Of a stretch of 64,000 nt of DNA, positions 1-64,000 are shown in pieces. The notes beneath the pieces were generated by a model. That model was not told the DNA's origin. It was given only the letters and a program-made list of their open reading frames with translations, and ran no database searches. The stretch covers positions 1 to 64,000 of the forward strand of contig NZ_FOTD01000007.1 of the NCBI RefSeq assembly GCF_900114465.1. Direction: 5' to 3'. Positions within the stretch are counted from its first letter, which is position 1. The number at the start of each line of letters is the position of its first letter. This stretch comes from Trichococcus palustris (GTDB lineage Bacteria; Bacillota; Bacilli; Lactobacillales; Aerococcaceae). The translations under genes and the position numbers were made by a program.

Positions 1-248
1 TTTTGGCTGGCATTCGCCAAGGCCAAGTTGTCCACTTCTTTCAGGAACGGAAATTCTTCTTTGAAGGAAGTATAGGTTCTCGGCTTGATGGATTTCAGCA
101 GTTCTTTGTCGTCTTTGTATGTTTCGTAAATTTTCTTTCGGTCAGCCAGCATCTGGTTGAAGATGAACCGTGCGGAGCCAAAACAATTGGCGAAATAGAT
201 TTTCTGTTCCCGATTGGGGTACAAACGGAACTGAAAGGCTTTCAGCAT
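1..248 (-). CDS. tnpB: TnpB (IS200/IS605 OrfB) N-terminal part, cut by window edge
   Basis: The visible 82 codons begin MLKAFQFRLYPNREQ and continue with a helix-turn-helix region typical of the OrfB_IS605 N-terminal domain (FRLYP, then SARFIFNQML). TnpB proteins are RNA-guided DNA endonucleases of IS200/IS605-type elements. The start at 248 is preceded by AGAGGTGAG at good spacing. The gene runs off the left edge, so the RuvC and zinc-finger parts are not visible. It differs clearly in sequence from the complete TnpB near 24 kb, so it represents another subfamily. It lies in the same direction as the interrupted metallopeptidase at 366-911. Confidence 0.9.
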   Translation of the reverse strand, partial: MLKAFQFRLYPNREQKIYFANCFGSARFIFNQMLADRKKIYETYKDDKELLKSIKPRTYTSFKEEFPFLKEVDNLALANASQ

Positions 249-269
249 GATACTCACCTCTTTGGCTTC

Positions 270-300
270 ATTATACACCTCCGAACAGGTGTTCGCAAAA
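270..300 (-). promoter_or_regulatory. tnpB promoter with LexA-like box
   Basis: On the minus strand there is TTGCGA, a 17-base spacer and TATAAT (270-275), placed just upstream of the tnpB ribosome site. The spacer contains the palindrome CGAAC-N4-GTTCG at 282-295. GAAC-N4-GTTC is the core of the LexA (DinR) box of Gram-positive bacteria, and its position would block RNA polymerase. The same arrangement occurs at the other intact tnpB at 23727-23755. Promoter call is direct from sequence; LexA control is inferred. Confidence 0.65.
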
Positions 301-332
301 GATAAAGCAAGGGAAAAGACCGTGCCGCCTAA

Positions 333-352
333 CTCATGACTGAAGTCACGAG
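333..352. repeat. Subterminal hairpin of the IS200/IS605-type element
   Basis: CTCATGACTGAAGTCACGAG folds into an 8-bp stem (one G-T wobble) with a TGAA loop. It lies between the metallopeptidase fragment and the tnpB promoter, where the left-end hairpin recognised by the transposase is expected. A related hairpin with different outer arms is found at 32214-32233. Confidence 0.6.
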
Positions 353-365
353 AGTGCAGCAGCAC

Positions 366-911
366 TTATTCAAAGTCGCCCTCATCCAGGATACCCTGAT
401 CCTGGACGTAGCTTACCCAAACACCCACTAGATAATCAGCCTGCAACTCCAGGCGGACATTCAGGTCATTGAATTCCGTTTCGCTCAACTGGCTGCGCTG
501 TCCCTGCACCTGATCCATGATGCCCAACAGATTTTGGACGTGGTGTCCGACTTCATGCGCCACGACATATACCATCGCGAAGTCCCCCGATGCGCCGTAT
601 TCCTGCGACAACTGTTTGTAGAAACTTAGATCGATGTACAATTTTTGGTCGGTCGGACAATAGAATGGCCCTACCTGTGAACCCGCCACCCCGCAGGCTG
701 ATTGGACTTGATCGGTGTACAAGACCAAAGTCGGTTCCTTATATTCCATATTATTGGCGGCAAAAATCTTGTTCCAGGCATCCTCGGTATACCCCAATAC
801 AACCGAAACAAATTCCGCCATTTGGTATTCCGTCTTGTCGCCTGTTTCCGTGACTCCCGTCGGCGCCGTTTCCGTCGGACTGCTTCCGCCTCCACCGAGC
901 AGATCGCCCCT
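366..911 (-). pseudogene. Neutral zinc metallopeptidase (YpfJ-like), truncated at both ends
   Basis: The frame can be read from 911 (after an in-frame TGA at 912-914) as a Gly/Ser/Thr linker followed by MAEFVSVVLGYTEDAW, a segment with paired cysteines, the zinc motif HEVGHH and the downstream LELQADY helix. This is the core of the YpfJ/putative neutral zinc metallopeptidase family, normally close to 290 residues with an N-terminal membrane anchor. Here the anchor and roughly 80-90 C-terminal residues are missing; the frame stops right where the IS-type sequence begins. ATG at 821 is the only good internal start but has no clear ribosome site. I read it as a gene broken by the insertion at about 365, with additional decay at its 5' end. 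The cysteine usually found in the LELQADC motif is Y here. Confidence 0.75.
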
Positions 912-914
912 TCA

Positions 915-1183
915 GTAACCGCATTTACTATCGTGTTCATTATATCTTATTCACCCCGTGACTTTAAAAAAATTTCAGCCGGAAGAAGCCCTAAACTTTG
1001 GAAAGATAGATTGTCCATTATTGCACAAAATATTATCGGCTGGTTTTTTCCTGATATCTGCTCTTTTCCAAATCATTGCTTGTTTTTCGCCGATAAGGAT
1101 CCCTTTATTCGCAACCATCCTCGAAATTGTGACAGAAATTGGATGCGGCTCATTTGTGAGAAGAATATTATGTTGTTGTTATA
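915..1183. other. Non-coding AT-rich interval
   Basis: This stretch holds no convincing gene. It probably contains the decayed 5' end of the metallopeptidase on the minus strand; short overlapping frames here match nothing I recognise. Confidence 0.4.
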
Positions 1184-1212
1184 TTGACTATGGAATGATC
1201 TAGGTATAGTAT
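1184..1212 (+). promoter_or_regulatory. Candidate promoter of the SDR gene
   Basis: TTGACT at 1184-1189 is followed after 17 bases by TAGTAT (1207-1212); an overlapping TATAGT at 1205 would give a short 15-base spacer. It lies about 70 bases before the SDR start. Confidence 0.45.
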
Positions 1213-1283
1213 TGATGTAAGCCTATACATTTCAACGAAATATTTTTATGGGAAAAACGCCAGTGCCAAAGGAGAGTCGTTTT

Positions 1284-2027
1284 ATGAGTAAATTAGACAA
1301 TAAAGTAGCTATCATCACAGGGGCAGCACAAGGAATGGGTGCCATGCATGCTCGCATGTTCGTAGAAGAAGGCGCCAAAGTAGTAATAACGGACATCAAT
1401 GAAGAAGCCGGCCAAGCCTTGGCTGAAGAACTCGGCGAAAATGCTCTTTTTATGAAACTCGATGTCTCCAAAGCTGATAATTGGGCAGCCGTCGTAGATG
1501 TGACGGAAAAAGCATTCGGACCCATAACGGTTTTGGTCAACAATGCCGGTGTCGGAATCTTCAAAACCTTGGACGATTTGACCGAAGCGGATTTCCGTTT
1601 GACCTTTGAAATCGATGAATTAGGTGTATTCTTGGGCATGAAGGCCGTCGTTCCATCCATGAAGGTAGCCGGCATCGGTTCCATCGTGAATATTTCCTCG
1701 GTCGATGGTTTGGTAAGCGCCCCGACAGCTATCGCTTACAGCGCATCGAAGCATGCGGTCACCGGCATGACGAAAGGCGCTGCGGCTGAATTGGGGCAGT
1801 TCAATATCCGCGTCAATTCTGTCCATCCCGGCATCGTTGCAACACCGATGGCGGAACAAGGCGATGTCTATGAATACATCAAACAATTGGAAAAGGATCT
1901 TCCTTTGAGAAGAACCGGAAAACCGGAAGAGATATCCAATCTGGTCATCTATCTCGCTTCCGATGATTCCAGCTATTCGACCGGTTCGCAATTCGTCGTT
2001 GATGGCGGGATGATTTCCGATCTGTAA
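1284..2027 (+). CDS. SDR family NAD(P)-dependent oxidoreductase
   Basis: This is a classical short-chain dehydrogenase of 247 residues with a Rossmann fold. Visible motifs are TGAAQGMG near residue 14 for cofactor binding, NNAG near residue 88, and the catalytic Ser followed by YSASK near residue 153. The C-terminal GSQFVVDGG is typical of the family. It most resembles 3-alpha/20-beta-hydroxysteroid or cyclohexanol dehydrogenase-like members, but the substrate cannot be told from sequence. The chosen ATG at 1284 follows AAAGGAGAG; a longer frame from 1248 lacks a ribosome site. It stands alone, with its own promoter and a strong terminator. Confidence 0.9.
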   Translation: MSKLDNKVAIITGAAQGMGAMHARMFVEEGAKVVITDINEEAGQALAEELGENALFMKLDVSKADNWAAVVDVTEKAFGPITVLVNNAGVGIFKTLDDLTEADFRLTFEIDELGVFLGMKAVVPSMKVAGIGSIVNISSVDGLVSAPTAIAYSASKHAVTGMTKGAAAELGQFNIRVNSVHPGIVATPMAEQGDVYEYIKQLEKDLPLRRTGKPEEISNLVIYLASDDSSYSTGSQFVVDGGMISDL

Positions 2028-2058
2028 GCCTTTCGACAATACATATCCATCAGACAAT

Positions 2059-2116
2059 AAAAAAGCAGCGGCAGATCGGACACATGAGGTGTGTCTAATC
2101 TGTCGCTGCTTTTTTT
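2059..2116 (+). terminator. Rho-independent terminator after the SDR gene
   Basis: A long inverted repeat with arms AAAGCAGCGGCAGAT and ATCTGTCGCTGCTTT (one G-T wobble) ends in a run of seven T. It also has an A-run at its left side, so it could work in both directions. Confidence 0.9.
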
Positions 2117-2146
2117 AACAGGCTATAACGTATTCCTTTTTGATCT

Positions 2147-2405
2147 AAGAAGCGCATCACTACAGGTATTTCACAGATTCCTGATCTGTTTCACGCCATC
2201 ACGTGATGTCTAACGGTCCAAGCCTGCCTCTCGGAAATTAGATAAATCTGACCCCTTGCGCTCTACGATGCTCATTCAGGGCCAGATTCCCTAAATTGTC
2301 ATGACTCTTGCGATTTTAATCGCTTAGAGGCATGATACACTTGACCGAATAGGTCACAGTGTTTCCTAATTCAAGGCAGGACGGGCTTGGACCGCTTTTC
2401 TTATT
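2147..2405 (+). repeat. Composite intergenic repeat, copy 1
   Basis: This 259-bp unit recurs at 34518-34770 (inverted) and 45890-46328. Shared parts are a left module starting AAGCGCATCA and ending CTCTCGGAA, a two-hairpin module (2294-2369) and a right module AGGCAGGACGGGCTT followed by CGCTTTTCTT. It contains no open frame worth calling. It ends two bases before the stop codon of the next minus-strand gene, so the right module may lie in that gene's 3' untranslated region. Confidence 0.8.
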
Positions 2406-2406
2406 T

Positions 2407-3156
2407 CTAATCTTTGTGCTCTTCCAGTTCTTCGACCTCTTCGATGGTCAGACCTTGGTGGGACTGCATGTATTTTTCCCGTTCCTTTTCCCGGTACTTG
2501 TCCATTTTCCTGCGGAACAGCTCGCCGTTTGAAGGCGGTGTCCAGCTGATCGCATTCGCCCCGGCATTGATGGTCTCCATGATGGCTTCGTCGTCCGGCC
2601 CCCCGGTTGCGATGATCGGCACATCGGGGAATTTTTCGCGGATGCGGCTGACGATATAGGCGGTGTCCGAACCGCCGCTGACGTTAAGGATATCGACGCC
2701 GGCATCCAGACGCGCCTGGATATCCATGTACTCGGAAACGATGGTGCACACAATCGGGATATCGACCGTTTCCTCTATCTGTTTGATTGTTTCGAGCGGC
2801 GTCGGTGCATTGACGACAACCGCCAAGGAACCTTGCGCCTCGGAAAACAAAGCGATGTTCGCGCTGCGTTTGCCTTGGGTCGTCCCTCCTCCTACTCCTG
2901 ACAGGATCGGGATGGTCGAGACATTGGCGATGCTTTGGATGACTGCCGGATGCGGTGTGAAAGGATAGACTGCAATGACCGCGTCCGCATCATTGTTCAA
3001 GATGATGGCAATGTCGGTTGTGAAGATCAAGGATTTGATCCGTTTCCCGAAGATACGGATGCCCGAGCAATTCCGGATGACGCTCGGAACCTGGATGGTG
3101 TCGCTACGCAGATCGGTCGTGATGCTCGGCGCTTCTTTTTTGGTTCTTTTTTCCAT
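2407..3156 (-). CDS. TIM-barrel protein of unknown function
   Basis: This 249-residue protein has the alternating pattern of a ribulose-phosphate-binding (beta/alpha) barrel. A glycine-rich GVGGGTTQGKRS segment sits near residue 90, NVSGGSDTAY near residue 165 and a phosphate-binding-like IIATGGPDDEAI near residue 188. The tail is strongly charged. Relatives in lactic acid bacteria are usually named only as putative hydrolases; I do not know a reaction. The start follows AAAGGAAGG. It appears monocistronic, between the composite repeat and a short gap upstream. Confidence 0.7.
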   Translation of the reverse strand: MEKRTKKEAPSITTDLRSDTIQVPSVIRNCSGIRIFGKRIKSLIFTTDIAIILNNDADAVIAVYPFTPHPAVIQSIANVSTIPILSGVGGGTTQGKRSANIALFSEAQGSLAVVVNAPTPLETIKQIEETVDIPIVCTIVSEYMDIQARLDAGVDILNVSGGSDTAYIVSRIREKFPDVPIIATGGPDDEAIMETINAGANAISWTPPSNGELFRRKMDKYREKEREKYMQSHQGLTIEEVEELEEHKD

Positions 3157-3307
3157 AAGCCATTCCTTCCTTTATTTGAATAGGTAACTATTGTTGGTAT
3201 TTTTTGCATTTTTCGAAAAAAACAAGCACAACGGATAACAAGGTCGTTGTGCTACTCGTGCTGAAGCTAATTTTAAAGTCTTCTTCATCCACCTCTGGCT
3301 CGCTGCA

Positions 3308-4126
3308 TTATTCGCCGGAAGTGCTGATGTTCTCATCCCTCAGCACTTCCGTATAGAAGACTGCTCGCGCGGCTTTCCGTCTCGGTTCGACGATGAAGGT
3401 CAGAATGAAGAATGCGGCAAACGCCACCAATAACATGATGACGAAGAGAGCCAGCGAAGCATACGATGACCTAGTGCTGTTGTAGTTGAATAATACGGTG
3501 AAAATAGATGAAAGAATCAGGCTGACTGGAATGAAATAGCTCCAGATATATGACAGATCCAACTGGAATAATTTCAATTTTTTCCCCTTCATGAATGATT
3601 CGCTTTGTTTCAGGATATCCGTTGTCTTCATGTCAGGATTATCGAAATAAATGAAATTCGCCAACGCCAAGGAATAGAATTTGATGATTCCCGGGATGAA
3701 CAATAAGATTGCCCACAGGAAGATGTAGATCGCCTGTAAAGCCAGCACGCCAAACATCTTCCAAACGTTCCTTTCGAACGGTTTGATCAAATGAGATGCG
3801 GAAAGCGGAACTCCGTCCAGCATATCCAAATAACCCCATTCATTCCCCATATGCATCGCAGCCATGAGCAAGCCAACCGCTATGGACAGGACTATATTCA
3901 GTAACGTCTGGAACGCCGAAAAATTCATCGAAAGGATTGTATCGATTGTGGGGATACTCTGCCCCGATAAGTTGATATTCATCAAACTTTCGCCGGTCAA
4001 TGACCGCACGATGGATTGCAGTGTGCTGTTCGCTATCCCAAGCATAATCATATTGATTACCGCCATTTTATAATTGCCGCGTAAATACTCTCTTCCGCTG
4101 GCTCTAATCTCTCCGTTTGTCATCAT
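3308..4126 (-). CDS. DUF975 family integral membrane protein
   Basis: The 272-residue protein opens with a soluble stretch of about 15 residues (SGREYLRGNYKMAV) and then has about five to six hydrophobic segments. A short cytoplasmic motif with SESFMKGKKLKLFQLDLSYI lies near residue 180, as in the DUF975 family. Members are membrane proteins of unknown role, sometimes next to transporters. Two adjacent ATG codons are possible starts. It is a single gene, divergent from nothing close by. Confidence 0.8.
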   Translation of the reverse strand: MMTNGEIRASGREYLRGNYKMAVINMIMLGIANSTLQSIVRSLTGESLMNINLSGQSIPTIDTILSMNFSAFQTLLNIVLSIAVGLLMAAMHMGNEWGYLDMLDGVPLSASHLIKPFERNVWKMFGVLALQAIYIFLWAILLFIPGIIKFYSLALANFIYFDNPDMKTTDILKQSESFMKGKKLKLFQLDLSYIWSYFIPVSLILSSIFTVLFNYNSTRSSYASLALFVIMLLVAFAAFFILTFIVEPRRKAARAVFYTEVLRDENISTSGE

Positions 4127-4270
4127 TCCAAAACCATCCCCTATGCGTTATGATCAAACTCGCTGGTTATATTATAACATATACTGTAGTTGAAATTTCA
4201 ATTTATGAAAATTCACGATAACCATATTTCCCCTGCTGCAAGAAACGCTATTCGGAATTCCTATGCGGGA

Positions 4271-4645
4271 TCAATCCAGCTTTGTGCCGCAGTTCGGGCA
4301 GAAATGGGCACCTTGCGTGTAGGCGGCTCCGCAATGCCTGCAGGACCGTTCGACCGGCCCGCCTTCCCTGTATAATTGCAGGTTCCGTTCATCGATTTCA
4401 ACGGCTTCTCCGCGCTGGATCGCCTTCCCTATCTGTTCGTCCAGCAAGTATAAGGTATCGCAACAGCTCGTGCGCACGATATATTTTTTACCGAAGGTGA
4501 TGATGGGGATAAAAAATAAACGGAAGCGATTGCCGGCTAGGTAGACTTCGTAGCGCCCAAAATGGCCGCAGCGCGAACAGGTCATCGTTTGATTGTAGTC
4601 CAGCTGTTGCCGGAACGGTCGTACATCAATAAATATGAACATCAT
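4271..4645 (-). CDS. Zinc-ribbon domain protein
   Basis: This 124-residue protein has an N-terminal CSRCGH pair followed by a hydrophobic segment ([15 protein letters not shown]) and CC, and a C-terminal zinc ribbon CRHCGAAY...CPNCG with four cysteines. The layout fits zinc-ribbon proteins of unknown function with a membrane-touching region. Its ATG overlaps the stop codon of the macrodomain gene (ATGA), so the two are translationally coupled. Confidence 0.75.
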
Positions 4646-5193
4646 TTATCTCCTTGCTGTTTATTTTCCAAAGCTTGGCTGTAGGCTTCCGCTACCGTAT
4701 TGTCGTAGCAGACAAACCAGATTTTCCTGAGCGGGACATCCGGATGGGCGATCAGGTATTCTTTCACGGTCCGGACCGCAATCTGCGCGGCTTCCGCGAT
4801 GGGATAGCCGTAGACACCCGTGCTGATGGCTGAAAAGGCAAGCGTCCGGAAGTTTTCGGCGTCAGCGATTGCTAGCGTTCTCCGGTAACAGGATGCCAAC
4901 AGTTGCGCTTCCTGATGATTGCCGCCTTGCCAAACCGGTCCGACCGTGTGGATGACGTGGGCTGCAGGCAAGCAATAGCCTTTTGTAAGCTTCGCCTCAC
5001 CGGTCTGGCAGCCTCCCAACGTCCGGCATTCCGCCAATAATTGCGGCCCTGCCGCCCGGTGGATGGCGCCGTCGACACCGCCTCCGCCCAAAAGGGAACG
5101 GTTCGCCGCATTCACGATGGCATCCACGGCGCAATCCGTTATGTCCCCTTGATAAATCGCCAACTCCGTTTGATTGATCACTGCTTTTTCCAT
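4642..5193 (-). CDS. Macrodomain protein (O-acetyl-ADP-ribose deacetylase-like)
   Basis: This 183-residue protein is a single macrodomain, the fold that binds ADP-ribose and removes it or O-acetyl groups. The ligand motifs are visible: [28 protein letters not shown] near residues 23-45, and [11 protein letters not shown] near residue 130. Length and motifs match the YmdB/MacroD type. ATG at 5193 was chosen because AGGAGG lies 5 bases upstream; an ATG at 5208 would place that ribosome site inside the coding region. The coupled zinc-ribbon gene follows. Confidence 0.92.
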
Positions 5194-5414
5194 GTCCTGC
5201 CTCCTCATCTATCGCATAGCCTCGGAATCTTTTGGTCTATTCAACTTTACCAGAAAAAGAGCATTTTTTCTATTTGTCGGCATCCAAAATCAGTAGTGCT
5301 GCCGCAAAGTGTTCCGCTGGACATTCCCCTTAAAAAGGATTTTAATAAGTCTGAGCGAAACATTTATTGTCATCATCAACCTCTATATAATCCAAAGTAA
5401 AGAAGGTCTTGCAT

Positions 5415-6614
5415 ATGGCTGATAACAAAAAAGACAAGAAGCAACTTTTCGGTATGGATCGGAACGTTTTCTTTGTCGGATTGACCAGTTTTTTGACGGA
5501 TACGACCACGAAGATGGTTTACAGCATCTTGCCCCTCTTCTTGACGACCTTGGGCGCATCCAAGACGGAGATTTCCTTGATTGAAGGGGTAGCGGAGAGC
5601 ACGGCTTCCGTCCTGCAATCCTTGTCCGGCTGGTGGAGCGATAAAATCGGCCGCAACAAACCGTTTATGATCATCGGTTATGGGATAACCGCCCTCCTCT
5701 CGCCCCTATTCGCCTTCGTGAGCACCCCTTTCCAGGTGCTTTCCATCCGTTTTGTGGAACGGGTCGGAAAAGGCATCCGGACGGCGCCTCGGGATAGCTT
5801 GGTAGCCGCCTCTTCTGAAGAGAACAATAACGCCGGCCTGAACTTCGGGTTCCACAAGGCGATGGACAATAGCGGAGCCATCATCGGTCCGTTGATGGCC
5901 TTTGCGGTGCTGTGGTTCTTCCCCGGCGATTACCGGAAGGTCTTCCTGCTTGGGGCCGTTCCTGCCTTCTTAGGCGTGCTGTCCATCATCTTTTTCGTCA
6001 AAGAGGCGAAGCGTGCCAAGACTGAAAAACTAGGCAAGTTGGCCTTCAGCGATTTTTCGAAGGATTACTACATTTTCCTGTTCATCGTCTTCATTTTCAC
6101 GTTGGGTAATTCCACGGATGCCCTCTTGCTGCTCAAGGCCAGCGATGTCGGCATCAAGGACACGTTCATTCCGATCATCTATATGATTTTCAATGGTGTT
6201 TCCGTCCTTTTCGCTATTCCGTTCGGAAAACTGTCCGACAAAATCGGCAGGAAGCGCATCATCATCGCCGGTTATGTGATGTTCGCCTTGATCTATTTCG
6301 GCTTCGGCAAAGCGACCACCCCGCTTGCGATAACCATCCTTTTCGCTTGCTACGGATTATACAGTGCCGCCACGGACGGCATCCAAAAAGCCTTGGTATC
6401 CGATATCATCGGCAAGGAAAAGCGCGGAACCGGCTTGGGCGTCTACAATGCCATCCTTGGTATGACCTTGCTCCCCGCCAGCTACATTGCAGGACTGTTG
6501 TATGATCATGTCAACAACCGCGCCCCTTTCTACTTTGGTGCGGCGACGGCCATCCTTTCGGCCATCCTGATGCTGCTCTTTTACCGCAGCGGCAAACGTG
6601 CCGAAACGAAATGA
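5415..6614 (+). CDS. MFS transporter
   Basis: The 399-residue protein has 12 predicted membrane segments. The major-facilitator loop motif between helices 2 and 3 is GWWSDKIGRNKPF and its repeat in the second half is GKLSDKIGRKRII. ERVGKGIRTAPRDSL near residue 115 is characteristic of a group of MFS proteins of unknown substrate common in bacteria and archaea. ATG at 5415 is preceded by AAGAAGGTC; an upstream in-frame TTG at 5409 is less likely. Substrate is unknown. Confidence 0.9.
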   Translation: MADNKKDKKQLFGMDRNVFFVGLTSFLTDTTTKMVYSILPLFLTTLGASKTEISLIEGVAESTASVLQSLSGWWSDKIGRNKPFMIIGYGITALLSPLFAFVSTPFQVLSIRFVERVGKGIRTAPRDSLVAASSEENNNAGLNFGFHKAMDNSGAIIGPLMAFAVLWFFPGDYRKVFLLGAVPAFLGVLSIIFFVKEAKRAKTEKLGKLAFSDFSKDYYIFLFIVFIFTLGNSTDALLLLKASDVGIKDTFIPIIYMIFNGVSVLFAIPFGKLSDKIGRKRIIIAGYVMFALIYFGFGKATTPLAITILFACYGLYSAATDGIQKALVSDIIGKEKRGTGLGVYNAILGMTLLPASYIAGLLYDHVNNRAPFYFGAATAILSAILMLLFYRSGKRAETK

Positions 6615-6660
6615 CGGGATGCTCCTTGGAAAAATAACTGATTTTACTCACTAAAACAGA

Positions 6661-6724
6661 AAAATCCCCGCCTGAAACGAATGGCTTCCTTTGCGGATAG
6701 CCCTTCCTGTCAGGCAGGGATTTT
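6661..6724. terminator. Bidirectional terminator
   Basis: Arms AAAATCCCCGCCTGA and TCAGGCAGGGATTTT enclose a variable loop. It separates the convergent MFS and YdbC genes and can serve both. Confidence 0.85.
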
Positions 6725-6725
6725 C

Positions 6726-6938
6726 TTATTTATTCAATAATCGGTGCAATGTGGCCATTTCTTCTTCGGTGAAGGTCATCCCTTTGCCCATCTTCTCGTG
6801 GTTCGGGCTCCACTCCCGGATGTCGTACTTCGGCGGTCTGCCGTTCCAACTCACCAGGTTCAATTCCTTGGTCCAGCCTTTCGCCGATTCGGAAAGCACG
6901 CCGATTTCTTCTGTTATCTCGAATGTGATGTCTGCCAT
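6726..6938 (-). CDS. YdbC family protein (PC4-like single-stranded nucleic acid binding)
   Basis: The 70-residue protein begins MADITFEITEEIGVLSE and contains ELNLVSWNGRPPKYDIREW, the signature of the bacterial YdbC family. This family has a fold like the eukaryotic coactivator PC4 and binds single-stranded nucleic acid. The start at 6938 follows AAAAGGAGG; an upstream extension to 7052 has no ribosome site and looks non-coding. It is a single-gene unit. Confidence 0.9.
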   Translation of the reverse strand: MADITFEITEEIGVLSESAKGWTKELNLVSWNGRPPKYDIREWSPNHEKMGKGMTFTEEEMATLHRLLNK

Positions 6939-7026
6939 CTGTTTTCCTCCTTTTCCCCTCTGCCTATCAACTACGCAAAACGTTTGGCATTTCATTCCCA
7001 TTATGCCAGTCCAAAGCACCAAGGTC

Positions 7027-7066
7027 AAAAAAAGGCTAAAGCGTTCTGCCACTTCAAGCCTTTTTT
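7027..7066 (-). terminator. Terminator hairpin between OsmC and YdbC genes
   Basis: AAAAAAGGCT and AGCCTTTTTT form the stem, with T-runs on both strands. In minus direction it would end the transcript that holds the ABC transporter and OsmC genes. Confidence 0.75.
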
Positions 7067-7141
7067 AACGTGTTTGGAATGTGTATTTCAGGTCCACGAC
7101 AATCTTCGGGTTTGGGCCCGACGTTCCGAGCCAAACCACCC

Positions 7142-7564
7142 TTATCCCCTGGTCAGCTTTTCCCCGTTCAGGACCACATCATAGGTTATCTTTGCGCTCA
7201 AGGAATCGGAGACGCTGCAGTATTTCTCTTCGCTCAGGTCGATCGCGCGCCAAACTTTTTTCGCATCGATGTCCCCGTCCACAACAAGCGTGGTGTGGAT
7301 GGCGGTATAACCTTTGGGCGCCTCCTCTTTGCGTGTGCCGTCTGTGATGAACTCAATTTTCGTGATTTTATCCAGAAAATGGTTCAATACCATGGTGACG
7401 TCAATGCCGATGCAGCCCGCCAAAGAGGCCAGCAGCATTTCCGTCGGCGTTGCGCCTTCCCCCATGCCGCCATATGCCGGGGTGGCATCCATTTTGATGT
7501 CGTAACCGGAATCCCCTTTTGCGGTGAACTTCCGGCCGCCCGTCCAAGTTGTTGTAACAATCAT
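7142..7564 (-). CDS. OsmC/Ohr family protein
   Basis: This 140-residue protein is a small peroxide-detoxifying type. Both reactive cysteines are visible, in SLAGCIGIDV near residue 51 and EKYCSVSDSL near residue 114, together with the GGMGEGATPTEML segment. OsmC/Ohr proteins reduce organic hydroperoxides with these cysteines. It lies 15 bases after the ABC ATPase gene, probably in the same transcript. Confidence 0.9.
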   Translation of the reverse strand: MIVTTTWTGGRKFTAKGDSGYDIKMDATPAYGGMGEGATPTEMLLASLAGCIGIDVTMVLNHFLDKITKIEFITDGTRKEEAPKGYTAIHTTLVVDGDIDAKKVWRAIDLSEEKYCSVSDSLSAKITYDVVLNGEKLTRG

Positions 7565-7579
7565 ACTCTTTCCTCATTT

Positions 7580-8338
7580 CTATAGTATCTTGTCCTGCTC
7601 TTCTTCCATCTTCAGGAATTTCCTTGCACGTTCGGTCTTCGGTCCGGCAAAGAATTCTTTTGGATTGCCTTCCTCGACGACGACGCCGTCCGCCATGAAG
7701 ATGACCCTTCCGGCCACATCCCTGGCGAAATTCATTTCATGCGTGACGATGACCATCGTCATGCCTTCCTTCGCGAGTTCCTGGATGACATTCAGTACTT
7801 CGTCCACCAGTTCAGGGTCCAAGGAAGAGGTCGGTTCGTCGAACAGCATAACGTCCGGATCCATCGCCAAGGCCCTGGAAATGGCGACTCGTTGCTGTTG
7901 CCCGCCGGACAGCCGGGAAGGATATTCGTCTCTTTTCTCGAATAGCCCGACCCGCTTCAAGAGGTCTTCGCCGATTTTGACGGCTTGCGTTTTGTCCATC
8001 TTTTTGACGGTCAGCAACGCTTCGATGACATTTTCCAATGCCGTCTTGTGCGGATACAGGTTGAACTGTTGGAAAACCATGCCGGTATGCACCCGCACTT
8101 CACGTACTTTTTTGACCCGTTCCTTCTTGCTGTGCGAAGCATCGATGACGATGCCGTTCACCTCGATGCTTCCCTTCGTCAGCTCCTCGAGGCCGTTGAT
8201 GCAGCGCAGCAACGTGCTTTTTCCGGATCCGCTCGGCCCCAGAATGGCGACCACTTCCCCGGCCTGGATTTCAATATTGATATCTTTCAGCACCTCCAGC
8301 TTGCCGAAGGATTTTGCTAAGCCCTTGATGGTTATCAT
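7580..8338 (-). CDS. Polar amino acid ABC transporter ATP-binding protein
   Basis: The 252-residue ATPase has Walker [10 protein letters not shown] near residue 34, the Q-loop [13 protein letters not shown], signature LSGGQQQR and Walker [10 protein letters not shown], ending with the H-loop VTHEM. The length and QFNLYPH motif put it with GlnQ-type ATPases of polar amino acid uptake systems. It is third in an importer operon after the substrate-binding protein and permease. Confidence 0.95.
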
Positions 8339-8353
8339 TCACTCTCACCCGCC

Positions 8354-8998
8354 CTATTCATAGATCGACAGCCGTGCTTCCAGCTTGTTCAACAGGAAGG
8401 AGAACAAGGTGCTCAATAGCCAATAAATCAATGCAATCCCCAAATAAAACGGCAAATAGACATAGTATTGGGCAATCAACAGTTGGGCGGAGCGCAACAG
8501 CTCCGTCACACTGATGACGGACACCAAGGAAGTCTCCTTCAGCATGCCGATGAACGTATTCCCGACCGGCGGAATCGCGACGCGGATGGCTTGCGGCAGG
8601 ATGATCCGCCGCATCGCTTGCCAAGGCGTCATGCCGGTGGCATAGGCCGCTTCCGTCTGTCCTTTCGGGATGGATTGCAGAGCCCCGCGCATCGATTCGG
8701 ACAGATAGGCGCCGTTGTTGATGCTGAGCGCGATGAATGCAGCCGGTAATGGCTGCAGACTGATGCCGAAATCTACCAGCCCGTAATAGATGATGATGAT
8801 CTGCACGAGCGTCGGCGTTCCGCGGATGATGGATACATAAAAACGAGCGATCGCTTGAATCACTTTATTCCCTTTCAGACGGGCGATGGCTACAACCACT
8901 CCGATGAGCGAACCAAAAAACATCGAGACCAACGTGATCAGCAGTGTGTAGTAGGCGCCCTTCAATAGGAATGGGAGATTTTGCGTGACTATTTCCAT
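8354..8998 (-). CDS. Polar amino acid ABC transporter permease
   Basis: This 214-residue inner membrane protein has about five hydrophobic helices. The cytoplasmic EAA-type loop AAYATGMTPWQAMRRIILPQA that docks the ATPase is visible near residue 115, and RGTPTLVQ near residue 58 is the signature of the HisM/GlnP group. It is encoded between the substrate-binding protein and the ATPase with short gaps. Confidence 0.95.
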   Translation of the reverse strand: MEIVTQNLPFLLKGAYYTLLITLVSMFFGSLIGVVVAIARLKGNKVIQAIARFYVSIIRGTPTLVQIIIIYYGLVDFGISLQPLPAAFIALSINNGAYLSESMRGALQSIPKGQTEAAYATGMTPWQAMRRIILPQAIRVAIPPVGNTFIGMLKETSLVSVISVTELLRSAQLLIAQYYVYLPFYLGIALIYWLLSTLFSFLLNKLEARLSIYE

Positions 8999-9027
8999 GC
9001 CGTTTCAGGCTCCTTTCCATTCTTTCC

Positions 9028-9870
9028 TTACTCTGCCGGTGGTTCTTCCCCGAACCATTTCACAAAGATGTCGCGGTAGGTGCCGTCTGCTTTCATTTTA
9101 GCTAATATGGTATTTACTTCGGCGATGAACGTTTCATTGCCCTTGTTTACGGCGATACCGGCTTGGTCTGATTTAATGGCATCACCGACTGCCTTGATTT
9201 TGAAGCCATTTGCTTCAATGACTGGTTTCAAGGCATACATATTGTTGATGGTGGCATCGATTCTGCCAGCGTCCAGATCCTTCAAGGAAGTGATGACATC
9301 GTCATAGGTGCGGATTTCAAAATCGCCGACTTCCGGCATCAAAACCGTGCGCAAATACGTTTCATCGTTTGTGCCCAGACCAACTCCGATGCGTTTGCCG
9401 GGAAAATCTTTGACCGATTGGATGTCTGTATTCGCTTCGCTGACGATGACTCTCACTTGGTTTGTGATGTACGGGTCAGAGAAAAGCATCTCTTTTTTGC
9501 GCTCGTCAGTGATCGTCATTTGGCTGACGACCATATCAAATTTATGCGCCTTCAATCCGGCAATCATGCCCGAAAATTCTTGCGAAACGAATTCCACCTT
9601 TACGCCCAAGCCCTTTGCGACTTCTTTGGCGATATCGACGTCAAAACCGTCCATTTCCTTGTTTGCATTCAGGAAATTATAGGGTTGGTAGGTTCCCATC
9701 ACACCCACTTTCACGACACCTGCATCCTTCACTTGCTGCAGCAGATCGCTTGTTTCCGCTTTCGAGGAGCTTTCGGCGCTGGAGCCGGTTGTCGTCCCTG
9801 TCCCGCCGCATGCCGCCAAAAGGAATACTGCTGTTGCGACCATCGCTAAAAAACCTGTTTTCTTCTTCAT
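9028..9870 (-). CDS. Polar amino acid ABC transporter substrate-binding lipoprotein
   Basis: The 280-residue protein begins with a lipoprotein signal ending LLAACGG (lipidated Cys near residue 21) and a Ser/Thr-rich tether. The family 3 solute-binding fold follows, with GVMGTYQPYNFLN and GFDVDIAKEVAKGLG. It is first in the importer operon. Glutamine, cystine and other polar amino acids are all possible ligands; the sequence does not decide. Confidence 0.93.
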   Translation of the reverse strand: MKKKTGFLAMVATAVFLLAACGGTGTTTGSSAESSSKAETSDLLQQVKDAGVVKVGVMGTYQPYNFLNANKEMDGFDVDIAKEVAKGLGVKVEFVSQEFSGMIAGLKAHKFDMVVSQMTITDERKKEMLFSDPYITNQVRVIVSEANTDIQSVKDFPGKRIGVGLGTNDETYLRTVLMPEVGDFEIRTYDDVITSLKDLDAGRIDATINNMYALKPVIEANGFKIKAVGDAIKSDQAGIAVNKGNETFIAEVNTILAKMKADGTYRDIFVKWFGEEPPAE

Positions 9871-9927
9871 CTTTTCCCCGTCCCTTATCTCTTATTTTTG
9901 CCGTTCCTTCTGAGCGCCTATCACAAA

Positions 9928-9967
9928 CTAAATGTTACACGAAAGTTTTTTCGTCTGCAACATTTAG
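9928..9967 (-). terminator. Hairpin between SIMPL and ABC transporter genes
   Basis: CTAAATGTT and AACATTTAG form the outer stem and ACGAAA/TTTCGT the inner one. It lies after the SIMPL stop and before the ABC operon, so it is probably a terminator for the former; the T-run is weak. Confidence 0.5.
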
Positions 9968-10001
9968 GGCTTCCCCCGATTTCATGCGAATAAGCGTAAA
10001 G

Positions 10002-10667
10002 TCAGATCTTCTCACCGTTCAATATTTCCCATACGACGGTGACGGTATCGCTGTTTTCGATGTCTTCCGGCTCCAGGTCGATCATGGGTTCACTGTCGAA
10101 CAGCATCTTCGAGGAGGCTTCATAGACCCTGGAATGGATAGTGATTTCACCCCAGTCATAGTCGATCGCCAAAATTTTCCCCAGCATGACCCCTCCTGCG
10201 GCTGCCAAGATCTGCGCCTTCTTTTTGGCATCGCGGACGGCATTTTCCAGCAGGGCTGCTTCCACATCGGACTTGTCCTTCAGGAAAAAGCGGACAGAAA
10301 ATTCCGGTTTGGCGGGACAACCGGCAAGGGCGAACAGGATCCGGCCGAGGCGTTCCGTGTCGTTCGCAAAAGTTATCCGCAAATCGTTGCGGTAGACATA
10401 GCCGACAAAGTAGCGTTTGTTTTCCCCGCGATAATCATTTTTGTACTCATAGGCGCTGTCGATCGAAAAGTGCGAGGATTTGATTTCCTTTTTCGGGAAT
10501 CCGAGCGGCGCCAATGTTTCCCGCAGTTGTTCCAAGGCAACGGCGGCGCTCTTCATGGCTAATTCGTAGGTGTCCTTGGTATTTTCCAGATTCATCGTGA
10601 TGGCAATCGCATCCGGTGGTGCGCTGGCAAACCCTTTTCCCTTTACGGTCATCCTTGCTGTTTCCAT
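10002..10667 (-). CDS. SIMPL domain protein (DUF541)
   Basis: This 221-residue protein has the SIMPL pattern: a first strand VKGKGFASAPPDAIAITMNLE, a long helix, then YEYKNDYRGENKRYFVGYVYRNDLRI and a helix with AVRDAKKKAQILAAAGG. There is no signal peptide, so it is likely cytoplasmic, unlike many proteobacterial members. The role of this family is poorly known. It is monocistronic. Confidence 0.85.
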   Translation of the reverse strand: METARMTVKGKGFASAPPDAIAITMNLENTKDTYELAMKSAAVALEQLRETLAPLGFPKKEIKSSHFSIDSAYEYKNDYRGENKRYFVGYVYRNDLRITFANDTERLGRILFALAGCPAKPEFSVRFFLKDKSDVEAALLENAVRDAKKKAQILAAAGGVMLGKILAIDYDWGEITIHSRVYEASSKMLFDSEPMIDLEPEDIENSDTVTVVWEILNGEKI

Positions 10668-10756
10668 GTTTTTTCCTTCTTTCCTGGACTGTTCATTTTC
10701 GTTACCCTAACGGTATCATGTCAGCGGCTTTTATACAAAAATGATGATCTGTTCCG

Positions 10757-10781
10757 AAAAAAAACAGCTCACGAGGAGCTG
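10757..10781 (-). terminator. Terminator of the GyrI-like/nucleotidyltransferase transcript
   Basis: On the minus strand CAGCTC-CTCGT-GAGCTG is followed by eight T, a typical intrinsic terminator. Confidence 0.85.
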
Positions 10782-10849
10782 CGGGTGATAAACGTATTTC
10801 GTTTCTGTACCTTTTGCGCAGGAAAATCAGGCGCCGGGGGGCACAGCTC

Positions 10850-11482
10850 TCATCCTATTTTTTCGCAGGTAAACCGGAGGACGGTTTTCATTTTTTCCGG
10901 GGCCGTTTTTCTCGGATCGGAGATGTATATTTCACGGTGGGCCATCGCTTTGCGGACATAGCCGTTTTCCGTGCAAAAGGCTTCCATCTTCCTGAATGAT
11001 TCCGGTTCCGTCTCGTAGGGTCCGACGTGCATCAGCTGGCAACAGGCCCCTTCCTCTATCGTTTCGAAGGTCAGCTTAGCCAGAGACGGTAAATTTTTCT
11101 TGGCCTTCGTCTCCGCCAGGAATCTTGCAAACAAGTCCTCATCCAAAAAATCGGGTTGGCGGATCATCAAGGCGTATTTCAGATTGCTTTTCACGGTCGC
11201 CGGGATGCTCTTATCGATCAGGTCCCAGACTCCTTCCAAAGGGAAAACGACATAGGGATAGTAGCCCACCGGCACATCCTCTTTCTTGTAGGACATCTTG
11301 ACCGCATAAGAGAAGGCATAGAGCGCCTCGACGTCCGCTGCAAAGCCCGGTCCGTTCGGATCGCCTTCCCCTGCCAGCGTAACAAAGGGCATTGCCGGAA
11401 CAGCCACCAGCGCCGGCGTCTGTTTCGGCAGGTAGAGCTCCTTGAAATCCTTTTTGTAGTCGACTTTCTTTTGTTCAGCCAT
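10850..11482 (-). CDS. GyrI-like small-molecule-binding protein
   Basis: The 210-residue protein matches the stand-alone GyrI-like (SbmC/AraC effector-binding) group: VAVPAMPFVTLAGEGDPNG near residue 30, VVFPLEGVWDL near residue 79, and a C-terminal half with HVGPYETEPESFRKM. It has no DNA-binding domain. Such proteins bind hydrophobic small molecules and some hydrolyse them. It starts one base after the stop of the nucleotidyltransferase gene, so the pair is co-transcribed. Confidence 0.85.
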   Translation of the reverse strand: MAEQKKVDYKKDFKELYLPKQTPALVAVPAMPFVTLAGEGDPNGPGFAADVEALYAFSYAVKMSYKKEDVPVGYYPYVVFPLEGVWDLIDKSIPATVKSNLKYALMIRQPDFLDEDLFARFLAETKAKKNLPSLAKLTFETIEEGACCQLMHVGPYETEPESFRKMEAFCTENGYVRKAMAHREIYISDPRKTAPEKMKTVLRFTCEKIG

Positions 11483-11483
11483 A

Positions 11484-12338
11484 TTATTCCCCCGCTTTCA
11501 CAAAGTCTTTCCGGTACGGTTCGGCCAGCTCGCCGATTTCGCGTTGCAGCGATTCGATTTCCAGGCACGCCAATCCGGGATTGTGCTCCGCCAAAAAATG
11601 GTATACCTGATTCACGCGTACCTTGAAATGGGTAGGTTTGACCGCCAGCTTATTCGCTTGATGCACGCCGCCTTTTTCGTTCATCAGGAATTTTTCATTC
11701 AGTGCGAAGATGACCTGAACCCAAGCACAGGCCGCCTTGAAGAAAGCGCCGCTCGCATAGTTCAAATCTCCCTTCAGCAGTGCCTTCCGCGAAGAATGGA
11801 TGGAGAAGTCAGCCTCGAAAAGGAATTTGTCGATGGTCGCTTGCCGCATTTCCGGCGGATAGGCTCCCCGGGAAATCAGTTTTCCCTTCAATGCCGAAAC
11901 AGGCTTTTCGGGACTTTCCCAGACGATTTGGCAATCATTGACCTCAGCCGCGTAGATGCTGTTGACGAAACCAAATGGATGTCCGCTCTGGTCGCTGATG
12001 GTGATGTGCCCGTTCAGACAGTCCTTGATTGTTTGTTCTACGCGCTTCGTTTCCCGAAGAATGAAGTCCACCGGCTTACCTTCCATTGTTGTCCATGCTC
12101 CGCCATTAACCCACGGCCCCCAACTGCCCGGTAAAAATAAAGAAGCCTCGCCGGTGTCATCCAAGCGTTGGATGGCTCCTTCCAATTGTCGAAATTCGAT
12201 GTGCTCCGGATCATAATAAATGCCTATATCCGTGTCGGACAAATCATCCGCTTCTCCTCTGCATAGGGATCCACCCAATACGATGCCTTCCACTCCTTTT
12301 AAAGAATCTAATTCTTTCACTATTTTCTCGACCTTCAC
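11484..12338 (-). CDS. Nucleotidyltransferase domain protein
   Basis: The protein has the GG[ST]-type nucleotidyltransferase motif, GGSLCRGEADDLSDTDIG, near residue 22, with the two metal-binding aspartates in SDTDIG. A helical C-terminal half resembles the substrate-binding part of aminoglycoside nucleotidyltransferase-like proteins. The substrate is unknown. I chose GTG at 12338 because GAGGTGG lies 5 bases upstream; the longer GTG start at 12347 would contain this ribosome site. It is the first gene of a two-gene unit. Confidence 0.8.
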   Translation of the reverse strand: MKVEKIVKELDSLKGVEGIVLGGSLCRGEADDLSDTDIGIYYDPEHIEFRQLEGAIQRLDDTGEASLFLPGSWGPWVNGGAWTTMEGKPVDFILRETKRVEQTIKDCLNGHITISDQSGHPFGFVNSIYAAEVNDCQIVWESPEKPVSALKGKLISRGAYPPEMRQATIDKFLFEADFSIHSSRKALLKGDLNYASGAFFKAACAWVQVIFALNEKFLMNEKGGVHQANKLAVKPTHFKVRVNQVYHFLAEHNPGLACLEIESLQREIGELAEPYRKDFVKAGE

Positions 12339-12590
12339 ACAATCCACCTCTTCGCTTTTCTTCTGTCAATTATCCCAGTGCCACCACAAATATCCTGTAA
12401 GCCGTTTCATTTGTGAACATTATTGAACGCTTTGAATTACCCTCACTCAGGCCGGGAAAATGACTTGATGAGAAATTATCTATATTATCATTGTAATGCA
12501 AACGCAGATATTTTGATAGTATTTGAAAATCGAAATAACTTTCCTGCAAACGGCAACCGACCGTTTTTTTGAAACCGTTTTTCTTTGTTA

Positions 12591-12619
12591 TTGTCTACAC
12601 ATTAAAAGAATGATATCCT
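12591..12619 (+). promoter_or_regulatory. Candidate promoter of the antiporter gene
   Basis: TTGTCT (12591-12596), a 17-base spacer and TATCCT (12614-12619). The remaining interval from 12348 to 12741 is AT-rich and shows no gene; no riboswitch was recognised in it. Confidence 0.45.
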
Positions 12620-12741
12620 ACAAATAACGGCGATTTACTCTGCCGAATGAATTTGCTACAATCTTTTTCTGGATGGCTGACTTCTGTGCAGTAGACGCAG
12701 TGTCGTCAGTTTTTTCACAGGAAAACCTGGAGGTGTGCGTT

Positions 12742-13929
12742 TTGATTTTTAGTCTTGCTCTTCTATTGATCGTCGGATTTCTGTTGAGCTCCCTTTTTGC
12801 CCGTTTCCAGTTACCGGGCTTGCTTGGCCTTATCCTGACCGGGATTTTATTGGGCCCATACGCATTAAATCTGCTGTCGCCCGATTTATTGGCTATTTCG
12901 GCAGATATCCGCAAAATGGCTCTGATCATCATTTTGGTGCGCGCCGGCTTGACATTGGATCTGCGGAATCTGAAAAAAAACGGCCGTCCGGCTTTCCTGA
13001 TGACCTTTTTGCCGGCGACTTTTGAAATTTTGGCTGTGCTGTTTTTGGCACCGAAGCTGCTTGGCATCACGTTTTTGGAAGCCGCCATTCTGGGCGCTGT
13101 TTTGGCTTCGGTCTCCCCTGCCATTGTGGGCCAACGGATGATCCTGTTGATCGAAAATGGTTATGGAAAAGCAAAGGGCATCCCACAAATAATTTTGGCT
13201 GGCGTCTCGATGGATGACGTCTACGTAGTTGTGCTGTTCACAGCCTTCATGGGCATCTACACGGGCAGCGGCTTCCAAGCGATTACGCTTCTTTCCATGC
13301 CCGTATCGATTGCGCTGGGCTTGCTCGGGGGCCTGCTCGTCGGTTTGGCATTGATAAGCCTTTTCCAGTATTTTCATATTCGTGATACCATGAAAGTTTT
13401 GCTGATTCTGAGTGCCTGTTTTCTGTTGGCATCTTCGGAGGATTCCTTTGCCAAATATATCCCCTTCTCCGGCCTGTTGGCTGTCGTGGCCGTTGGGGCT
13501 ACTTTATTCAGGCAGCGGCCCGTTTTATCCAAACGGCTGAACGGAAAATTCGCCAAAATTTGGGCAGGAGCCGAAATTTTTCTTTTTGTCTTGGTCGGGG
13601 CGACGGTCGATATCACCGCTCTGGGTGATGCCGGTTTTGCAGCTGTCTTGTTGATTTTCGGCGCCTTGCTGTTCCGGATAATTGCCGTATTCTTGGCCAT
13701 ATCCGGCACGAATCTGAATGCGAAGGAGCGCGTCTTCACCGCTTTTGCCTACACACCGAAGGCTGCCGTTCAGGCTGCCATCGGCTCCATCCCTTTGGCG
13801 GCAGGGGTGGATGCGGGCGGCATCATTTTGATGGTCGCTGTGCTGGCGATCATTTTGACCGCACCGATTGGGGCTACCTTCATCGACCGCAGCTATCGGA
13901 AATTGCTGACGAAGGATGCCATCACTTAG
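12742..13929 (+). CDS. Cation:proton antiporter (CPA family)
   Basis: The 395-residue membrane protein has about 12 hydrophobic segments and the Na+/H+ exchanger fold. LPGLLGLILTGILLGPY near residue 27 and the core helix with VSMDDVYVVVLFTAF near residue 155 (adjacent acidic pair) are typical. It should swap Na+ or K+ for H+ across the membrane. I favour the TTG start at 12742 because GGAGGTG lies 6 bases upstream; an ATG at 12673 has no ribosome site. It converges on kdpE, placing monovalent cation functions together. Confidence 0.88.
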   Translation: MIFSLALLLIVGFLLSSLFARFQLPGLLGLILTGILLGPYALNLLSPDLLAISADIRKMALIIILVRAGLTLDLRNLKKNGRPAFLMTFLPATFEILAVLFLAPKLLGITFLEAAILGAVLASVSPAIVGQRMILLIENGYGKAKGIPQIILAGVSMDDVYVVVLFTAFMGIYTGSGFQAITLLSMPVSIALGLLGGLLVGLALISLFQYFHIRDTMKVLLILSACFLLASSEDSFAKYIPFSGLLAVVAVGATLFRQRPVLSKRLNGKFAKIWAGAEIFLFVLVGATVDITALGDAGFAAVLLIFGALLFRIIAVFLAISGTNLNAKERVFTAFAYTPKAAVQAAIGSIPLAAGVDAGGIILMVAVLAIILTAPIGATFIDRSYRKLLTKDAIT

Positions 13930-13936
13930 ATTTGCG

Positions 13937-13983
13937 AAAACACACACATATCTTCTGTTGCGCAAGAAGATATGTGTGTGTTT
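13937..13983. terminator. Bidirectional terminator between antiporter and kdpE
   Basis: A nearly perfect stem of 19 bp (AAACACACACATATCTTCT and its complement) with A- and T-rich flanks lies between the two convergent genes. Confidence 0.92.
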
Positions 13984-14693
13984 CATTTTCCCTGGAGCTC
14001 TTCTACCATGCGGTAACCTACTCCGACTTCGGTCAATATGTATTCAGGCTCAGCTCGGTTTTTTTCGATCTTTCTGCGGATATTCGCCATATTTACCCGT
14101 AATGTCCTGTTCTCATCGGTGTATGGCCCCCATATGGCTTTGGTAATAAAATCATGCGTCAAAACCTTGCCGGCATATTGGGACAACAGAACTACTATTT
14201 TGTATTCATTCGGAGTCAAATGCACATCCGTTTTCCCGACTGAAACCTTCCTTTTTTCATAGTCAATCGCCAGTTCCCCTACCGTAAAGATAGCGTCCGG
14301 CATTTCAGAAGCCTTTTTTTTATGAAGACTATGCCTTAACGCTGTGCGGATGCGTGCCAGCAGCTCTGATGTGCTGAACGGTTTTGTGATGTAGTCATCT
14401 GCTCCCAGATCCAGCGCCTCCACCTTCTCCCGTTCGTTGTCCCTTGCCGATACAACCATTATCGGAACATCTGACAATTTGCGCGTTTGCTTCAGTACAT
14501 CTACCCCATCCATATCGGGCAATCCTAGATCCAATAGGATTAAGTCGGGATTATAGGAAGTCATCATCGACAATCCCTCTTTTCCATTTTTAGCTTTGAT
14601 TACATGATAATCATTTGACAGTAAGATAGCTGTTAAAAAATCCGTAATATTTTCTTCATCCTCGATCAAAAGAATACTGAATTTATTTTCCAT
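13983..14693 (-). CDS. kdpE: Response regulator KdpE
   Basis: This 236-residue OmpR-type regulator has a receiver domain with acidic pocket EDEE near residue 10, the phospho-acceptor in LILLDLGLPDMDG near residue 55 and the conserved Lys in DYITKPFS. A winged-helix output domain ends it (LTPNEYKIVVLL, TVGVGYRMVE-like tail). As last gene of kdpFABCDE it should activate the operon when K+ is low. It begins 6 bases after kdpD. Confidence 0.95.
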   Translation of the reverse strand: MENKFSILLIEDEENITDFLTAILLSNDYHVIKAKNGKEGLSMMTSYNPDLILLDLGLPDMDGVDVLKQTRKLSDVPIMVVSARDNEREKVEALDLGADDYITKPFSTSELLARIRTALRHSLHKKKASEMPDAIFTVGELAIDYEKRKVSVGKTDVHLTPNEYKIVVLLSQYAGKVLTHDFITKAIWGPYTDENRTLRVNMANIRRKIEKNRAEPEYILTEVGVGYRMVEELQGK

Positions 14694-14699
14694 CCTTTT

Positions 14700-17414
14700 T
14701 CACTCCTCATCCAACGGTAATGTAAATTCAAAAACAGCACCACCATCAATGCGGTTGACGCCTTTCATTTTCCCACCGTGCGCCTGCACAATGGTCATAC
14801 AGATGGATAAACCGATTCCCATGCCTCTGGATGAATCGGAATTCTTGCGGTTATTTGCCTTATAAGGTTCGAATAAAAACGGAAACTCTTCGTCTGCAAT
14901 TCCTTCTCCATAATCGACCACCGCAAAGACGGCCTGTTTGTTCTTCTCATGCAGAAAGACATCTATCGTGGAATCCTCCGGTGAAAATTTTACTGCATTC
15001 TCCATCAGGTTGATCAGCACTTGCATAATTAAAGTCGCATCCATCGGCACAAACAAGGCATCATCCGGAACGCTGACCCGAAACTTGCGATTGGGGAACC
15101 TCTTTTTAATACGGCTGATTGCACCCGCAATGACTTCCTCGGCGATTTCATCGGTTTTAATGATCGAAACAGAACCGTCTTGGATGCGCGTAACCGAAAG
15201 CAAATTTTCTACCAGGCGAATGAGCCATTGCGCTTCGCTTTGAATGGAATGCAATAATCTGCGCTGCGTTTCTTTGTCCAAGGTATCCTCATTTTCCAAT
15301 ATAGCGGAACTGGCTCCCAAAATGCCGGTTAACGGTGTCCGCAAATCGTGTGAGATTGAACGGAGCAAATTGCTCCTCATTTTTTCCCTTTCGTTCTCGA
15401 CAGTTGTTTCTCTTTGCTTATCCGATAATTCCTGACGTTCCATAGCGAGGGAAATCAAAGAAGAGATCATCTGTAGGGTAGCGCGATTCTCATGGTTGAA
15501 GGGCTCCTTTTTGCAATCAATCCCCAATACGCCCCGTACTTCCCCTTCTGAGGCGATTGGAAGATAAAATCCATCTGCCCCGCTGAGCGTATCTGTCCCC
15601 GAACCGGCGATTTTATTATTTAAAAATACCCAGTTGGCAACCGCCTGCTCATCCCGCGAGATGAGGTAATCCGCATCATCCTCACTGGTCATATCCAGCA
15701 AATCGCTCTGGATGCCGCCTTTATCATTTTTAGTGTAAAAAACAACAGAGCGATTAAACAAACGGCCGATATACTCGTTCACGATGGCAGTAATATTAGT
15801 CAATCCGCGTGTTTTTAAAAGTTGCCGGTTGATGTCATACAAGACATGTAGGCGTTGTTCTCTTTCCACTATCAGATAGGACTGGATTTTTGATTTTGTG
15901 ATCATGCTTGAGGTAATCAATGCAATCAGGAGCAGGATAATGAATGTGACTATATAGTTGGAATCATATATTTTCAAATCAAAAACAGGCGAAACAAACA
16001 TGACATCAAATAAGATGACGCTTATCAGTGAAGAACATGCGCCGTAGACATATCCGTTAGTCATTCTCGCTGTTACGATTACCCCCAGTAAATAGACCAT
16101 TGATAGGTTATACTGTTCCACCCCTAACATTTGCAGTCCGTAAGATACAAGGGTTGCCGACAGCAAAATGCTGGCCATCTTGCTTGTGTCCGTCCATGAT
16201 AGGGACCAATGTTGCATCCATTTTTTGAATGCTATTTTTTTGGATGCCTGCTCCCACTCCCTGCTAGACTCGTTGTTGGAAAGAATATGGATTTCACTCT
16301 TATCCAGTAAGGAAATCAATTTATCTTCAAAATCTATTCTCCCAAAATAATGGAACCCTTCCTGCTTTCGACTTTTCCCGATTACGATGTTTGTGATCCC
16401 AGATATATTTGCAAATTCCGCTATGGTTTCAGCTACATCATTTCCGTGCAGAACAAGCGTTTTGGCGCCTAATTTATCGGCCAGTGCCATATTCCCCTCT
16501 AAAATTTCCTTTTCTTTGATGGATAATCTGTCCTCATCGCCCGTCTCCACGTATATTACTGTCCAATTGCAATGGAAAGCTTCCGCAGTCCGAGCAGCCC
16601 AACGGATACTTTTCGCTGCGAATGGCGAGGGGCTGATGCATGCCAAAATGTTCTCATTGGCGAATTTATCGGTTGAACCGCTTTGTGACTGTTGTTCGGC
16701 GCTGATTCTGTCGGCCAATCTCCGCATGGCTATTTCGCGCAGCAAGCGCAAATTCTCTTTCGTGAAGAAGTTTTGTTGGGCCAATTTCACTTTGTCTTCC
16801 CGGTATATTTTGCCTTCCTTCAGCCGGCTGATCAATTCTTCTGAGTCTATATCGACCAGTTCAATGCTGTCAGCCCGATCAAAGATATAGTCCGGTATGG
16901 TTTCATTCACGCTAACATTTGTGATTTTCGCAACGATATCGTTCAGGCTTTCGATGTGTTGCACATTCACCGTTGTGTATACATCGATGCCGGACCGCAG
17001 GAGTTCTTCTATATCCTGGTACCTTTTTTTATTGCGTACACCAAACGCATTCGTATGCGCCAGTTCATCCACCAAAATCAATTTCGGTTTCCGTTTCAGG
17101 GCAGCATCCAAGTCAAATTCCTGCAGTTGGATATTTTTATAAGTCACTTGTTTTGGCTTAATAAAAGAAAGTCCGTGCAATAAAAAATTCGTTTCGGGAC
17201 GGGTATGCGGTTCGACATAGCCGACGACGACATCCACACCCGCTTCCATTTGATCATGAGCCGCTTCCAGCATCGCGAAGGTTTTCCCCACTCCGGCCGA
17301 ATATCCAAAAAATATTTTCAGCTTGCCGAAATCCTCTTTTTGACGTTCCTCTGTTTCTTTGATCTTTTTCAGCAACTCAAGCGGATCCGGACGCTTGTCC
17401 TCCTGCATTCCCAT
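14700..17414 (-). CDS. kdpD: Sensor histidine kinase KdpD
   Basis: The 904-residue kinase has full-length family architecture. The N-terminal KdpD domain carries Walker A FGYSAGVGKTFAML near residue 32 and DELAHTN near residue 117. A universal-stress-protein-like domain covers about 250-380, four membrane helices about 415-510, then a GAF-like region, the phospho-His box SISHDLRTPLTG near residue 690 and an ATPase domain with NLMENAVKFS. It senses K+ limitation or turgor and phosphorylates KdpE. It follows kdpC with a 26-base gap. Confidence 0.96.
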   Translation of the reverse strand: MGMQEDKRPDPLELLKKIKETEERQKEDFGKLKIFFGYSAGVGKTFAMLEAAHDQMEAGVDVVVGYVEPHTRPETNFLLHGLSFIKPKQVTYKNIQLQEFDLDAALKRKPKLILVDELAHTNAFGVRNKKRYQDIEELLRSGIDVYTTVNVQHIESLNDIVAKITNVSVNETIPDYIFDRADSIELVDIDSEELISRLKEGKIYREDKVKLAQQNFFTKENLRLLREIAMRRLADRISAEQQSQSGSTDKFANENILACISPSPFAAKSIRWAARTAEAFHCNWTVIYVETGDEDRLSIKEKEILEGNMALADKLGAKTLVLHGNDVAETIAEFANISGITNIVIGKSRKQEGFHYFGRIDFEDKLISLLDKSEIHILSNNESSREWEQASKKIAFKKWMQHWSLSWTDTSKMASILLSATLVSYGLQMLGVEQYNLSMVYLLGVIVTARMTNGYVYGACSSLISVILFDVMFVSPVFDLKIYDSNYIVTFIILLLIALITSSMITKSKIQSYLIVEREQRLHVLYDINRQLLKTRGLTNITAIVNEYIGRLFNRSVVFYTKNDKGGIQSDLLDMTSEDDADYLISRDEQAVANWVFLNNKIAGSGTDTLSGADGFYLPIASEGEVRGVLGIDCKKEPFNHENRATLQMISSLISLAMERQELSDKQRETTVENEREKMRSNLLRSISHDLRTPLTGILGASSAILENEDTLDKETQRRLLHSIQSEAQWLIRLVENLLSVTRIQDGSVSIIKTDEIAEEVIAGAISRIKKRFPNRKFRVSVPDDALFVPMDATLIMQVLINLMENAVKFSPEDSTIDVFLHEKNKQAVFAVVDYGEGIADEEFPFLFEPYKANNRKNSDSSRGMGIGLSICMTIVQAHGGKMKGVNRIDGGAVFEFTLPLDEE

Positions 17415-17440
17415 CCCTCACCCTCCTTTTCTATCTTTTC

Positions 17441-17995
17441 CTATCCGTTGGACAATTCATCCAATGCTAAATTCACTTCCAGGACATTCACGACCGGTTC
17501 CCCGAAAAGGGAGAATGCCCGTCCGCTTGTCTGTTCGTCGATGATTGCCTGAACCGTCGCTGGCTCCAAGTTGCGTTCGCGTGCGATCCGATTCACCTGA
17601 TAGGCAGCTGCTGCCTGTGAAAGATTGGGATCGACTCCGCTCGCTGGTGCTGTCACCAATTCAGCCGGGACAGCTTCCTTATTCAACGGATCCAAGTCTT
17701 CCCAAAAGGCTACCCTCCCGGCAACCGCGGCCGCCTGTTCATCGCTGGAAGGGGACAGGTTGCTGACTTCTTGCGGCCGTCCGATTAAATACTTAGGATC
17801 CGTAAAGGTTTGCCCCAATAATTTCGACCCTACCACTTCTGCGGTCCCTTCCTTGTTTTCTATAGTAATCATACTACCATTCGCTTTATCTTGAAAGAAT
17901 AACTGTGAAAAGCCCGTTATGGCGACGGGATAGACAATCCCGCAGATGACGGTGAAAACCATCAGTGCACGTATACTTGTTCCTAATTTTTTCAT
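17441..17995 (-). CDS. kdpC: K+-transporting ATPase subunit KdpC
   Basis: The 184-residue protein has one N-terminal membrane helix and a soluble domain with GSKLLGQTFTDPKYLIGRPQ and DPNLSQAAAAYQVNRIA, both hallmarks of KdpC. It stabilises the KdpFABC complex and is thought to help nucleotide binding by KdpB. It lies 9 bases after kdpB. Confidence 0.97.
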   Translation of the reverse strand: MKKLGTSIRALMVFTVICGIVYPVAITGFSQLFFQDKANGSMITIENKEGTAEVVGSKLLGQTFTDPKYLIGRPQEVSNLSPSSDEQAAAVAGRVAFWEDLDPLNKEAVPAELVTAPASGVDPNLSQAAAAYQVNRIARERNLEPATVQAIIDEQTSGRAFSLFGEPVVNVLEVNLALDELSNG

Positions 17996-18004
17996 GGTTC
18001 CCTC

Positions 18005-20062
18005 CTACACTAATCCCAAAAAGGTGATGATGATATCGATCAGTTTAATTGCAATAAAGGGCGCCACTAAACCGCCCAAACCGTAAATCAAAATATTGCG
18101 TTTTAACAGCTTCCCTGCCGGGATTTCTTTATAGGCAACCCCTTTTAAAGACAATGGAATCAAGAAAATGATGATCAAGGCATTATAGATGATCGCCGAT
18201 AGGATGGCGCTGTTCGTGCTTGTGATGTTCATGAAGTTCAACACAGCTAAATCCGGATAGATGCTTAAGAACAATACCGGGATGATCGCGAAATACTTCG
18301 CCACATCGTTGGCGATGCTGAACGTGAACAAGGCACCGCGCGTCATCAACAACTGTTTCCCGATCCGGACGATTTCAATCAGTTTTGTTGGGCTGGAATC
18401 CAAGTCGATCATGTTCCCAGCCTCTTTTGCTGCTTGCGTTCCGGAGTTCATCGCCACCGCCACATCTGCTTGCGCCAATGCGGGGGCGTCATTGGTACCG
18501 TCTCCGGTCATGGCGACCAAATGCCCGTTTGCTTGATATTCACGGATCAGGTTCATTTTGTCTTCCGGAGTCGCTTCTGCCAGGAAGTCATCCACACCCG
18601 CTTCAGCGGCGATGGCTGCTGCCGTCATGGGGTTATCCCCGGTAATCATGATTGTCTTGATTCCCATGTTTCGCAAATTTTGGAATTCTTCCTTCACTCC
18701 GTTTTTCACGATATCTTTCAAATAGATGACGCCCATCGCCTTGAAATTTTTCGCAACTACAAGCGGTGTGCCGCCTTTTTCAGCAATATCCCTTACAATT
18801 TCGTCACACGCTTCCGGATATTTTTCGCCGTGTTCCAAGACATAGGCCTTGACCGTGTCGGCTGCGCCCTTACGGATTTCGTTGTCCTGGTAGTTGATGC
18901 CGCTCATTCTTGTTCTCGCGGTGAATTCGATAAACTCCGCATGCAATGCCCCCATATTGCGTTCGCGGATGTTGAATTTCTCTTTTGCCAGAACGACAAT
19001 CGACCTTCCTTCCGCCGTTTCATCCGCCAAAGAAGACAATTGTGCTGCGTCCGCCAATGCCTCGGCAGTCACGCCTTCAAGCGGATAAAATTCAGCCGCT
19101 TGGCGATTGCCTAATGTGATTGTTCCGGTCTTGTCCAATAACAGGACATCCACGTCCCCTGCCGCTTCAATGGCACGCCCGCTCATAGCCAAAACGTTCG
19201 CTTGGTTCAATCGGCTCATTCCGGCGATCCCAATGGAGGAGAGCAAAGCACCAATTGTGGTGGGAGCCAGGCAGACGAGCAGAGCAATGATGTTTGTGAT
19301 GGAAACAGCGGTACCTTGACCTGTTTGCTCGGCCGAAAAATTTGTGAATGGGAACAGACTGGCACTAACAACCAAGAAGATGATGGTCAATGTCACCAAA
19401 ATGATTTGCAAGGCTATTTCATTCGGAGTCTTCTTGCGGGAAGACCCTTCAACCATAGCAATCATTTTGTCCAAGAAGCTTTCGCCGGCTTCTGCCGTCA
19501 CTTTGATGACTAACCAGTCCGATAGAACCGTTGTCCCGCCTGTTACGGCACTCCTGTCTCCGCCTGATTCGCGTATGACCGGCGCCGATTCGCCTGTGAT
19601 GGCACTCTCGTCAACGGATGCCGCACCTTCGACGACGTCACCGTCCATCGGGATTTGATTTCCGGCTTCGACGAAAACAAGGTCGCCTTTCTTCAGTGCG
19701 CTGGAAATGACCATCTCATAAGTGCCATGGTCTTCTTTCGTTCTCAATTTTTTTGCTTCCACATCGGAACGTGCACTGCGTAGGGTATCGGCTTGGGCAC
19801 GACCCCGTCCCTCCGCAATCGCTTCTGCAAAGTTGGCGAAGAGCACAGTAAACCATAATATCAAGGCTATGGTAAAGGTATATAGGGAAGACTCATCTTT
19901 TAAACCGCCTAAGGATATAAAATACAAAATGGTCGTGAAAAGTGCTCCCAGGTAAACGACCAACATGACTGGGTTGCGTACTTGCACTTTTGGTGTCAAT
20001 TTTTTAAAGGATTGTTTTACCGCATCCATCAGAATATCCTTTGATATCGCATTATTATTCAT
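18005..20062 (-). CDS. kdpB: K+-transporting ATPase subunit KdpB
   Basis: This 685-residue P-type ATPase powers high-affinity K+ uptake. Visible motifs are TGESAPV near residue 155, the phosphorylation site DKTGTIT near residue 310, [19 protein letters not shown] near residue 475 and [12 protein letters not shown] near residue 520. Length is normal for KdpB. It lies between kdpA and kdpC with short gaps. Confidence 0.98.
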
Positions 20063-20078
20063 GCTTATTCACCTCAAT

Positions 20079-21764
20079 TTATATTGTTGTAAAAAAATCT
20101 GCAATCGGCCCTAGCGTTAAGGATGGCAAGTAGCTCAACGCGCCAATAATGATGATGACCCCCAACAGGAATGCCGTAAACAAGCCATCGCTCGTAGAAA
20201 GTGTCCCTTCCGTCACAGCCACTTGTTTCTTCTTCGCAAAATTGCCCCCCAAATAAAGGGCTGCAATCATCGGAACAAAACGGCCAACCGTCATCGTGAT
20301 GCCCCCAACGAGATTTGTAAAGACGGTGTTGGATTCGAATCCCGCAAAGCTGCTCCCGTTGTTATTGGACATGGAAGTGAAATTATAAAGCACCTCCGTA
20401 AAGCCATGCGCTCCGTCGGTATGGATCCAGTTCCCTATCATAGGCATCATGATGGCTGCGGAAGTACCGATTAAGCTTAATAGAGACGGTATTAAAATCA
20501 TCACACTCGCCATTTTCATGTCGAAAGGATCAACTTTTTTACCTAGATATTCTGGCGTACGCCCCACCATCAGTCCGGCAATAAAAACCGCCAGCAGCAC
20601 AAAGGCCAACATCCCATAGATGCCTGATCCGATACCGCCGAAGACGATTTCGCCTAACTGCATCAAGAATAATGGCGCGATGCTTCCTAATGAGGTATAG
20701 CTGGATAGGCTGGAATTGGTTGCGCCGGTTGATGTTGCTGTCGTTGCCGCTGCCCATAAGGTAGAACCGGCGATACCATGAACCACTTCTTTCCCTTCCA
20801 TATTTCCGCTCGTTTGAACACCCGCGTATACCGGACCCATCGTAAGTTCACTGAACGTCACGAGTGCCAGCATCCCAACGAAGAGAACCGCCATGGTTGT
20901 AAAGAGCGCTCTTGCATGCTTCTTGTCGTTCACCGCTTTACCAAAAGTGAAAAGCAATGACACCGGAATCAGTAACATGGAAAAAATTTGCAGTACATTT
21001 GAAAAGGCAGTCGGGTTCTCAAATGGATAGGCCGCATTCACACCGAAGAATCCTCCCCCGTTTGTGCCGAGCATTTTGATGGCGGCTTGACTGGCTACCG
21101 GCCCTAGTGAAACACTGAAAAGTTCACCTGTCTCCAAGCCATTTGCTTGTTGCACCCCTTGAAAGGTTTGAACGACCCCTTGTGATGCCAATAAAAGTGC
21201 GACGATCATAGCTAAAGGCATCAGGACATATAGGATGACCCGCGTTACATCTACCCAAAAGTTCCCAATCGTCTTGCTTTCCTTTAGTGCCAATCCGCGG
21301 ATGACCGCAAACAGCACGGCCATGCCAACCGCTGCCGATACAAAGTTTTGCACCGTCAATCCCAGCATTTGAGATAAATAAGACAAGCTATCCTCACCAG
21401 CATAAGCTTGCCAGTTCGTGTTTGTGACGAAGCTAGCTGCAGTATTGAAAGCCAAATCCCAAGACAGGCCAACTTTCCCTTCAGGGTTTAAGGGGAGGTA
21501 CGCTTGCCCCATTAAAAGAATCCACAACCCTATTAATCCGGCAATCGAAAATTGGATGACGGCCAGAGCATACGACTTCGCAGTCATCTCTTCCTCTTCC
21601 TTTATCCCAATGAGACGGTATACTCCTTTTTCTATCGGCGCCATCACTTTGGACAGCCATACATTTTGATTTGTCATCACCTTATAAATGTATTTCCCAA
21701 AAAACGATGCCAGAATCACCAGGATGCCGAAGAAAACGGCATATTGCACAATAATAAAACTCAT
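20079..21764 (-). CDS. kdpA: K+-transporting ATPase subunit KdpA
   Basis: The 561-residue channel-like subunit has about ten membrane segments and the four selectivity-type loops, for example TNTNWQAYAGE near residue 115, GTNGGGFFGVNAAYPFENP near residue 233, and SMSNNNGSSFAG near residue 470. It selects and translocates K+. Its ATG overlaps the stop of kdpF, implying coupled translation. Confidence 0.98.
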   Translation of the reverse strand: MSFIIVQYAVFFGILVILASFFGKYIYKVMTNQNVWLSKVMAPIEKGVYRLIGIKEEEEMTAKSYALAVIQFSIAGLIGLWILLMGQAYLPLNPEGKVGLSWDLAFNTAASFVTNTNWQAYAGEDSLSYLSQMLGLTVQNFVSAAVGMAVLFAVIRGLALKESKTIGNFWVDVTRVILYVLMPLAMIVALLLASQGVVQTFQGVQQANGLETGELFSVSLGPVASQAAIKMLGTNGGGFFGVNAAYPFENPTAFSNVLQIFSMLLIPVSLLFTFGKAVNDKKHARALFTTMAVLFVGMLALVTFSELTMGPVYAGVQTSGNMEGKEVVHGIAGSTLWAAATTATSTGATNSSLSSYTSLGSIAPLFLMQLGEIVFGGIGSGIYGMLAFVLLAVFIAGLMVGRTPEYLGKKVDPFDMKMASVMILIPSLLSLIGTSAAIMMPMIGNWIHTDGAHGFTEVLYNFTSMSNNNGSSFAGFESNTVFTNLVGGITMTVGRFVPMIAALYLGGNFAKKKQVAVTEGTLSTSDGLFTAFLLGVIIIIGALSYLPSLTLGPIADFFTTI

Positions 21765-21850
21765 AGCTCTTCACCTCTAAATAAGACATAAAATAAATAT
21801 AGTAATAAGCCCAACCCCAATAAACCCGCAAAGATGGATACAATTTGCAC
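21761..21850 (-). CDS. kdpF: K+-transporting ATPase small subunit KdpF
   Basis: A 29-codon frame starting GTG at 21850 encodes MQIVSIFAGLLGLGLLLYLF and then YVLFRGEEL, a single hydrophobic helix with the YxLFR.E end typical of KdpF. KdpF stabilises the KdpABC complex in the membrane. Its TGA overlaps the kdpA ATG (ATGA). A purine-rich GGGAGTGGGAA lies just before the GTG. It is too short for routine gene finding and easily missed. Confidence 0.88.
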   Translation of the reverse strand: MQIVSIFAGLLGLGLLLYLFYVLFRGEEL

Positions 21851-21894
21851 CGTTCCCACTCCCAACTTCTTGTTATTTGTTTTTCTACTTGTTA

Positions 21895-21949
21895 ATCATA
21901 ACGCCAACACCCGTTAAGATAGTGTTAAGGAAAGCTGTAGGGTGTTAAG
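21895..21949 (-). promoter_or_regulatory. kdp promoter and candidate KdpE operator
   Basis: On the minus strand a -10 TATGAT (21895-21900) lacks a good -35, as expected for an activated promoter. Upstream are three CTTAAC repeats at 913-918, 924-929 and 944-949 of 21 kb, spaced 11 and 20 bases, on one face or nearly one face of the helix. OmpR-family regulators bind direct repeats with such spacing. Assignment to KdpE is inference. Confidence 0.55.
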
Positions 21950-21985
21950 ATTGTGCATAGGTTCCGCTTTCTTTTTTGAACGAAG

Positions 21986-22038
21986 CAAAAGAGTGCCTGA
22001 CACAATCATTTTTCATGATTTATGTCAGGCACTCTTTA
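21986..22038. terminator. Terminator after the methyltransferase gene
   Basis: Arms AAAGAGTGCCTGACA and TGTCAGGCACTCTTT make a perfect 15-bp stem flanked by A and T runs. Confidence 0.92.
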
Positions 22039-22055
22039 TCATTTTGATTAAGAAG

Positions 22056-22802
22056 TCAGTTTTTCTGCATGATGTAGAAGACGTAGTTGTAGTAGTCTTT
22101 ATATTTCTCGAAATGTGCGATTTCTTTCCTGTTCTCCGCCATGAGGTCCCAGGCTTCCTGGCTGTTATCGTTTCTCTCAAGAAAGGCGGCTGCGCCGGTT
22201 TCGTAGTAGTGGTAATAATGCGTGGTCCAGTCGGATTCCGGCAAAACGAAATGCGCCAGCGGTACATAGCCGGCTTCTTCTATTTGGCTGATTTTCTGGG
22301 ATATGGTTCCCATTTCCGGATAGACTTCCGTCCAATAGCGGTCCACTTCTGTCGGCCGCTCCGTCGTCAACCAGGAGATTTCCGAAACGACCAGGTAGCC
22401 TTGCTCCTTCAGCAACGGATGCCATTCCTGCAGGCCGCGGGAAAAGCCGATATTGTAGATGGCTCCCTCTCCCCAAATGACATCCAAAGAATCGGGTTCA
22501 AAATCCAATTGTTCCATATCCATTTCCCGCACATCCACCCGACTGCCGATGCCAATCTCCATCACTTTCTGCCGCAACAGTTCCAGAAACTCGGGACTGT
22601 TGTCGATCGCGGTGATGTGGGCCGGCGTCTGTTCGCTCAAAACCATGGTTTGGGCCCCGGTCCCGCAACCGATATCCAGCAATTTCGCTTGCGGTGTCAA
22701 TTGCGGTAGAAATTGCAGGGCCCTGATTGTGCTTTGCGGGCTCCCCGGACCTTGCCGAGGATTGTGCTTGTGGAAATCAATAATCAATTCCAGTGTCTCC
22801 AT
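22056..22802 (-). CDS. Class I SAM-dependent methyltransferase
   Basis: This 248-residue enzyme has the SAM-binding motif I KLLDIGCGTGAQTM near residue 40, the acidic ITAIDNSPEFL that follows, and the VIWGEGAIYNIGF segment. The family transfers methyl groups; the acceptor is unknown. ATG at 22802 was chosen because GTGAGGAG lies at suitable spacing; a longer start at 22832 would include it. Confidence 0.88.
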   Translation of the reverse strand: METLELIIDFHKHNPRQGPGSPQSTIRALQFLPQLTPQAKLLDIGCGTGAQTMVLSEQTPAHITAIDNSPEFLELLRQKVMEIGIGSRVDVREMDMEQLDFEPDSLDVIWGEGAIYNIGFSRGLQEWHPLLKEQGYLVVSEISWLTTERPTEVDRYWTEVYPEMGTISQKISQIEEAGYVPLAHFVLPESDWTTHYYHYYETGAAAFLERNDNSQEAWDLMAENRKEIAHFEKYKDYYNYVFYIMQKN

Positions 22803-22903
22803 TATGATTCTCCTCACTATTCTGTTGTGCATTCCATTTCTTCCTGGTCGCGCTCTGAATTCCCTTCCATTCTATCGAAAGCTGCTTGCGATCGTGGGAC
22901 CCG

Positions 22904-23542
22904 TCATATCCTTTCGCCGACTAACGTATATCTTTCCCGCAGATGTTTTTGTTGTTCGATTTCATCGACCAAGGCAATCGCATAATCGGCATAGCTGATG
23001 TAGCTTTCGCCTTCGCTGTTCAGCAAGAGCGTCTCTTCCCCTTCCGTGTATTTCCCGGTGCGGTTCCCGTTCGGATCGAAGAATGCCGAAGGTGAAATGT
23101 AGGTCCAATTCACCTTGCTGTCCTTGAGTATGCCCAATGCCTTAGCCATATTGGTCGCCGTCGGTTTGTACGCTTCCGGAAATCCCTCTGTTTCCATCAC
23201 CCGGATGGTCTTGCCGGGATCCGCGTACAGGCTGCCGGCTCCGCCGACCACAATCAAGCGCGTTCCGGGCAGATGCTCCAATTCATCGATCAACGACTGC
23301 AGGGACGTCACATGTTCCTCTTCCTCGCCTACAGGTGCGTTGAAGGCATCCACAATCACATCGAAGCCTTTCAAATCTTCCACTTGGACAGCAAAAATAT
23401 CACGCTGCAACACATTTACGTTGCCGTTCATCACCTTATCAGGATTCCTGACGATTGCCGTCACGTCATGCCCTCTCGCATGTGCCTCTTCCAAAATAAG
23501 CTTTCCTTGTTTCCCCGTTGCGCCGATAATCCCGATTTTCAA
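22904..23542 (-). CDS. NAD(P)-binding (NmrA/SDR-like) reductase
   Basis: The 212-residue protein begins MKIGIIGATGKQGKLILEEA, the GxxGxxG dinucleotide-binding motif of atypical SDR proteins such as YwnB. IVVGGAGSLYADP near residue 100 and WTYISPSAFF near residue 150 also fit this group. The TTG start at 23542 has GGAGGG upstream; a GTG at 23560 would include that ribosome site. Substrate unknown. Confidence 0.85.
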   Translation of the reverse strand: MKIGIIGATGKQGKLILEEAHARGHDVTAIVRNPDKVMNGNVNVLQRDIFAVQVEDLKGFDVIVDAFNAPVGEEEEHVTSLQSLIDELEHLPGTRLIVVGGAGSLYADPGKTIRVMETEGFPEAYKPTATNMAKALGILKDSKVNWTYISPSAFFDPNGNRTGKYTEGEETLLLNSEGESYISYADYAIALVDEIEQQKHLRERYTLVGERI

Positions 23543-23726
23543 TTGAAGCCCTCCGTTCACTAGTAAAAAAACTATTGCTCACACTAATTTTATCACACTC
23601 CGACAGAAGACTCCCGTCTAAAGGAATGATAGAGGCATAGCCCAATGAGTAGGCGGGAGATGAATGTCGGTAGGCGTCAGCCTATTTGTTTGTCGAAAAA
23701 TCTTTTCCCTCCCTGCACCTTCGCAC

Positions 23727-23755
23727 TTGGTTACGAACACGCGTTCGTGTATAAT
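23727..23755 (+). promoter_or_regulatory. tnpB promoter with LexA-like box
   Basis: TTGGTT (23727-23732), a 17-base spacer and TATAAT (23750-23755). The spacer holds CGAACACGCGTTCG (23734-23747), a perfect GAAC-N4-GTTC palindrome as in Gram-positive LexA boxes. The match in position and form to 270-300 at another tnpB argues against chance. Confidence 0.65.
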
Positions 23756-23780
23756 GTATGATATAAGGAGGTGAGCAGCC

Positions 23781-24947
23781 ATGATTATCCATAAAGCGTA
23801 CAAGTTTCGACTCTATCCCTCGGAGGACCAACAGATTTTGATTGGGAAGACCATTGGCTGCTCCCGTTTCGTGTTCAATCACTTTCTGTCCGAATGGAAT
23901 CAAACCTATGAGGATACAGGAGCAGGACTGAGCTATGGCACATGCTCGGCCAGTCTGACAGCGCTTAAGAAGGAAGCAGACACCCTCTGGCTGCAGGAAG
24001 TGGATAGTATCGCATTGCAGTCCTCTTTGCGGAATCTCAGCGATTCCTTCGACCGTTTTTTCAAAAAGCAGAACAGCGCGCCACGCTTCAAAAGCAAACG
24101 GAACCCCGTCCAGTCCTACACCACCAAACAGACGAACGGGAATATTGCCATCGTGGGAAACAAACTGAAGCTACCCAAATTGGGGTTGGTCCCGTTTGCC
24201 AAGTCCAAGGAAGTGGGCGGAAGAATACTGAGCGCCACCATAAGGCGGAATCCGTCGGGTAAGTATTATATTTCCATATTGGTCGAAACCGAGGTTCAGG
24301 AACTGCCCAAGACGGGTTCCATTTGCGGCATCGATGTGGGCTTGAAAAATTTTGCCGTCCTTTCCGATGAAACCGTCTACAAGAACCTACGGCCTTTCCG
24401 CAAACTGGAACGGAAACTCGCCAAGGAACAAAAAGTACTTTCCAGACGGCGGGAGCAAGCCAAAAAGGACGGGCGCAAACTGTCCGAATCGAAAAACTAC
24501 CAGAAGCAACGCGTCAAAGTCGCCAGAATCCATGAACAAATCAGTAATGCCAGAACCGATTACCTGCAGAAAATATCGACCGAGATCGTTAAAAACCACG
24601 ACATCATCGGCATCGAGGATCTACAGGTTTCCAACCTGGTCAAAAACCACAAGCTTGCAAAAGCCATCAGCGACTCCAGTTGGTCCCAATTCCGGGCCAT
24701 GCTGGAATACAAAGCGTGCTGGTACGGCAAGCAGGTTGTTGCAGTAACCCGAAACTTTCCGTCCAGCCAACTGTGTTCCGGCTGCGGATACCAAAATAAA
24801 GCCGTGAAGAATCTTGCCGTCCGTGAATGGGATTGCCCGGAATGCCACACCCACCATGACCGCGATCTGAACGCAAGCATCAATATCAAGAATGAGGCCT
24901 TAAGGCTTCTAACCGCAGGAATCTGCGGGGGTAGCCTACTCAATTAA
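23781..24947 (+). CDS. tnpB: TnpB RNA-guided endonuclease, complete
   Basis: This 388-residue protein is intact. The N-terminal helix-turn-helix/WED region starts with [13 protein letters not shown]. The RuvC-like catalytic acids are visible: D185 in [12 protein letters not shown]279 in IGIEDLQV and the Asp of [12 protein letters not shown] (360/362). A zinc finger has C332, C335, C352 and C355. TnpB cuts DNA guided by an RNA from the element's right end, which helps the element persist. The start follows AAGGAGGTGAG. No frameshift or missing residue is seen. Confidence 0.95.
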
Positions 24948-25016
24948 CCGGGGGATACTTCGGTGTTCGTAGGAATCCTCCATCTCTAAGCGAATGCGTA
25001 GGTGGGGGTAGTTCAA
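24948..25016 (+). ncRNA. Right-end guide RNA scaffold (reRNA/omega RNA region)
   Basis: After the tnpB stop, CCGGGGGATACTTCGG, a long hairpin region (CCTCCATCT...GGTGGGGG with CTAAGC/GCGTAG inner arm) and the GTAGTTCAA end form the conserved 3' scaffold of TnpB guide RNAs. The guide would be the 16-20 bases that follow 25016. The RNA likely starts inside tnpB, so its 5' end cannot be placed here. Confidence 0.7.
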
Positions 25017-25099
25017 GAGTGTCCGTTCAGAATGTAAAGCCGGAGCTCCGGCAAGCGCGAGAAAGGCTTTCCTTGATTAGAGCCGTTTACGAATGCAAC

Positions 25100-25139
25100 A
25101 AAAATGGCCGGCAGTATTGCGCCCTGCCGGCCATTTTTT
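25100..25139. terminator. Terminator after the MATE gene
   Basis: AAAAATGGCCGGCAG pairs with CTGCCGGCCATTTTT; T-runs on both strands. Confidence 0.9.
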
Positions 25140-25151
25140 GTCGTTCAGTCA

Positions 25152-26549
25152 TCAGATGACATCCGCAATCGTATGCGGATAGATCTGCTTGATGACTTCC
25201 TCGTCTATCTTCTTGTTGAAATACAGGCTCAATACGATGGCGAATAGTTCCGCGATTGGGTATGCCCACCAGACAAAGGACACGTCACCCAACAGGGACA
25301 GCAGAAACGCCGCCGGAAGCAGGACCACAATTTGACGGATGAGGGAAACCCAAAGGCTTAACCCGCCCCTGCCGAAAGCTTGATAGACGGATCCGGACAC
25401 GATGTTGTAGCCGGCAAACACATAGCATAGGCTGAAGATGCGCAGAGCCGGAATGCCGATCTTCAGCATTTCATCGGAAGCATTGAACAGCTGCAATAAC
25501 TGTTCAGGGATCAATTGGAAAATAACCAGTCCGATCAACATGATAGCCATGGCATAGACCTTTGATAATTTGATCGTTTCTTTGATGCGGTCTTTTGCAT
25601 CCGCTCCATAGTTGTAGGCGATGATAGGCACCATCCCGTTGTTCAAGCCGAATACCGGCATGAACACAAAGCTTTGCAGCTTGAAGTAGACACCGAAGAC
25701 GGCCGTTGCGGTCGGTGTGAAACGGATCAGGATATTGTTCATGCTCAAGTTCAGGAAGGAGCCTACCGCTTGCATCACAATCGAAGGTCCCCCGATGGAA
25801 TAGATCTTTTTGATCGTCTTCAGATCGGGGCGGAACCCGCCGAAGGACAGGCTGATTTCCTTATTGAAGCGGACATTGAAATAAAAAGCGAGCGAGGCCG
25901 CCGATATTTGACCAACCACGGTCGCGATGGCTGATCCTTTTATTCCCATCGCCGGCACACCGAACCAACCGAAAATGAAGATGGGGTTCAAAATGATGTT
26001 CAGGATGGCACCCATTCCCTGCGTCACCATCGCGTACATCGTGTTACCGGTCGACTGCAGCAGACGCTCCATGGATACCTGCATGAATATTCCTACCGAA
26101 AACAGGGTGATGATGTTCAAATAATCGATTCCATATGCGATGATTTCTGCATCCGTTGTTTGGAACGAGAAGAATAATGGCAAAAAAAACAATCCAAACA
26201 GGAGGAAAAGGAGATAATGCATGGCATTCAAAAAAATGCCGTTATCCGCCGTATGGTTAGCGGCCGGATAATTCTTTTCACCCAAACGCCTTGACACCAA
26301 CGCGTTGATCCCGACGCCGGTCCCGACCGCCAAGGCAATCATCAAGTTCTGGATCGGGAACGCCAAGGAAACGGCTGTCAAAGCCTTTTCGCTGATCTGC
26401 GCCACAAAGATGCTGTCGACGACATTGTACAAAGCCTGCACAATCATGGAAATCATCATGGGTACCGACATGGAGACAAGCAGTTTGTTGATCGGCATGA
26501 CCCCCATTTTATTCTCTTTTTTTACAGGTTGTTGTTTATTCTCTTCCAT
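25152..26549 (-). CDS. MATE family efflux transporter
   Basis: The 465-residue protein has 12 membrane helices in two homologous halves. ISMIVQALYNVVDSIFVAQISEKALTAVSLAFP near residue 30 and GVGINALVSRRLGEKN near residue 80 are typical of the DinF/NorM superfamily. It should export drugs or metabolites using H+ or Na+. The start at ATG 26549 follows AAAGGAC. It is a single gene, bounded by terminators. Confidence 0.93.
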   Translation of the reverse strand: MEENKQQPVKKENKMGVMPINKLLVSMSVPMMISMIVQALYNVVDSIFVAQISEKALTAVSLAFPIQNLMIALAVGTGVGINALVSRRLGEKNYPAANHTADNGIFLNAMHYLLFLLFGLFFLPLFFSFQTTDAEIIAYGIDYLNIITLFSVGIFMQVSMERLLQSTGNTMYAMVTQGMGAILNIILNPIFIFGWFGVPAMGIKGSAIATVVGQISAASLAFYFNVRFNKEISLSFGGFRPDLKTIKKIYSIGGPSIVMQAVGSFLNLSMNNILIRFTPTATAVFGVYFKLQSFVFMPVFGLNNGMVPIIAYNYGADAKDRIKETIKLSKVYAMAIMLIGLVIFQLIPEQLLQLFNASDEMLKIGIPALRIFSLCYVFAGYNIVSGSVYQAFGRGGLSLWVSLIRQIVVLLPAAFLLSLLGDVSFVWWAYPIAELFAIVLSLYFNKKIDEEVIKQIYPHTIADVI

Positions 26550-26566
26550 TATGTGTCCTTTCCATT

Positions 26567-26597
26567 AAAACAGGCCGTCTCGATGACGGCCTGTTTC
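26567..26597 (-). terminator. Terminator after the GyrI-like gene
   Basis: AAACAGGCCGTC and GACGGCCTGTTT form the stem with a short loop and a TTTT tail on the minus strand. Confidence 0.8.
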
Positions 26598-26613
26598 TTT
26601 CTTTGATTTTTTG

Positions 26614-27093
26614 TTATGCTGGTTCATCCTTCTCTTGGATGGGTAATTCTATTTTTGTCAGATATTCTTCAGGGGAATAGCCTTCCCCATTATAATAGGT
26701 TTCGACAGATGTCCCATCCGTTTCGTAATCATTCGCTTCCAACCACGTATCCAGTTCCTGGTAGATTTTCGGTATCTCATTGTATGGCCCGATATGCAGG
26801 CAGGAAACCTTTTTCCCTCCAGGAATCGCGGACATGCTGATTTCATCGCGAGGCGGCAATATTTTTGCGACGGGATAGCCCACCTCTAATTCAACATTCT
26901 GTTTCGTGAACGAATAATAGACGGTAAAGCTCGGTCCTGCCGGCAATTCCCCCAACAAAATGAGGTACGTCAGTATTTTTTCCCGGCATGCTTCGATTTC
27001 GGTCTGCATCGCTTTCATGGTTGTTTCTGTTTTTATGGATAAGACCCGTTGCTCCGGCTGATCCGTCAATGTGATCGCTGATATTCTCCCCAT
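26614..27093 (-). CDS. GyrI-like (AraC effector-binding) protein
   Basis: The 159-residue protein begins MGRISAITLTDQPEQRVLSI and matches the stand-alone effector-binding domain, with GPSFTVYYSF near residue 70, VELEVGYPVAK and CLHIGPYNEIPKIYQELDTWLE. No DNA-binding part is present after the ATG at 27093, which follows GGGGAG. Weak similarity upstream to 27192 could hint at a lost N-terminal extension but has no start signal. Ligand unknown. Confidence 0.83.
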   Translation of the reverse strand: MGRISAITLTDQPEQRVLSIKTETTMKAMQTEIEACREKILTYLILLGELPAGPSFTVYYSFTKQNVELEVGYPVAKILPPRDEISMSAIPGGKKVSCLHIGPYNEIPKIYQELDTWLEANDYETDGTSVETYYNGEGYSPEEYLTKIELPIQEKDEPA

Positions 27094-27207
27094 TTTCAAA
27101 ACTCCCCTTTTCAAATCGTCTGCGTCCTTATAGTCGAATAGCGTCTGCATATCTTTAAGGATAGCATATTTCCCGACAAAATGCCTGGTCATCGTCCTAC
27201 CATCTGA

Positions 27208-28755
27208 TCATTTTTTCCTTTTTTCGAGGACCTTCAATTCCTCCTGGACCGTCTTTGCCAGCCCCAGATCGGTCAATACAATCAGGACATCGCCGGTCTG
27301 CATCAACGTTTTCCCATTTGCGACAAAATTTCCTTGTCCCCTGCGGATGGACGTGACCAAGACATCTTCCGGCCAGGATACCTCATGGACAGTTTTCCCT
27401 GCGAAATAGCTGTCGGCGGTGACGGGCAGGTTGAACAAGTAACTTTTGCCGACTCGTTTGCTGTCATGGGAAGCTATCAGTCTATCCAATAGACTTTCGT
27501 TGATCGGCTTCACTCCCAACAAATCAGACGTGAAATACGCCGCCAAAGAACAGATGGAGAGTGCCGTCAGCTGATTCAACCCACCTACCATTTCCGTAAC
27601 CAAAAGGATGGCCGTCAGAGGCGTTTTCCCGATTGCCGTAAAATAACCGGCCATTGCGACGATGATGAAATGCGGCAAATATTTCGGTTCTAAATCAAGG
27701 ATGCCGATTGCGGCTTGCCCATATAACGCCCCCAAGATGGCACCCTGAGACAACATCGGCAGCAAGATTCCGCCAGGAACATTGGCGCCGTAGGAAATCG
27801 CTGAAAAAAGGAAACGGAAAACGAACAACCAAATCAGCATGCCGATGGACAGTTTCCAATTATCCAGCTGCATGACCAAGTCACTGCCGCTTCCACTGAT
27901 TTGCGGCAGGAAATAACCGATCGGTATCACCAAAAGTAAAGGGATGATGCCGTTGAAGTTGCTGGGGATGAATTTTATTTTCCCGTATATTTTTGGCATG
28001 GAAAGCAAAAGCTTATTGTATAGACAACCACAGAAGCCCAAAAAGATGCCCAAAAGGACAATCAAACCGTAATAGGTTATCGGCAAGGTGGTCATCGCTC
28101 CGATGTTCAATACAGGTGTCAATCCGAAAATGTTCAAGGAAACAAAATTTGCTACGAGGGCCGACGATAAAGTAGTTATGCCTACCAAAGGCGAAAAATT
28201 ATGATGAATTTCTTCAAAAACGAACATCAATCCGGCCAGCGGAGCATTGAAAACTGCCGCCAAACCGGCGCCGGCGCCGCTCGATAAAAGGATACGCTCT
28301 TCAACATCGTCGCCCTTCGTCAGTTGACTGACCCCTTGCCCGATGGCAGAACCCATCTGAATGGCAGGGCCTTCTCTGCCCAGAAACAGCCCCGACCCAA
28401 TTGCCAATGTACCACCGATAAATTTTTTCCACAATATCGGCCACCACTTGAGGGTCATGATGCCTTGCACTTGCCCTTCCAATTGCGGGATGCCGCTTCC
28501 CTTTATATTCGGTTCTCTTTTGACCAACCATCCGATCACACCTGCCACCGCAACAGTCAGGGGAATCCAAGCCAAGAGCCAGATGGGTTCAGATTTGAAC
28601 AATTGATAGGCTTCGCTGACCTTCCCCAACATCATTTCAATACCCAACCTGAACAAGCTGACGATAATTCCGGAAAACAGGCCGACAAGGATACCTTTGT
28701 AGAGGTAAACAACCCGTTCATCAGCCATCAGCTTTTTATACAGATTCATCTGCAC
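27208..28755 (-). CDS. ClC family chloride channel/H+ exchanger
   Basis: The 515-residue protein has the ClC fold. Anion-site motifs are visible: GSGIPQ near residue 87, GREGPAIQMGS near residue 125 (with the gating Glu of exchangers) and GGILLPML near residue 340. A C-terminal TrkA-C-like (RCK_C) domain spans about 430-510, as in many Gram-positive ClC proteins. Start may be GTG at 28755 or ATG at 28749, both after GGAAGG. Confidence 0.93.
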   Translation of the reverse strand: MQMNLYKKLMADERVVYLYKGILVGLFSGIIVSLFRLGIEMMLGKVSEAYQLFKSEPIWLLAWIPLTVAVAGVIGWLVKREPNIKGSGIPQLEGQVQGIMTLKWWPILWKKFIGGTLAIGSGLFLGREGPAIQMGSAIGQGVSQLTKGDDVEERILLSSGAGAGLAAVFNAPLAGLMFVFEEIHHNFSPLVGITTLSSALVANFVSLNIFGLTPVLNIGAMTTLPITYYGLIVLLGIFLGFCGCLYNKLLLSMPKIYGKIKFIPSNFNGIIPLLLVIPIGYFLPQISGSGSDLVMQLDNWKLSIGMLIWLFVFRFLFSAISYGANVPGGILLPMLSQGAILGALYGQAAIGILDLEPKYLPHFIIVAMAGYFTAIGKTPLTAILLVTEMVGGLNQLTALSICSLAAYFTSDLLGVKPINESLLDRLIASHDSKRVGKSYLFNLPVTADSYFAGKTVHEVSWPEDVLVTSIRRGQGNFVANGKTLMQTGDVLIVLTDLGLAKTVQEELKVLEKRKK

Positions 28756-28836
28756 CAGCGTCCTTCCTTTCGTTCTTTCCTCTATCGTACAGCATCTGTT
28801 GCCTCACTGTCATTTTTTTAATTGCTGAAGGGTTGA

Positions 28837-28876
28837 AAAATAACCCAAAACGATTACCAACTGTTTTGGGTTATTA
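28837..28876. terminator. Hairpin upstream of the ClC gene
   Basis: AATAACCCAAAAC and GTTTTGGGTTATT make a 13-bp stem between the argS 3' region and the ClC gene. It likely ends argS transcription; the T-run on the minus strand is only modest. Confidence 0.6.
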
Positions 28877-28918
28877 CAGGGTGCTGCTTATTGATCGGGG
28901 CGCAGGAGGTTCGTTTCA

Positions 28919-28959
28919 CGAATCGCGTAGGGAACAAAAGAGGTTCCCTTCGTGGTTCG
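28919..28959. repeat. Structured hairpin module D, copy 1
   Basis: CGAATCGCG...GGGAAC, loop AAAAGAG, then GTTCCC...CGTGGTTCG. The outline (outer stem, short internal bulge, inner stem with A-rich loop) matches copies at 29211-29266 and 61263-61318 but the stem bases differ. Confidence 0.55.
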
Positions 28960-28985
28960 CTCCAACGTACGGGTATCTAAACGCG

Positions 28986-29053
28986 AATTGTCATGGCTCT
29001 TACGATTTTAATCGCTTAGAGACATGATACACTTGACCGGTATGGTCACAGTG
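28986..29053 (+). repeat. Two-hairpin repeat module B, single copy
   Basis: TTGTCATG, a hairpin ending CGCTTAGAG, CATGATACA, then a hairpin built on TGACC/GGTCA. The same module lies at 2294-2369, 46024-46090 and 46220-46289. It lies in the argS-ClC interval, which from 28756 to 29298 contains no gene, only repeat modules. Confidence 0.75.
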
Positions 29054-29077
29054 CATCTCATCCTACTAGTTGAACTC

Positions 29078-29207
29078 TGAATTGCAGGGGGTTCCGCAAT
29101 TCATCGTATCCTACTCAGTCGAGTTCTGAATCACCAGTAAAATTTGCATCATTTGTCTTGGTACCATAATTGCGAAAGACCTCAAACGTCGCACTGTGAC
29201 GTTTGAG
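29078..29207. repeat. Two additional hairpins in the argS 3' region
   Basis: TGAATTGC/GCAATTCA (29078-29103) and CTCAAACGTC/GACGTTTGAG (29181-29207) are perfect stems. Short direct repeats (CATCCTACTAGT, TATCCTACTCAG) surround the first. No coding frame. Confidence 0.6.
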
Positions 29208-29210
29208 TGC

Positions 29211-29266
29211 CTAAGCTGACATTACGTCGCGGCCAAAGAGCGGCCGTTCTCGTAATGTCTTCTTAG
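29211..29266. repeat. Structured hairpin module D, copy 2
   Basis: Nested pairing CTAAG...CTTAG, then GACATTACG...CGTAATGTC, then CGGCC-AAAGAG-CGGCCG at the tip. It is 33 bases beyond the argS stop, in the argS 3' untranslated region on the minus strand. Confidence 0.75.
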
Positions 29267-29298
29267 TGCTCAATTTCTACCGCGGGATTCATCTCATC

Positions 29299-30990
29299 CT
29301 ACATTTTTTCTGGGGATTGGACTCCTAGTAGTCTTAGTCCTTCTTGTAGGATGGTGGTTACGGCTTTAACAAGTACGAGGCGGGCATTGCGTTGGTCGTC
29401 TTCGACCAAGACTTTTGTGTTGCCGTAGTATTTGTTGAACGCTTGTGATAATTGGATCGTGTATTTCGCAACAACGGATGGTTCGAATTTTTCGTAGGCC
29501 TGTAGGATGATTTCCGGGAAATTGTTCAATAATTTCACGACTTCCCATGCGTAAGCGTCATCCAATCCTAGGTCATAAGCTGTTTCCAGTTCTGCATCGG
29601 CTTTGCGCAGGATGCTCAAGCCGCGTGCGTTTGTATATTGTACGTAAGGGCCTGTTTCGCCTTCGAACTGCACAACTTCTTCCAAGTCGAAGTCGAAGTT
29701 GTTCAAACGATCGTTTTTCAGGTCATGGAAGACGACGGCGCCGACGCCGACCGCTTTCGCGACTTCTTCTTTGTTTTCCAAAGTAGGGTTCTTCTCGTTG
29801 ATTTGTTTCAATGACAAGTCGGTAGCTTCGTTCAACACTTCTTCCAGCAGAATGACTTTCCCTTGGCGAGTGGATAATTTCTTGCCGCCTTGCGTAATCA
29901 GACCGAATGGGACGTGGTGCATATCTTCTGCCCAATCGTAGCCCAGTTCTTTCAATACGGCCTTCAATTGCTTGAAGTGGTTGCTTTGTTCGTTGCCGAC
30001 TACGTATAAGGACATGGAAAAATCGTAGGTCCGTTTGCGGTAGATCGCTGCAGCCAAGTCGCGGGTGATGTATAAGGTTGCACCATCCGATTTTTTGATC
30101 AAAGCCGGGTTCAAGTTATATTTTTCAAGGTCGACAATGGTTGCGCCGCGATCCTGGGTCAGGATGCCCGCATTGTCCAACAGTTCCACGACTTCATCCA
30201 TCTTGTCGTTGTAGAAGGCTTCGCCGTTGAATGAATCGAAAGTGATGCCCAGCATATCGTATATTTTCATGAATTCTTGCAGGGATTCGGAACGGAACCA
30301 AGTCCATAGATGCAAAGCTTCTTCGTCGCCGTCTTCCAATTTTTTGAACCAAGCGCGTGCTTCATCGTTTAATTCATCGTTTTCTTCGGCTTCTGCATGG
30401 AAACGGACATATAGTGTCAATAATTCATTGATCGGTTCCGCTTTGACTTTTTCTTCGCTGCCCCATAATTTGTAGGCAACGATCAATTTACCGAATTGTG
30501 TGCCCCAATCGCCCAGATGGTTGATTTTAATCGGATTGTAGCCGACTTTTTTCATGATGTTCGCCAAGGCGTTTCCGATGACGGTCGAACGCAGGTGTCC
30601 CATTGAAATGGGTTTTGCGATGTTAGGGGAAGACATGTCGATCGGCACATTGCCGCCCAGTCCGATATTGGCGGTACCGAATTCGCCTTGTTCAGCGGCG
30701 ATTTCATGCAACACTGTGTCGGTCACGGCTTTTTTGTTCAAGAATACATTGACGTACGGTCCGATCGGTTCCACTTTTTCGATGTAGGCATGAGCCAGTT
30801 GCTCCGCCAATTCGCCTGCAATGGCTTGCGGCGCTTTGCGCAACGCTTTTGCCAACGCGAAGGCCGGGAAAGCAACATCCCCATGTTCCGTGTATTTAGG
30901 CACTTCCAACAGTTGATAAACTTGATCATAAGTTAAATGCTCTGCTACTAACTTTTGAATCTCTTCAGCAACAATTTTTTTGTAATCCAT
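29299..30990 (-). CDS. argS: Arginyl-tRNA synthetase
   Basis: The 563-residue class I synthetase has the HIGH-type motif [18 protein letters not shown] near residue 118, KMSKS-type region replaced by [11 protein letters not shown] near residue 360, and a C-terminal anticodon-binding DALR domain. It charges tRNA-Arg. An arginine-type T-box leader precedes it, confirming both identity and regulation. Length is normal for the Lactobacillales form. Confidence 0.97.
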
Positions 30991-31040
30991 ATTTCAATCT
31001 CCTTTTTGTTTTCGCTCTTCCTGAACTTCCCCATTGAACT

Positions 31041-31340
31041 AAAAAAGTCCCTATTCTGCCTTGGCAAAATAGAGACGAATATCCGTGGTACCACTCTAAT
31101 TCGATAAAGCAAACCCGAACTGCTGATTCATTTATCCTTATGGACCTGTAACGGGGCCGAACCGAATCATTGTACTCATAACAGTTTGCTTTAAGCCTTT
31201 GCAAAAAACAGTGACTGTTACTTTCAAACCATTTTCTCTGAAGTGCGTTTCCTTCTTCACTTTGTTGTGAGCTTACACCGGCCTCACTCGCTAGGAACAT
31301 CGTTAAAAGTACTCTCTTCATCATAGAATGTGTTTATATC
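31041..31340 (-). promoter_or_regulatory. T-box riboswitch of argS
   Basis: On the minus strand the leader has the T-box core AGAGTGGTACCACGG (31083-31097), Stem I pieces GAAGAGAGTA and AGCGAGTGAGGCCGG-TGTAAG, and a specifier position AACGCACTTC whose CGC (31245-31247) is an arginine codon. It ends in a strong terminator, GTCTCTATTTTGCC paired with GGCAGAATAGGGAC and six T (31041-31076). Uncharged tRNA-Arg should favour the antiterminator and expression. Confidence 0.93.
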
Positions 31341-31346
31341 TGTTCT

Positions 31347-31376
31347 ACTATATCAAAGCTGTTTCGGTTTGTCTAA
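31347..31376 (-). promoter_or_regulatory. argS promoter
   Basis: TTAGAC (31371-31376), an 18-base spacer and TATAGT (31347-31352) lie just upstream of the T-box leader. Confidence 0.6.
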
Positions 31377-31511
31377 TGGATTTTTATGTTTTCATATTTT
31401 TTTTGATTGGGTGCATTCGAAAGGAAAAGCTTCGTAGGGTTTATGCGGTTTTGGAGGGTTCTCTTGTGGTTCGATGCTTTCTTTTCAAGCGGTTCATCCT
31501 TCCGTTTTCTA

Positions 31512-32108
31512 TCAGAGGGATTTTGGGCGGCTCATCCAGATGTTTTCCTGGTAGCCTAAAAAGATTTTGCCGATAAGCGATTTTTTGCGCCCGGTTTCCT
31601 TGAAACCGATCCGTTCATAGATGCGTTTTGCACAATCATTGGTGTTGTAGACATCCAAGGAAAAAGTTTGGTAGGGCAATGTCCGGATCAATTCGCTCAG
31701 CATTTCGGTCGCGATGCCTTTCCGGCGGTGGGCTTCGTCTGTGGCAACACATTCGAAATAGAGGGTGTCATCGTTTATCTGCAGGGGAGTTTCAAATTCT
31801 TTTTTGAAGCAAGCTGTGCCGAAAGGTCCCATCAGCATGCCGAAATTGGCCAAGAAATCTGTTTTGTGGGCTTGCATCGAACGTCGCTTATTGGTCGAAC
31901 AGCCGGCCATCGCAACAGGTTTGTCGTCGAGCATGGCCACATGGATAGCCTCTTCCCTCAAAACATGGGTAAAGCCCCTCAATAAATTTTCCTTTTTTGG
32001 GGATAAAGCTTTCATCTCTTTATAGTAGCTATCTACAAATATTTCTTTCACCTTGTCTTTTTGGTCATCTGTCAAGGTGTCCATCGTGACTACGGTAATC
32101 TTTGGCAT
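31512..32108 (-). CDS. GNAT family N-acetyltransferase
   Basis: The 198-residue protein shows the acetyl-CoA-binding pattern VATDEAHRRKGIATEML near residue 122 and the last-strand motif DVYNTNDCAKRIYERIGFKETG. Acetyl acceptor is unknown. It is preceded by a 140-base leader from a TATAAT at 32249-32254 and contains no closely linked genes. Confidence 0.87.
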   Translation of the reverse strand: MPKITVVTMDTLTDDQKDKVKEIFVDSYYKEMKALSPKKENLLRGFTHVLREEAIHVAMLDDKPVAMAGCSTNKRRSMQAHKTDFLANFGMLMGPFGTACFKKEFETPLQINDDTLYFECVATDEAHRRKGIATEMLSELIRTLPYQTFSLDVYNTNDCAKRIYERIGFKETGRKKSLIGKIFLGYQENIWMSRPKSL

Positions 32109-32213
32109 GGATTTTCTCCTTTTGCGGCATTTTTCGCACTTGTTATTTGAATTGTTTCTGACAAGCCGTAGGGATTGTCATCAAGCGATTTCATTGTTTT
32201 TAGTTCTCGGAGA

Positions 32214-32233
32214 CCAGTGACTTCAGTCATGGG
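32214..32233. repeat. Solo hairpin related to the IS200/IS605 end at 333-352
   Basis: CCAGTGACTTCAGTCATGGG shares the palindromic core TGACTTCAGTCA with the hairpin at the left tnpB but has different outer arms that still pair. No tnpB lies next to it. It may be a leftover transposon end in the leader of the GNAT gene. Confidence 0.45.
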
Positions 32234-32358
32234 TAGGTGACACTTGTCTATTATACCATGTCTATACCAGTTGGGAATTGCAATCTGGCTATCAGCGAAA
32301 GCTTTTGCGGAATTTATCCGGCCAAAAGTGGCTGTTTTTAGGGCCTTTATCGTTTTCC

Positions 32359-33123
32359 TCACTGCTTTCCGATAAATGATACGATTTCGTCGACCGCCGC
32401 TTGCTGTTGTTCGGCAGCCGTTATTGCCGCGACGCCGTCCCCTGCTTGTCTACCGTAGTCGCCGAACTGGGCATGGTTCCCTCCCATGATGACGAATTGC
32501 TTGTAATCATCGGGCATATATTTTTTTGCATCGTTGTAGGCTGCTAGGTCCAACACGCCATCGTCGCTGCCGTAGAGGGACAACACAGCCAGAGAGGTTC
32601 CCGACAGATCCACAGCGGGATAGGCAGCCAGAAAAATCAACCCGGCGATCTCATCCGGCTGCTGCGCAGCGAACTGGGCTGCCATCACGCCGCCCAACGA
32701 ATGTCCGGAAAGATACCACTTTTCTATTTGTTGGCCCTGTTCCGCGATGATCGGTTCTGCGGCATCACTGTCGAAGACGGCCAGATGGAAGGGCATACTA
32801 ACCAAAAATACGGCATAGCCTTGCGCTGCCAATCGCTTAAGCAGCGGGGCGTAGGCTTTTTCGTCCACTTTTCCGCCCGGATAAAAGATGATTCCCGTAG
32901 TGGGGTCTTCATCAACCGGTTTGAATAGGGTCGTCCCATCCTCCGCTGTGACGGCAACAGCGCTATCGGACGTCATCGCTTGAACGGCCGCATCCGTCGC
33001 CTTGGAATAATCATTCACATACCATAGAAAGCCAAGGATCAGCACCAGCAAGAGTCCTGCTATGCCGAGTAGACTGACCTTTAGCCATTTCCGCTTACCT
33101 GTTTTTCTTTTTTCCCTGTCCAT
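32359..33123 (-). CDS. Membrane-anchored alpha/beta hydrolase
   Basis: The 254-residue protein has a basic N-terminus followed by one membrane helix (residues 13-35), so the hydrolase domain should be outside the membrane. The nucleophile elbow GHSLGG is near residue 138, the acid in GSDDG near 184 and the His in GGNHAQFGDYGRQAGDG. This tail is typical of the small alpha/beta hydrolase family often called carboxymethylenebutenolidase-like. ATG at 33123 follows GGAGGAAATGGG. It is divergent from the AlkD-like gene. Confidence 0.85.
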   Translation of the reverse strand: MDREKRKTGKRKWLKVSLLGIAGLLLVLILGFLWYVNDYSKATDAAVQAMTSDSAVAVTAEDGTTLFKPVDEDPTTGIIFYPGGKVDEKAYAPLLKRLAAQGYAVFLVSMPFHLAVFDSDAAEPIIAEQGQQIEKWYLSGHSLGGVMAAQFAAQQPDEIAGLIFLAAYPAVDLSGTSLAVLSLYGSDDGVLDLAAYNDAKKYMPDDYKQFVIMGGNHAQFGDYGRQAGDGVAAITAAEQQQAAVDEIVSFIGKQ

Positions 33124-33215
33124 CCCATTTCCTCCTCCATGTGACTGTGCTGTATAATCTATACTGTAGGTATCATTCCATTTACCGTAAAAAATTTGAA
33201 AGGTGGTCACCCGTT

Positions 33216-33869
33216 ATGTGGTATGAAGGATTATTCGAGGAACTCGAGGTTTTGCGGGATGAGGATTATGCAGTCCGGATGGCGGCCTATATGCGCAACC
33301 AGTTTCCCTTCCTTGGGATTTCGGCCGTCCCGAGAAGGGCCGTCTGCAAACCTTATTTTTCAAAAGCAAAAAAAGAAAAAATTATCGATTTTGAATTTGT
33401 GGATATCTGCTTCGCCAAAAAGGAACGCGAATTCCACACCGTGGCGATCGATTACCTGTCGGCGATCAAAGCGCTGTTGGGCCCGGCCGATTTGCCGAAA
33501 GTGAAGCAACTCATCCTGACCCATTCCTGGTGGGACTCGGTCGATGCCCTTGTGACGGTTGTCGGCTCCATCCTGTATCGTCATCCGGAACTGAAGCCCG
33601 TCATGTTGGAGTGGAGCACCGCCGAAAATTTCTGGCTTCGCCGTGTCGCCATCCTCCATCAGGGCTTCAAAGCCGAAACAGACACGGCTTTGCTGACGGA
33701 AATCATCGAAAACAACCTGAACCAAAAAGAATTTTTCATCAATAAGGCAATCGGCTGGAGCCTGCGCGAATACAGCAAAACGAATCCCGCCTGGGTGCGT
33801 GCCTTCATCGCGGACCATAAGGACGGGCTAGCGAATCTGAGTGTCAGGGAAGCTAGCAAATATATTTAG
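33216..33869 (+). CDS. DNA alkylation repair protein (AlkD-like)
   Basis: This 217-residue helical protein has the HEAT-like repeat pattern of AlkD: YMRNQFPFLGISAVPRRAVCKPY near residue 24, ILTHSWWDSVDALV near residue 100 and FFINKAIGWSLREYSKTNP near residue 172. AlkD enzymes remove alkylated purines without base flipping. The start at 33216 follows GAAAGGTGG; a longer frame from 33141 has no ribosome site. Its end overlaps the convergent reductase gene by 17 bases. Confidence 0.93.
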   Translation: MWYEGLFEELEVLRDEDYAVRMAAYMRNQFPFLGISAVPRRAVCKPYFSKAKKEKIIDFEFVDICFAKKEREFHTVAIDYLSAIKALLGPADLPKVKQLILTHSWWDSVDALVTVVGSILYRHPELKPVMLEWSTAENFWLRRVAILHQGFKAETDTALLTEIIENNLNQKEFFINKAIGWSLREYSKTNPAWVRAFIADHKDGLANLSVREASKYI

Positions 33870-34422
33870 GCGCCCTTTTCCCATTGCTTTTTTTGGCTGT
33901 GGGAACATAATTCAACTGCACCAATCCGGATGCAAACGTCTTTGAACCGGTCAAGGTCAAAGGGATTTCCGGTTCTGTCTCGTTGAACAGATGGATGCCC
34001 TTGCCGAGCAGGATGGGGATGATGGAAATCGTGTAACTGTCGATCAGACCTTTTTCGCGCAGCAGATGGATGGCCTCGGCCCCGCCATCCACAAAGATAT
34101 CTTTCCCGGATTCCTGCTTCAGTCGTTCTATCAGCTCTTCGATGGCGCCATTGAAGTAGGTGACATGCTCATCTTTGCCGGTCCGTGTGCGGGACAGAAC
34201 ATAGCAGTCCCTGCCTTCGTGGGGGAATTCCCCGCCGAAGGACAGGACCTTGTCGTACGTTTTCCGCCCCATGATGACGGCGCCGATTGTATCGATGAAG
34301 TCCTCATAGCCATAATCTTCCCCCGGACGGCTGACGCTGTCGAGCCAGCTGATATCCCCATCTTCGCGGGCGATGTATCCGTCCAGACTGGCCGCAATAT
34401 AGACTCTTACTTTTCTTGCCAT
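33853..34422 (-). CDS. Dihydrofolate reductase family protein (RibD C-terminal type)
   Basis: The 189-residue protein has VYIAASLDGYIAREDGDISWLD at the start, IMGRKTYDKVL near residue 50 and IFVDGGAEAIHLLREKGLID near residue 109, typical of the RibD_C/DHFR-like group (YwjB/YyaP type). The NADPH-dependent reaction is unknown. It runs into the 3' end of the AlkD-like gene on the opposite strand. Confidence 0.9.
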   Translation of the reverse strand: MARKVRVYIAASLDGYIAREDGDISWLDSVSRPGEDYGYEDFIDTIGAVIMGRKTYDKVLSFGGEFPHEGRDCYVLSRTRTGKDEHVTYFNGAIEELIERLKQESGKDIFVDGGAEAIHLLREKGLIDSYTISIIPILLGKGIHLFNETEPEIPLTLTGSKTFASGLVQLNYVPTAKKSNGKRAPKYIC

Positions 34423-34517
34423 CCTGTCACCCCTCCTCCGCTGATTTGTCTGGATATTCTGATTCCACTATACCGTCAGTTTCCGCACAAAGGAAGCAAA
34501 AGCCCTTGAAAAAAAGA

Positions 34518-34770
34518 TAAGAAAAGCGATACAAGCCCGCCCTGCCTCGACAGAAATTTAAGAAACTGGAAAGGAGCAACGCTCCTTGCAGTCGCCTTGT
34601 ACTGGTAGTCTAAGTAATGAATTCCTAAGACTACCATGCAAATGAGCATCCCGCGCAATGGGTCAGATTTATCTAATTTCCGAGAGGCAGACTTGGATCG
34701 CTGGACATGATGTGATGGCGTGAAATAGATTAGTAATCTGTGAAACACTTGCAATGATGCGCTTCTTAAA
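34518..34770 (-). repeat. Composite intergenic repeat, copy 2 (inverted)
   Basis: Read on the minus strand it starts with AAGAAGCGCATCA, has the left module through CTCTCGGAAATTAGAT, then a hairpin with arms GGTAGTCT/AGACTACC (34604-34635) and the right module GAGGCAGGGCGGGCTT. Compared with copy 1 the two-hairpin module B is missing. Confidence 0.78.
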
Positions 34771-34797
34771 TCTAGAAATTTATAATTCTTAGATGTC

Positions 34798-34835
34798 CAA
34801 AAAAGGCGTCTCCGCTTGGGAAACGCCTTTTTTGG
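34798..34835. terminator. Terminator near the tnpB relic
   Basis: CCAAAAAAGGCGT and ACGCCTTTTTTGG form a stem with A and T runs on both sides. Confidence 0.82.
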
Positions 34836-34849
34836 TTCTATTTTTTATT

Positions 34850-35237
34850 GAATTCATAGGCATAGATGAGATGGATGCTGTGGTTCTTTTCGGCTACCTC
34901 CTGGAAAAGCTGCAGCAACGATTCCCCGTATCCGCCCAAGTTGGCTGGGATTGCCTGCGGGTTCTTGAGGACAATCATTTTCCCGGGGGGACTGCTCGGC
35001 ACTAAAGTGCCAGAGCTTCTGGAACGGATATTCGAGTTTCATCATTTTGATGAGGTAATTCATGCCGAACTTGTTGACGTATTTGCCGCCGTTTTCGTAG
35101 CGTGCCTGCTGCATGTTCAGCATCTGGTTTTTGACGAACCGACGAAGCTGGATGTTGATGTCGATTTGGTCCTTTTGGGCTTGGTTCGGGAGCAATTTGA
35201 TTTTGATGTCTTTAAGTTTAACACCTTTATTTTTCAT
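34850..35237 (-). pseudogene. tnpB relic fused to an unrelated tail
   Basis: The first 75 codons (MKNKGVKLKDIKIKLLPNQA onward, with RRFVKNQMLNMQQARYENGG) look like an OrfB_IS605 N-terminal domain and have a good ribosome site GAGGGGGTG. Homology ends near YPFQKL. After a run of six C at about 34980 a different reading frame continues to a TAG near 34850 and would encode SGTLVPSSPPGKMIVLKNPQ and a tail ending YAYEFNKK. I do not recognise that tail. No catalytic residues remain, so the gene is dead as a TnpB. Confidence 0.6.
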
Positions 35238-35257
35238 GGTTACACCCCCTCAACCAT

Positions 35258-35286
35258 ATTATACTGATGTCGGGCGTGATAACCAA
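35258..35286 (-). promoter_or_regulatory. Promoter of the tnpB relic
   Basis: TTGGTT (35281-35286), 17 bases, TATAAT (35258-35263). Unlike the two other tnpB promoters in this window its spacer has no GAAC-N4-GTTC palindrome. Confidence 0.6.
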
Positions 35287-35388
35287 AAGATATAATCAAA
35301 AAAGGGGGCTTTCATCTCGGTATTGAAATGCCGAGTTTTTCGCCCAATTATTCAGAAAGTTGTTCCCTGCTATAAAACTCGATCGCTC

Positions 35389-35532
35389 TTATCCTTTTTT
35401 ACCCGTAACCAACTGCACGATAATCAAAATGAGCCCGATGACCAAGAGGACGTGTATCAACGCCCCGCCAATAGCCGCAATAAATCCGAGTGCCCATAAA
35501 ACCAATAAAGCAATTGCAATTGTCCATAACAT
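35389..35532 (-). CDS. Small membrane protein, lmo0937 type
   Basis: The 47-residue protein MLWTIAIALLVLWALGFIAA then GALIHVLLVIGLILIIVQLV forms a two-helix hairpin ending in KKG. It matches the small lmo0937/YqaE-like group of Gram-positive membrane proteins, often stress induced. ATG at 35532 was chosen because the conserved start MLW begins there and an upstream frame is only extension. Function unknown. Confidence 0.8.
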   Translation of the reverse strand: MLWTIAIALLVLWALGFIAAIGGALIHVLLVIGLILIIVQLVTGKKG

Positions 35533-35622
35533 GCGGATCACCCTGTTCCTTTTTATTTTTTTAAAGCCAGTCCTTGCTGAAATTTTGATCTCCAGACAAT
35601 TCAAGCCTCTGTGGTGGCTAGT

Positions 35623-36024
35623 CTACGGTTTTGTTTTGCTGTCGACGTAGGTATAGTCCTGTGTGCCGGATTCGACACCTAAGATGTAACTAGTCTCTTT
35701 CATTGTTTTTTTATCAGTAGCGAATTCTATTTTTTTATCTTCTTCTCCGCCCTTGGAATCCGTTGTCCGTATGGTCATCGTGTTGTCCTTATCATTGGAT
35801 TCTACAACCACATAGGTCATCTCGGTTTTCGTACCGTTGTCTTCCATTTTGATCAGTTTGGTTTCAGTGAAGTAATAATCCGGGGATCCCATGGTGTTTA
35901 CCCAATGCCCAACCAATGCTTCCTTGACTGTTTCTGTTTTCCTCTCGACGGTTGCGGTGCAGCCTCCCAGCAAAATGAGGCCGAATAGCACAAGCAGGTA
36001 CGTGAAGACTTTATTCTTTTTCAT
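35623..36024 (-). CDS. Small lipoprotein of unknown function
   Basis: The 133-residue protein has a lipoprotein signal with lipobox LLGGC (Cys 22) followed by a beta-rich domain (HWVNTMGSPDYYFTETKLIK, MTYVVVESNDKDNTMTIRTT). It resembles other short Gram-positive lipoproteins with a lipocalin-like single domain but I know no function. It lies 60 bases downstream of the SOUL gene, possibly co-transcribed. Confidence 0.75.
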   Translation of the reverse strand: MKKNKVFTYLLVLFGLILLGGCTATVERKTETVKEALVGHWVNTMGSPDYYFTETKLIKMEDNGTKTEMTYVVVESNDKDNTMTIRTTDSKGGEEDKKIEFATDKKTMKETSYILGVESGTQDYTYVDSKTKP

Positions 36025-36084
36025 TTTTTACGCTTCCTTTCTGTTCCATCCAAAGAAATAAACGTGGCAACAAAACATCTGGCA

Positions 36085-36618
36085 TTAGTCCTCTTCTGAT
36101 AGGTCATTATCGATGCGAACCATGATTTCATTATGGCGCAACAGCGGCAGCGTGAACGGCGCATTGAAAAAGGCCAGCATATAGTTTGAGACCGGCTTGT
36201 AGTGTTTGGCATCCAACCATTGGGCAAGCTTCTCAATCATTTCGTGCTCCTTGCTGTCGTTCGAAGTCCCGCCGTACTGGATGACTGCGAAGAGTCCGCT
36301 GTCGAATTTCTTGACGGACAGCCATGGACTGGTGGGTTCGGGTATATTCTCCCACTGCTCTTTCGGGACCACGAATGCCATCTTCATCTGCTCGCCCGCC
36401 AGTTCCTGAATCACCGGGACAGTCATGCTGATTTTCTTCTGCTGTTTGTTTCCTTTTGATATATAGCGAAACAGTGTTCCGAAGCCGCTATCGATGTCCG
36501 GATCATTCTCGTTGTCGTATTCCACGATATAGAAATCCTTATACTTCCTCAGTTCAAATGGTTCTTCCGATAGTACCACCTCATACTCCGGACGTTCATA
36601 CTTGGACATTTTTTTCAT
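36085..36618 (-). CDS. SOUL family heme-binding protein
   Basis: The 177-residue protein starts with YERPEYEVVLSEEPFELRKY, the typical SOUL opening, and has GFGTLFRYISKGNKQQKKISMTVPV near residue 45 and FAVIQYGGTSND near residue 108. SOUL/HBP proteins bind heme or other tetrapyrroles; bacterial roles are unclear. The cellular location should be cytoplasmic, no signal peptide is seen. Confidence 0.88.
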   Translation of the reverse strand: MKKMSKYERPEYEVVLSEEPFELRKYKDFYIVEYDNENDPDIDSGFGTLFRYISKGNKQQKKISMTVPVIQELAGEQMKMAFVVPKEQWENIPEPTSPWLSVKKFDSGLFAVIQYGGTSNDSKEHEMIEKLAQWLDAKHYKPVSNYMLAFFNAPFTLPLLRHNEIMVRIDNDLSEED

Positions 36619-36750
36619 CTCCCAACCATGTCTTTTGCGTCATGTTAACCCACTGATAGAAAACGCTTCCATTACTCAGCATCATTTTACCACAAAAGTC
36701 TTTTTCCATATATGCATAACCACTTGCAGCAAACCTTCGCTATACGCTTC

Positions 36751-36945
36751 TCATTTTTTATTCAAGAAACGCATCAGCGGCCGTTTCACGAGTTCGGTGA
36801 CGATCAAGTAAGAGATCACGATCCTCAAGATGAGACCCAAATGTACCAGCGTCGGCATTTTGAATTCAAAAAAGGCGGCGGTCCACGGCAATATTGGTAA
36901 TGTCAGCGCAAAGACAACGGCTGCGCCGTTCTGTGACTTCTACCG
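36751..36945 (-). pseudogene. C-terminal relic of a P-type cation ATPase
   Basis: A frame without a start encodes about 60 residues, with GAAVVFALTLPILPWTAAFF, EFKMPTLVHLGLILRIVISY and then ELVKRPLMRFLNKK before TGA. This resembles the last two membrane helices and tail of cation-transporting P-type ATPases. An in-frame TAG lies just upstream and no catalytic domain is left. The surrounding 36946-37200 has no gene. Confidence 0.5.
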
Positions 36946-37216
36946 TCGAGAGTCCATCCAACTGGGTCTGTTCTGTTGTTTCTACCATTTGGAGATAAAT
37001 TCTCAACACCTTTCCATTCGAAACAAATGACTTTTTCTTCATTAGGATATCCGATCGCCTTGAAGAATCTTATCGAAATCGCTCTCATTTCCGTCTATCC
37101 TGTCTTTCTGACGCTTTCATATCAATAATGCCAAAATACTAGCATTCGTTTCCATTCGCGTTTGTTGACAGCAAGAAAGGATTGCTCATACAAGCTTTCA
37201 TTGCTGCTAATTTATG

Positions 37217-37290
37217 TGAACAACTTTATTGTTCATTTACTGTATTTTTCCCGAAACAGATTGACTTAATCAGATCAACATAGGTATAAT
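37217..37290 (+). promoter_or_regulatory. Promoter and palindromic operator of the acetate transporter gene
   Basis: TTGACT (37261-37266), an 18-base spacer and TATAAT (37285-37290) make a strong promoter. Upstream at 37217-37235 is a perfect palindrome TGAACAA-N5-TTGTTCA, centred about 35 bases before the -35 box. Such a site fits an activator, possibly of the Crp/Fnr fold, but no regulator gene is adjacent. Confidence 0.6.
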
Positions 37291-37340
37291 CGAAATTGTA
37301 TTTATTTCATGATCACATTTTAAAGGAGTTTGGACTACTA

Positions 37341-37940
37341 ATGAATAAAGAGAATCAAACGAACACGATTGTCAGCTTGAAGGAATTTACCGCCAACCCG
37401 GCACCGCTTGGATTGATGGGCTTTGGGATGACTACTGTGTTACTGAATTTCCATAATGCGGGCTTTTTCCCGATGAACACAATGATTTTGGCAATGGGCA
37501 TTTTCTTCGGCGGAATGGCGCAGGTCATCGCTGGCGTGATGGAATTCAAGAAGAATAACACTTTCGGAGCAACTGCCTTCACTTCCTACGGTTTCTTCTG
37601 GCTATCCCTTGTCGGCTTGATTGTGATGCCTGGTCTGGGTATGGGCGAAGCAGCTTCAGCGCAAGCTATGGCTGCATACCTGTTTATGTGGGGAGTGTTC
37701 ACATTGGGCATGTTCGTCGGAACGCTGAAAATCAGCAAAACGTTACAAATCGTTTTTGGTACATTGACCATTTTGTTCATGCTTCTTGCCTTGGGTGATT
37801 TCACGGGCAATGAAATGATTTCGAAAATCGCCGGATACGAAGGCATCATTTGTGGCTTTTCCGCCATCTATACTGCTATCGCGCAAATATTGAATGAGCT
37901 TTACGGCAAAGAAATCATGCCGGTCGGCAACGTAAAATAA
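37341..37940 (+). CDS. Acetate uptake transporter (GPR1/FUN34/YaaH family)
   Basis: The 199-residue protein has six membrane helices, the family signature [14 protein letters not shown] near residue 16 and [17 protein letters not shown] near residue 54. Members carry acetate or succinate together with H+. ATG at 37341 follows AAAGGAG. It is monocistronic with a strong promoter and terminator, suggesting high or regulated expression. Confidence 0.94.
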
Positions 37941-37945
37941 TGGAT

Positions 37946-37994
37946 AAAAAAAAGCGGGCGCTATGCAATCAAGTTGCATAGCGCCCGCTTTTTT
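37946..37994 (+). terminator. Terminator of the acetate transporter gene
   Basis: AAAAGCGGGCGCTATGCAA and TTGCATAGCGCCCGCTTTT form a perfect 19-bp stem with a T-run. Confidence 0.95.
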
Positions 37995-38181
37995 GTCGTT
38001 TCTGATAATCGCATCGTCTTTTACGCAAGGTTCCGTTCTGAAAGACAACCGAGATACCTTTTCATGCGGATAGGCTTCTGCAACCTGATTAAGAAAGCTT
38101 TGGTTGTTGGAACGGCCGTGCACTGTTTTCTCGCTTCTGAAACATTGCTTCGGTCCATTAACGACGATTGATGTGGGTGAT

Positions 38182-38622
38182 TTATCTGCTGACGATCCGG
38201 CAACAATGGATCCGGGCGGCTTTCTTTTTGCCCTCTTCTATTTCTTGATCGAAGGCTTCCCGTTCTTCCGCAGACAGGTCATTGATGGAAAGGAAACCCA
38301 GATTGGAAAGTTTGTAGGTTTCCTTCACCTGGCTGTCATTGCCGAACGCCGTCGCCTCGATATTGTCCAACACCTTATCCGGATTACCGATAGCCATCGC
38401 CTCGAGGTTCGTTTTGTCCTGTTCGGAGAATCGCAGCGCCAAATCCAGGGTCGTCGTCTTGTAGACCGTGCTTCCCATGAAAGTGACACTGGTAAGATAT
38501 TCATTGGTTATTTCATTGTAAAGGATGTATTCTTTCGCTGCTGTCTGTTCCATTTTCCCGTTTGTTCCCTCCGTTATTTTGGGGCCGCTGACCTGGACCC
38601 AACCTCTCATTTGCATCCCCAT
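38182..38622 (-). CDS. Hypothetical protein
   Basis: The 146-residue product has no signal peptide and no motif I recognise. From MEQTAAKEYILYNEITNEYL it looks like a small alpha/beta protein, with a charged C-terminal helix EEREAFDQEIEEGKKKAAR. Two starts are possible: ATG at 38622 with AAAGGA upstream, or ATG at 38553 with GGAGGG 13 bases upstream. A TATAAT overlaps the first ATG, which favours the internal start if it is the real promoter. Confidence 0.55.
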   Translation of the reverse strand: MGMQMRGWVQVSGPKITEGTNGKMEQTAAKEYILYNEITNEYLTSVTFMGSTVYKTTTLDLALRFSEQDKTNLEAMAIGNPDKVLDNIEATAFGNDSQVKETYKLSNLGFLSINDLSAEEREAFDQEIEEGKKKAARIHCCRIVSR

Positions 38623-38683
38623 TATAGCTTATTCCTTTGTGTTTTCCATTTAATAATTTGTTCGTGTGGACTGGTTCCTTCCC

Positions 38684-39664
38684 TCAATTGCTGCGATTGC
38701 TATTGTTATAGGCATCGTGGAACCCCTCGAAGGAGTCCAACAAAAAGATGAACAGGAATATCCCCTTCACGGCATTGAAGAGCGTCGGTATCGCCAACTT
38801 TTCACCCATCACTGCGGCTATATTGGAGACCAGTTTTGGATCGAGGATGGCCGTATCCTTGAGGATGAACCATATCAGAGCGAAGGAGAGCGCATTAAGG
38901 ATCAGGTTGGCGGTCGCAACCGGATAGGTCCATCTGGTGAAAACCAGTTTGCTGGCGGTAAAAATAAGCTGCAGCGCCAACATCACATTTATGTAAGGGA
39001 GATAGCTATTGAATGTTGCTGCATTCAATAGCGGCATGAACTGCATGCCACCTCCTCCGTCCACGGTGTAATAAACGCCCAGCAAGTGGCTGTACTGGTT
39101 GACCAGAACGATGACAAGAACCGTGAAGATGATCCCTGCGATGACGCCGATTCTATTGAACGGTTTCTGCGGTTTCTCTTCCTCAGGCAAATCAGCCAAT
39201 GTCCAGTCATCCTGGATTTCCTCCAGTATTTCCTTTTTGGATGTCTTTTCGAGGATGGCGAATACGACAGTGACCCACCCGAAGGCCCCCATCGCTGCAT
39301 TTAAGGCTGTCAACAGACTTCTGCCAAAATAGCTTAATGGCGAGCCGCCATTGACGATGAAATCGACCGTATTTCCGATGAGTGTACCCGCAATGGCGAC
39401 TGTCACCACAATCTTCAGGATGATGAGATAGGTGCCGAAGATTTCCGGACCGATGAGGAAATTCGGCTCCTTCAGTTGTCTTTCCCCAAGTAGCCTTGGA
39501 TTACCCAGTTCTTTGAGGACTTGTTCCTCTGTTTCCGGAGTATCGCCGCCCTTTTCCTTCATTTTTTCATCAATGAGCTTGCGCACCTTCTGCTCCACAT
39601 CTTTTTTCTGCGGATCAGGGATATGCTTCAGCGCCGCTGCTACATAGCGTTCCTTTAATTCCAT
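38684..39664 (-). CDS. HAAS-domain membrane protein
   Basis: The 326-residue protein has an N-terminal HAAS-like helical domain (ERYVAAALKHIPDPQKKDVEQKV, EEQVLKELGNPRLLGERQL) and then about seven to eight hydrophobic helices from residue 80. In other Gram-positive bacteria such proteins are often encoded with PadR regulators; none is present here. ATG at 39664 follows GAGGGG; the in-frame TTG three codons earlier is less likely. Function unknown. Confidence 0.75.
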   Translation of the reverse strand: MELKERYVAAALKHIPDPQKKDVEQKVRKLIDEKMKEKGGDTPETEEQVLKELGNPRLLGERQLKEPNFLIGPEIFGTYLIILKIVVTVAIAGTLIGNTVDFIVNGGSPLSYFGRSLLTALNAAMGAFGWVTVVFAILEKTSKKEILEEIQDDWTLADLPEEEKPQKPFNRIGVIAGIIFTVLVIVLVNQYSHLLGVYYTVDGGGGMQFMPLLNAATFNSYLPYINVMLALQLIFTASKLVFTRWTYPVATANLILNALSFALIWFILKDTAILDPKLVSNIAAVMGEKLAIPTLFNAVKGIFLFIFLLDSFEGFHDAYNNSNRSN

Positions 39665-39684
39665 CTCTTCCAACCCCTCTTCTG

Positions 39685-40932
39685 CTACCCTTTGATTACA
39701 GCAATGGTTTTTAGGCGTCGCATGGGTTCGACGAGATCCAATTCCTGGGAGAGCACAAAGTCAATGGCTTTATAGGCGAAACGGGATTCCGTTCCGACGT
39801 CAGTCCTCTTCGCCTTCGCCAGGAAGACGCCCAAGGCTTTCAGGTCGAGAATGGTGTCCTGCACGCTGAATTGTTCCCGCGCATCCAAACGGCTCATCCG
39901 GCGCCCCGCCCCGTGTGAACAGGAGTGGAAGCTCTCCAGATCGCCTTTTCCCCTTACCAAATAGGAGTATGTGCCCATCGCTCCCGGGACGATGCCCATT
40001 TCTCCTTCTTTGGCGCTGATTGCGCCTTTTCGGTGGATCCAGACCGTTTTCCCGTAGTGTTCCTCCAGCGATGCGTAATTATGATGGCAATGGACCGCAT
40101 CCGAAAAAGTGATGTGGTTGATGCCGGCATGCTTGGCTACCCAGAGGCGAATCTCATTGATGACCACCTGCATCATCCGTTCCCGGTTCTCCGCGGCGAA
40201 GGCCATGGCCACGTTCATCCAGCGGATATATTCCTTCCCGATGTCGCTTTCCGTGGACAGATAGGCCAGGTCCCATTCGGGTGGGATGGGCGACTGTTCT
40301 TGTTTGTTTATTTCCTTGGCCAAATCGTTGAAGTAATGGCAGATTTTGAACCCCAGATTGCGGGAACCGGAATGGATCATGATGCCCAGAAAGCCCCGGT
40401 CGTCCGTCTGCAGTTCAATGAAATGGTTCCCGCTGCCGAGCGTCCCCACTTGGTAGTAGGCGTCCTCCAGCTCCGCCATCAGCGCCTGCGGCATGGCCGC
40501 CTTCTCCTCAGGCGTCAGGTTCATCAGGAAATTGGTGACCGATTCGCATGTCTGTTTCTTTTTGTGGTGTTCGAAACCTGACGGGACATTCCGCAGGATA
40601 TCCCCTGCAATCGCCTGCGCCAGCTTACCGTTGGGCGTATCGATGGTGAGGAGCCGTTCCACCGGGATGTTCGTCTGGATAAAATTCATGCCGCAGCCGA
40701 TGTCCACACCGACCGCATTGGGTATGATGATCTTTTCCGTGGCGATGACTCCGCCGATTGGCATGCCATAGCCGGAATGCGTATCCGGCATCAGCACGAC
40801 CCATTGATGCAGGAACGGCAGATTGGCCAGATTTTTCGCTTGCTGTAGACACTCTTCGCCGATCTGCTCCTCCTTTTCCAGCCATACCTTGATCGGCCAT
40901 TTTTGTTCCTCGGGATTGAAGATGGTAAACAT
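39685..40932 (-). CDS. rtcB: RtcB family RNA ligase
   Basis: The 415-residue protein carries RtcB metal ligands in GVDIGCGMNF near residue 75, GSGNHFIELQ near residue 168, IHSGSRNLG near residue 187, and the guanylylated histidine motif SCSHGAGRRMSR near residue 339. RtcB joins 2',3'-cyclic phosphate or 3'-phosphate ends to 5'-OH RNA with GTP. No archease, RtcA or RtcR gene is adjacent. The start follows AAAGGAG. Confidence 0.95.
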   Translation of the reverse strand: MFTIFNPEEQKWPIKVWLEKEEQIGEECLQQAKNLANLPFLHQWVVLMPDTHSGYGMPIGGVIATEKIIIPNAVGVDIGCGMNFIQTNIPVERLLTIDTPNGKLAQAIAGDILRNVPSGFEHHKKKQTCESVTNFLMNLTPEEKAAMPQALMAELEDAYYQVGTLGSGNHFIELQTDDRGFLGIMIHSGSRNLGFKICHYFNDLAKEINKQEQSPIPPEWDLAYLSTESDIGKEYIRWMNVAMAFAAENRERMMQVVINEIRLWVAKHAGINHITFSDAVHCHHNYASLEEHYGKTVWIHRKGAISAKEGEMGIVPGAMGTYSYLVRGKGDLESFHSCSHGAGRRMSRLDAREQFSVQDTILDLKALGVFLAKAKRTDVGTESRFAYKAIDFVLSQELDLVEPMRRLKTIAVIKG

Positions 40933-41109
40933 GTGCGTACTCCTTTCCTACGACCCGCTGCATGGAGCTCAGGAAAGGATTTCCCCATCCGCATTCTCCC
41001 TATAAAAATTCAACTGAAAGCATCGAAAAACCCTTTTCAAATCAAGCTTCGAATATTGGCTTACCGGATGCCATTGTATGACTTCGCCTGCCAAGGTACT
41101 CAGGCCGGT

Positions 41110-41598
41110 TTATACTTGCTTTGCGATTGTTTCGCTGAATGACTGCAATAATTCCGTTATCTGCCCTTCCCGATGCGGATTTTTCCAGTTGATGACGCCC
41201 GTGGTCAGGACCGTCGCCCCATGTTCCTCGCACATCCTGGTCAATTGTTTAATGGCACGCTTGCCCCCCATCCAAGGGAACGGAAAGAATTCGGTCACGA
41301 ACAACAGGACCCGTTTGTTGGCCAGCTGTCCCATCCGCGAAAAATAATGCTGCAACAGTGGGGATGTGGATGCTCCCCTGACCGGTCCGGCAAAAATGAC
41401 CAGGTCATACGCAGTCGGATCCGGATAGGCCTTCAAGGTTATGTTTTGGCTATTCACTTCTTTTATACTTTCCTCCCCGACCGTTTCAAGCCGTTCGAGC
41501 TGCACCGCATGTCCGTCCGACTGCAGTCTTTCCTTCAAACGCTCCGCTACCCCCATCGTGTTTCCGCTCAGCGAATGGACAATTATCCCTATTTTCAT
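41110..41598 (-). CDS. Flavodoxin-like protein
   Basis: This 162-residue protein has the FMN phosphate loop IVHSLSGNTMGVAERL near residue 6 and FAGPVRGASTSP near residue 70. Length and motifs fit a flavodoxin-type electron carrier or small NAD(P)H-dependent reductase. It stands alone. Confidence 0.85.
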   Translation of the reverse strand: MKIGIIVHSLSGNTMGVAERLKERLQSDGHAVQLERLETVGEESIKEVNSQNITLKAYPDPTAYDLVIFAGPVRGASTSPLLQHYFSRMGQLANKRVLLFVTEFFPFPWMGGKRAIKQLTRMCEEHGATVLTTGVINWKNPHREGQITELLQSFSETIAKQV

Positions 41599-41701
41599 AA
41601 AAGCTTCCCCTTCCTATTCGTTCCCTTTGATGGGTTATCCACACGACCTGTGGATAACCTCATTTTTTTCAAATTATTTTTCAATCCAGCAATGCTGAAT
41701 T

Positions 41702-42274
41702 TCAGCGCATGTCGGTCTTCGTTTTCCTGAAACAGTCCTGTAGATGGTCATCCACCATGCCGACCGCCTGCATAAAGGCGTAGATGATGGTCGTGCCGAT
41801 GAACTTGAACCCTCTCTTCTTCAGATCTTTGCTGATCCTGTCGGATAGTTCCGTCTTGACCGGGATGTCCGTCAGCTCCTTCCGGTCGTTTACGATCGGG
41901 CTGAAATCCACATAGGACCAGATGAAACGATCAAAGGAGCCGTATTCTTTCTGGATTTCCAAGACGCAACTTGCATTGTTGATCGCTGCGTTGATTTTCA
42001 ACTTGTTGCGGATGATGCCCGCATCCCCCATCAATTGATCGTATTTCTTTTGATTGTACTGTGCGACCAGCTCGGGATCGAAATTGTCGAAGGCCTGCCG
42101 GAAATGCTCCCTTTTGTTCAATACAGTATTCCAGCTCAAGCCGGCTTGCATCGATTCGAGCACCAGCATTTCGAATAGCGCCCTGTCGTCATGGACCGGC
42201 ACGCCCCATTCCTTATCGTGATAGTCGATCATTTTATCGGTCATCGCCCAGGGGCAACGTTTGATATTGTCCAT
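41702..42274 (-). CDS. tag: DNA-3-methyladenine glycosylase I
   Basis: The 190-residue enzyme begins MDNIKRCPWAMTDKMIDYHD, then EWGVPVHDDRALFEMLVLE and AGLSWNTVLNKREHFRQAF, all Tag signatures; Cys and His ligands for zinc are in RCPWA and near the C-terminus. It removes 3-methyladenine from DNA. ATG at 42274 follows GGACGGAG; a longer frame to 42442 overlaps the next gene and is not credible. With the AlkD-like gene at 33 kb it is the second alkylation-repair gene here. Confidence 0.95.
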   Translation of the reverse strand: MDNIKRCPWAMTDKMIDYHDKEWGVPVHDDRALFEMLVLESMQAGLSWNTVLNKREHFRQAFDNFDPELVAQYNQKKYDQLMGDAGIIRNKLKINAAINNASCVLEIQKEYGSFDRFIWSYVDFSPIVNDRKELTDIPVKTELSDRISKDLKKRGFKFIGTTIIYAFMQAVGMVDDHLQDCFRKTKTDMR

Positions 42275-42317
42275 TGACTCCGTCCCTTCTCTTTTTACTA
42301 TTTCCCGATGTAACCTA

Positions 42318-42707
42318 TCATTCCAGCCGTTCCATTTTCGCGTATAGTATCGGCCCCGCGAAGATGCCGGCCAAGAGGACATAGAAGCCGTAGGAGCCGA
42401 ATACCGGGCCGACATTGTCGTTGCCGACTGCAATGATCGCATAGAAGGCCAGTGTCATCAGTGTCCAGATGATGCTCTTGCGGTACGCACTGACGATGGT
42501 CGGCGCCTCGGAAAAGCGTGCGAACAAGTATGTGACGATCGCCGCGGGTACGACCGTCAACAGAAATTCCCGGTTGAGGAACTTGCCCAATTCCCCTACT
42601 TCCAGGTTGGCTGGCTCCCCGAACGGCAAGGTGACCAGGAACTCCAAAATCATAATGATGACAAAGATGCCGAATCCCAATAGAATATCTTTACTGATTG
42701 CTTTCAC
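42318..42707 (-). CDS. Hypothetical four-helix membrane protein
   Basis: The 129-residue protein has about four hydrophobic segments (ILLGFGIFVIIMILEFLVTL, LLTVVPAAIVTYLF, IIWTLMTLAFYAIIAVG, YVLLAGIFAGPIL). No family is recognised. It lies between tag and the broken hydrolase in the same direction with small gaps and may share a transcript. Confidence 0.65.
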   Translation of the reverse strand: MKAISKDILLGFGIFVIIMILEFLVTLPFGEPANLEVGELGKFLNREFLLTVVPAAIVTYLFARFSEAPTIVSAYRKSIIWTLMTLAFYAIIAVGNDNVGPVFGSYGFYVLLAGIFAGPILYAKMERLE

Positions 42708-42725
42708 CGAAATCCACCCCTTATG

Positions 42726-43547
42726 CTAGAGTATTTTGCTGATTGCATTGAAATAGGCCTCTTCATCGATGACCATGGCAACGTGCCCGCTGTTCCCGTG
42801 GCTCACGAACTGCACCTTTTCTCCATATAGAGCTGCGTACTTTTCGATGTCCCGTTTGCTTTGCGTCCTGTCATCCTCGGATTGGAGCACAAAAATAGCC
42901 GTGGTCCCCTTATAGACTTTATCCTTCAGCACCGGCATCAAACTTTGGACAACCGAAAAATGCGAACGCACATCGGCCTTCTTGAATTCATCCAAAATGA
43001 TTTCCTTCACGGCACCTGCCATAGGTTTCGACCTATCCTATTTCGGAAAAACCAGCAGGATCATTTTGCAGAACAGCTTCTTTGCGTTCTTTTCGGAGAG
43101 GATGTCCACTACTTTCAACGCCAAATTCAATTCGAAGCGGGAAACGAAGCTGAATTGAAGGGGACCGCTGTTGCTCAGTATGAGTCTGCTTAGCTTTTCC
43201 GGCCTGTAAAGCATATAGGCCTGGGCTATGATGCCGCCATAGGACTGTCCAATCAGAATGACCTTTTTTATGTTTTCGGATGCCAATAAGCCATCGATGG
43301 CATCGATGAAATCGCCGATGCTTTCGACGGGCGGGTAATCCAACGCCAACACCGTATGTTCCGCGGAAAGTTTTTCCAAGATGGCATAACCGAAGCGGGC
43401 CCGGCGCAATCCCCCGGTTAAAAATAAAAGGACCGTTCCGGCATTCCCCAACTTATAGTACTGCCACACAATGCTTCCGATTTTTAACTTTTTCCCATAT
43501 TTCCGTTCAAAGCCCAGCGCCTCTTCCTTTGAATACATTGCGGACAC
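42726..43547 (-). pseudogene. Alpha/beta hydrolase interrupted by an in-frame TAG
   Basis: One reading frame of 273 codons is split only by TAG at 43038-43040. The upstream part has LLFLTGGLRRARFGYAIL, VLALDYPPVESIGDFID and the nucleophile elbow LIGQSYGGIIAQAY; the downstream part has AIFVLQSEDDRTQ (acid) and VSHGNSGHVAMV (His). Both are needed for the catalytic triad. An internal ATG at 43022 has no convincing ribosome site. A nonsense mutation, or a sequencing error, is the simplest reading; stop-codon readthrough cannot be excluded. Confidence 0.8.
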
Positions 43548-43594
43548 TCCCCTAATTTATGCGTTCTGACGCTAACTGTTCAGAAAAATAGCGC

Positions 43595-44179
43595 TCATTC
43601 TGTCATTCCTTTTTTGGTGCGGGCGCGCTCCACCGTTTCGAGGATCCGTTTTTGCCGGGTCAGCGCCCTTTTGGCCTGTCCGATCCAGACGACCGCCTGC
43701 AGCTGCTCGCTGTTTGGCCAATCGTTGAAGTTACTGCTGGCGACCGGATCGCTCTGCAGTGCCGCTTCCAGATCAGCCGGCATTGCCGGTTTCTCCTTTG
43801 CCGTATAGGCGGCCTGCCAATGGCCGTTTGCCTGTGCCTGACGGATGACAGCCAGTCCCGCTTCTGTCATCCTTCCTTCCGCCATCAATCTTTCGGCGCG
43901 TTGGCGGTTTGTCTTTGACCACAGACTGTCCGGCTTGCGGGGTGTGAAGCGCAGAATGTAGCTGTCCGCATCGAGGCTGTACATTTTGCCATCGATCCAG
44001 CCGAAGCAAAGGGCTTCGCTTACCGCCTCCGCCAAAAGAATCCCTTTTTCCCCAGCGTTCACTTTTTTTATTTCCAGCCAGACCTGCTCCGCCCAATCAT
44101 GATTTTCAGCCAGCCAATCATGCCATTCCTGAAGGCTGCGGCAGCAGATCCAGCGTTCGGGTAATTTTGAATGAACCAT
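43595..44179 (-). CDS. YdeI/OmpD-associated family protein
   Basis: The 194-residue protein has WLEIKKVNAGEKGILLAEAVSEALCFGWIDGKM near residue 37, and FTPRKPDSLWSKTNRQRAERL near residue 79, as in the YdeI (OmdA) family. The role is uncertain; some relatives are linked to antimicrobial peptide protection. ATG at 44179 has AGGAGG at 9 bases; ATG at 44197 would include it. Confidence 0.88.
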   Translation of the reverse strand: MVHSKLPERWICCRSLQEWHDWLAENHDWAEQVWLEIKKVNAGEKGILLAEAVSEALCFGWIDGKMYSLDADSYILRFTPRKPDSLWSKTNRQRAERLMAEGRMTEAGLAVIRQAQANGHWQAAYTAKEKPAMPADLEAALQSDPVASSNFNDWPNSEQLQAVVWIGQAKRALTRQKRILETVERARTKKGMTE

Positions 44180-44210
44180 GGACAGAGGCCTCCTCACGCA
44201 GTCATTCTGC

Positions 44211-44873
44211 TTATGATTGCTTGTGCTTTTTCAAAAATGCCGCCGCTTTTTTTGCGGTTTGTTTTCGGGGATTGTTCGTTTGGTCAGCTACAAAATCAAG
44301 TATCGCTTCCTTGCTATGGGATAACTCAAAGTATTTGTCGAAACAAGCAATCGCATGCCCACAAAGGATATTCTTGCATTCCGGAGAGGGTTCCCCCTTG
44401 TACAAATAGGTATTGTCGGAAATCCCCAAAATCCGTTTCGTGATGTCCGGTTCGTATTCCGGCTTTTTCAGGATGGTTTTCCAGGCGTTTCCGATGACAT
44501 TTCCTGCCGTCACCATTACTTCCGCATCGATCAAACCAAAATATTTTTCATAGATGGATGCGAATTTATTCCCTTCGTCAACGGCGATCAGATTAGACAG
44601 AGTGATGATGGCGCCCCATTTGATGAAGCTGTTCGGGCTGTCGATCAACGCCGTGATTTCATCGAAGTACGGATAAATGAGCTCGGGTTGCCTCTCGCTC
44701 ACCATCCGGAGGACCTTTTCGCAGTAGAATTTCACGCTGCCTGGATCGGCCTTGATGATCGCGAAAAGTTCCGGTATGAGTGCAGGGTTCTGCGTCACTT
44801 CCTTTATGAAGGATTCCAGCTCAGGTTTGCCTTTGATTTTTCCGACCAGTTCGTCGCGTACCCTTTGTTCCAT
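44211..44873 (-). CDS. HEAT-repeat-like protein
   Basis: The 220-residue product is all helical, with repeated patterns such as ALIDSPNSFIKWGAIITLSNL and GLIDAEVMVTAGNVIGNAWKTIL that look like ARM/HEAT repeats. The C-terminus is lysine-rich. No catalytic motif is visible. It follows the toroid-fold gene at 44901 by 27 bases and is likely in the same transcript. Confidence 0.65.
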   Translation of the reverse strand: MEQRVRDELVGKIKGKPELESFIKEVTQNPALIPELFAIIKADPGSVKFYCEKVLRMVSERQPELIYPYFDEITALIDSPNSFIKWGAIITLSNLIAVDEGNKFASIYEKYFGLIDAEVMVTAGNVIGNAWKTILKKPEYEPDITKRILGISDNTYLYKGEPSPECKNILCGHAIACFDKYFELSHSKEAILDFVADQTNNPRKQTAKKAAAFLKKHKQS

Positions 44874-44900
44874 CCAAAACGCCTCCGCCCTTTCGCTTAT

Positions 44901-45833
44901 TTACAATTGATCATAAAATTCCAGAATGCGCGTACATCTGAGCGTATTCCAGCGGCTGGCGAAGCCCGCCGGATCCATCTCGAAATGCACTTCGCCGGGA
45001 TGATGGGCCTGGTTTTTCCAGCGTCCATCCGGCAGCCGTTTTTCCTTGATCAGATCAAGTGCGTCCTGTAGCCTTTCGTCATAAGGGAAACCGGCGCTGT
45101 AGAAGTAGTCGAGCGCGCGCAGAATGTCGTAGCGCCAACGCGGAGGGTACACCAATTTCATCATGCCCGGGTGGATGGTTTCCCCGGTATGGTCGGATTT
45201 GTACAACCGGTGCTCCAGCAGGAACGCTTGCGCGTCCCGTTCTATCTCGAGCAGTTCAGTCTTGCGGTAGCGGTAACCCGCTTCGGCATAGCTCCGGATC
45301 CCCTCAAGGGTGCTGATGGTGGAATGCATGGAACTGTGGCGGGCGCCGGAGCGGTTCAGCCGGCAATTGAAGCCGCCATCCGGAAGCTGCTGGCTGATGA
45401 GGAAGTCGACCACCGAAACGATGTCAGCCTCAGCGATGCCGAAATAGGAGGCATAGTTCAAGAACATCCCGTTGATGCAGACATCGCTCTGCTTGATTTC
45501 TTTGGACGGATTGATGCCGCCATCAGGCCCTTTGCAGGTTGCGATGATGATCCCCAGCGCTTTTTGTATTTCCGGTGTCGCCGGGATGCATAGGTTCCGT
45601 AAATCCAGCATGGTGTAGTGGGTGCTTGTCCATTTCGGTTGATAGAACGCGCGGCCCCAGTGTCCGTCGGGATGTTGCCGGTCCAGGAAGGCACGCCCCC
45701 AGCCTTCCGTTGCGATCCTTGCCTTCAAAGGACTCAACGCATCGGGGTCCTCCTTCAGCAGGTCGCGCCTTGTCTGGTACTGGATCGCCACATCACCCTC
45801 AAGCAGCCAGGCGATGATTTCGCTCCGTTCCAT
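44901..45833 (-). CDS. Terpene cyclase-like (alpha/alpha toroid) protein
   Basis: The 310-residue protein has repeats of the prenyltransferase/squalene-oxidase type: DRQHPDGHWGRAFYQPKWTSTHYTML near residue 51, QLPDGGFNCR near residue 149 and RLPDGRWKNQ near residue 270. The DxDD acid of true squalene-hopene cyclases is not seen. Such stand-alone toroids are common in Gram-positive bacteria and their activity is unknown. Confidence 0.72.
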   Translation of the reverse strand: MERSEIIAWLLEGDVAIQYQTRRDLLKEDPDALSPLKARIATEGWGRAFLDRQHPDGHWGRAFYQPKWTSTHYTMLDLRNLCIPATPEIQKALGIIIATCKGPDGGINPSKEIKQSDVCINGMFLNYASYFGIAEADIVSVVDFLISQQLPDGGFNCRLNRSGARHSSMHSTISTLEGIRSYAEAGYRYRKTELLEIERDAQAFLLEHRLYKSDHTGETIHPGMMKLVYPPRWRYDILRALDYFYSAGFPYDERLQDALDLIKEKRLPDGRWKNQAHHPGEVHFEMDPAGFASRWNTLRCTRILEFYDQL

Positions 45834-45889
45834 GGCATTCCCTCCTTCCTTGTAGTTAAGAAAAGAATAAATTTTTTTAATTGTAAAAG

Positions 45890-46328
45890 CGCATCACCAT
45901 GTGTGTTTCACAGGTCCTTTAATTGTTTCACGCCATCACATGATGTCTAGCGGTCCAAGCCTTCCTCTCGGAAGGAAGATGAAGGGTCCTCTTGACTCTG
46001 CGAGCCAAGACATACTGTTTGACTTGTCATGGTTCTTGTCATCTTTAATGACTTAGAAACATGATACAACTGACCGGTACGGTCACGTTGATTCCTTTAT
46101 TTTTGGAAGTCTCTCAGCAATTGCGCAGTATGTTCATTTGCATGGGTCTCTTAGGGATTTATCCCTTAGAGACCCAGTATAAGGTGACCGTAGGGAAAGT
46201 TGCAGGGCCAGATTTCCTAAATTGTCATGACTCTTGCGATTTCAATCGCTTAGAGGCATGATACACTTGACCGATTAGGTCACAGTGTTTCCTCAATCGA
46301 GGCAGGGCGGGCTTGTCCCGCTTTTCTT
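45890..46328 (+). repeat. Composite intergenic repeat, copy 3 (longest)
   Basis: This 439-bp copy has the left module (AAGCGCATCA to CTCTCGGAA), a diverged module B (46024-46090), a hairpin GGGTCTCT/AGAGACCC (46144-46175), a second module B (46220-46289) and the right module GAGGCAGGGCGGGCTT. It fills the whole interval between two minus-strand genes, ending 7 bases from the nucleoside kinase stop. Confidence 0.82.
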
Positions 46329-46335
46329 GGAAACA

Positions 46336-47721
46336 TCAGTCATAGTAGATGCTGCCGCCGATGAATTCCCTCAGGATCGAATTGAACGGAACTTTGGATA
46401 CGTCCAACGGTTCAAAGAACGTCAGCAAGTTCATGAGCCTTTCCCTTGTATCGAAATAAGGGCTGTCGACAGGTATTTTCTGCAGGGCTGCTTCCGCAAA
46501 CGGGCGCAGCGCATTCATCTCGTACAGCATGCTGGAATTGAACATGACATCGGCTTCTTCCTGGAACTTGAAGATGTTCTGGTACTCGCCGCGGCGCACG
46601 CTCTCCCATTGATGGATCGTATTTTCGGGAGAGACGCCCCTGTATTTGTCGTCCCTGACCAATCTCCGGAGCAAACGGATTTCGGAGGTCGGAACCCGGC
46701 TCATCAGATCGATGTTGAGCCCGCCGAGCGCACTGATGTAAATTTTGTAGGTGAGATTGCGGTTGATTTCCGTCACTAAGTCCGGGTTCAGCGCATGGAT
46801 GCCTTCGATGATGAGGATTTCCGAAGGCCCGACGTTCATTGGTTTGTATTCCGCCAAGCGATTGCCCGTGACAAAGTCGAATTGGGGCACTTCCACACGC
46901 TCCCCATTGATGAGCTGGGCAATCTGCTTTTTCAGCAACGGCAGGTCGAGCGCTTCCATGCTGTCGAAGTCATATTTTCCGTCAGCGTCACGGGGGGTAT
47001 GCTCCCTGTCCACAAAATAATGGTCCAACGATAGCGCAATCGGTTTGAGCCCGTTCACTTCCAGCTGTGTCGAAAGCCGTTGGGCAAAGGAAGTTTTCCC
47101 AGATGACGACGGACCTGATACCAGCAACAGGCGCAGAGCCCGCCTATGCTGGAGGATGGCGTCCGCGATGATGGAAATCTCCTTCTCATGCAAGGCCTCG
47201 GCGATGCTGACCAATTTCATGGTACGGCCGGATTGGATGTAGCCGTTGACATCCTTGACCAGTTCGATATCGATGTTGTCCATCCACCGTTGGTTTTTTT
47301 CGAACGCGGCCGACAGCTGTACGGGCGGAATCAGCTTGATGTCGGTGCCTTTTTCGATGTCGCCGAAATCGACGATGAAACCGTAGGAAAACGGGAGAAT
47401 CGTGAAGGGTTCGACCCGGGATGTCTCGGTAAAGGCAGGATAGACGGCTTTGACGATGATGTCCCCCACCTGATAGTGATAATAGCCGCCTTCTTTGTAG
47501 AGCAACTCGATTTTGCTGTCCTGTTCGACCCACTCCCTCAATCTCAGTTCAATCTGCTTGACTTCCCTTTTCGACAGGATCGATCCGTACAAATTGCAGA
47601 AAACCCCCTCCAGTATGGAGTAGGAGGTTTTCAGCGTCTCTTCCGGGAACAGATCATGCACCACCTTGATCAAGCCCAGCTTGACGGTTTGGCGCCCTTC
47701 GTGCAAATGCGTTTCACTCAT
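46336..47721 (-). CDS. Nucleoside (uridine-type) kinase
   Basis: The 461-residue protein has an N-terminal half related to the family's TGS/ThrRS-like or regulatory segment and a C-terminal uridine-kinase domain with P-loop VSGPSSSGKTSFAQRL near residue 197, the substrate acid in LSLDHYFVDREHTPRD near 228 and YKIYISALGG near 325. Members phosphorylate nucleosides or related sugars. It is monocistronic. Confidence 0.88.
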   Translation of the reverse strand: MSETHLHEGRQTVKLGLIKVVHDLFPEETLKTSYSILEGVFCNLYGSILSKREVKQIELRLREWVEQDSKIELLYKEGGYYHYQVGDIIVKAVYPAFTETSRVEPFTILPFSYGFIVDFGDIEKGTDIKLIPPVQLSAAFEKNQRWMDNIDIELVKDVNGYIQSGRTMKLVSIAEALHEKEISIIADAILQHRRALRLLLVSGPSSSGKTSFAQRLSTQLEVNGLKPIALSLDHYFVDREHTPRDADGKYDFDSMEALDLPLLKKQIAQLINGERVEVPQFDFVTGNRLAEYKPMNVGPSEILIIEGIHALNPDLVTEINRNLTYKIYISALGGLNIDLMSRVPTSEIRLLRRLVRDDKYRGVSPENTIHQWESVRRGEYQNIFKFQEEADVMFNSSMLYEMNALRPFAEAALQKIPVDSPYFDTRERLMNLLTFFEPLDVSKVPFNSILREFIGGSIYYD

Positions 47722-47779
47722 ATCTTCGCCTCATTTCTATCGTTTCCTTTTCCGATCGCCCGGAATATTTCACCTTATA

Positions 47780-48175
47780 TCAGCGTTTCCCCTCGTTTTG
47801 CGAGAATTGGTACGCTTCCCGCAGCCAGTCCCGGACCGATTCGGTCAAGTCGGCTTCCTCCGCGATGATGACATGGTGCGTCCATCTGCCGGGATAGGGT
47901 TCGATTGCTTCGACAATCTGCTCATCCTCGATGTGGCGTCCGCATCCGAAGCTCAGGACAAGGCTATGCAACGGACGCTTCTTGGACGCCGGCAGCGGCA
48001 TCCAAATCCACGCAAACTGCGTCTTTGTACGGAAGGAAATCTGTGTCTTGCCCACCGTGATGATTGCCGGGCCGATGGATTGGATCATCCGTTCGATCTT
48101 CTGGAACAGCGCCAAACGCTCCGGCTGCCCGGAAAAGAAAGAATTTACTTCTTTGTTGCTCATAACATCCGTCAT
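47780..48175 (-). CDS. DUF5655 domain protein
   Basis: The 131-residue protein has VGKTQISFRTKTQFAWIWMP near residue 42, a basic strand, and PGRWTHHVIIAEEADLTESVRDWLREAY at the end, as in the DUF5655 family. The domain is often fused to or near nucleic-acid enzymes; no activity is established here. Confidence 0.78.
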   Translation of the reverse strand: MTDVMSNKEVNSFFSGQPERLALFQKIERMIQSIGPAIITVGKTQISFRTKTQFAWIWMPLPASKKRPLHSLVLSFGCGRHIEDEQIVEAIEPYPGRWTHHVIIAEEADLTESVRDWLREAYQFSQNEGKR

Positions 48176-48220
48176 GCTATCGCCTCATTTATCTTGTTGT
48201 TTATTGGGTCTGCCAATTTT

Positions 48221-48679
48221 TTAAGCTACCAGGAAAACGATCTTCGTCAGCAGTTCGCTTTCGGGAACCTCTTCTGGTGAGTTGTAGTAGAATTCATAGA
48301 CCACACCTTTCGGGGTATGCCCGTTTTCCTTCATCCAATCTGTGATGGCTTCATAGGCGGGCGGCATTTCCATATAGGGTCCTTTGTACATGCAGGTGAC
48401 CTGCTTGCCTGCCGGGATATGGCCGGCCAGGATTTCTCCCTTTCCGGGCAGCTCTTTAGAAACGGGGAAGCCGATTTCGACCTCAAGCTTTTCCATATCC
48501 ATGTTGAAATAGCCCACGAACGCCGGACCTATCGGCTGTTCCCCCAATTCCATTATATAGCCGATGATGTCGCCAAACGCCTTTCCCAGTATTTTCGGCA
48601 AATCACCGACAGGGGTAATCGCTTTCATAATTAACGTCGGCTGTTCCTCTGTTTCAATCATTTCGATAACATAACCCAT
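48221..48679 (-). CDS. GyrI-like effector-binding protein
   Basis: The 152-residue protein is a stand-alone effector-binding domain: IETEEQPTLIMKAITPVGDLP, GPAFVGYFNMDMEKLEVEIGFPV near residue 51, and TCMYKGPYMEMPPAYEAITDWM near residue 94. It is the third such protein in the window, none with a DNA-binding domain. It lies 45 bases upstream of the DUF5655 gene in the same direction. Confidence 0.87.
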   Translation of the reverse strand: MGYVIEMIETEEQPTLIMKAITPVGDLPKILGKAFGDIIGYIMELGEQPIGPAFVGYFNMDMEKLEVEIGFPVSKELPGKGEILAGHIPAGKQVTCMYKGPYMEMPPAYEAITDWMKENGHTPKGVVYEFYYNSPEEVPESELLTKIVFLVA

Positions 48680-48840
48680 CTTGATCCACTCCCCATTCTA
48701 TATACTTTGTCAGTCTCATTTTATCACTTACCCTGTTGAACAGCTATTAATTCGACTATTCGGAAAACGTCCTACGTTGGGCGCTTCGCTTTGTGCATGA
48801 TCCAGTTTTCCACCTCATTTTTGTATGCTTTTGTATGCGA

Positions 48841-48886
48841 AAAATACCGCAATACCGTTTCTTATCATGCGGCATTACGGTATTTT
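48841..48886. terminator. Terminator after the flavoprotein pair
   Basis: AAAATACCGCAATACCG pairs with CGGCATTACGGTATTTT (one mismatch), with T and A runs. The interval 48680-48919 holds nothing else. Confidence 0.82.
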
Positions 48887-48919
48887 GAATTTGTCTTGAA
48901 ACACATTGCTTTTTGTGGT

Positions 48920-50557
48920 TCATTTTTCCGGCTTGTCCTTGCGGAGTGCATCGCTTACGGCATCCGCCGCCAACTTCCCGGTCAGGATCGCTATCGGTAG
49001 GCCGGATGGGCTGAAGGTCCACTGCCCTGCCTGGTAGACATCCGGAATCGGCGTCATTACGGCTTGCTTGATTTTTGGGAACCGACTCTCGCTTGGGAGC
49101 TCCCCTTGCGCAAAAGCCCATCCGGTGATGGCGCCTTCCGCATTTCCGCTCCGGCTCTCTATTGTCAGCGGCGTGGAGCAAAAGGCAGCACTGACTTTAC
49201 CGGCGAATCCCGGAAACAGCGTCGCATCCAGCAGCGCAATGAGCTGTTGGGTTCCGTAATCCTTGAATTCCCCGTACCAGCCCCTGTCCTTGACCCGCTT
49301 CACCAGTTGGTAGTCCATCAGAGTGCTGACGATGATGCCGGTCCGGCCTTCCGGGGCAAGCGAATTGTCCCTCAGCACCGGGCAGGATATTTCGTAGGTG
49401 TTCAAAACCAGGTACTCGGCCAGCCAGGTTTTCAACGCCGCCTTTTCATCCCCTATGCGTTCGGATAGGCGGTCCTGCCAATCCGGAAGCTTCCTGCTGG
49501 ACAGTCCGGACTTGTTCGGCGTATAGAAGGCATGCGCCCCGCAAATGCCTTCGAAAAAGCTTTTGTCCAGCTCGACCGTCATATAAACCGTGAAAATGGA
49601 ATCGCCACCGTGATTCGCCCGGATCCTCTCTTGCTGTTCTTCGATTCGGGTCCGCTGTCTGCGGTTGGAGCTGCCCCCCAGTTCAGCGGCAGCATAGAGT
49701 GCCTTCATATCGGCGCACCAGACCAGTTTTTTGTAGCCGAAGGAACGCTTATCGGCTGTCGTAACGGTCCTGTTGGAGATATCGATCTTGCCTATTTGCG
49801 TATCCAACAGGATGCTGCCGCCGTCTTGCCGTATCCGCCCCAACATCTTTTCGGCAAGGACGCCGGTTCCGCCGATGGGATAGTTGTAATCGAGATAGAG
49901 CCCGAAATAGCTCAGGGCGAAGAAGGCAGGCGTATCCTTGAAGAAATGTTGCGTGATCATGTCGATGAGTGCCTGATTGTCGGTGAAACGTTTTAGATGC
50001 TCGTTGATGGGCTTGTCCAATTTGCTCGCTTTGCGGATATTCAGCTGATATTTCAAAAGCCACGGCAGGAGCGTCTTCACCAAGTATTCTTTGTCGTTGG
50101 CATAGTCGACAAAAAGCGGATTGTCGATGCCATAGAGCACATCCATATAGCCCATGACCTTTTCTATTTCCGCGGTGATGGCGGCGATGTCCGCAACATT
50201 TTCCGGGAACAATTTCTCCAGCATCTTCCTATAGTCGGACAGGCTGTCCTTGGAAACGAGCCTGACCCATTCGCCGGCGATGCCGATGGACACCGGATTG
50301 CTGACCATCTCCAGCGCGATGCCCAATTCCTTCAGCATCGGCAAGAGGACGCCTGAGTTTTCGAACGCACGGATGCCGCCGTCGAAAACGAATCCCTCAT
50401 ATTCAAATGAGCTCACAAGGCCGCCCGCCTTTTCCCCTTTTTCGCACAACAGGACACGATAGCCCTGACTGCAGAGGTAGGCGGCACTCGTCAATCCCGC
50501 CATGCCGGCTCCGACCACAATCACATCATAAACAGTCTCCTTTTCCAATGGCCACAC
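48920..50557 (-). CDS. CrtI-type FAD-dependent oxidoreductase
   Basis: The 545-residue flavoprotein starts with DVIVVGAGMAGLTSAAYLCSQGYRV, the FAD-binding motif of phytoene desaturase/isomerase-like enzymes, followed by GGLVSSFEYEGFVFDGG near residue 45. PIGGTGVLAEKM near residue 226 and the C-terminal VYQAGQWTFSPSGLPIAILTGKLAAD are also family marks. GTG start at 50557 is one base after the stop of the next CrtI-like gene, so both are coupled. The substrate is unknown; no carotenoid synthase gene is near. Confidence 0.85.
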   Translation of the reverse strand: MWPLEKETVYDVIVVGAGMAGLTSAAYLCSQGYRVLLCEKGEKAGGLVSSFEYEGFVFDGGIRAFENSGVLLPMLKELGIALEMVSNPVSIGIAGEWVRLVSKDSLSDYRKMLEKLFPENVADIAAITAEIEKVMGYMDVLYGIDNPLFVDYANDKEYLVKTLLPWLLKYQLNIRKASKLDKPINEHLKRFTDNQALIDMITQHFFKDTPAFFALSYFGLYLDYNYPIGGTGVLAEKMLGRIRQDGGSILLDTQIGKIDISNRTVTTADKRSFGYKKLVWCADMKALYAAAELGGSSNRRQRTRIEEQQERIRANHGGDSIFTVYMTVELDKSFFEGICGAHAFYTPNKSGLSSRKLPDWQDRLSERIGDEKAALKTWLAEYLVLNTYEISCPVLRDNSLAPEGRTGIIVSTLMDYQLVKRVKDRGWYGEFKDYGTQQLIALLDATLFPGFAGKVSAAFCSTPLTIESRSGNAEGAITGWAFAQGELPSESRFPKIKQAVMTPIPDVYQAGQWTFSPSGLPIAILTGKLAADAVSDALRKDKPEK

Positions 50558-50558
50558 C

Positions 50559-52409
50559 TCATTCCTTCATAATATAATCGATGACTTGCTGGATTTCCAC
50601 CGGGGTGTCGTTCTGCCGATTCAAGATGCAATGCGCTTCGCAGGTGGCGAAGGCTATCTTTTCACCCTCTTCGCCGGACAGCAACCGTGTGGCGATTTTT
50701 TTCGCTCCGCTAAAATTGCCGACCGTCACCCGCCGCATGATGCCCGGGATATCCATCTCCTTGTTCATCGCGCAGCTGGGGTTCTCGCAGAACTGGCAGC
50801 GGGAGGCTTTCAGCATGACGGCCTTTTGGTCTTCGGGGCAGCCAGCGTAAAGACTCTCCGCACCAAAAGGCTTGGCCACCAGACGGACCTGATTGGCCCT
50901 GCCCTCCTGATGGACGAACGGCTCCAGCCCCAATTTCTTCAACACCGCATTGGCTGCGCTCAAGCCGGAAGTGGTCACGGTAGGCGTGCCCGTCCCCATC
51001 ACGGTCGATTCGCCGCAGCAATAGAGATTATCCCACTCGCTTTTCGTATGCAGGCGGTGGAACAGGTGCTGTCCCAGCATCTGCTTCGGCCCCGCGACCG
51101 CGCCGCCGTTCTTCATGAGGTAGCGCTCCAGCGTCCGCGGGGTGGCCACTTCGGCATAGCGCACGCCCTCCGCAAAACCAGGGAACCGTTTCTCCAGCAC
51201 TGCCGTCAGCCGCGCTTGTTCTTTCCGTTTTTGTTGGGCGTATCCGGCTGCATCATCGGCAATCCACGTTTCGAAGGTCGGACCGATGGCGATGACGACA
51301 TGGCTGTCTTCCGGGCACAGTGTGTGATCGTCGATGCTGAGGATATAGACGGTCACTTCGCTCTCATCCAACCGGTCCGGATTGCCGATCAGCATTTCGA
51401 TGGCCGCCGTGTCTTCGGGGATGACCCGCTTATCCACCAGTGTATACAACACCACGCTCGGATAGGTGGGCACCTGTTTGGCCGCCCACACGACCCTTTC
51501 CGGTTTCGAATGTTCCTTGGCGATCAATTTCCCGTAAAGATTCCAGACCGTGCCGGAATAGATAAGGTTGTCCGCCGCCAGCTCCTCGCCGCTCTGCAGC
51601 TCCACTCCGACAGGCTTATCCCCGTCGAAAAGGATCTTGACGACTTCCTTCCCGTACAGCATCTCACCGTCGTTCTCCTCGATCACCTTCTCCAGTTTCC
51701 CGGGCAGAAACAGCGTGGAACCGGCCGGATAATAACTGCCGCCGACGTGGTTCTCGACAAACATGATCGCGGCGAGGATAGCCGGCGATTCTTCAACGGT
51801 TGTGTAGCAATAGGTCGACGTCAATTTGTCGAAGAACTTGAAGATTTCCGGATCGGAAAAATACTTTTCCAGCAACGTTTTGGCGCTTTTGTTCAAATAC
51901 CCCAGGAAACGGGCATAGGAGATGGGATGGCGGAGCATGGCCTTCAGCCCTTGCTTGGGATCCGTCTCGTCGGGGGTGGTGTAGTTCGGCCTCTCAACAA
52001 TGACATGGCGGTGCAAGATGGCAAGGTCATGGTAAAAACGCTTGATGTTGTCCCGTTCCCCAGGAAAAACGAGCGCCAGTTCCTCCGCGAACTTGTCGAC
52101 ATCCGGCCAGAATTTGATGCGGTGCCCTTTGTAATTGACGCAATAGAGCAGATCATGCCGGATGACATCGATCGGCTCCTCCAGACAATTGAAGACGAAC
52201 CGGTGCGCATTGAAGCCCTTCTCACCGAAACCGAAAAGCATGGCCGCGCCCTGATCATAGGTGACGCCGTTCCTTTTGAAAATACCGCAGGAGCCGCCGG
52301 GGTTATGGCCTTTATCCACCACAGCCACCCGGACACCCCTTTTCGCCAACAGGCTTGCGGCGGTCAACCCGGACAGGCCCCCGCCGATCACAATCACATC
52401 ATAGTGCAT
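50559..52409 (-). CDS. CrtI-type flavoprotein with GltD-like Fe-S tail
   Basis: The 616-residue protein has a CrtI-like N-terminal flavin part (YDVIVIGGGLSGLTAASLLAKRG, GGSCGIFKRNGVTYDQGAAML) and family end CCGESTVMGTGTPTVTTSGLSAANAVL near residue 470. After it comes an extra domain of about 90 residues with SRCQFCENPSC (C538, C541, C546), MDIPGIMRRVTVGNFSGAKK and TCEAHC (C590, C594). This matches the Fe-S helper domain seen at the N-terminus of GltD-type subunits. Its placement at the C-terminus of a CrtI protein is unusual. The start follows GAGGAGG. Confidence 0.82.
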   Translation of the reverse strand: MHYDVIVIGGGLSGLTAASLLAKRGVRVAVVDKGHNPGGSCGIFKRNGVTYDQGAAMLFGFGEKGFNAHRFVFNCLEEPIDVIRHDLLYCVNYKGHRIKFWPDVDKFAEELALVFPGERDNIKRFYHDLAILHRHVIVERPNYTTPDETDPKQGLKAMLRHPISYARFLGYLNKSAKTLLEKYFSDPEIFKFFDKLTSTYCYTTVEESPAILAAIMFVENHVGGSYYPAGSTLFLPGKLEKVIEENDGEMLYGKEVVKILFDGDKPVGVELQSGEELAADNLIYSGTVWNLYGKLIAKEHSKPERVVWAAKQVPTYPSVVLYTLVDKRVIPEDTAAIEMLIGNPDRLDESEVTVYILSIDDHTLCPEDSHVVIAIGPTFETWIADDAAGYAQQKRKEQARLTAVLEKRFPGFAEGVRYAEVATPRTLERYLMKNGGAVAGPKQMLGQHLFHRLHTKSEWDNLYCCGESTVMGTGTPTVTTSGLSAANAVLKKLGLEPFVHQEGRANQVRLVAKPFGAESLYAGCPEDQKAVMLKASRCQFCENPSCAMNKEMDIPGIMRRVTVGNFSGAKKIATRLLSGEEGEKIAFATCEAHCILNRQNDTPVEIQQVIDYIMKE

Positions 52410-52430
52410 ACATATTCCTCCTCAGAAAGA

Positions 52431-52475
52431 AAAAAAACAGGTCGCTGATTTCGTGATCGGAAATCCGCGGCCTGC
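52431..52475 (-). terminator. Terminator after the TspO-like gene
   Basis: CAGG-CGC-GATTTC arms pair across a short loop and are followed by eight T on the minus strand, separating the TspO-like gene from the two flavoprotein genes. Confidence 0.88.
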
Positions 52476-52482
52476 CCAAAGT

Positions 52483-53292
52483 CTACTTCACTGTCCCGGC
52501 CGTTGGTTTCTTTGCAAAAAGGACATAGCCCAAAGCGACACCAAAGAGGACGATGCAGGCGATAACCGTCGTGATTACACTCGGATATTGCCCCCCGAAA
52601 CCAGCTTGGGACATGTGCTTGAGCAGGATGCCCGCATAGGCCCAGACGAGGACAAATCCGTAGGCGACGTCCCTGTTGAGGATCATCGTCACCGACCCGA
52701 TCAGCAAGCCGGTAATGAGGATGGCGACTGTCCAGATAGGTTCCGAAATGCCGAATCCGTTCCAACCGACAGCGACCAACAGCGTCGTCATGTTGGCGAT
52801 GGTCGCCACTGTGATCCAGCCGAAATAGATGCTGAACGGCAGTTTGATGAACAGTTTCTCCTTGTTGCTGAGCTGCTCTTTCTTGATGATGCCATTGATG
52901 TAGATCAGGCAGGCTAAAATGACGAGCATGAGCAGCATCGATAGCGGGATGATGCGGTAATGCCAGGAAAAAATCCAACAGAAATTCGCAAGCGAGGAAA
53001 TGGAAAAGACGATGTTTACCTTGCGCAACAGCTCCGTTTTGACGGTGCTTTTATCCCCTTGGAAAAGGCCGAACTGATAGAGTGTGTAGCCCGCCAAAAG
53101 CAAATAGATCAATCCCCAAATCGCAAAAGTGAGGCCGGCCGGCGCGAAAAGATTCGGATAGGCGTCCGACACCGCCCCGGTATTTATGCCGTTGATCGGT
53201 AGCGCATTCGCCATGGCATTGACCGCGATCATCGCCGCATACGTGACTGCCGTGATGATTTTTAGCGCGATTCCGTTTTGTTTGCTGTCCAT
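52483..53292 (-). CDS. TspO/MBR-like membrane protein
   Basis: The 269-residue protein has about seven hydrophobic segments, longer than the usual five-helix TspO of about 160. Family marks include ANALPINGINTGAVSDAYPN near residue 29, LFAPAGLTFAIWGLIYLLL near residue 49 and aromatic WSWHY/IYFGWITVATIAN. TspO proteins bind tetrapyrroles and isoprenoid-type ligands. ATG at 53292 follows AAGGGGG. It has its own terminator. Confidence 0.83.
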   Translation of the reverse strand: MDSKQNGIALKIITAVTYAAMIAVNAMANALPINGINTGAVSDAYPNLFAPAGLTFAIWGLIYLLLAGYTLYQFGLFQGDKSTVKTELLRKVNIVFSISSLANFCWIFSWHYRIIPLSMLLMLVILACLIYINGIIKKEQLSNKEKLFIKLPFSIYFGWITVATIANMTTLLVAVGWNGFGISEPIWTVAILITGLLIGSVTMILNRDVAYGFVLVWAYAGILLKHMSQAGFGGQYPSVITTVIACIVLFGVALGYVLFAKKPTAGTVK

Positions 53293-53503
53293 TTTAATTT
53301 CCCCCTTGTTGATGTTAAACACGATAGAAAAATGAATGAGTTCTGAATGGAACCTTTTTTACTATTTAATGCGATGCGCTTCTCCCTTCCAGGAAAAAAT
53401 ATTGTCTCTTTTGGTTTTGATCGATTAAAAACAGAAGGCGATGAACAAATGATGTTAGCGGTATCATTATCATAATATTACATAAAAAAACCACTTTACG
53501 CAA

Positions 53504-53540
53504 AGAATCCGACGTCTCCTGAACGGGCATCGGATTCTTA
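53504..53540 (-). terminator. Hairpin after the Cdd1-like gene
   Basis: GAATCCGA and TCGGATTC form the stem just after the Cdd1 stop; the T-run is short. Confidence 0.6.
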
Positions 53541-53542
53541 TG

Positions 53543-53848
53543 TCATCCCTTTTTTGGGTTCCCGTCATCGCCTTTCTTTTGACAGGAAAGGACCGGTTCG
53601 GCTTCCGTTTTCCAGTTCCACCATTTCAGTTTATCGGGTTCGGGATTTTTTTCCGTCGCATAATAGACGGCGCAGCGGAAAACGTACAGGACGCAAGGAT
53701 CCTGCCTGTGCCCGGTCATGCGGCACAACCTTTCATAGAGTTCCATGGGGTCTTTATCGCGCAGATCCTCGATCCGGTTGATGCCGAGAAACTGCAGATC
53801 TGCGGCCATCTTCGGACCCACCCCAGGTATTTTTTGCAGGTCGTTCAT
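53543..53848 (-). CDS. Helix-hairpin-helix protein, Cdd1 type
   Basis: The 101-residue protein starts LQKIPGVGPKMAADLQFLGI, a helix-hairpin-helix motif, and ends with CVLYVFRCAVYYATEKNPEPDKLKWWNWK as in the pathogenicity-locus Cdd1 family. HhH motifs bind DNA non-specifically. It is the last gene of a run after LepB and the four-helix protein. Confidence 0.85.
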   Translation of the reverse strand: MNDLQKIPGVGPKMAADLQFLGINRIEDLRDKDPMELYERLCRMTGHRQDPCVLYVFRCAVYYATEKNPEPDKLKWWNWKTEAEPVLSCQKKGDDGNPKKG

Positions 53849-53862
53849 TTACAGTCACCCCT

Positions 53863-54366
53863 TCACCAGACAAAAAATTTCAGTATCCCGAAACAGATGC
53901 CGCCACAGATAGCGGCACCGACTGCGGAGTAGGCGCATCCTTTCAAAAAACCGATGAAATGGAAGCGGTAGTCCTTGTATGCAGGATGCCCTTCGCTGCC
54001 GGGCAGAACCATGAATTTTGGCTGGATGGTGCAGAACAGCAGCCAGTCCATGATGAGCAGATCAAACACATTCCATACCATGCCCAAGATGAAGGCATGC
54101 AGGATCAAAACCCAAATGGCCACCTCGGCTGTGGAATAGGTGCGCAAGACACTGAAAAACAGGAAACCGATGATGACGACGATGGCCGGAACGATGAACA
54201 GCCTATACTTTTCCTTGTCCACCGGCGGCAAGTGGACCACTTTTTGAAGTTCTTCCGGATAATCGTGCACCAGTTGTTGCGGGAATTTCCAGGCCGCAAC
54301 AGCGATGACGATCACCCAAAGGACCGACCAGACCAGACCGTCGATGAGGGCTTGCGTAACGTTCAT
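53863..54366 (-). CDS. Hypothetical four-helix membrane protein
   Basis: The 167-residue protein has four hydrophobic segments (VWSVLWVIVIAVAAW, LFIVPAIVVIIGFLFF, WVLILHAFILGMVWNVF, and a C-terminal glycine-rich helix). No family recognised with certainty. ATG at 54366 is preferred because GGGAGG lies 8 bases upstream. It sits between lepB and the Cdd1 gene. Confidence 0.65.
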   Translation of the reverse strand: MNVTQALIDGLVWSVLWVIVIAVAAWKFPQQLVHDYPEELQKVVHLPPVDKEKYRLFIVPAIVVIIGFLFFSVLRTYSTAEVAIWVLILHAFILGMVWNVFDLLIMDWLLFCTIQPKFMVLPGSEGHPAYKDYRFHFIGFLKGCAYSAVGAAICGGICFGILKFFVW

Positions 54367-54393
54367 CCTCATTCCCTCCCTTAACAGGCATTC

Positions 54394-54891
54394 TCACAGC
54401 AAATGGAACGGAAAAATAGAAAAAAGCACCTTGCCGCGGATCTTTCCCTCATGGATGAACGGGTCGGCAAAAGAGCGGCTGTCATGCGAGGCTGCGCGGT
54501 TGTCCCCCAGAAACAGATAGTTGTTCGGCGGCACCTCGAAACGGCCGTCTGATCTGCTCGGATAGTCCACATACGGTTCATCCAGTTCTGTTTGGTTGAC
54601 AGACACGGCGCCGTCGTCATCGATTGAGACGACATCCTCCGGCAGTCCGATGACCCGTTTCACCAAAGTATCCTGGAGTTCGTCGGAATAGAAGACGAGG
54701 ATATCCCCTCTTCTGATGGTTTGGAAATCATGGATGCGCAGCGTGAAGAGCAAATCCTTCGGCTGCAGGGTCGGGACCATAGAATAGGAAGACACCCTCG
54801 TCAAAAAGAAAATGTGCTTCCTGATCAAGGAGGCCGTCCCGATGGCGATGCCGATGAAAAGAACGTATTGATAGATAAGAGTCTGTTCCAT
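54394..54891 (-). CDS. lepB: Signal peptidase I
   Basis: This 165-residue serine protease has one N-terminal membrane helix, nucleophile S37 in SSYSMVPTL, general base K78 in TLVKRVIGLPED and box E FLGDNRAASHDSRSF near residue 125. It cleaves signal peptides of exported proteins. It is short but complete. Its position right behind the exported DUF6448 gene is notable, though a terminator lies between. Confidence 0.93.
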   Translation of the reverse strand: MEQTLIYQYVLFIGIAIGTASLIRKHIFFLTRVSSYSMVPTLQPKDLLFTLRIHDFQTIRRGDILVFYSDELQDTLVKRVIGLPEDVVSIDDDGAVSVNQTELDEPYVDYPSRSDGRFEVPPNNYLFLGDNRAASHDSRSFADPFIHEGKIRGKVLFSIFPFHLL

Positions 54892-54911
54892 AGTAAGGCA
54901 AACCTTTCAAC

Positions 54912-54960
54912 AAAAAATTTAAACGCATACCTTCCCCGCTGATGCGGAGAAGGTATGCGC
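54912..54960 (-). terminator. Terminator after the heliorhodopsin-DUF6448 unit
   Basis: CGCATACCTT and AAGGTATGCG form the stem with an additional inner C/G stem; on the minus strand AAATTTTTTG follows. It separates DUF6448 from lepB. Confidence 0.85.
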
Positions 54961-54986
54961 TCGAAAACCGATTGTGCATGCTCCGC

Positions 54987-55595
54987 TTAGTGGGGATGCG
55001 CCGTGTGCCCATCTTCATGATGATGGTGTTCATGGCCATGCTCCTGGCTTTCGCCTTCCGCCAGTTTAAAGAAGCTGACGTAGGCTTCGATGTACGCCCG
55101 TCCCGCTTCGACATCATCGACGGCAAAATCCTTCAGGGCCATGGCTTTGCTGAACTTCTCCTCCAATTCATGTATTTCTTCTTGTGTGACCAAGCCTTCC
55201 AGCGGCGATAGGTTCCCCGCTGCTATGGCTCTATCCGCCGCCAAAATCTTTTCATCGATGGGCGTTCCCGCTGGTTTCAGCCCTTCGTACGGAGCTCCTT
55301 CCCCCGCCCGGTGGATTCTGACCAGATTCTCAAGGAAATATTTATCCGCTAATTTCTGCGCTTCAGGGCTCAATCCCCTGACTTTCATGCTCAACGCGAA
55401 TATTTCTTTTAGCTCTTCTTCATGTTCCGGCAATATCCACTTCAGGGCATAGTTGATGTTGTTTGTTTCGAGTGCCTTCTTTCCGTCGGCGGCGGTGGGG
55501 CCATCCATGGTATCGCAATGGGCGCGTGCTTTTACCGGAATCAACAGGACCATGACAAAAGTGGCGATCATTCCCATCATCAGCAGCATTTCCAT
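54987..55595 (-). CDS. DUF6448 family exported protein with His-rich tail
   Basis: The 202-residue protein has a signal peptide of about 24 residues ending VKARA, then a mature protein starting HCDTMDGPTAADGKKALE. The domain is helical, with a TPIDEKILAADRAIAAGNLSPLEGL segment. The C-terminus is rich in histidine (HGHEHHHHEDGHTAHPH), suggesting metal binding outside the cell. It follows the heliorhodopsin gene by 50 bases and precedes a terminator, so the two form a bicistronic unit. Function unknown. Confidence 0.83.
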   Translation of the reverse strand: MEMLLMMGMIATFVMVLLIPVKARAHCDTMDGPTAADGKKALETNNINYALKWILPEHEEELKEIFALSMKVRGLSPEAQKLADKYFLENLVRIHRAGEGAPYEGLKPAGTPIDEKILAADRAIAAGNLSPLEGLVTQEEIHELEEKFSKAMALKDFAVDDVEAGRAYIEAYVSFFKLAEGESQEHGHEHHHHEDGHTAHPH

Positions 55596-55645
55596 TTTCT
55601 TCTCGCTCCTTTTTTATAATTCAGTCGTCATTAGATAGGATACGG

Positions 55646-56437
55646 TTACGGTTGCATCGCTCCGAAAAGGACCAACCAGGCCAAGATGGATTTGGCGACC
55701 AGACTTAAGATGATGTAAACTCTTTCGCCATAGATATAGTCTTGCCATTTTCCGATCTTCTTGTACTGCAGAACCATGTTGACAGGGAAAGTGTTGAATG
55801 CTACAAAATACGTCCCGACGATAGCCCAAACAAACCAAGGAACCTGATCAAAATTGCCGTTGCCGAACATGTACAACAGGATGGCTATCCAAGGTGCGAT
55901 TCCGGCAAGAGCCCCCCAGATGAACGGCCCCCAATTGATGTCCTCTTTCGCTTTCCCGGCATTCAATTGTTCCATGACCAAACCGAACAAGTTCATCGAC
56001 GCATTGACGATGAATATCAATACAAGTGATGCGATATCATAGATGCCGAACAAAGTGGCAATCAAAACGATCATGATGGAGGAACTAAGCGCGTATTCGA
56101 ACCAACGGAATTTGTTGATGCCTCGATCCAAATCGGCATTGTAGATGTCATTCAGCTTCTTCGGTATTGAAATGAGCGCATGCGCACAGGCGGATATGAA
56201 TAAAAATGAAGCCACCAAAACACCGAACGGCAACTCGAACAGTACTTTCGATGACAATTCGAGCGACCTTGTCTCTTGGTTGAAAGCCAAATAATTTTGA
56301 GTGATCTGCGGCGCAAATTCGCCGATTTTTTGGATGACGTTCGTGGCCAGGAAAAGCATCGCAATCCCCTGCAACAGATGTAGACCTCCCATAATCAGGT
56401 TGAATTTCCGTAGCTTGGCATATGTAATCTCTCTCAT
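55646..56437 (-). CDS. Heliorhodopsin
   Basis: The 263-residue protein has seven helices. The family signature of helix 3, FRWFEYALSSSIMIVLIA, gives counterion E114. Helix 7 has the retinal Schiff-base lysine K249 in GERVYIILSLVAKSILAW. Conserved H20 and H86 are present. Helix 4 has FIVNASMNLFG and helix 5 APWIAILLYM. Heliorhodopsins have inverted topology, are generally not pumps, and are believed to sense light. ATG at 56437 follows AAGGGAG; the longer frame to 56713 lacks signals. No retinal-forming dioxygenase gene is seen. Confidence 0.97.
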   Translation of the reverse strand: MREITYAKLRKFNLIMGGLHLLQGIAMLFLATNVIQKIGEFAPQITQNYLAFNQETRSLELSSKVLFELPFGVLVASFLFISACAHALISIPKKLNDIYNADLDRGINKFRWFEYALSSSIMIVLIATLFGIYDIASLVLIFIVNASMNLFGLVMEQLNAGKAKEDINWGPFIWGALAGIAPWIAILLYMFGNGNFDQVPWFVWAIVGTYFVAFNTFPVNMVLQYKKIGKWQDYIYGERVYIILSLVAKSILAWLVLFGAMQP

Positions 56438-56525
56438 TTTTTTCACGCTCCCTTTCTTTGCCATCTTTTGCAACGTGAACCGGCCTCTACTCGAAGCTTG
56501 AGCCCCTAATCTGCTGCTCAATTTT

Positions 56526-56555
56526 ATTATATTCCAACGGGCTGGTGAAAGCCAA
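56526..56555 (-). promoter_or_regulatory. Heliorhodopsin promoter
   Basis: TTGGCT (56550-56555), 18 bases, TATAAT (56526-56531). The leader to the ATG is about 80 bases. Confidence 0.7.
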
Positions 56556-56605
56556 CCGGAGCTCCTGACCGTTAAGTGCAATCGATATCCACCGCCCGGT
56601 TGGTT

Positions 56606-56614
56606 TGTTATAAT
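56606..56614 (+). promoter_or_regulatory. Extended -10 promoter of the PNPOx-like gene
   Basis: TGTTATAAT is an extended -10 (TG-N-TATAAT) with TATAAT at 56609-56614 and no clear -35. It is back-to-back with the heliorhodopsin promoter. Confidence 0.6.
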
Positions 56615-56648
56615 GAGATCATCATAAGAAATGGATGGTGATCTTCCC

Positions 56649-57074
56649 ATGCCGACGATTGAGAAAAAAATGATTGCAGAAAATAATTTTTGTGTGCTCG
56701 CCACCTGCAGCAATTATCTGCCCAACAGCTCCCTGATGCAGTACATATGCGACGAAAGTTGCACCCAGTTATTTATGCTGACCCTCAAAGGCAGCGTCAA
56801 ACAGCTGAACATCGCGGCCAATCCACATGTGAGCCTGCTGATCGACAATCGCGCCGCTCGGTCGAATGCTCCCATCCAAGCCTTGACCGTCTACGGCACG
56901 GCAGAATTTGTTCAAGATGCTAAAAAGATCAAGGAAATCGGGCAGCTGTTGGTCGAACAGAACGGAGATTTGGGAAAAATTGCGTCAGATAACCAACTCA
57001 TGGTCATCCGTGTCCGCGCCGAAAAGTTCCTTCTTCTGGATGGCGTGAACGACAAAAGCTACACGGAGCTATGA
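56649..57074 (+). CDS. Pyridoxamine 5'-phosphate oxidase-like flavoprotein
   Basis: The 141-residue protein has the split-barrel pattern: IEKKMIAENNFCVLATCSN at the start, LFMLTLKGSVKQLNIAANPHVSLLIDNR near residue 40 and ALTVYGTAEFV near residue 75. Such proteins bind FMN or F420-type flavins. ATG at 56649 follows GGTGATC. It diverges from the heliorhodopsin gene. Confidence 0.87.
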   Translation: MPTIEKKMIAENNFCVLATCSNYLPNSSLMQYICDESCTQLFMLTLKGSVKQLNIAANPHVSLLIDNRAARSNAPIQALTVYGTAEFVQDAKKIKEIGQLLVEQNGDLGKIASDNQLMVIRVRAEKFLLLDGVNDKSYTEL

Positions 57075-57119
57075 CGTCGAAGCGATCCGCTTTGGCAGCC
57101 AGTAAATGCATCCCTGAAA

Positions 57120-57174
57120 CCGGAAAGACTGGGCATCCATCAGAATCGTTCTGGTGGACGCCCAGCCTTTCCGG
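57120..57174. terminator. Long hairpin after the PNPOx-like gene
   Basis: CCGGAAAGACTGGGC and GCCCAGCCTTTCCGG make a strong stem with an extended loop stem. There is no T-run, so termination is uncertain. The rest of 57075-57419 has no gene. Confidence 0.55.
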
Positions 57175-57419
57175 CCGTTCAAATATATTCAGCTATCCTT
57201 CTATGTTGGCTCATACTTTCTAAGACGGGTACCTGTCAAAAATCTGGCCGGACTCATCCTGCCGTTTCGGTCAAAACAATTTTGCCGCACCTTCAGCCGC
57301 ACTCGATTAAGCGATCAGCGTGCGGATGACTTTTGAAATTTCCGTGTTGTCCAAGTATGCTCCTCTTACAGGAGCCTTTTCATCTGCTATTTCCTCCTCT
57401 TCGGCATAAGACGCTGTGT

Positions 57420-58061
57420 TCAGATTCCCTCTTGCTCCATTTTTTCATCCATCCATTTGTCATGCACAGATCCGAAAATACAAATCGCGACCAGAGCGCC
57501 GATGAGTGCCATCAACATATCCCAGAGGCTGTCCCAGACATCCCCCTGAAAGCCCATCACGATTTCTGGCGGAATGCCGAACAGGAGCGCCACCATAAAT
57601 TCCAGCAGCTCATAGAACGCGCTGTAGCCAAGGCACATCACAATCACGATGAAAGACAACATGCGTCCTTTTTTGACGTACCCGCCTCTCGACAAGAGTT
57701 CCTTCGTCAGGAAGGAGGGTGAAAAGCCTTGCGCAAAATGGCCCGCCCTATCATAATAATTCCGCCTCAAGCCCCATGTATCCTTCAAAAAATTGAAAAA
57801 AGGATTTTCTGAGTAAGTATAGTGCGCACCCACCAACAAGATGAGCATATGCAAAAAGACGATCACATAGACAAAGGAGGTGAAACTGAATTTCCGGTAT
57901 GTCCCTGCCAAGACTGAGACAATCAAAATGGCCGGAACTGCTTGTCCAAACCAGAATAGATGATTTACGGGGTTGATGGCGGATGCTGTCAGTGCAATCA
58001 GGAACAGCACGAATAGGCCGATGTGTATCGGGTTTATTCCTTTCCAGACTCTGGCGCTCAT
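57420..58061 (-). CDS. DUF2238 (YjdF-like) membrane protein
   Basis: The 213-residue protein has about six helices and the family marks HYTYSENPFFNFLKDTWGLRRNYYDRAGHFAQGF near residue 79 and SAFYELLEFMVALLFG near residue 148. ATG at 58061 follows GAGAGGGTGG. It may help a membrane process, but the role of the family is unknown. Confidence 0.87.
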   Translation of the reverse strand: MSARVWKGINPIHIGLFVLFLIALTASAINPVNHLFWFGQAVPAILIVSVLAGTYRKFSFTSFVYVIVFLHMLILLVGAHYTYSENPFFNFLKDTWGLRRNYYDRAGHFAQGFSPSFLTKELLSRGGYVKKGRMLSFIVIVMCLGYSAFYELLEFMVALLFGIPPEIVMGFQGDVWDSLWDMLMALIGALVAICIFGSVHDKWMDEKMEQEGI

Positions 58062-58160
58062 GAAAAAACCACCCTCTCTTACCAAACGGTTACCGCTCGG
58101 TCCGTTCAGGAAAGCCTGGATTTAAAGCCCTGCTCATACCTGAATGCTGCTTGGCCCTTT

Positions 58161-58856
58161 TCAATCGATTGCCGCATCATTGCTGAATCCCCTTTGTTCC
58201 CAATAGCCTCTGTAGTTCACATCATCGGATAATTCGATGCGCGTGATCCATTTGATCCATTTGTAGCCCAGTTTGTCTTCCGCGACCAATTGGAAGGGGA
58301 AGCCCCTTTCCGGAGGCAGGACGACGTCATTCATTTTATATGCGATCATCATATTCCTGTCCAAAATGGTCTGCAATGGCAAGGAGGTGCTGTAGCCATC
58401 CACCGCGTAGAAAATGACCGTTTTGGCGCCTTCCTTTACGCCCACCTCGGCAAAGATATCCTTCAGTAGAACGCCTTGCCAGAGAATGTCGACACTCCAC
58501 CCTTCGACGCAATTCAGCGTCACCAGCTTCTTGTACTGCTTGTTGTCCAGCACTTCCTCATAGGTCAATTCAGCCGGTTTCTCGACCAATCCGTCAATTT
58601 TTAGCCTGTACGAATCTATATCTATGTATTGTGGTCCTTTGATGGAGTTTTCCCTGAAATCGGCAATCGAAGACAGATCTTTGCCTTCATATTCGGTCAC
58701 TTCAACCTTTGTCAATTCTTCGATGCTGGATTTTCCCGCGTCGCCGGAAGTGGATGTACCGCAACCGGCTAACAATAAAAGGACAAAAAGAAGCATGCTC
58801 CAAAAAGTTATGCGCTTGACTGTAGCTACTTTCCTACTACTTGTTGTATGTTGCAT
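58161..58856 (-). CDS. Molybdopterin-dependent oxidoreductase lipoprotein
   Basis: The 231-residue protein begins with a lipoprotein signal ending LLLLAGCG and then a sulfite-oxidase-type molybdopterin domain: IDGLVEKPAELTYEEVL, the metal-ligand Cys in LVTLNCVEGWSVDILWQGVLL and YKWIKWITRIEL. It resembles MsrP/YedY-like catalytic subunits that repair oxidised methionine or reduce other substrates, but here is a lipid-anchored outside protein. No heme b partner gene (YedZ) is adjacent. ATG at 58856 follows AGGGA. Confidence 0.87.
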   Translation of the reverse strand: MQHTTSSRKVATVKRITFWSMLLFVLLLLAGCGTSTSGDAGKSSIEELTKVEVTEYEGKDLSSIADFRENSIKGPQYIDIDSYRLKIDGLVEKPAELTYEEVLDNKQYKKLVTLNCVEGWSVDILWQGVLLKDIFAEVGVKEGAKTVIFYAVDGYSTSLPLQTILDRNMMIAYKMNDVVLPPERGFPFQLVAEDKLGYKWIKWITRIELSDDVNYRGYWEQRGFSNDAAID

Positions 58857-58944
58857 CAGCAATCCCTACTTTCTGAAAACAAGGAAAAGATGGTTGCATG
58901 ATGACGTTCCCGACAGATTGGATCTGATTTTAGAAAAAACAGCT

Positions 58945-59616
58945 TTAAAACCCGCGCGTCTGCCCTTTCCATGGCGCCTCTATTCCTTCAAGGTACTCTT
59001 CGACGCTTGGTCCCTTGAGTTTGTGAAGCCGCCAACTACCGTAGATATAGCTGGGGACCAGACCGATGATGCTGACAGGAAATCCTAAAAGCGTATTGAG
59101 CCAGATCAAACCAATGATATTTCCACTCAAAAAAAGACTTATCTGAAGCACTAGGCGAATCAGAAAAAAGATCGTCCATATCCAAGTCACTTCGCGATAG
59201 GCAGGTTTAACATCCTTGCGCCAATACCATTTCAAATCCCACCCCCGCGTCAAATGGCTTGCCCAGGCTGCCAGCGGCTTGCCCATCAGCAGGCTCGTAA
59301 AAGATAGCAAAAAAACAAAAGCACTGCTTATGATTTTTGGGATGAAATAATTGGATGCATTGCCGGCAAAATAGGCAAATCCCGAAGCAATCAGCCCCCC
59401 TAACAATCCCCCGGTTGCATAATAGAAAGGCTGTTTGGAAAGCAATCGGATAATGCAGAATAGAAGTGCAACTCCTACAGACGAAAAAATAGCCGTGTTC
59501 AACCCGTAGAACCCATTGATGAGCACAAAAACCAATGACGGAAAAACGGCATCGAAGCTCTTGCCAGAAAGAATCAAACTCATTTCTTCGATAACTTCTT
59601 TTCCTTTAATTGCCAT
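58945..59616 (-). CDS. DUF3159 membrane protein
   Basis: The 223-residue protein has about six helices and the DUF3159 marks FPSLVFVLINGFYGLNTAI near residue 25 and WASHLTRGWDLKWYWRKDVKPAYREVTWIW near residue 118. ATG at 59616 follows GGGGGAGG. Unknown function; common in actinobacteria and some Gram-positives. Confidence 0.85.
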   Translation of the reverse strand: MAIKGKEVIEEMSLILSGKSFDAVFPSLVFVLINGFYGLNTAIFSSVGVALLFCIIRLLSKQPFYYATGGLLGGLIASGFAYFAGNASNYFIPKIISSAFVFLLSFTSLLMGKPLAAWASHLTRGWDLKWYWRKDVKPAYREVTWIWTIFFLIRLVLQISLFLSGNIIGLIWLNTLLGFPVSIIGLVPSYIYGSWRLHKLKGPSVEEYLEGIEAPWKGQTRGF

Positions 59617-59659
59617 CGCACCTCCCCCGTTCCTGTATCTACCCATTCCTTACAAGCAA

Positions 59660-60004
59660 TCATTTGCTGATGATATCCGTTTTACGGGAACCCAGGAAAA
59701 AGTCCAGCCAGTCGCCCTTGCTCCGGTAGAACGCGACTAATACGTACAGACTGCCGGCGAAAAATCCGAGTGTCATCATCGCAACGATCCACGCGACCAT
59801 GAGCACCTTGTTCTTTTCCCGAAAGGCAATCCACATCGAAAAGAGCGTGAAACCAACATAGAGATCGATGAGCGATACAATCCCCCAAGGATTCGCCAAC
59901 AACGCCGCTCCATCCTTGGCAAAATTACCGTTGGTGAAGCCGTTCAACAAGACGGCCGTCATGGCGAACAGTCCCAACAAAGCAATCATTTTTCCAAGCT
60001 TCAT
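59660..60004 (-). CDS. Small membrane protein (DUF1475/DUF2834-like)
   Basis: The 114-residue protein has three to four helices; NPWGIVSLIDLYVGFTLFSMWIAF near residue 39 resembles small bacterial proteins of the DUF1475 or DUF2834 type. Family assignment is tentative. It is 34 bases after the next membrane gene and 43 bases before DUF3159, so the run is likely one transcript. Confidence 0.65.
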   Translation of the reverse strand: MKLGKMIALLGLFAMTAVLLNGFTNGNFAKDGAALLANPWGIVSLIDLYVGFTLFSMWIAFREKNKVLMVAWIVAMMTLGFFAGSLYVLVAFYRSKGDWLDFFLGSRKTDIISK

Positions 60005-60038
60005 CTACGCACCTCTGTAGTTTTGTCTTATTGTTGTT

Positions 60039-60371
60039 TTATTGCTGACCATATTTTACCGCAACATATTCGATAATGATGCCGTAAACGATTCCTGCCA
60101 GGAAGCCTATCACATCATCGAAGCCGGTGGCACTGTAGAAAGCGAAAGAAACAAAAAACCCCAGAAGGGCACCCCGTCCCAGGGCTTTGGGCAGTCCCAA
60201 GTTCCCGCCAGCCAGCCCGATCACCACGCCCATAAGGAGGCGGTTGTACCAGAAGGCGAACAAATAGCTGGCATCCCTGCCAAAACCTGACCTCAGCTGG
60301 GCACCGATGATGCATACAATCCCCAAAACGGCGCCGGCGGTAATGCATACCTTCATTCTTTTCGTCAGCAT
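60039..60371 (-). CDS. Small hypothetical membrane protein
   Basis: This 110-residue protein has three hydrophobic segments (VCITAGAVLGIVCIIGAQL, LLMGVVIGLAGGNLGLP, LLGFFVSFAFYSATGFDDVIGFLAGIVYG). No family recognised. It starts after GGGGAGCG and heads the run of membrane genes down to the molybdopterin lipoprotein. Confidence 0.65.
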   Translation of the reverse strand: MLTKRMKVCITAGAVLGIVCIIGAQLRSGFGRDASYLFAFWYNRLLMGVVIGLAGGNLGLPKALGRGALLGFFVSFAFYSATGFDDVIGFLAGIVYGIIIEYVAVKYGQQ

Positions 60372-60448
60372 TCTTTTCGCTCCCCCTAATTGACCGTTTC
60401 TGCGGTCTTGGCTGGTTAGCCCTGCATTTGCCTCTTTTAGCAGCGTTT

Positions 60449-60964
60449 TTAATCCTGTTTATTCAACAATTCGCATAATGTTTGCCCAAATTTCTTCGCA
60501 TTTTCAGGGCCATCCGCCGTGACGATGTTTCCATCCACAACTACGCCTTCATCCGTATAATGAGCTCCTTTGTCTTCGATCGCCTTAATTTCGCTCTCGA
60601 AAACCGTCGCATTTTTTTTCTTCAGAAGGCCTGCATTGGCCAAAATGACCGGAGCGATGCAGATGGCCGCCACCGTCTTGCTTAGACCGTGCATGGCTTG
60701 TGCGATTTTGAAGGCATGGGGATCATCGAAGAATACCCGACTGCCTTTTCCTCCCACAAAAATGACCGCCTCGAAATCATTGGTATCGACATCCTCCAAC
60801 ACCATATCCGACTGCGCAACGCCTCCCCTCACACCTGTGCATGTGCCCGTTTTATGGCTGGCTATCCACGTTTCATAGCCGCACTTGGTCAATTCCTCCT
60901 GTGGCATAAATAATTCTTCGTCCCGAAAGTCATCCGGTGCTATTACAAATAATACTTTTTTCAT
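60449..60964 (-). CDS. DJ-1/PfpI family protein
   Basis: The 171-residue protein has the glutamine amidotransferase-like fold, LFVIAPDDFRDEELF near the start with a conserved acid, AVIFVGGKGSRVFFDD near residue 80 and the reactive cysteine in VAAICIAPVILANAGLL near residue 105. Relatives act in stress defence, as chaperones, deglycases or peptidases. ATG at 60964 follows AAGAGGAAC. Confidence 0.9.
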   Translation of the reverse strand: MKKVLFVIAPDDFRDEELFMPQEELTKCGYETWIASHKTGTCTGVRGGVAQSDMVLEDVDTNDFEAVIFVGGKGSRVFFDDPHAFKIAQAMHGLSKTVAAICIAPVILANAGLLKKKNATVFESEIKAIEDKGAHYTDEGVVVDGNIVTADGPENAKKFGQTLCELLNKQD

Positions 60965-61046
60965 GTGAGTTCCTCTTTTCTTTTTTTCGCTGAATAAACG
61001 TTTTTCCATAAACGCTAAACGAGAAAACGCTTACTTTAATGGTTTC

Positions 61047-61052
61047 ATTATA
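61047..61052 (-). promoter_or_regulatory. -10 box upstream of the DJ-1 gene
   Basis: TATAAT on the minus strand with only a weak -35 (TTGGAT at 19 bases). Confidence 0.5.
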
Positions 61053-61117
61053 CCATATAGTTACTCGTCCCATCCAAATCATCCTACTGTTTATTTGCAA
61101 TCCTCGGTTTAATGTTG

Positions 61118-61170
61118 AAAAAGAGCCGTCCATCAGTTTTCAGCGAAAACTGATGGACGGCTCTTTTTTC
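61118..61170. terminator. Terminator after the YueI-like gene
   Basis: A perfect stem (AAAAAGAGCCGTCCATCAGT and its complement) with A- and T-runs. It lies downstream of module D copy 3, so that module is inside the transcript. Confidence 0.93.
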
Positions 61171-61262
61171 ATATAGACCTTATAAGACTGGGACATAAGT
61201 CCTAGCTATCGTATTTCCTAACAATTAGTCGTAAACGTGTTCTGAATCCCAGAAATCTCCGC

Positions 61263-61318
61263 CTAAGTTGACTACCACACGCGGACAAAAAGCGTCCGCT
61301 TCGTGTTAGTCCTCTTAG
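61263..61318. repeat. Structured hairpin module D, copy 3
   Basis: Nested pairing CTAAG...CTTAG, GACTA/TAGTC with CACACG/CGTGT, and a tip CGGAC-AAAAAGC-GTCCG. It is 40 bases after the YueI-like stop and before its terminator, i.e. in a 3' untranslated region. The flanks (GCTC-A-TTCTA, GGAATTCATC) also match copy 2. Confidence 0.75.
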
Positions 61319-61357
61319 CGCTCGACTTCTAGACGGAATTCATCGCACTCTCGATCT

Positions 61358-61927
61358 CTAAAGCGCGCTGCGGCGCAATTGATAAAAATATTGCACGATC
61401 GGATGTTTCAATTTCATCTTCTTGTCCATATCCAAAATCCGTTTTTTCCCGACACGTCTGTCGACCAAAGCCAAAACATTCAACAGGATGTCCTTGCTCG
61501 CAAGGCTGTCTTCGATGGACTGCGTCAAAAACGTATTCGCGACCGCATTGAAATCCGCTTTGCTTAACGCTGTTTGGGCCGCAATCATTTCCTTTGCGTA
61601 GACCAGCAATTTGCGGTCCCTTGCAATCACCGCCAAACGCTCCTCTGGTACTTTCCCGCCCATATCTTTCCTGACCGCCTCGATGTCTTCCTGGCTGACT
61701 GGAAGGTTCAGGTTCGGGTCGCCCTTTATCTCCTGCTCCGACTGAAACCAGCGGATCCGAGTCGTTGCATCCTTCATATTGAATACTTTCTTTTTATCCA
61801 CGGTAAGGTAGCACTGACCGGCTTTTTCCGGTGTATAGCGGTAGCTGGTGGAGATGTATTCCACCCTGCCCACAAGCGCAGGATATAGGAAGCTCTCCAA
61901 TTGTTGTTTCATTTTACTCCAGATCAT
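61358..61927 (-). CDS. YueI family protein (DUF1694)
   Basis: The 189-residue protein matches YueI of Gram-positive bacteria: FLYPALVGRVEYISTSYRYTPEKAGQCYLTVDKKK near the start, and VPEERLAVIARDRKLLVYAKEM near residue 93. The fold is related to ribosomal L7Ae-type in family annotations, role unknown. Confidence 0.85.
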   Translation of the reverse strand: MIWSKMKQQLESFLYPALVGRVEYISTSYRYTPEKAGQCYLTVDKKKVFNMKDATTRIRWFQSEQEIKGDPNLNLPVSQEDIEAVRKDMGGKVPEERLAVIARDRKLLVYAKEMIAAQTALSKADFNAVANTFLTQSIEDSLASKDILLNVLALVDRRVGKKRILDMDKKMKLKHPIVQYFYQLRRSAL

Positions 61928-61948
61928 ATTTCCTCCGATATTATGCTA

Positions 61949-62344
61949 TTACGCTTTTTTTACAAATTTAGTGGAACATTTTGGGCATCTGATTTCCACT
62001 TTCCCTCTGCCTTTAGGTACTCTGACATTCTGCTTGCAGGAAGGGCAGGAATAGATGCGGTGGGTCTTCCTTTGGTTCATGATGCTTTTCTTTTTCCAGA
62101 AATAGCCCCTCACCCTATTCTTGAGCAGCAGATATTTTTGATTTTGCGCATAACATTTGTGGTAATTTTTCGAAAAAACACGTACATAGACAAAAATGAC
62201 GGCCGCATACCCTATGAATGACAGGATGCTGCTGTTCACTATGCTTGCCAAAATCATGATTACCATACCAACGACCATCAGGAATTGGGATAACGCATCC
62301 ATTCCGTATCTTCCTTGCATCATTTTTCTGAATTTTTCTTTCAT
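61949..62344 (-). CDS. Membrane protein with C-terminal zinc ribbon
   Basis: The 131-residue protein has two helices (FLMVVGMVIMILASIV, ILSFIGYAAVIFVYVRVF) and a cytoplasmic zinc ribbon CPSCKQNVRVPKGRGKVEIRCPKC. It lies 21 bases upstream of the YueI-like gene, same direction, likely one transcript. Function unknown. Confidence 0.78.
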   Translation of the reverse strand: MKEKFRKMMQGRYGMDALSQFLMVVGMVIMILASIVNSSILSFIGYAAVIFVYVRVFSKNYHKCYAQNQKYLLLKNRVRGYFWKKKSIMNQRKTHRIYSCPSCKQNVRVPKGRGKVEIRCPKCSTKFVKKA

Positions 62345-62607
62345 GATACCTCTCCCATCACAACAATATCAGGCAAGGTTTTCCGATGGATGATTGGCAT
62401 CAGTTTCTCCACTCCTGTCGGGAAAACCTGCATCTTTGTGTTGCTCTATTTTAGTATTTCATTTTTCTGATTCCTCGCTTATTAAAGATACCTTGTTTAT
62501 TCGGGTAAAGCAATGACTGTTTCGTTAACAAGAAGAGAGGCAGCGTATAACATGTCCTCACAAACAAACATCCAACTGGAGGCTCACCCAGCTTTTTCCT
62601 CCAACTA

Positions 62608-63363
62608 CTAATTTTTGAGATGCTTTTTGATATAATCCATCGTCATTCGGAAAAAGTTATCCTCATAACGCCATGTGAGCATATGGCTTTCTCCATGCAG
62701 TACAACCAATTCAGCAGCAGGAAAACAGACTGTTGCACGCTCTGAAAAGGAAAGCGGCACAAGTTCATCGGCATCCCCGTGAAAAATCAAGACATCATTC
62801 GGGTATTTCTCCATCTGATTATAGATATCTATCTCCCAAATATCCTCGACGTATCTGCGGCCAATCGTCATGTTACTGAACAGAAATATTGCCGGGATAT
62901 GCTCTTTCCGCTTGAACTGATCTTTAAATTGATACTGGATAACATAAGCCGGACACAATAGGATCAAGCCGCGTATCTCCGTTGGTCTTTGGGAGGCGAG
63001 CATTGTAGAGACATAACCTCCCTGGCTCATGCCGCACAGAAACAGATTCTTCTCATCCACAAAATCCTGTTTTTTCAAGGTATCGATCACTGCATTCAGA
63101 TCATCAACCTCGGTCATGGCAGACATTTCGATGGATTCCCCATCACTTCTGCTTGAAAAAGAACCTCCGCAAAAATCAAAACAGTAGACTGCCACACCCT
63201 GTTCAACAAGTCTTTCCATCGGGTACGGCTGCATGTTATTGCCCAAGCCATGGGCATAAATCACTGTAGGAAACGGTCCCTTTGCATCATCAGGGATATG
63301 AGCTTCTCCATATATTCGGTTATATCCTTTCTTGCAATACAGCTTTTGTTTCACACTAGCCAC
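62608..63363 (-). CDS. Alpha/beta hydrolase (esterase-like)
   Basis: The 251-residue protein has oxyanion segment IYAHGLGNNMQPYPM near residue 35, the nucleophile elbow CGMSQGGYVS near residue 110, acid in FHGDADELVPLS near residue 195 and His in GESHMLTW near residue 225. It resembles cinnamoyl/feruloyl esterase-like hydrolases; substrate is not certain. No signal peptide. Confidence 0.88.
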   Translation of the reverse strand: MASVKQKLYCKKGYNRIYGEAHIPDDAKGPFPTVIYAHGLGNNMQPYPMERLVEQGVAVYCFDFCGGSFSSRSDGESIEMSAMTEVDDLNAVIDTLKKQDFVDEKNLFLCGMSQGGYVSTMLASQRPTEIRGLILLCPAYVIQYQFKDQFKRKEHIPAIFLFSNMTIGRRYVEDIWEIDIYNQMEKYPNDVLIFHGDADELVPLSFSERATVCFPAAELVVLHGESHMLTWRYEDNFFRMTMDYIKKHLKN

Positions 63364-63503
63364 CTATTTTATTCCCCCTTTTGATTATTGTCTAAGTTCT
63401 ATTCTATAGACCTCAATCAATTTGTCCAGTTAAGTGTAACCTATCCACTTTTACGGGAATGTAGGTTGCTAACAAAGCCCAACCATCCGAAGTGGCTTAC
63501 ACA

Positions 63504-63884
63504 TCAGCTAATATTATTTTTCCTATTGCGCCAGTTCATAAAAAATAATATTCCAACCAAAAATGCGGGTCCCGCAATGACCAAGATAGATATCAATACC
63601 CTAGACCACGGCCAACCGTTAACTAAATTAAAGGTCATGAATCCAATGTAGAGCAGACCAGCACCAATGAAACCGATAGCGCCAACAATCTCTTTTCTCC
63701 ATGCGATGGTCAATATTGCAATTAAAATGAATACTGGGATGTTATGCATAATCAATCCGATAAGAATTTGACCAAAACTTAATCCAGGTTGTATGACATC
63801 CAGTGAGAACATCGCCAAAAAACAGATGAACAGTATCGACAAAACCCTTGGGGTCCAATATACTAATTTACTCGTCTTCTTCAT
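63504..63884 (-). CDS. Hypothetical four-helix membrane protein
   Basis: The 126-residue protein has four hydrophobic segments, with WTPRVLSILFICFLAMFSLDV near the start and HNIPVFILIAILTIAWRKE in the middle. This pattern is common to small Gram-positive membrane proteins of unknown function. ATG at 63884 follows GGGGAGCGG. The rest up to 64000 shows no gene. Confidence 0.7.
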   Translation of the reverse strand: MKKTSKLVYWTPRVLSILFICFLAMFSLDVIQPGLSFGQILIGLIMHNIPVFILIAILTIAWRKEIVGAIGFIGAGLLYIGFMTFNLVNGWPWSRVLISILVIAGPAFLVGILFFMNWRNRKNNIS

Positions 63885-64000
63885 TTTATTCACCGCTCCC
63901 CAATAATAATCCACCTAAAACTTCGCAGTTGCACACAAACCTAAATTCCGCTAAGTAGCGCGCTTTAAAAACATAAAACCGAGCTGCTACTGCTGTCTAT

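Follow-up and report, generated by a model that had tools for sequence, protein, structure and literature searches.

In systems of the SipW-TasA type, a dedicated signal peptidase is encoded next to its substrate. Cleavage of the nickel superoxide dismutase (NiSOD) preprotein by SodX leads to activation of the enzyme (PMC8346466), and in cyanobacteria the genes sodN and sodX are found together with a nickel transporter gene (PMC4284471). An N-terminal His freed by signal peptidase was also described to chelate metals in DUF4198, DUF6702 and the anglerases (PMC12537917). Heliorhodopsins (HeRs) form a family characterized by an inverted topology with the N-terminus inside (PMC8612252), and the HeR of T. 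flocculiformis was reported to bind a class II photolyase, with an approximately threefold increase in repair activity (PMC9769723). The published Trichococcus HeR locus contains genes for photolyase, DUF2238, DUF4332, a hypothetical protein and signal peptidase I, and its photolyase-DUF2238-HeR operon comes from the same genus as the DNA analyzed here (PMC9769723). Photolyase and DUF2238 are named in a list of ten frequent HeR neighbors, from which DUF6448 is absent (PMC11109279). No mention of DUF6448 or PF20046 was found in the open-licence literature.

The window analyzed here is a stretch of 64,000 nucleotides from the Trichococcus palustris contig NZ_FOTD01000007.1. Its minus strand, on which all features described below are located, carries in this order HeR, DUF6448, a hairpin, an S26 signal peptidase gene, a gene for a 169-aa membrane protein and a Cdd1-family gene. 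HeR (263 aa; 55646..56437) extends from an ATG at 56437, preceded by an AAGGGAG site, to a stop at 55646, and its open frame continues beyond this ATG to a TTG at 56713. The protein scores 332.2 bits with PF18761 (Heliorhodopsin, Pfam; cut-off 26.7) and 303.1 bits with NF038020 (NCBIfam; cut-off 100), aligns with the solved heliorhodopsin PDB 6is6 (E 7.6e-57) and shares with it the letters SLVAK in the retinal-lysine motif SxxxK of helix G. After a spacing of 50 bases follows the gene for the DUF6448 precursor (202 aa; 54987..55595), which scores 195.4 bits with PF20046 (gathering cut-off 27) and is the sole match to this family in its genome. The interval between DUF6448 and S26 contains a terminator-like hairpin (54921..54962) with 19 pairs and a subsequent T run; its energy of -36.3 kcal/mol over a 75-base stretch (z = -7.4) was equaled by none of 200 shuffles. 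Profiles, coordinates and folding energy thus bear out the arrangement given in the sequence-only reading, namely HeR, a 50-base gap, DUF6448 and a terminator-like hairpin.

The same reading had placed a strong promoter 5' of HeR. A promoter-like site (TTGGCT-18-TATAAT; 56526..56555) does match the consensus in 10 of 12 positions, but the count of such sites in the region is not above that of shuffled sequences (7 vs 4.7 +/- 2.1). As the count of terminator-like sites is similar to that of shuffles as well (5 vs 4.7 +/- 2.3), both types of site occur at chance level, and it is because of its energy that the hairpin 3' of DUF6448 is exceptional. The pair of HeR and DUF6448 is real, but the two-gene unit that had been proposed gives an incomplete picture, as the S26 gene (165 aa; 54394..54891; PF10502 106.5 bits), situated 95 bases past DUF6448 on the same strand and on the other side of the hairpin, represents the recurrent neighbor of DUF6448. 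Further along are the 169-aa membrane protein (53863..54372), which has no Pfam family at cut-off and whose homologues (63-65%) are located at the HeR locus in two congeners (L004, L012), and the Cdd1-family helix-hairpin-helix protein (53543..53848; PF11731 113.6 bits), of which a homologue is present at the HeR locus in all 12 other genomes of the genus. On the other side of HeR lies a gene for a DUF2238 membrane protein (57420..58085; PF09997 150.8 bits) with homologues at the HeR locus in 13 of 13 genus genomes (in one, G001, via its DUF6448 locus L034).

The predicted signal peptide of DUF6448 comprises residues 1-25 (55521..55595) and ends in ARA. The predicted mature protein (54987..55520) begins with H1-C2-D3-T-M-D6-G7-P8 and carries a His-rich tail. 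A profile scan with one genome per species identified at least 537 DUF6448 relatives, the best 80 of which form the locus set used here. In all 76 loci with a readable N-terminus, His-Cys immediately follows the predicted cleavage site and a small residue precedes it (position -1 is A in 72 and G, S or T in 4); this count omits four loci (L045, L051, L073, L079), three of which (L045, L051 and L073) do show HC. One of the two scan patterns held HCD, a possible source of bias, and 16 of the 76 loci do not fit an HCD pattern. Pattern-free profile searches covering 21 loci revealed HC in all 19 copies listed, several of which stem from the same genome or genus, the other two loci being split-gene halves. 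Two of these 19 copies are leaderless and start with MMPP-HC (L021, L022), so that another route would be needed to expose the His.

Among 41 sequences, H1, C2, G7, P8, W28, H70, R71, E74, G75, G80, P83, G85, Y147 and E155 are invariant, and Asp at position 6 is nearly so. The His-rich tail is present in the DUF6448 protein of the window but varies across the family, and it was therefore discarded as the defining site. Accordingly, the earlier description of DUF6448 as an exported protein with a metal-binding tail holds in part: export and metal binding are probable, but the candidate site is the mature His1-Cys2 and not the tail. In lipoproteins, the lipobox rule places the Cys at +1. DUF6448 was rejected as a lipoprotein because its Cys is situated at +2, behind the His. 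The structure model of DUF6448 is helical (mean pLDDT 90.9). It yielded no PDB fold match at E <= 0.001, and none of the matches in the fold search pointed to a function.

According to their record titles, the 80 DUF6448 loci derive from Bacillota genera, Actinomycetota, Pseudomonadota, Bacteroidota, Chloroflexi, Verrucomicrobia, archaea and others, with many metagenome-assembled genomes (MAGs). In a sample of the phylum, DUF6448 was found in 3 of 398 genomes, the genome of the window included. At 31 of the 80 loci an S26 gene is located 3' of DUF6448 on the same strand. None lies upstream, two apparent upstream matches being fragments of a downstream frame that overlaps the DUF6448 end. The S26 start is found within 70 bases of the DUF6448 stop in 28 of 29 readable cases, 11 of them overlapping, though 7 of the 31 S26 starts, as called, do not fall on a start codon and give approximate positions. 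No S26 neighbor was found at the remaining 49 of the 80 loci, and 6 of the 80 have less than 600 bases of downstream sequence. By record title, the pairing extends across Bacillota genera, Actinomycetota, Pseudomonadota, Chloroflexi and one archaeon, whose S26 gene (L042) reads in two frames. DUF6448 is also plasmid-borne (47 records); among nine plasmid regions examined, S26 (lepB) adjoins it in two, which are two of the four regions from Bacillota (0/5 in the others).

The Ser and Lys motifs SM and KR(V/I/L) are conserved in all 33 aligned S26 sequences, including that of the window, which groups with the S26 proteins of Trichococcus (0.864) at a mere 52-54% identity. The best model for the partner peptidases is ordinary signal peptidase I (TIGR02227; 124.6 bits for the window protein). 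Their assignment as SodX was rejected by score, as the model TIGR02754 gave 30.7 bits for the window S26 and 29-38 bits for ten partners at a cut-off of 63.25.

Leader and peptidase types were compared at 29 of the 31 S26 loci (L073 and L079 left out). Non-hydrophobic leaders, ranging from 16 residues (Nostocoides, Nocardioides) up to about 25, are found at seven loci, from Nostocoides, Nocardioides, Dietzia, Pollutimonas, Lysobacter, an acidimicrobial MAG and a proteobacterial MAG. In all seven, the partner peptidase lacks an N-terminal membrane helix and, as called, begins 8-17 residues ahead of the catalytic Ser motif. Hydrophobic leaders are found at 22 loci, and 21 of their partner peptidases have a membrane helix, the exception being L074 (1.49 vs a cut of 1.5). 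The thresholds for leader and helix were chosen post hoc, the Dietzia leader (L083, 2.01 vs a cut of 2.1) is borderline, the leader window of L067 crosses a stop and the L097 peptidase is apparently frameshifted. The seven DUF6448 proteins form one clade (0.988; 0.907 for their peptidases); the matched change may therefore represent a single event, and the Fisher value of 5e-6 overstates the association. Since leader and peptidase type change together, these data suggest that DUF6448 and its peptidase shifted compartment together.

The reading that we favor, with modest confidence, places HeR beside an independent DUF6448-S26 cassette that would produce a metalloprotein with an N-terminal His-Cys site. 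It is built on gene order, the conserved leader end, the invariant His-Cys, the association with S26, the parallel shift in leader and peptidase type and the NO-related neighbors described below, all of them read directly from the sequences. From these features we infer cleavage by the S26 neighbor, metal binding and the chemistry of DUF6448. In this model, two independent modules adjoin: the HeR of a photolyase-DUF2238-HeR locus, which would act as a light sensor and bind class II photolyase, and the cassette of DUF6448 and S26. DUF6448 would be translocated and then cut after ARA; in the one clade with non-hydrophobic leaders, the cut would be made by a helix-less peptidase. Cleavage would free the alpha-amine of His1, and this amine, together with the imidazole of His1 and the thiolate of Cys2, may bind a transition metal (Ni, Cu or Fe), perhaps assisted by the invariant His70 and Glu74. 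The bound metal might serve against nitric oxide (NO) or other reactive species. Several observations count against a cassette: a strong hairpin separates DUF6448 from S26 in the window, the scores of the S26 partners mark them as general signal peptidase I enzymes and not as SodX, and no S26 neighbor was found at 49 of the 80 loci.

Genes for NO detoxification were identified in the flanks of 18 of the 80 DUF6448 loci (NorB at 8, Ric at 6, NorV at 4 and Hcp at 3 loci), NorB having joined the count only after the neighbor scan had revealed it. The Pfam neighbor scans covered 67 of the 128 proteins encoded downstream, without the S26 partners and short ORFs of doubtful status, and 105 of 125 upstream proteins, and they leave out three Trichococcus loci. 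Because genomes with NorB carry one to three copies (11 of 17 searched, the eight NorB loci included), NorB should by our own arithmetic occur within 12 kb by chance at under about 1% of loci; three of the eight NorB loci are close Bacteroidota relatives. The Pelobacter plasmid pPRO1 shows the order hcp-PAS-ric-flavorubredoxin-DUF6448-ferredoxin. Taken together, the neighboring NO genes point to a role of DUF6448 in reactive nitrogen or oxygen stress. NicO matches were obtained for 2 of 105 proteins upstream of DUF6448, and a link to nickel transporters is not relied upon here.

Such neighbors would also suit a DUF6448 whose His-Cys is a sensor or scavenger of NO or redox state, with a thiol or iron-nitrosyl site, rather than an enzyme. 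Quinol-type NO reductase (qNor), hemerythrin/Ric, flavodiiron protein and Hcp are all among the neighbors, Crp/Fnr-type regulators are found in the flanks of 12 of the 80 loci, and TetR regulators are located just 5' of DUF6448 at four (L084, L095, L103, L109). However, 62 of the 80 loci are without any of the NO genes sought in their flanks, S26 is also present at just two of the 18 loci with NO genes, and no output domain is seen in the window protein, for which DUF6448 is the one family reported by Pfam. We regard this alternative as unlikely, though it is the strongest of those considered. The small overlap also means that S26-paired and NO-linked DUF6448 proteins may belong to different branches of the family.

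Less probable still is an explanation in which the His-Cys is structural, S26 is a general signal peptidase that merely travels along, and DUF6448, a helical protein that is exported, carries no metal. This is consistent with the scores of the S26 partners, which fit ordinary signal peptidase I best, and with fold matches that give no function. It is at odds with the strict placement of HC after the cleavage site, with an S26 pairing that spans several bacterial phyla and an archaeon, and with the joint change of leader and peptidase types.

The sequence-only reading had regarded HeR and DUF6448 as functional partners. HeR is present in 13 of 13 Trichococcus genomes, that of the window included, and DUF6448 in 5. 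The other eight have HeR without DUF6448, at loci of the photolyase-DUF2238-HeR type; two of these eight genomes are incomplete (63% and 51%), and their HeR loci still show photolyase-DUF2238-HeR uninterrupted by DUF6448. All five DUF6448 copies of the genus are situated at the HeR locus, in three gene orders: HeR-DUF6448-S26 in the window only, DUF6448-S26-HeR in three and DUF6448-S26-Cdd1-HeR in one. One example is T. collinsii NZ_FNQH01000003.1 (L033), with photolyase-DUF2238-DUF6448-S26-HeR, where the photolyase reading frame shows a 71% match to the Pfam photolyase of the window genome. The pattern is explained by gene loss, insertion and rearrangement events at a single locus. By sequence, the window HeR clusters with HeRs belonging to two further families of the order and apart from the other 12 genus copies (0.978).

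In a sample of 395 genomes of the order, DUF6448 was found in 15, HeR in 34 (33 over the cut-off) and both in seven, of which five are Trichococcus genomes with linked genes and two come from another family. HeR co-occurrence is raised (7/15 genomes with DUF6448 vs 27/380 others; Fisher p 7e-5), a value to which one genus contributes five of the seven shared genomes; when Trichococcus is removed, it falls to 2/10 vs 21/374 (p 0.12). In both non-Trichococcus genomes with the two genes, these are unlinked, lying about 0.96 and 1.64 Mb apart on one contig. A lack of conservation among neighboring genes had been named beforehand as what would refute the pairing, and this is largely the case. Within 1.5 kb on each side, DUF6448 adjoins HeR at 5 of 33 HeR loci, all from Trichococcus; among other genera of the order, for which 19 of 23 HeR-bearing genomes contributed a locus, the count is 0 of 19. 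Conversely, flanks extending up to 6 kb to either side of the 80 DUF6448 loci contain HeR at 3, all from Trichococcus, and at none of the other 77. HeR was also located on one viral contig and two plasmids, and the HeR-bearing viral contig gave no DUF6448 match. A search of the window genome for a Blh-type BCD of retinal synthesis (PF15461) gave no match, and neither did the controls.

Genus, order and neighbor counts thus all show HeR without DUF6448, from which it follows that HeR does not need it. A light-sensitive system of HeR and DUF6448 that acts on extracellular metal or redox state would fit the bicistron-like spacing, the position of all Trichococcus copies, the raised co-occurrence and the reported linkage of HeR neighborhoods to redox proteins and possible zinc binding by HeRs (PMC8612252), but it is very improbable in view of these counts, by which it was rejected as the main reading. 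Since each of the five DUF6448 genes in Trichococcus is found near HeR, a local co-regulation of the two genes inside this genus is possible. Most likely, the light sensor HeR is merely a local neighbor of the favored DUF6448-S26 cassette.

In comparison with the published Trichococcus operon, the window lacks a photolyase gene in its HeR operon, the single photolyase match of the genome being located on another contig, and HeR stands before DUF6448. The hypothetical protein of the published locus probably corresponds to DUF6448 and its DUF4332 gene to the Cdd1-family gene. The genes for the hypothetical protein and signal peptidase I in that locus would then constitute a separate DUF6448-S26 cassette. 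HeR partners that are read from the gene order of one genome can therefore mislead.

As a tentative extension, to which we assign a lower probability than to the cassette itself, DUF6448-S26 could represent an unrecognised, widespread metalloprotein system in which a NiSOD-like maturation evolved independently. A dedicated protease would uncover a metal site formed by an N-terminal His-Cys, the fold being helical and lacking any solved relative; exported as well as cytoplasmic forms would exist, and many bacteria, along with some archaea, would use them against nitric oxide or superoxide. If true, a large unnamed family would gain a testable chemistry, with a metal site made by proteolysis and the protease encoded next door.

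Membership of DUF6448 in the NiSOD family was rejected, as no link emerged from Pfam, profile-profile or fold comparison. Pfam reported no match of the window protein to PF09055, hhalign gave a probability of 0.4 (a weak test, with three close NiSOD rows), and NiSOD is not among the fold matches listed (50 of 72). A NiSOD search in the window genome gave no match, as did its controls. The likeness lies in the N-terminus and the gene neighborhood. As in sodN-sodX, the mature DUF6448 protein starts with His1-Cys2-Asp3 and has a Gly7, its leader ends in a small residue, and an S26-type protease is encoded alongside. Three actinobacterial NiSOD loci (L112-L114) show a leader followed by HCDLPCG and an S26 gene beside it, for which TIGR02754 is the best model at 41-49 bits, even though these scores are under the cut-off of 63.25. 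The second Ni-binding Cys of NiSOD is Cys6. This residue is seen in the three NiSOD loci, whereas DUF6448 has Asp6 in its place, and most DUF6448 copies differ from NiSOD in having a hydrophobic, signal-peptide-like leader. With the SipW-TasA type, DUF6448 shares an adjoining S26 peptidase gene next to its putative substrate, but the window peptidase reaches only 11.5 bits with the SipW model (cut-off 190) and the substrate family is different. The N-terminal-His metal binders found by signal strapping (PMC12537917) resemble DUF6448 in that predicted cleavage exposes a putatively chelating His; they belong to other families, and an invariant Cys2 as well as a paired peptidase set DUF6448 apart from them.

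In the grouping of heliorhodopsin sequences, the copy of the window (55646-56437, minus strand) clusters with copies from genomes G478 and G691, which belong to two different families within the order (0.978), and falls apart from the 12 other heliorhodopsin copies of its own genus, Trichococcus. This placement, close to copies of other families and away from the congeneric ones, suggests that the heliorhodopsin gene was transferred into or out of the lineage of the window. Two further homologs were noted: one congener (G007) carries a second, distant heliorhodopsin with 35% identity to that of the window (locus L014), and a heliorhodopsin with 73% identity is located on an IMG/VR contig of 5.8 kb which is filed as viral (L020).

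The DUF6448 protein also occurs in variant forms. In two genomes of a single genus (loci L021 and L022), DUF6448 is leaderless and begins with the N-terminus MMPP-HCDTMDGP; as any leader is absent, these proteins are presumably cytoplasmic. In genome G693, the DUF6448 gene exists as two halves (L124 and L127) situated approximately 0.9 Mb apart, the second of which is adjoined by a gene for the signal peptidase S26. On the T. osmophilus plasmid pTO2 (L026), the region 3' of DUF6448 holds copies of two genes in alternation, one encoding a heavy-metal-associated domain and the other being a ric-type di-iron gene. The database record MUZD01000004.1 (L032), filed as Sedimentibacter sp. SX930, is equal in length to contig C25 of G008, a Trichococcus genome, and the name under which it is filed is probably wrong.

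Elsewhere in the window, two adjacent genes code for carotenoid-desaturase-like flavoproteins (48920-52409); a Fer4_20 iron-sulphur domain is present at the C-terminus of the second. A molybdopterin oxidoreductase domain protein (58161-58862) contains the lipobox-like stretch LLLAGCG.
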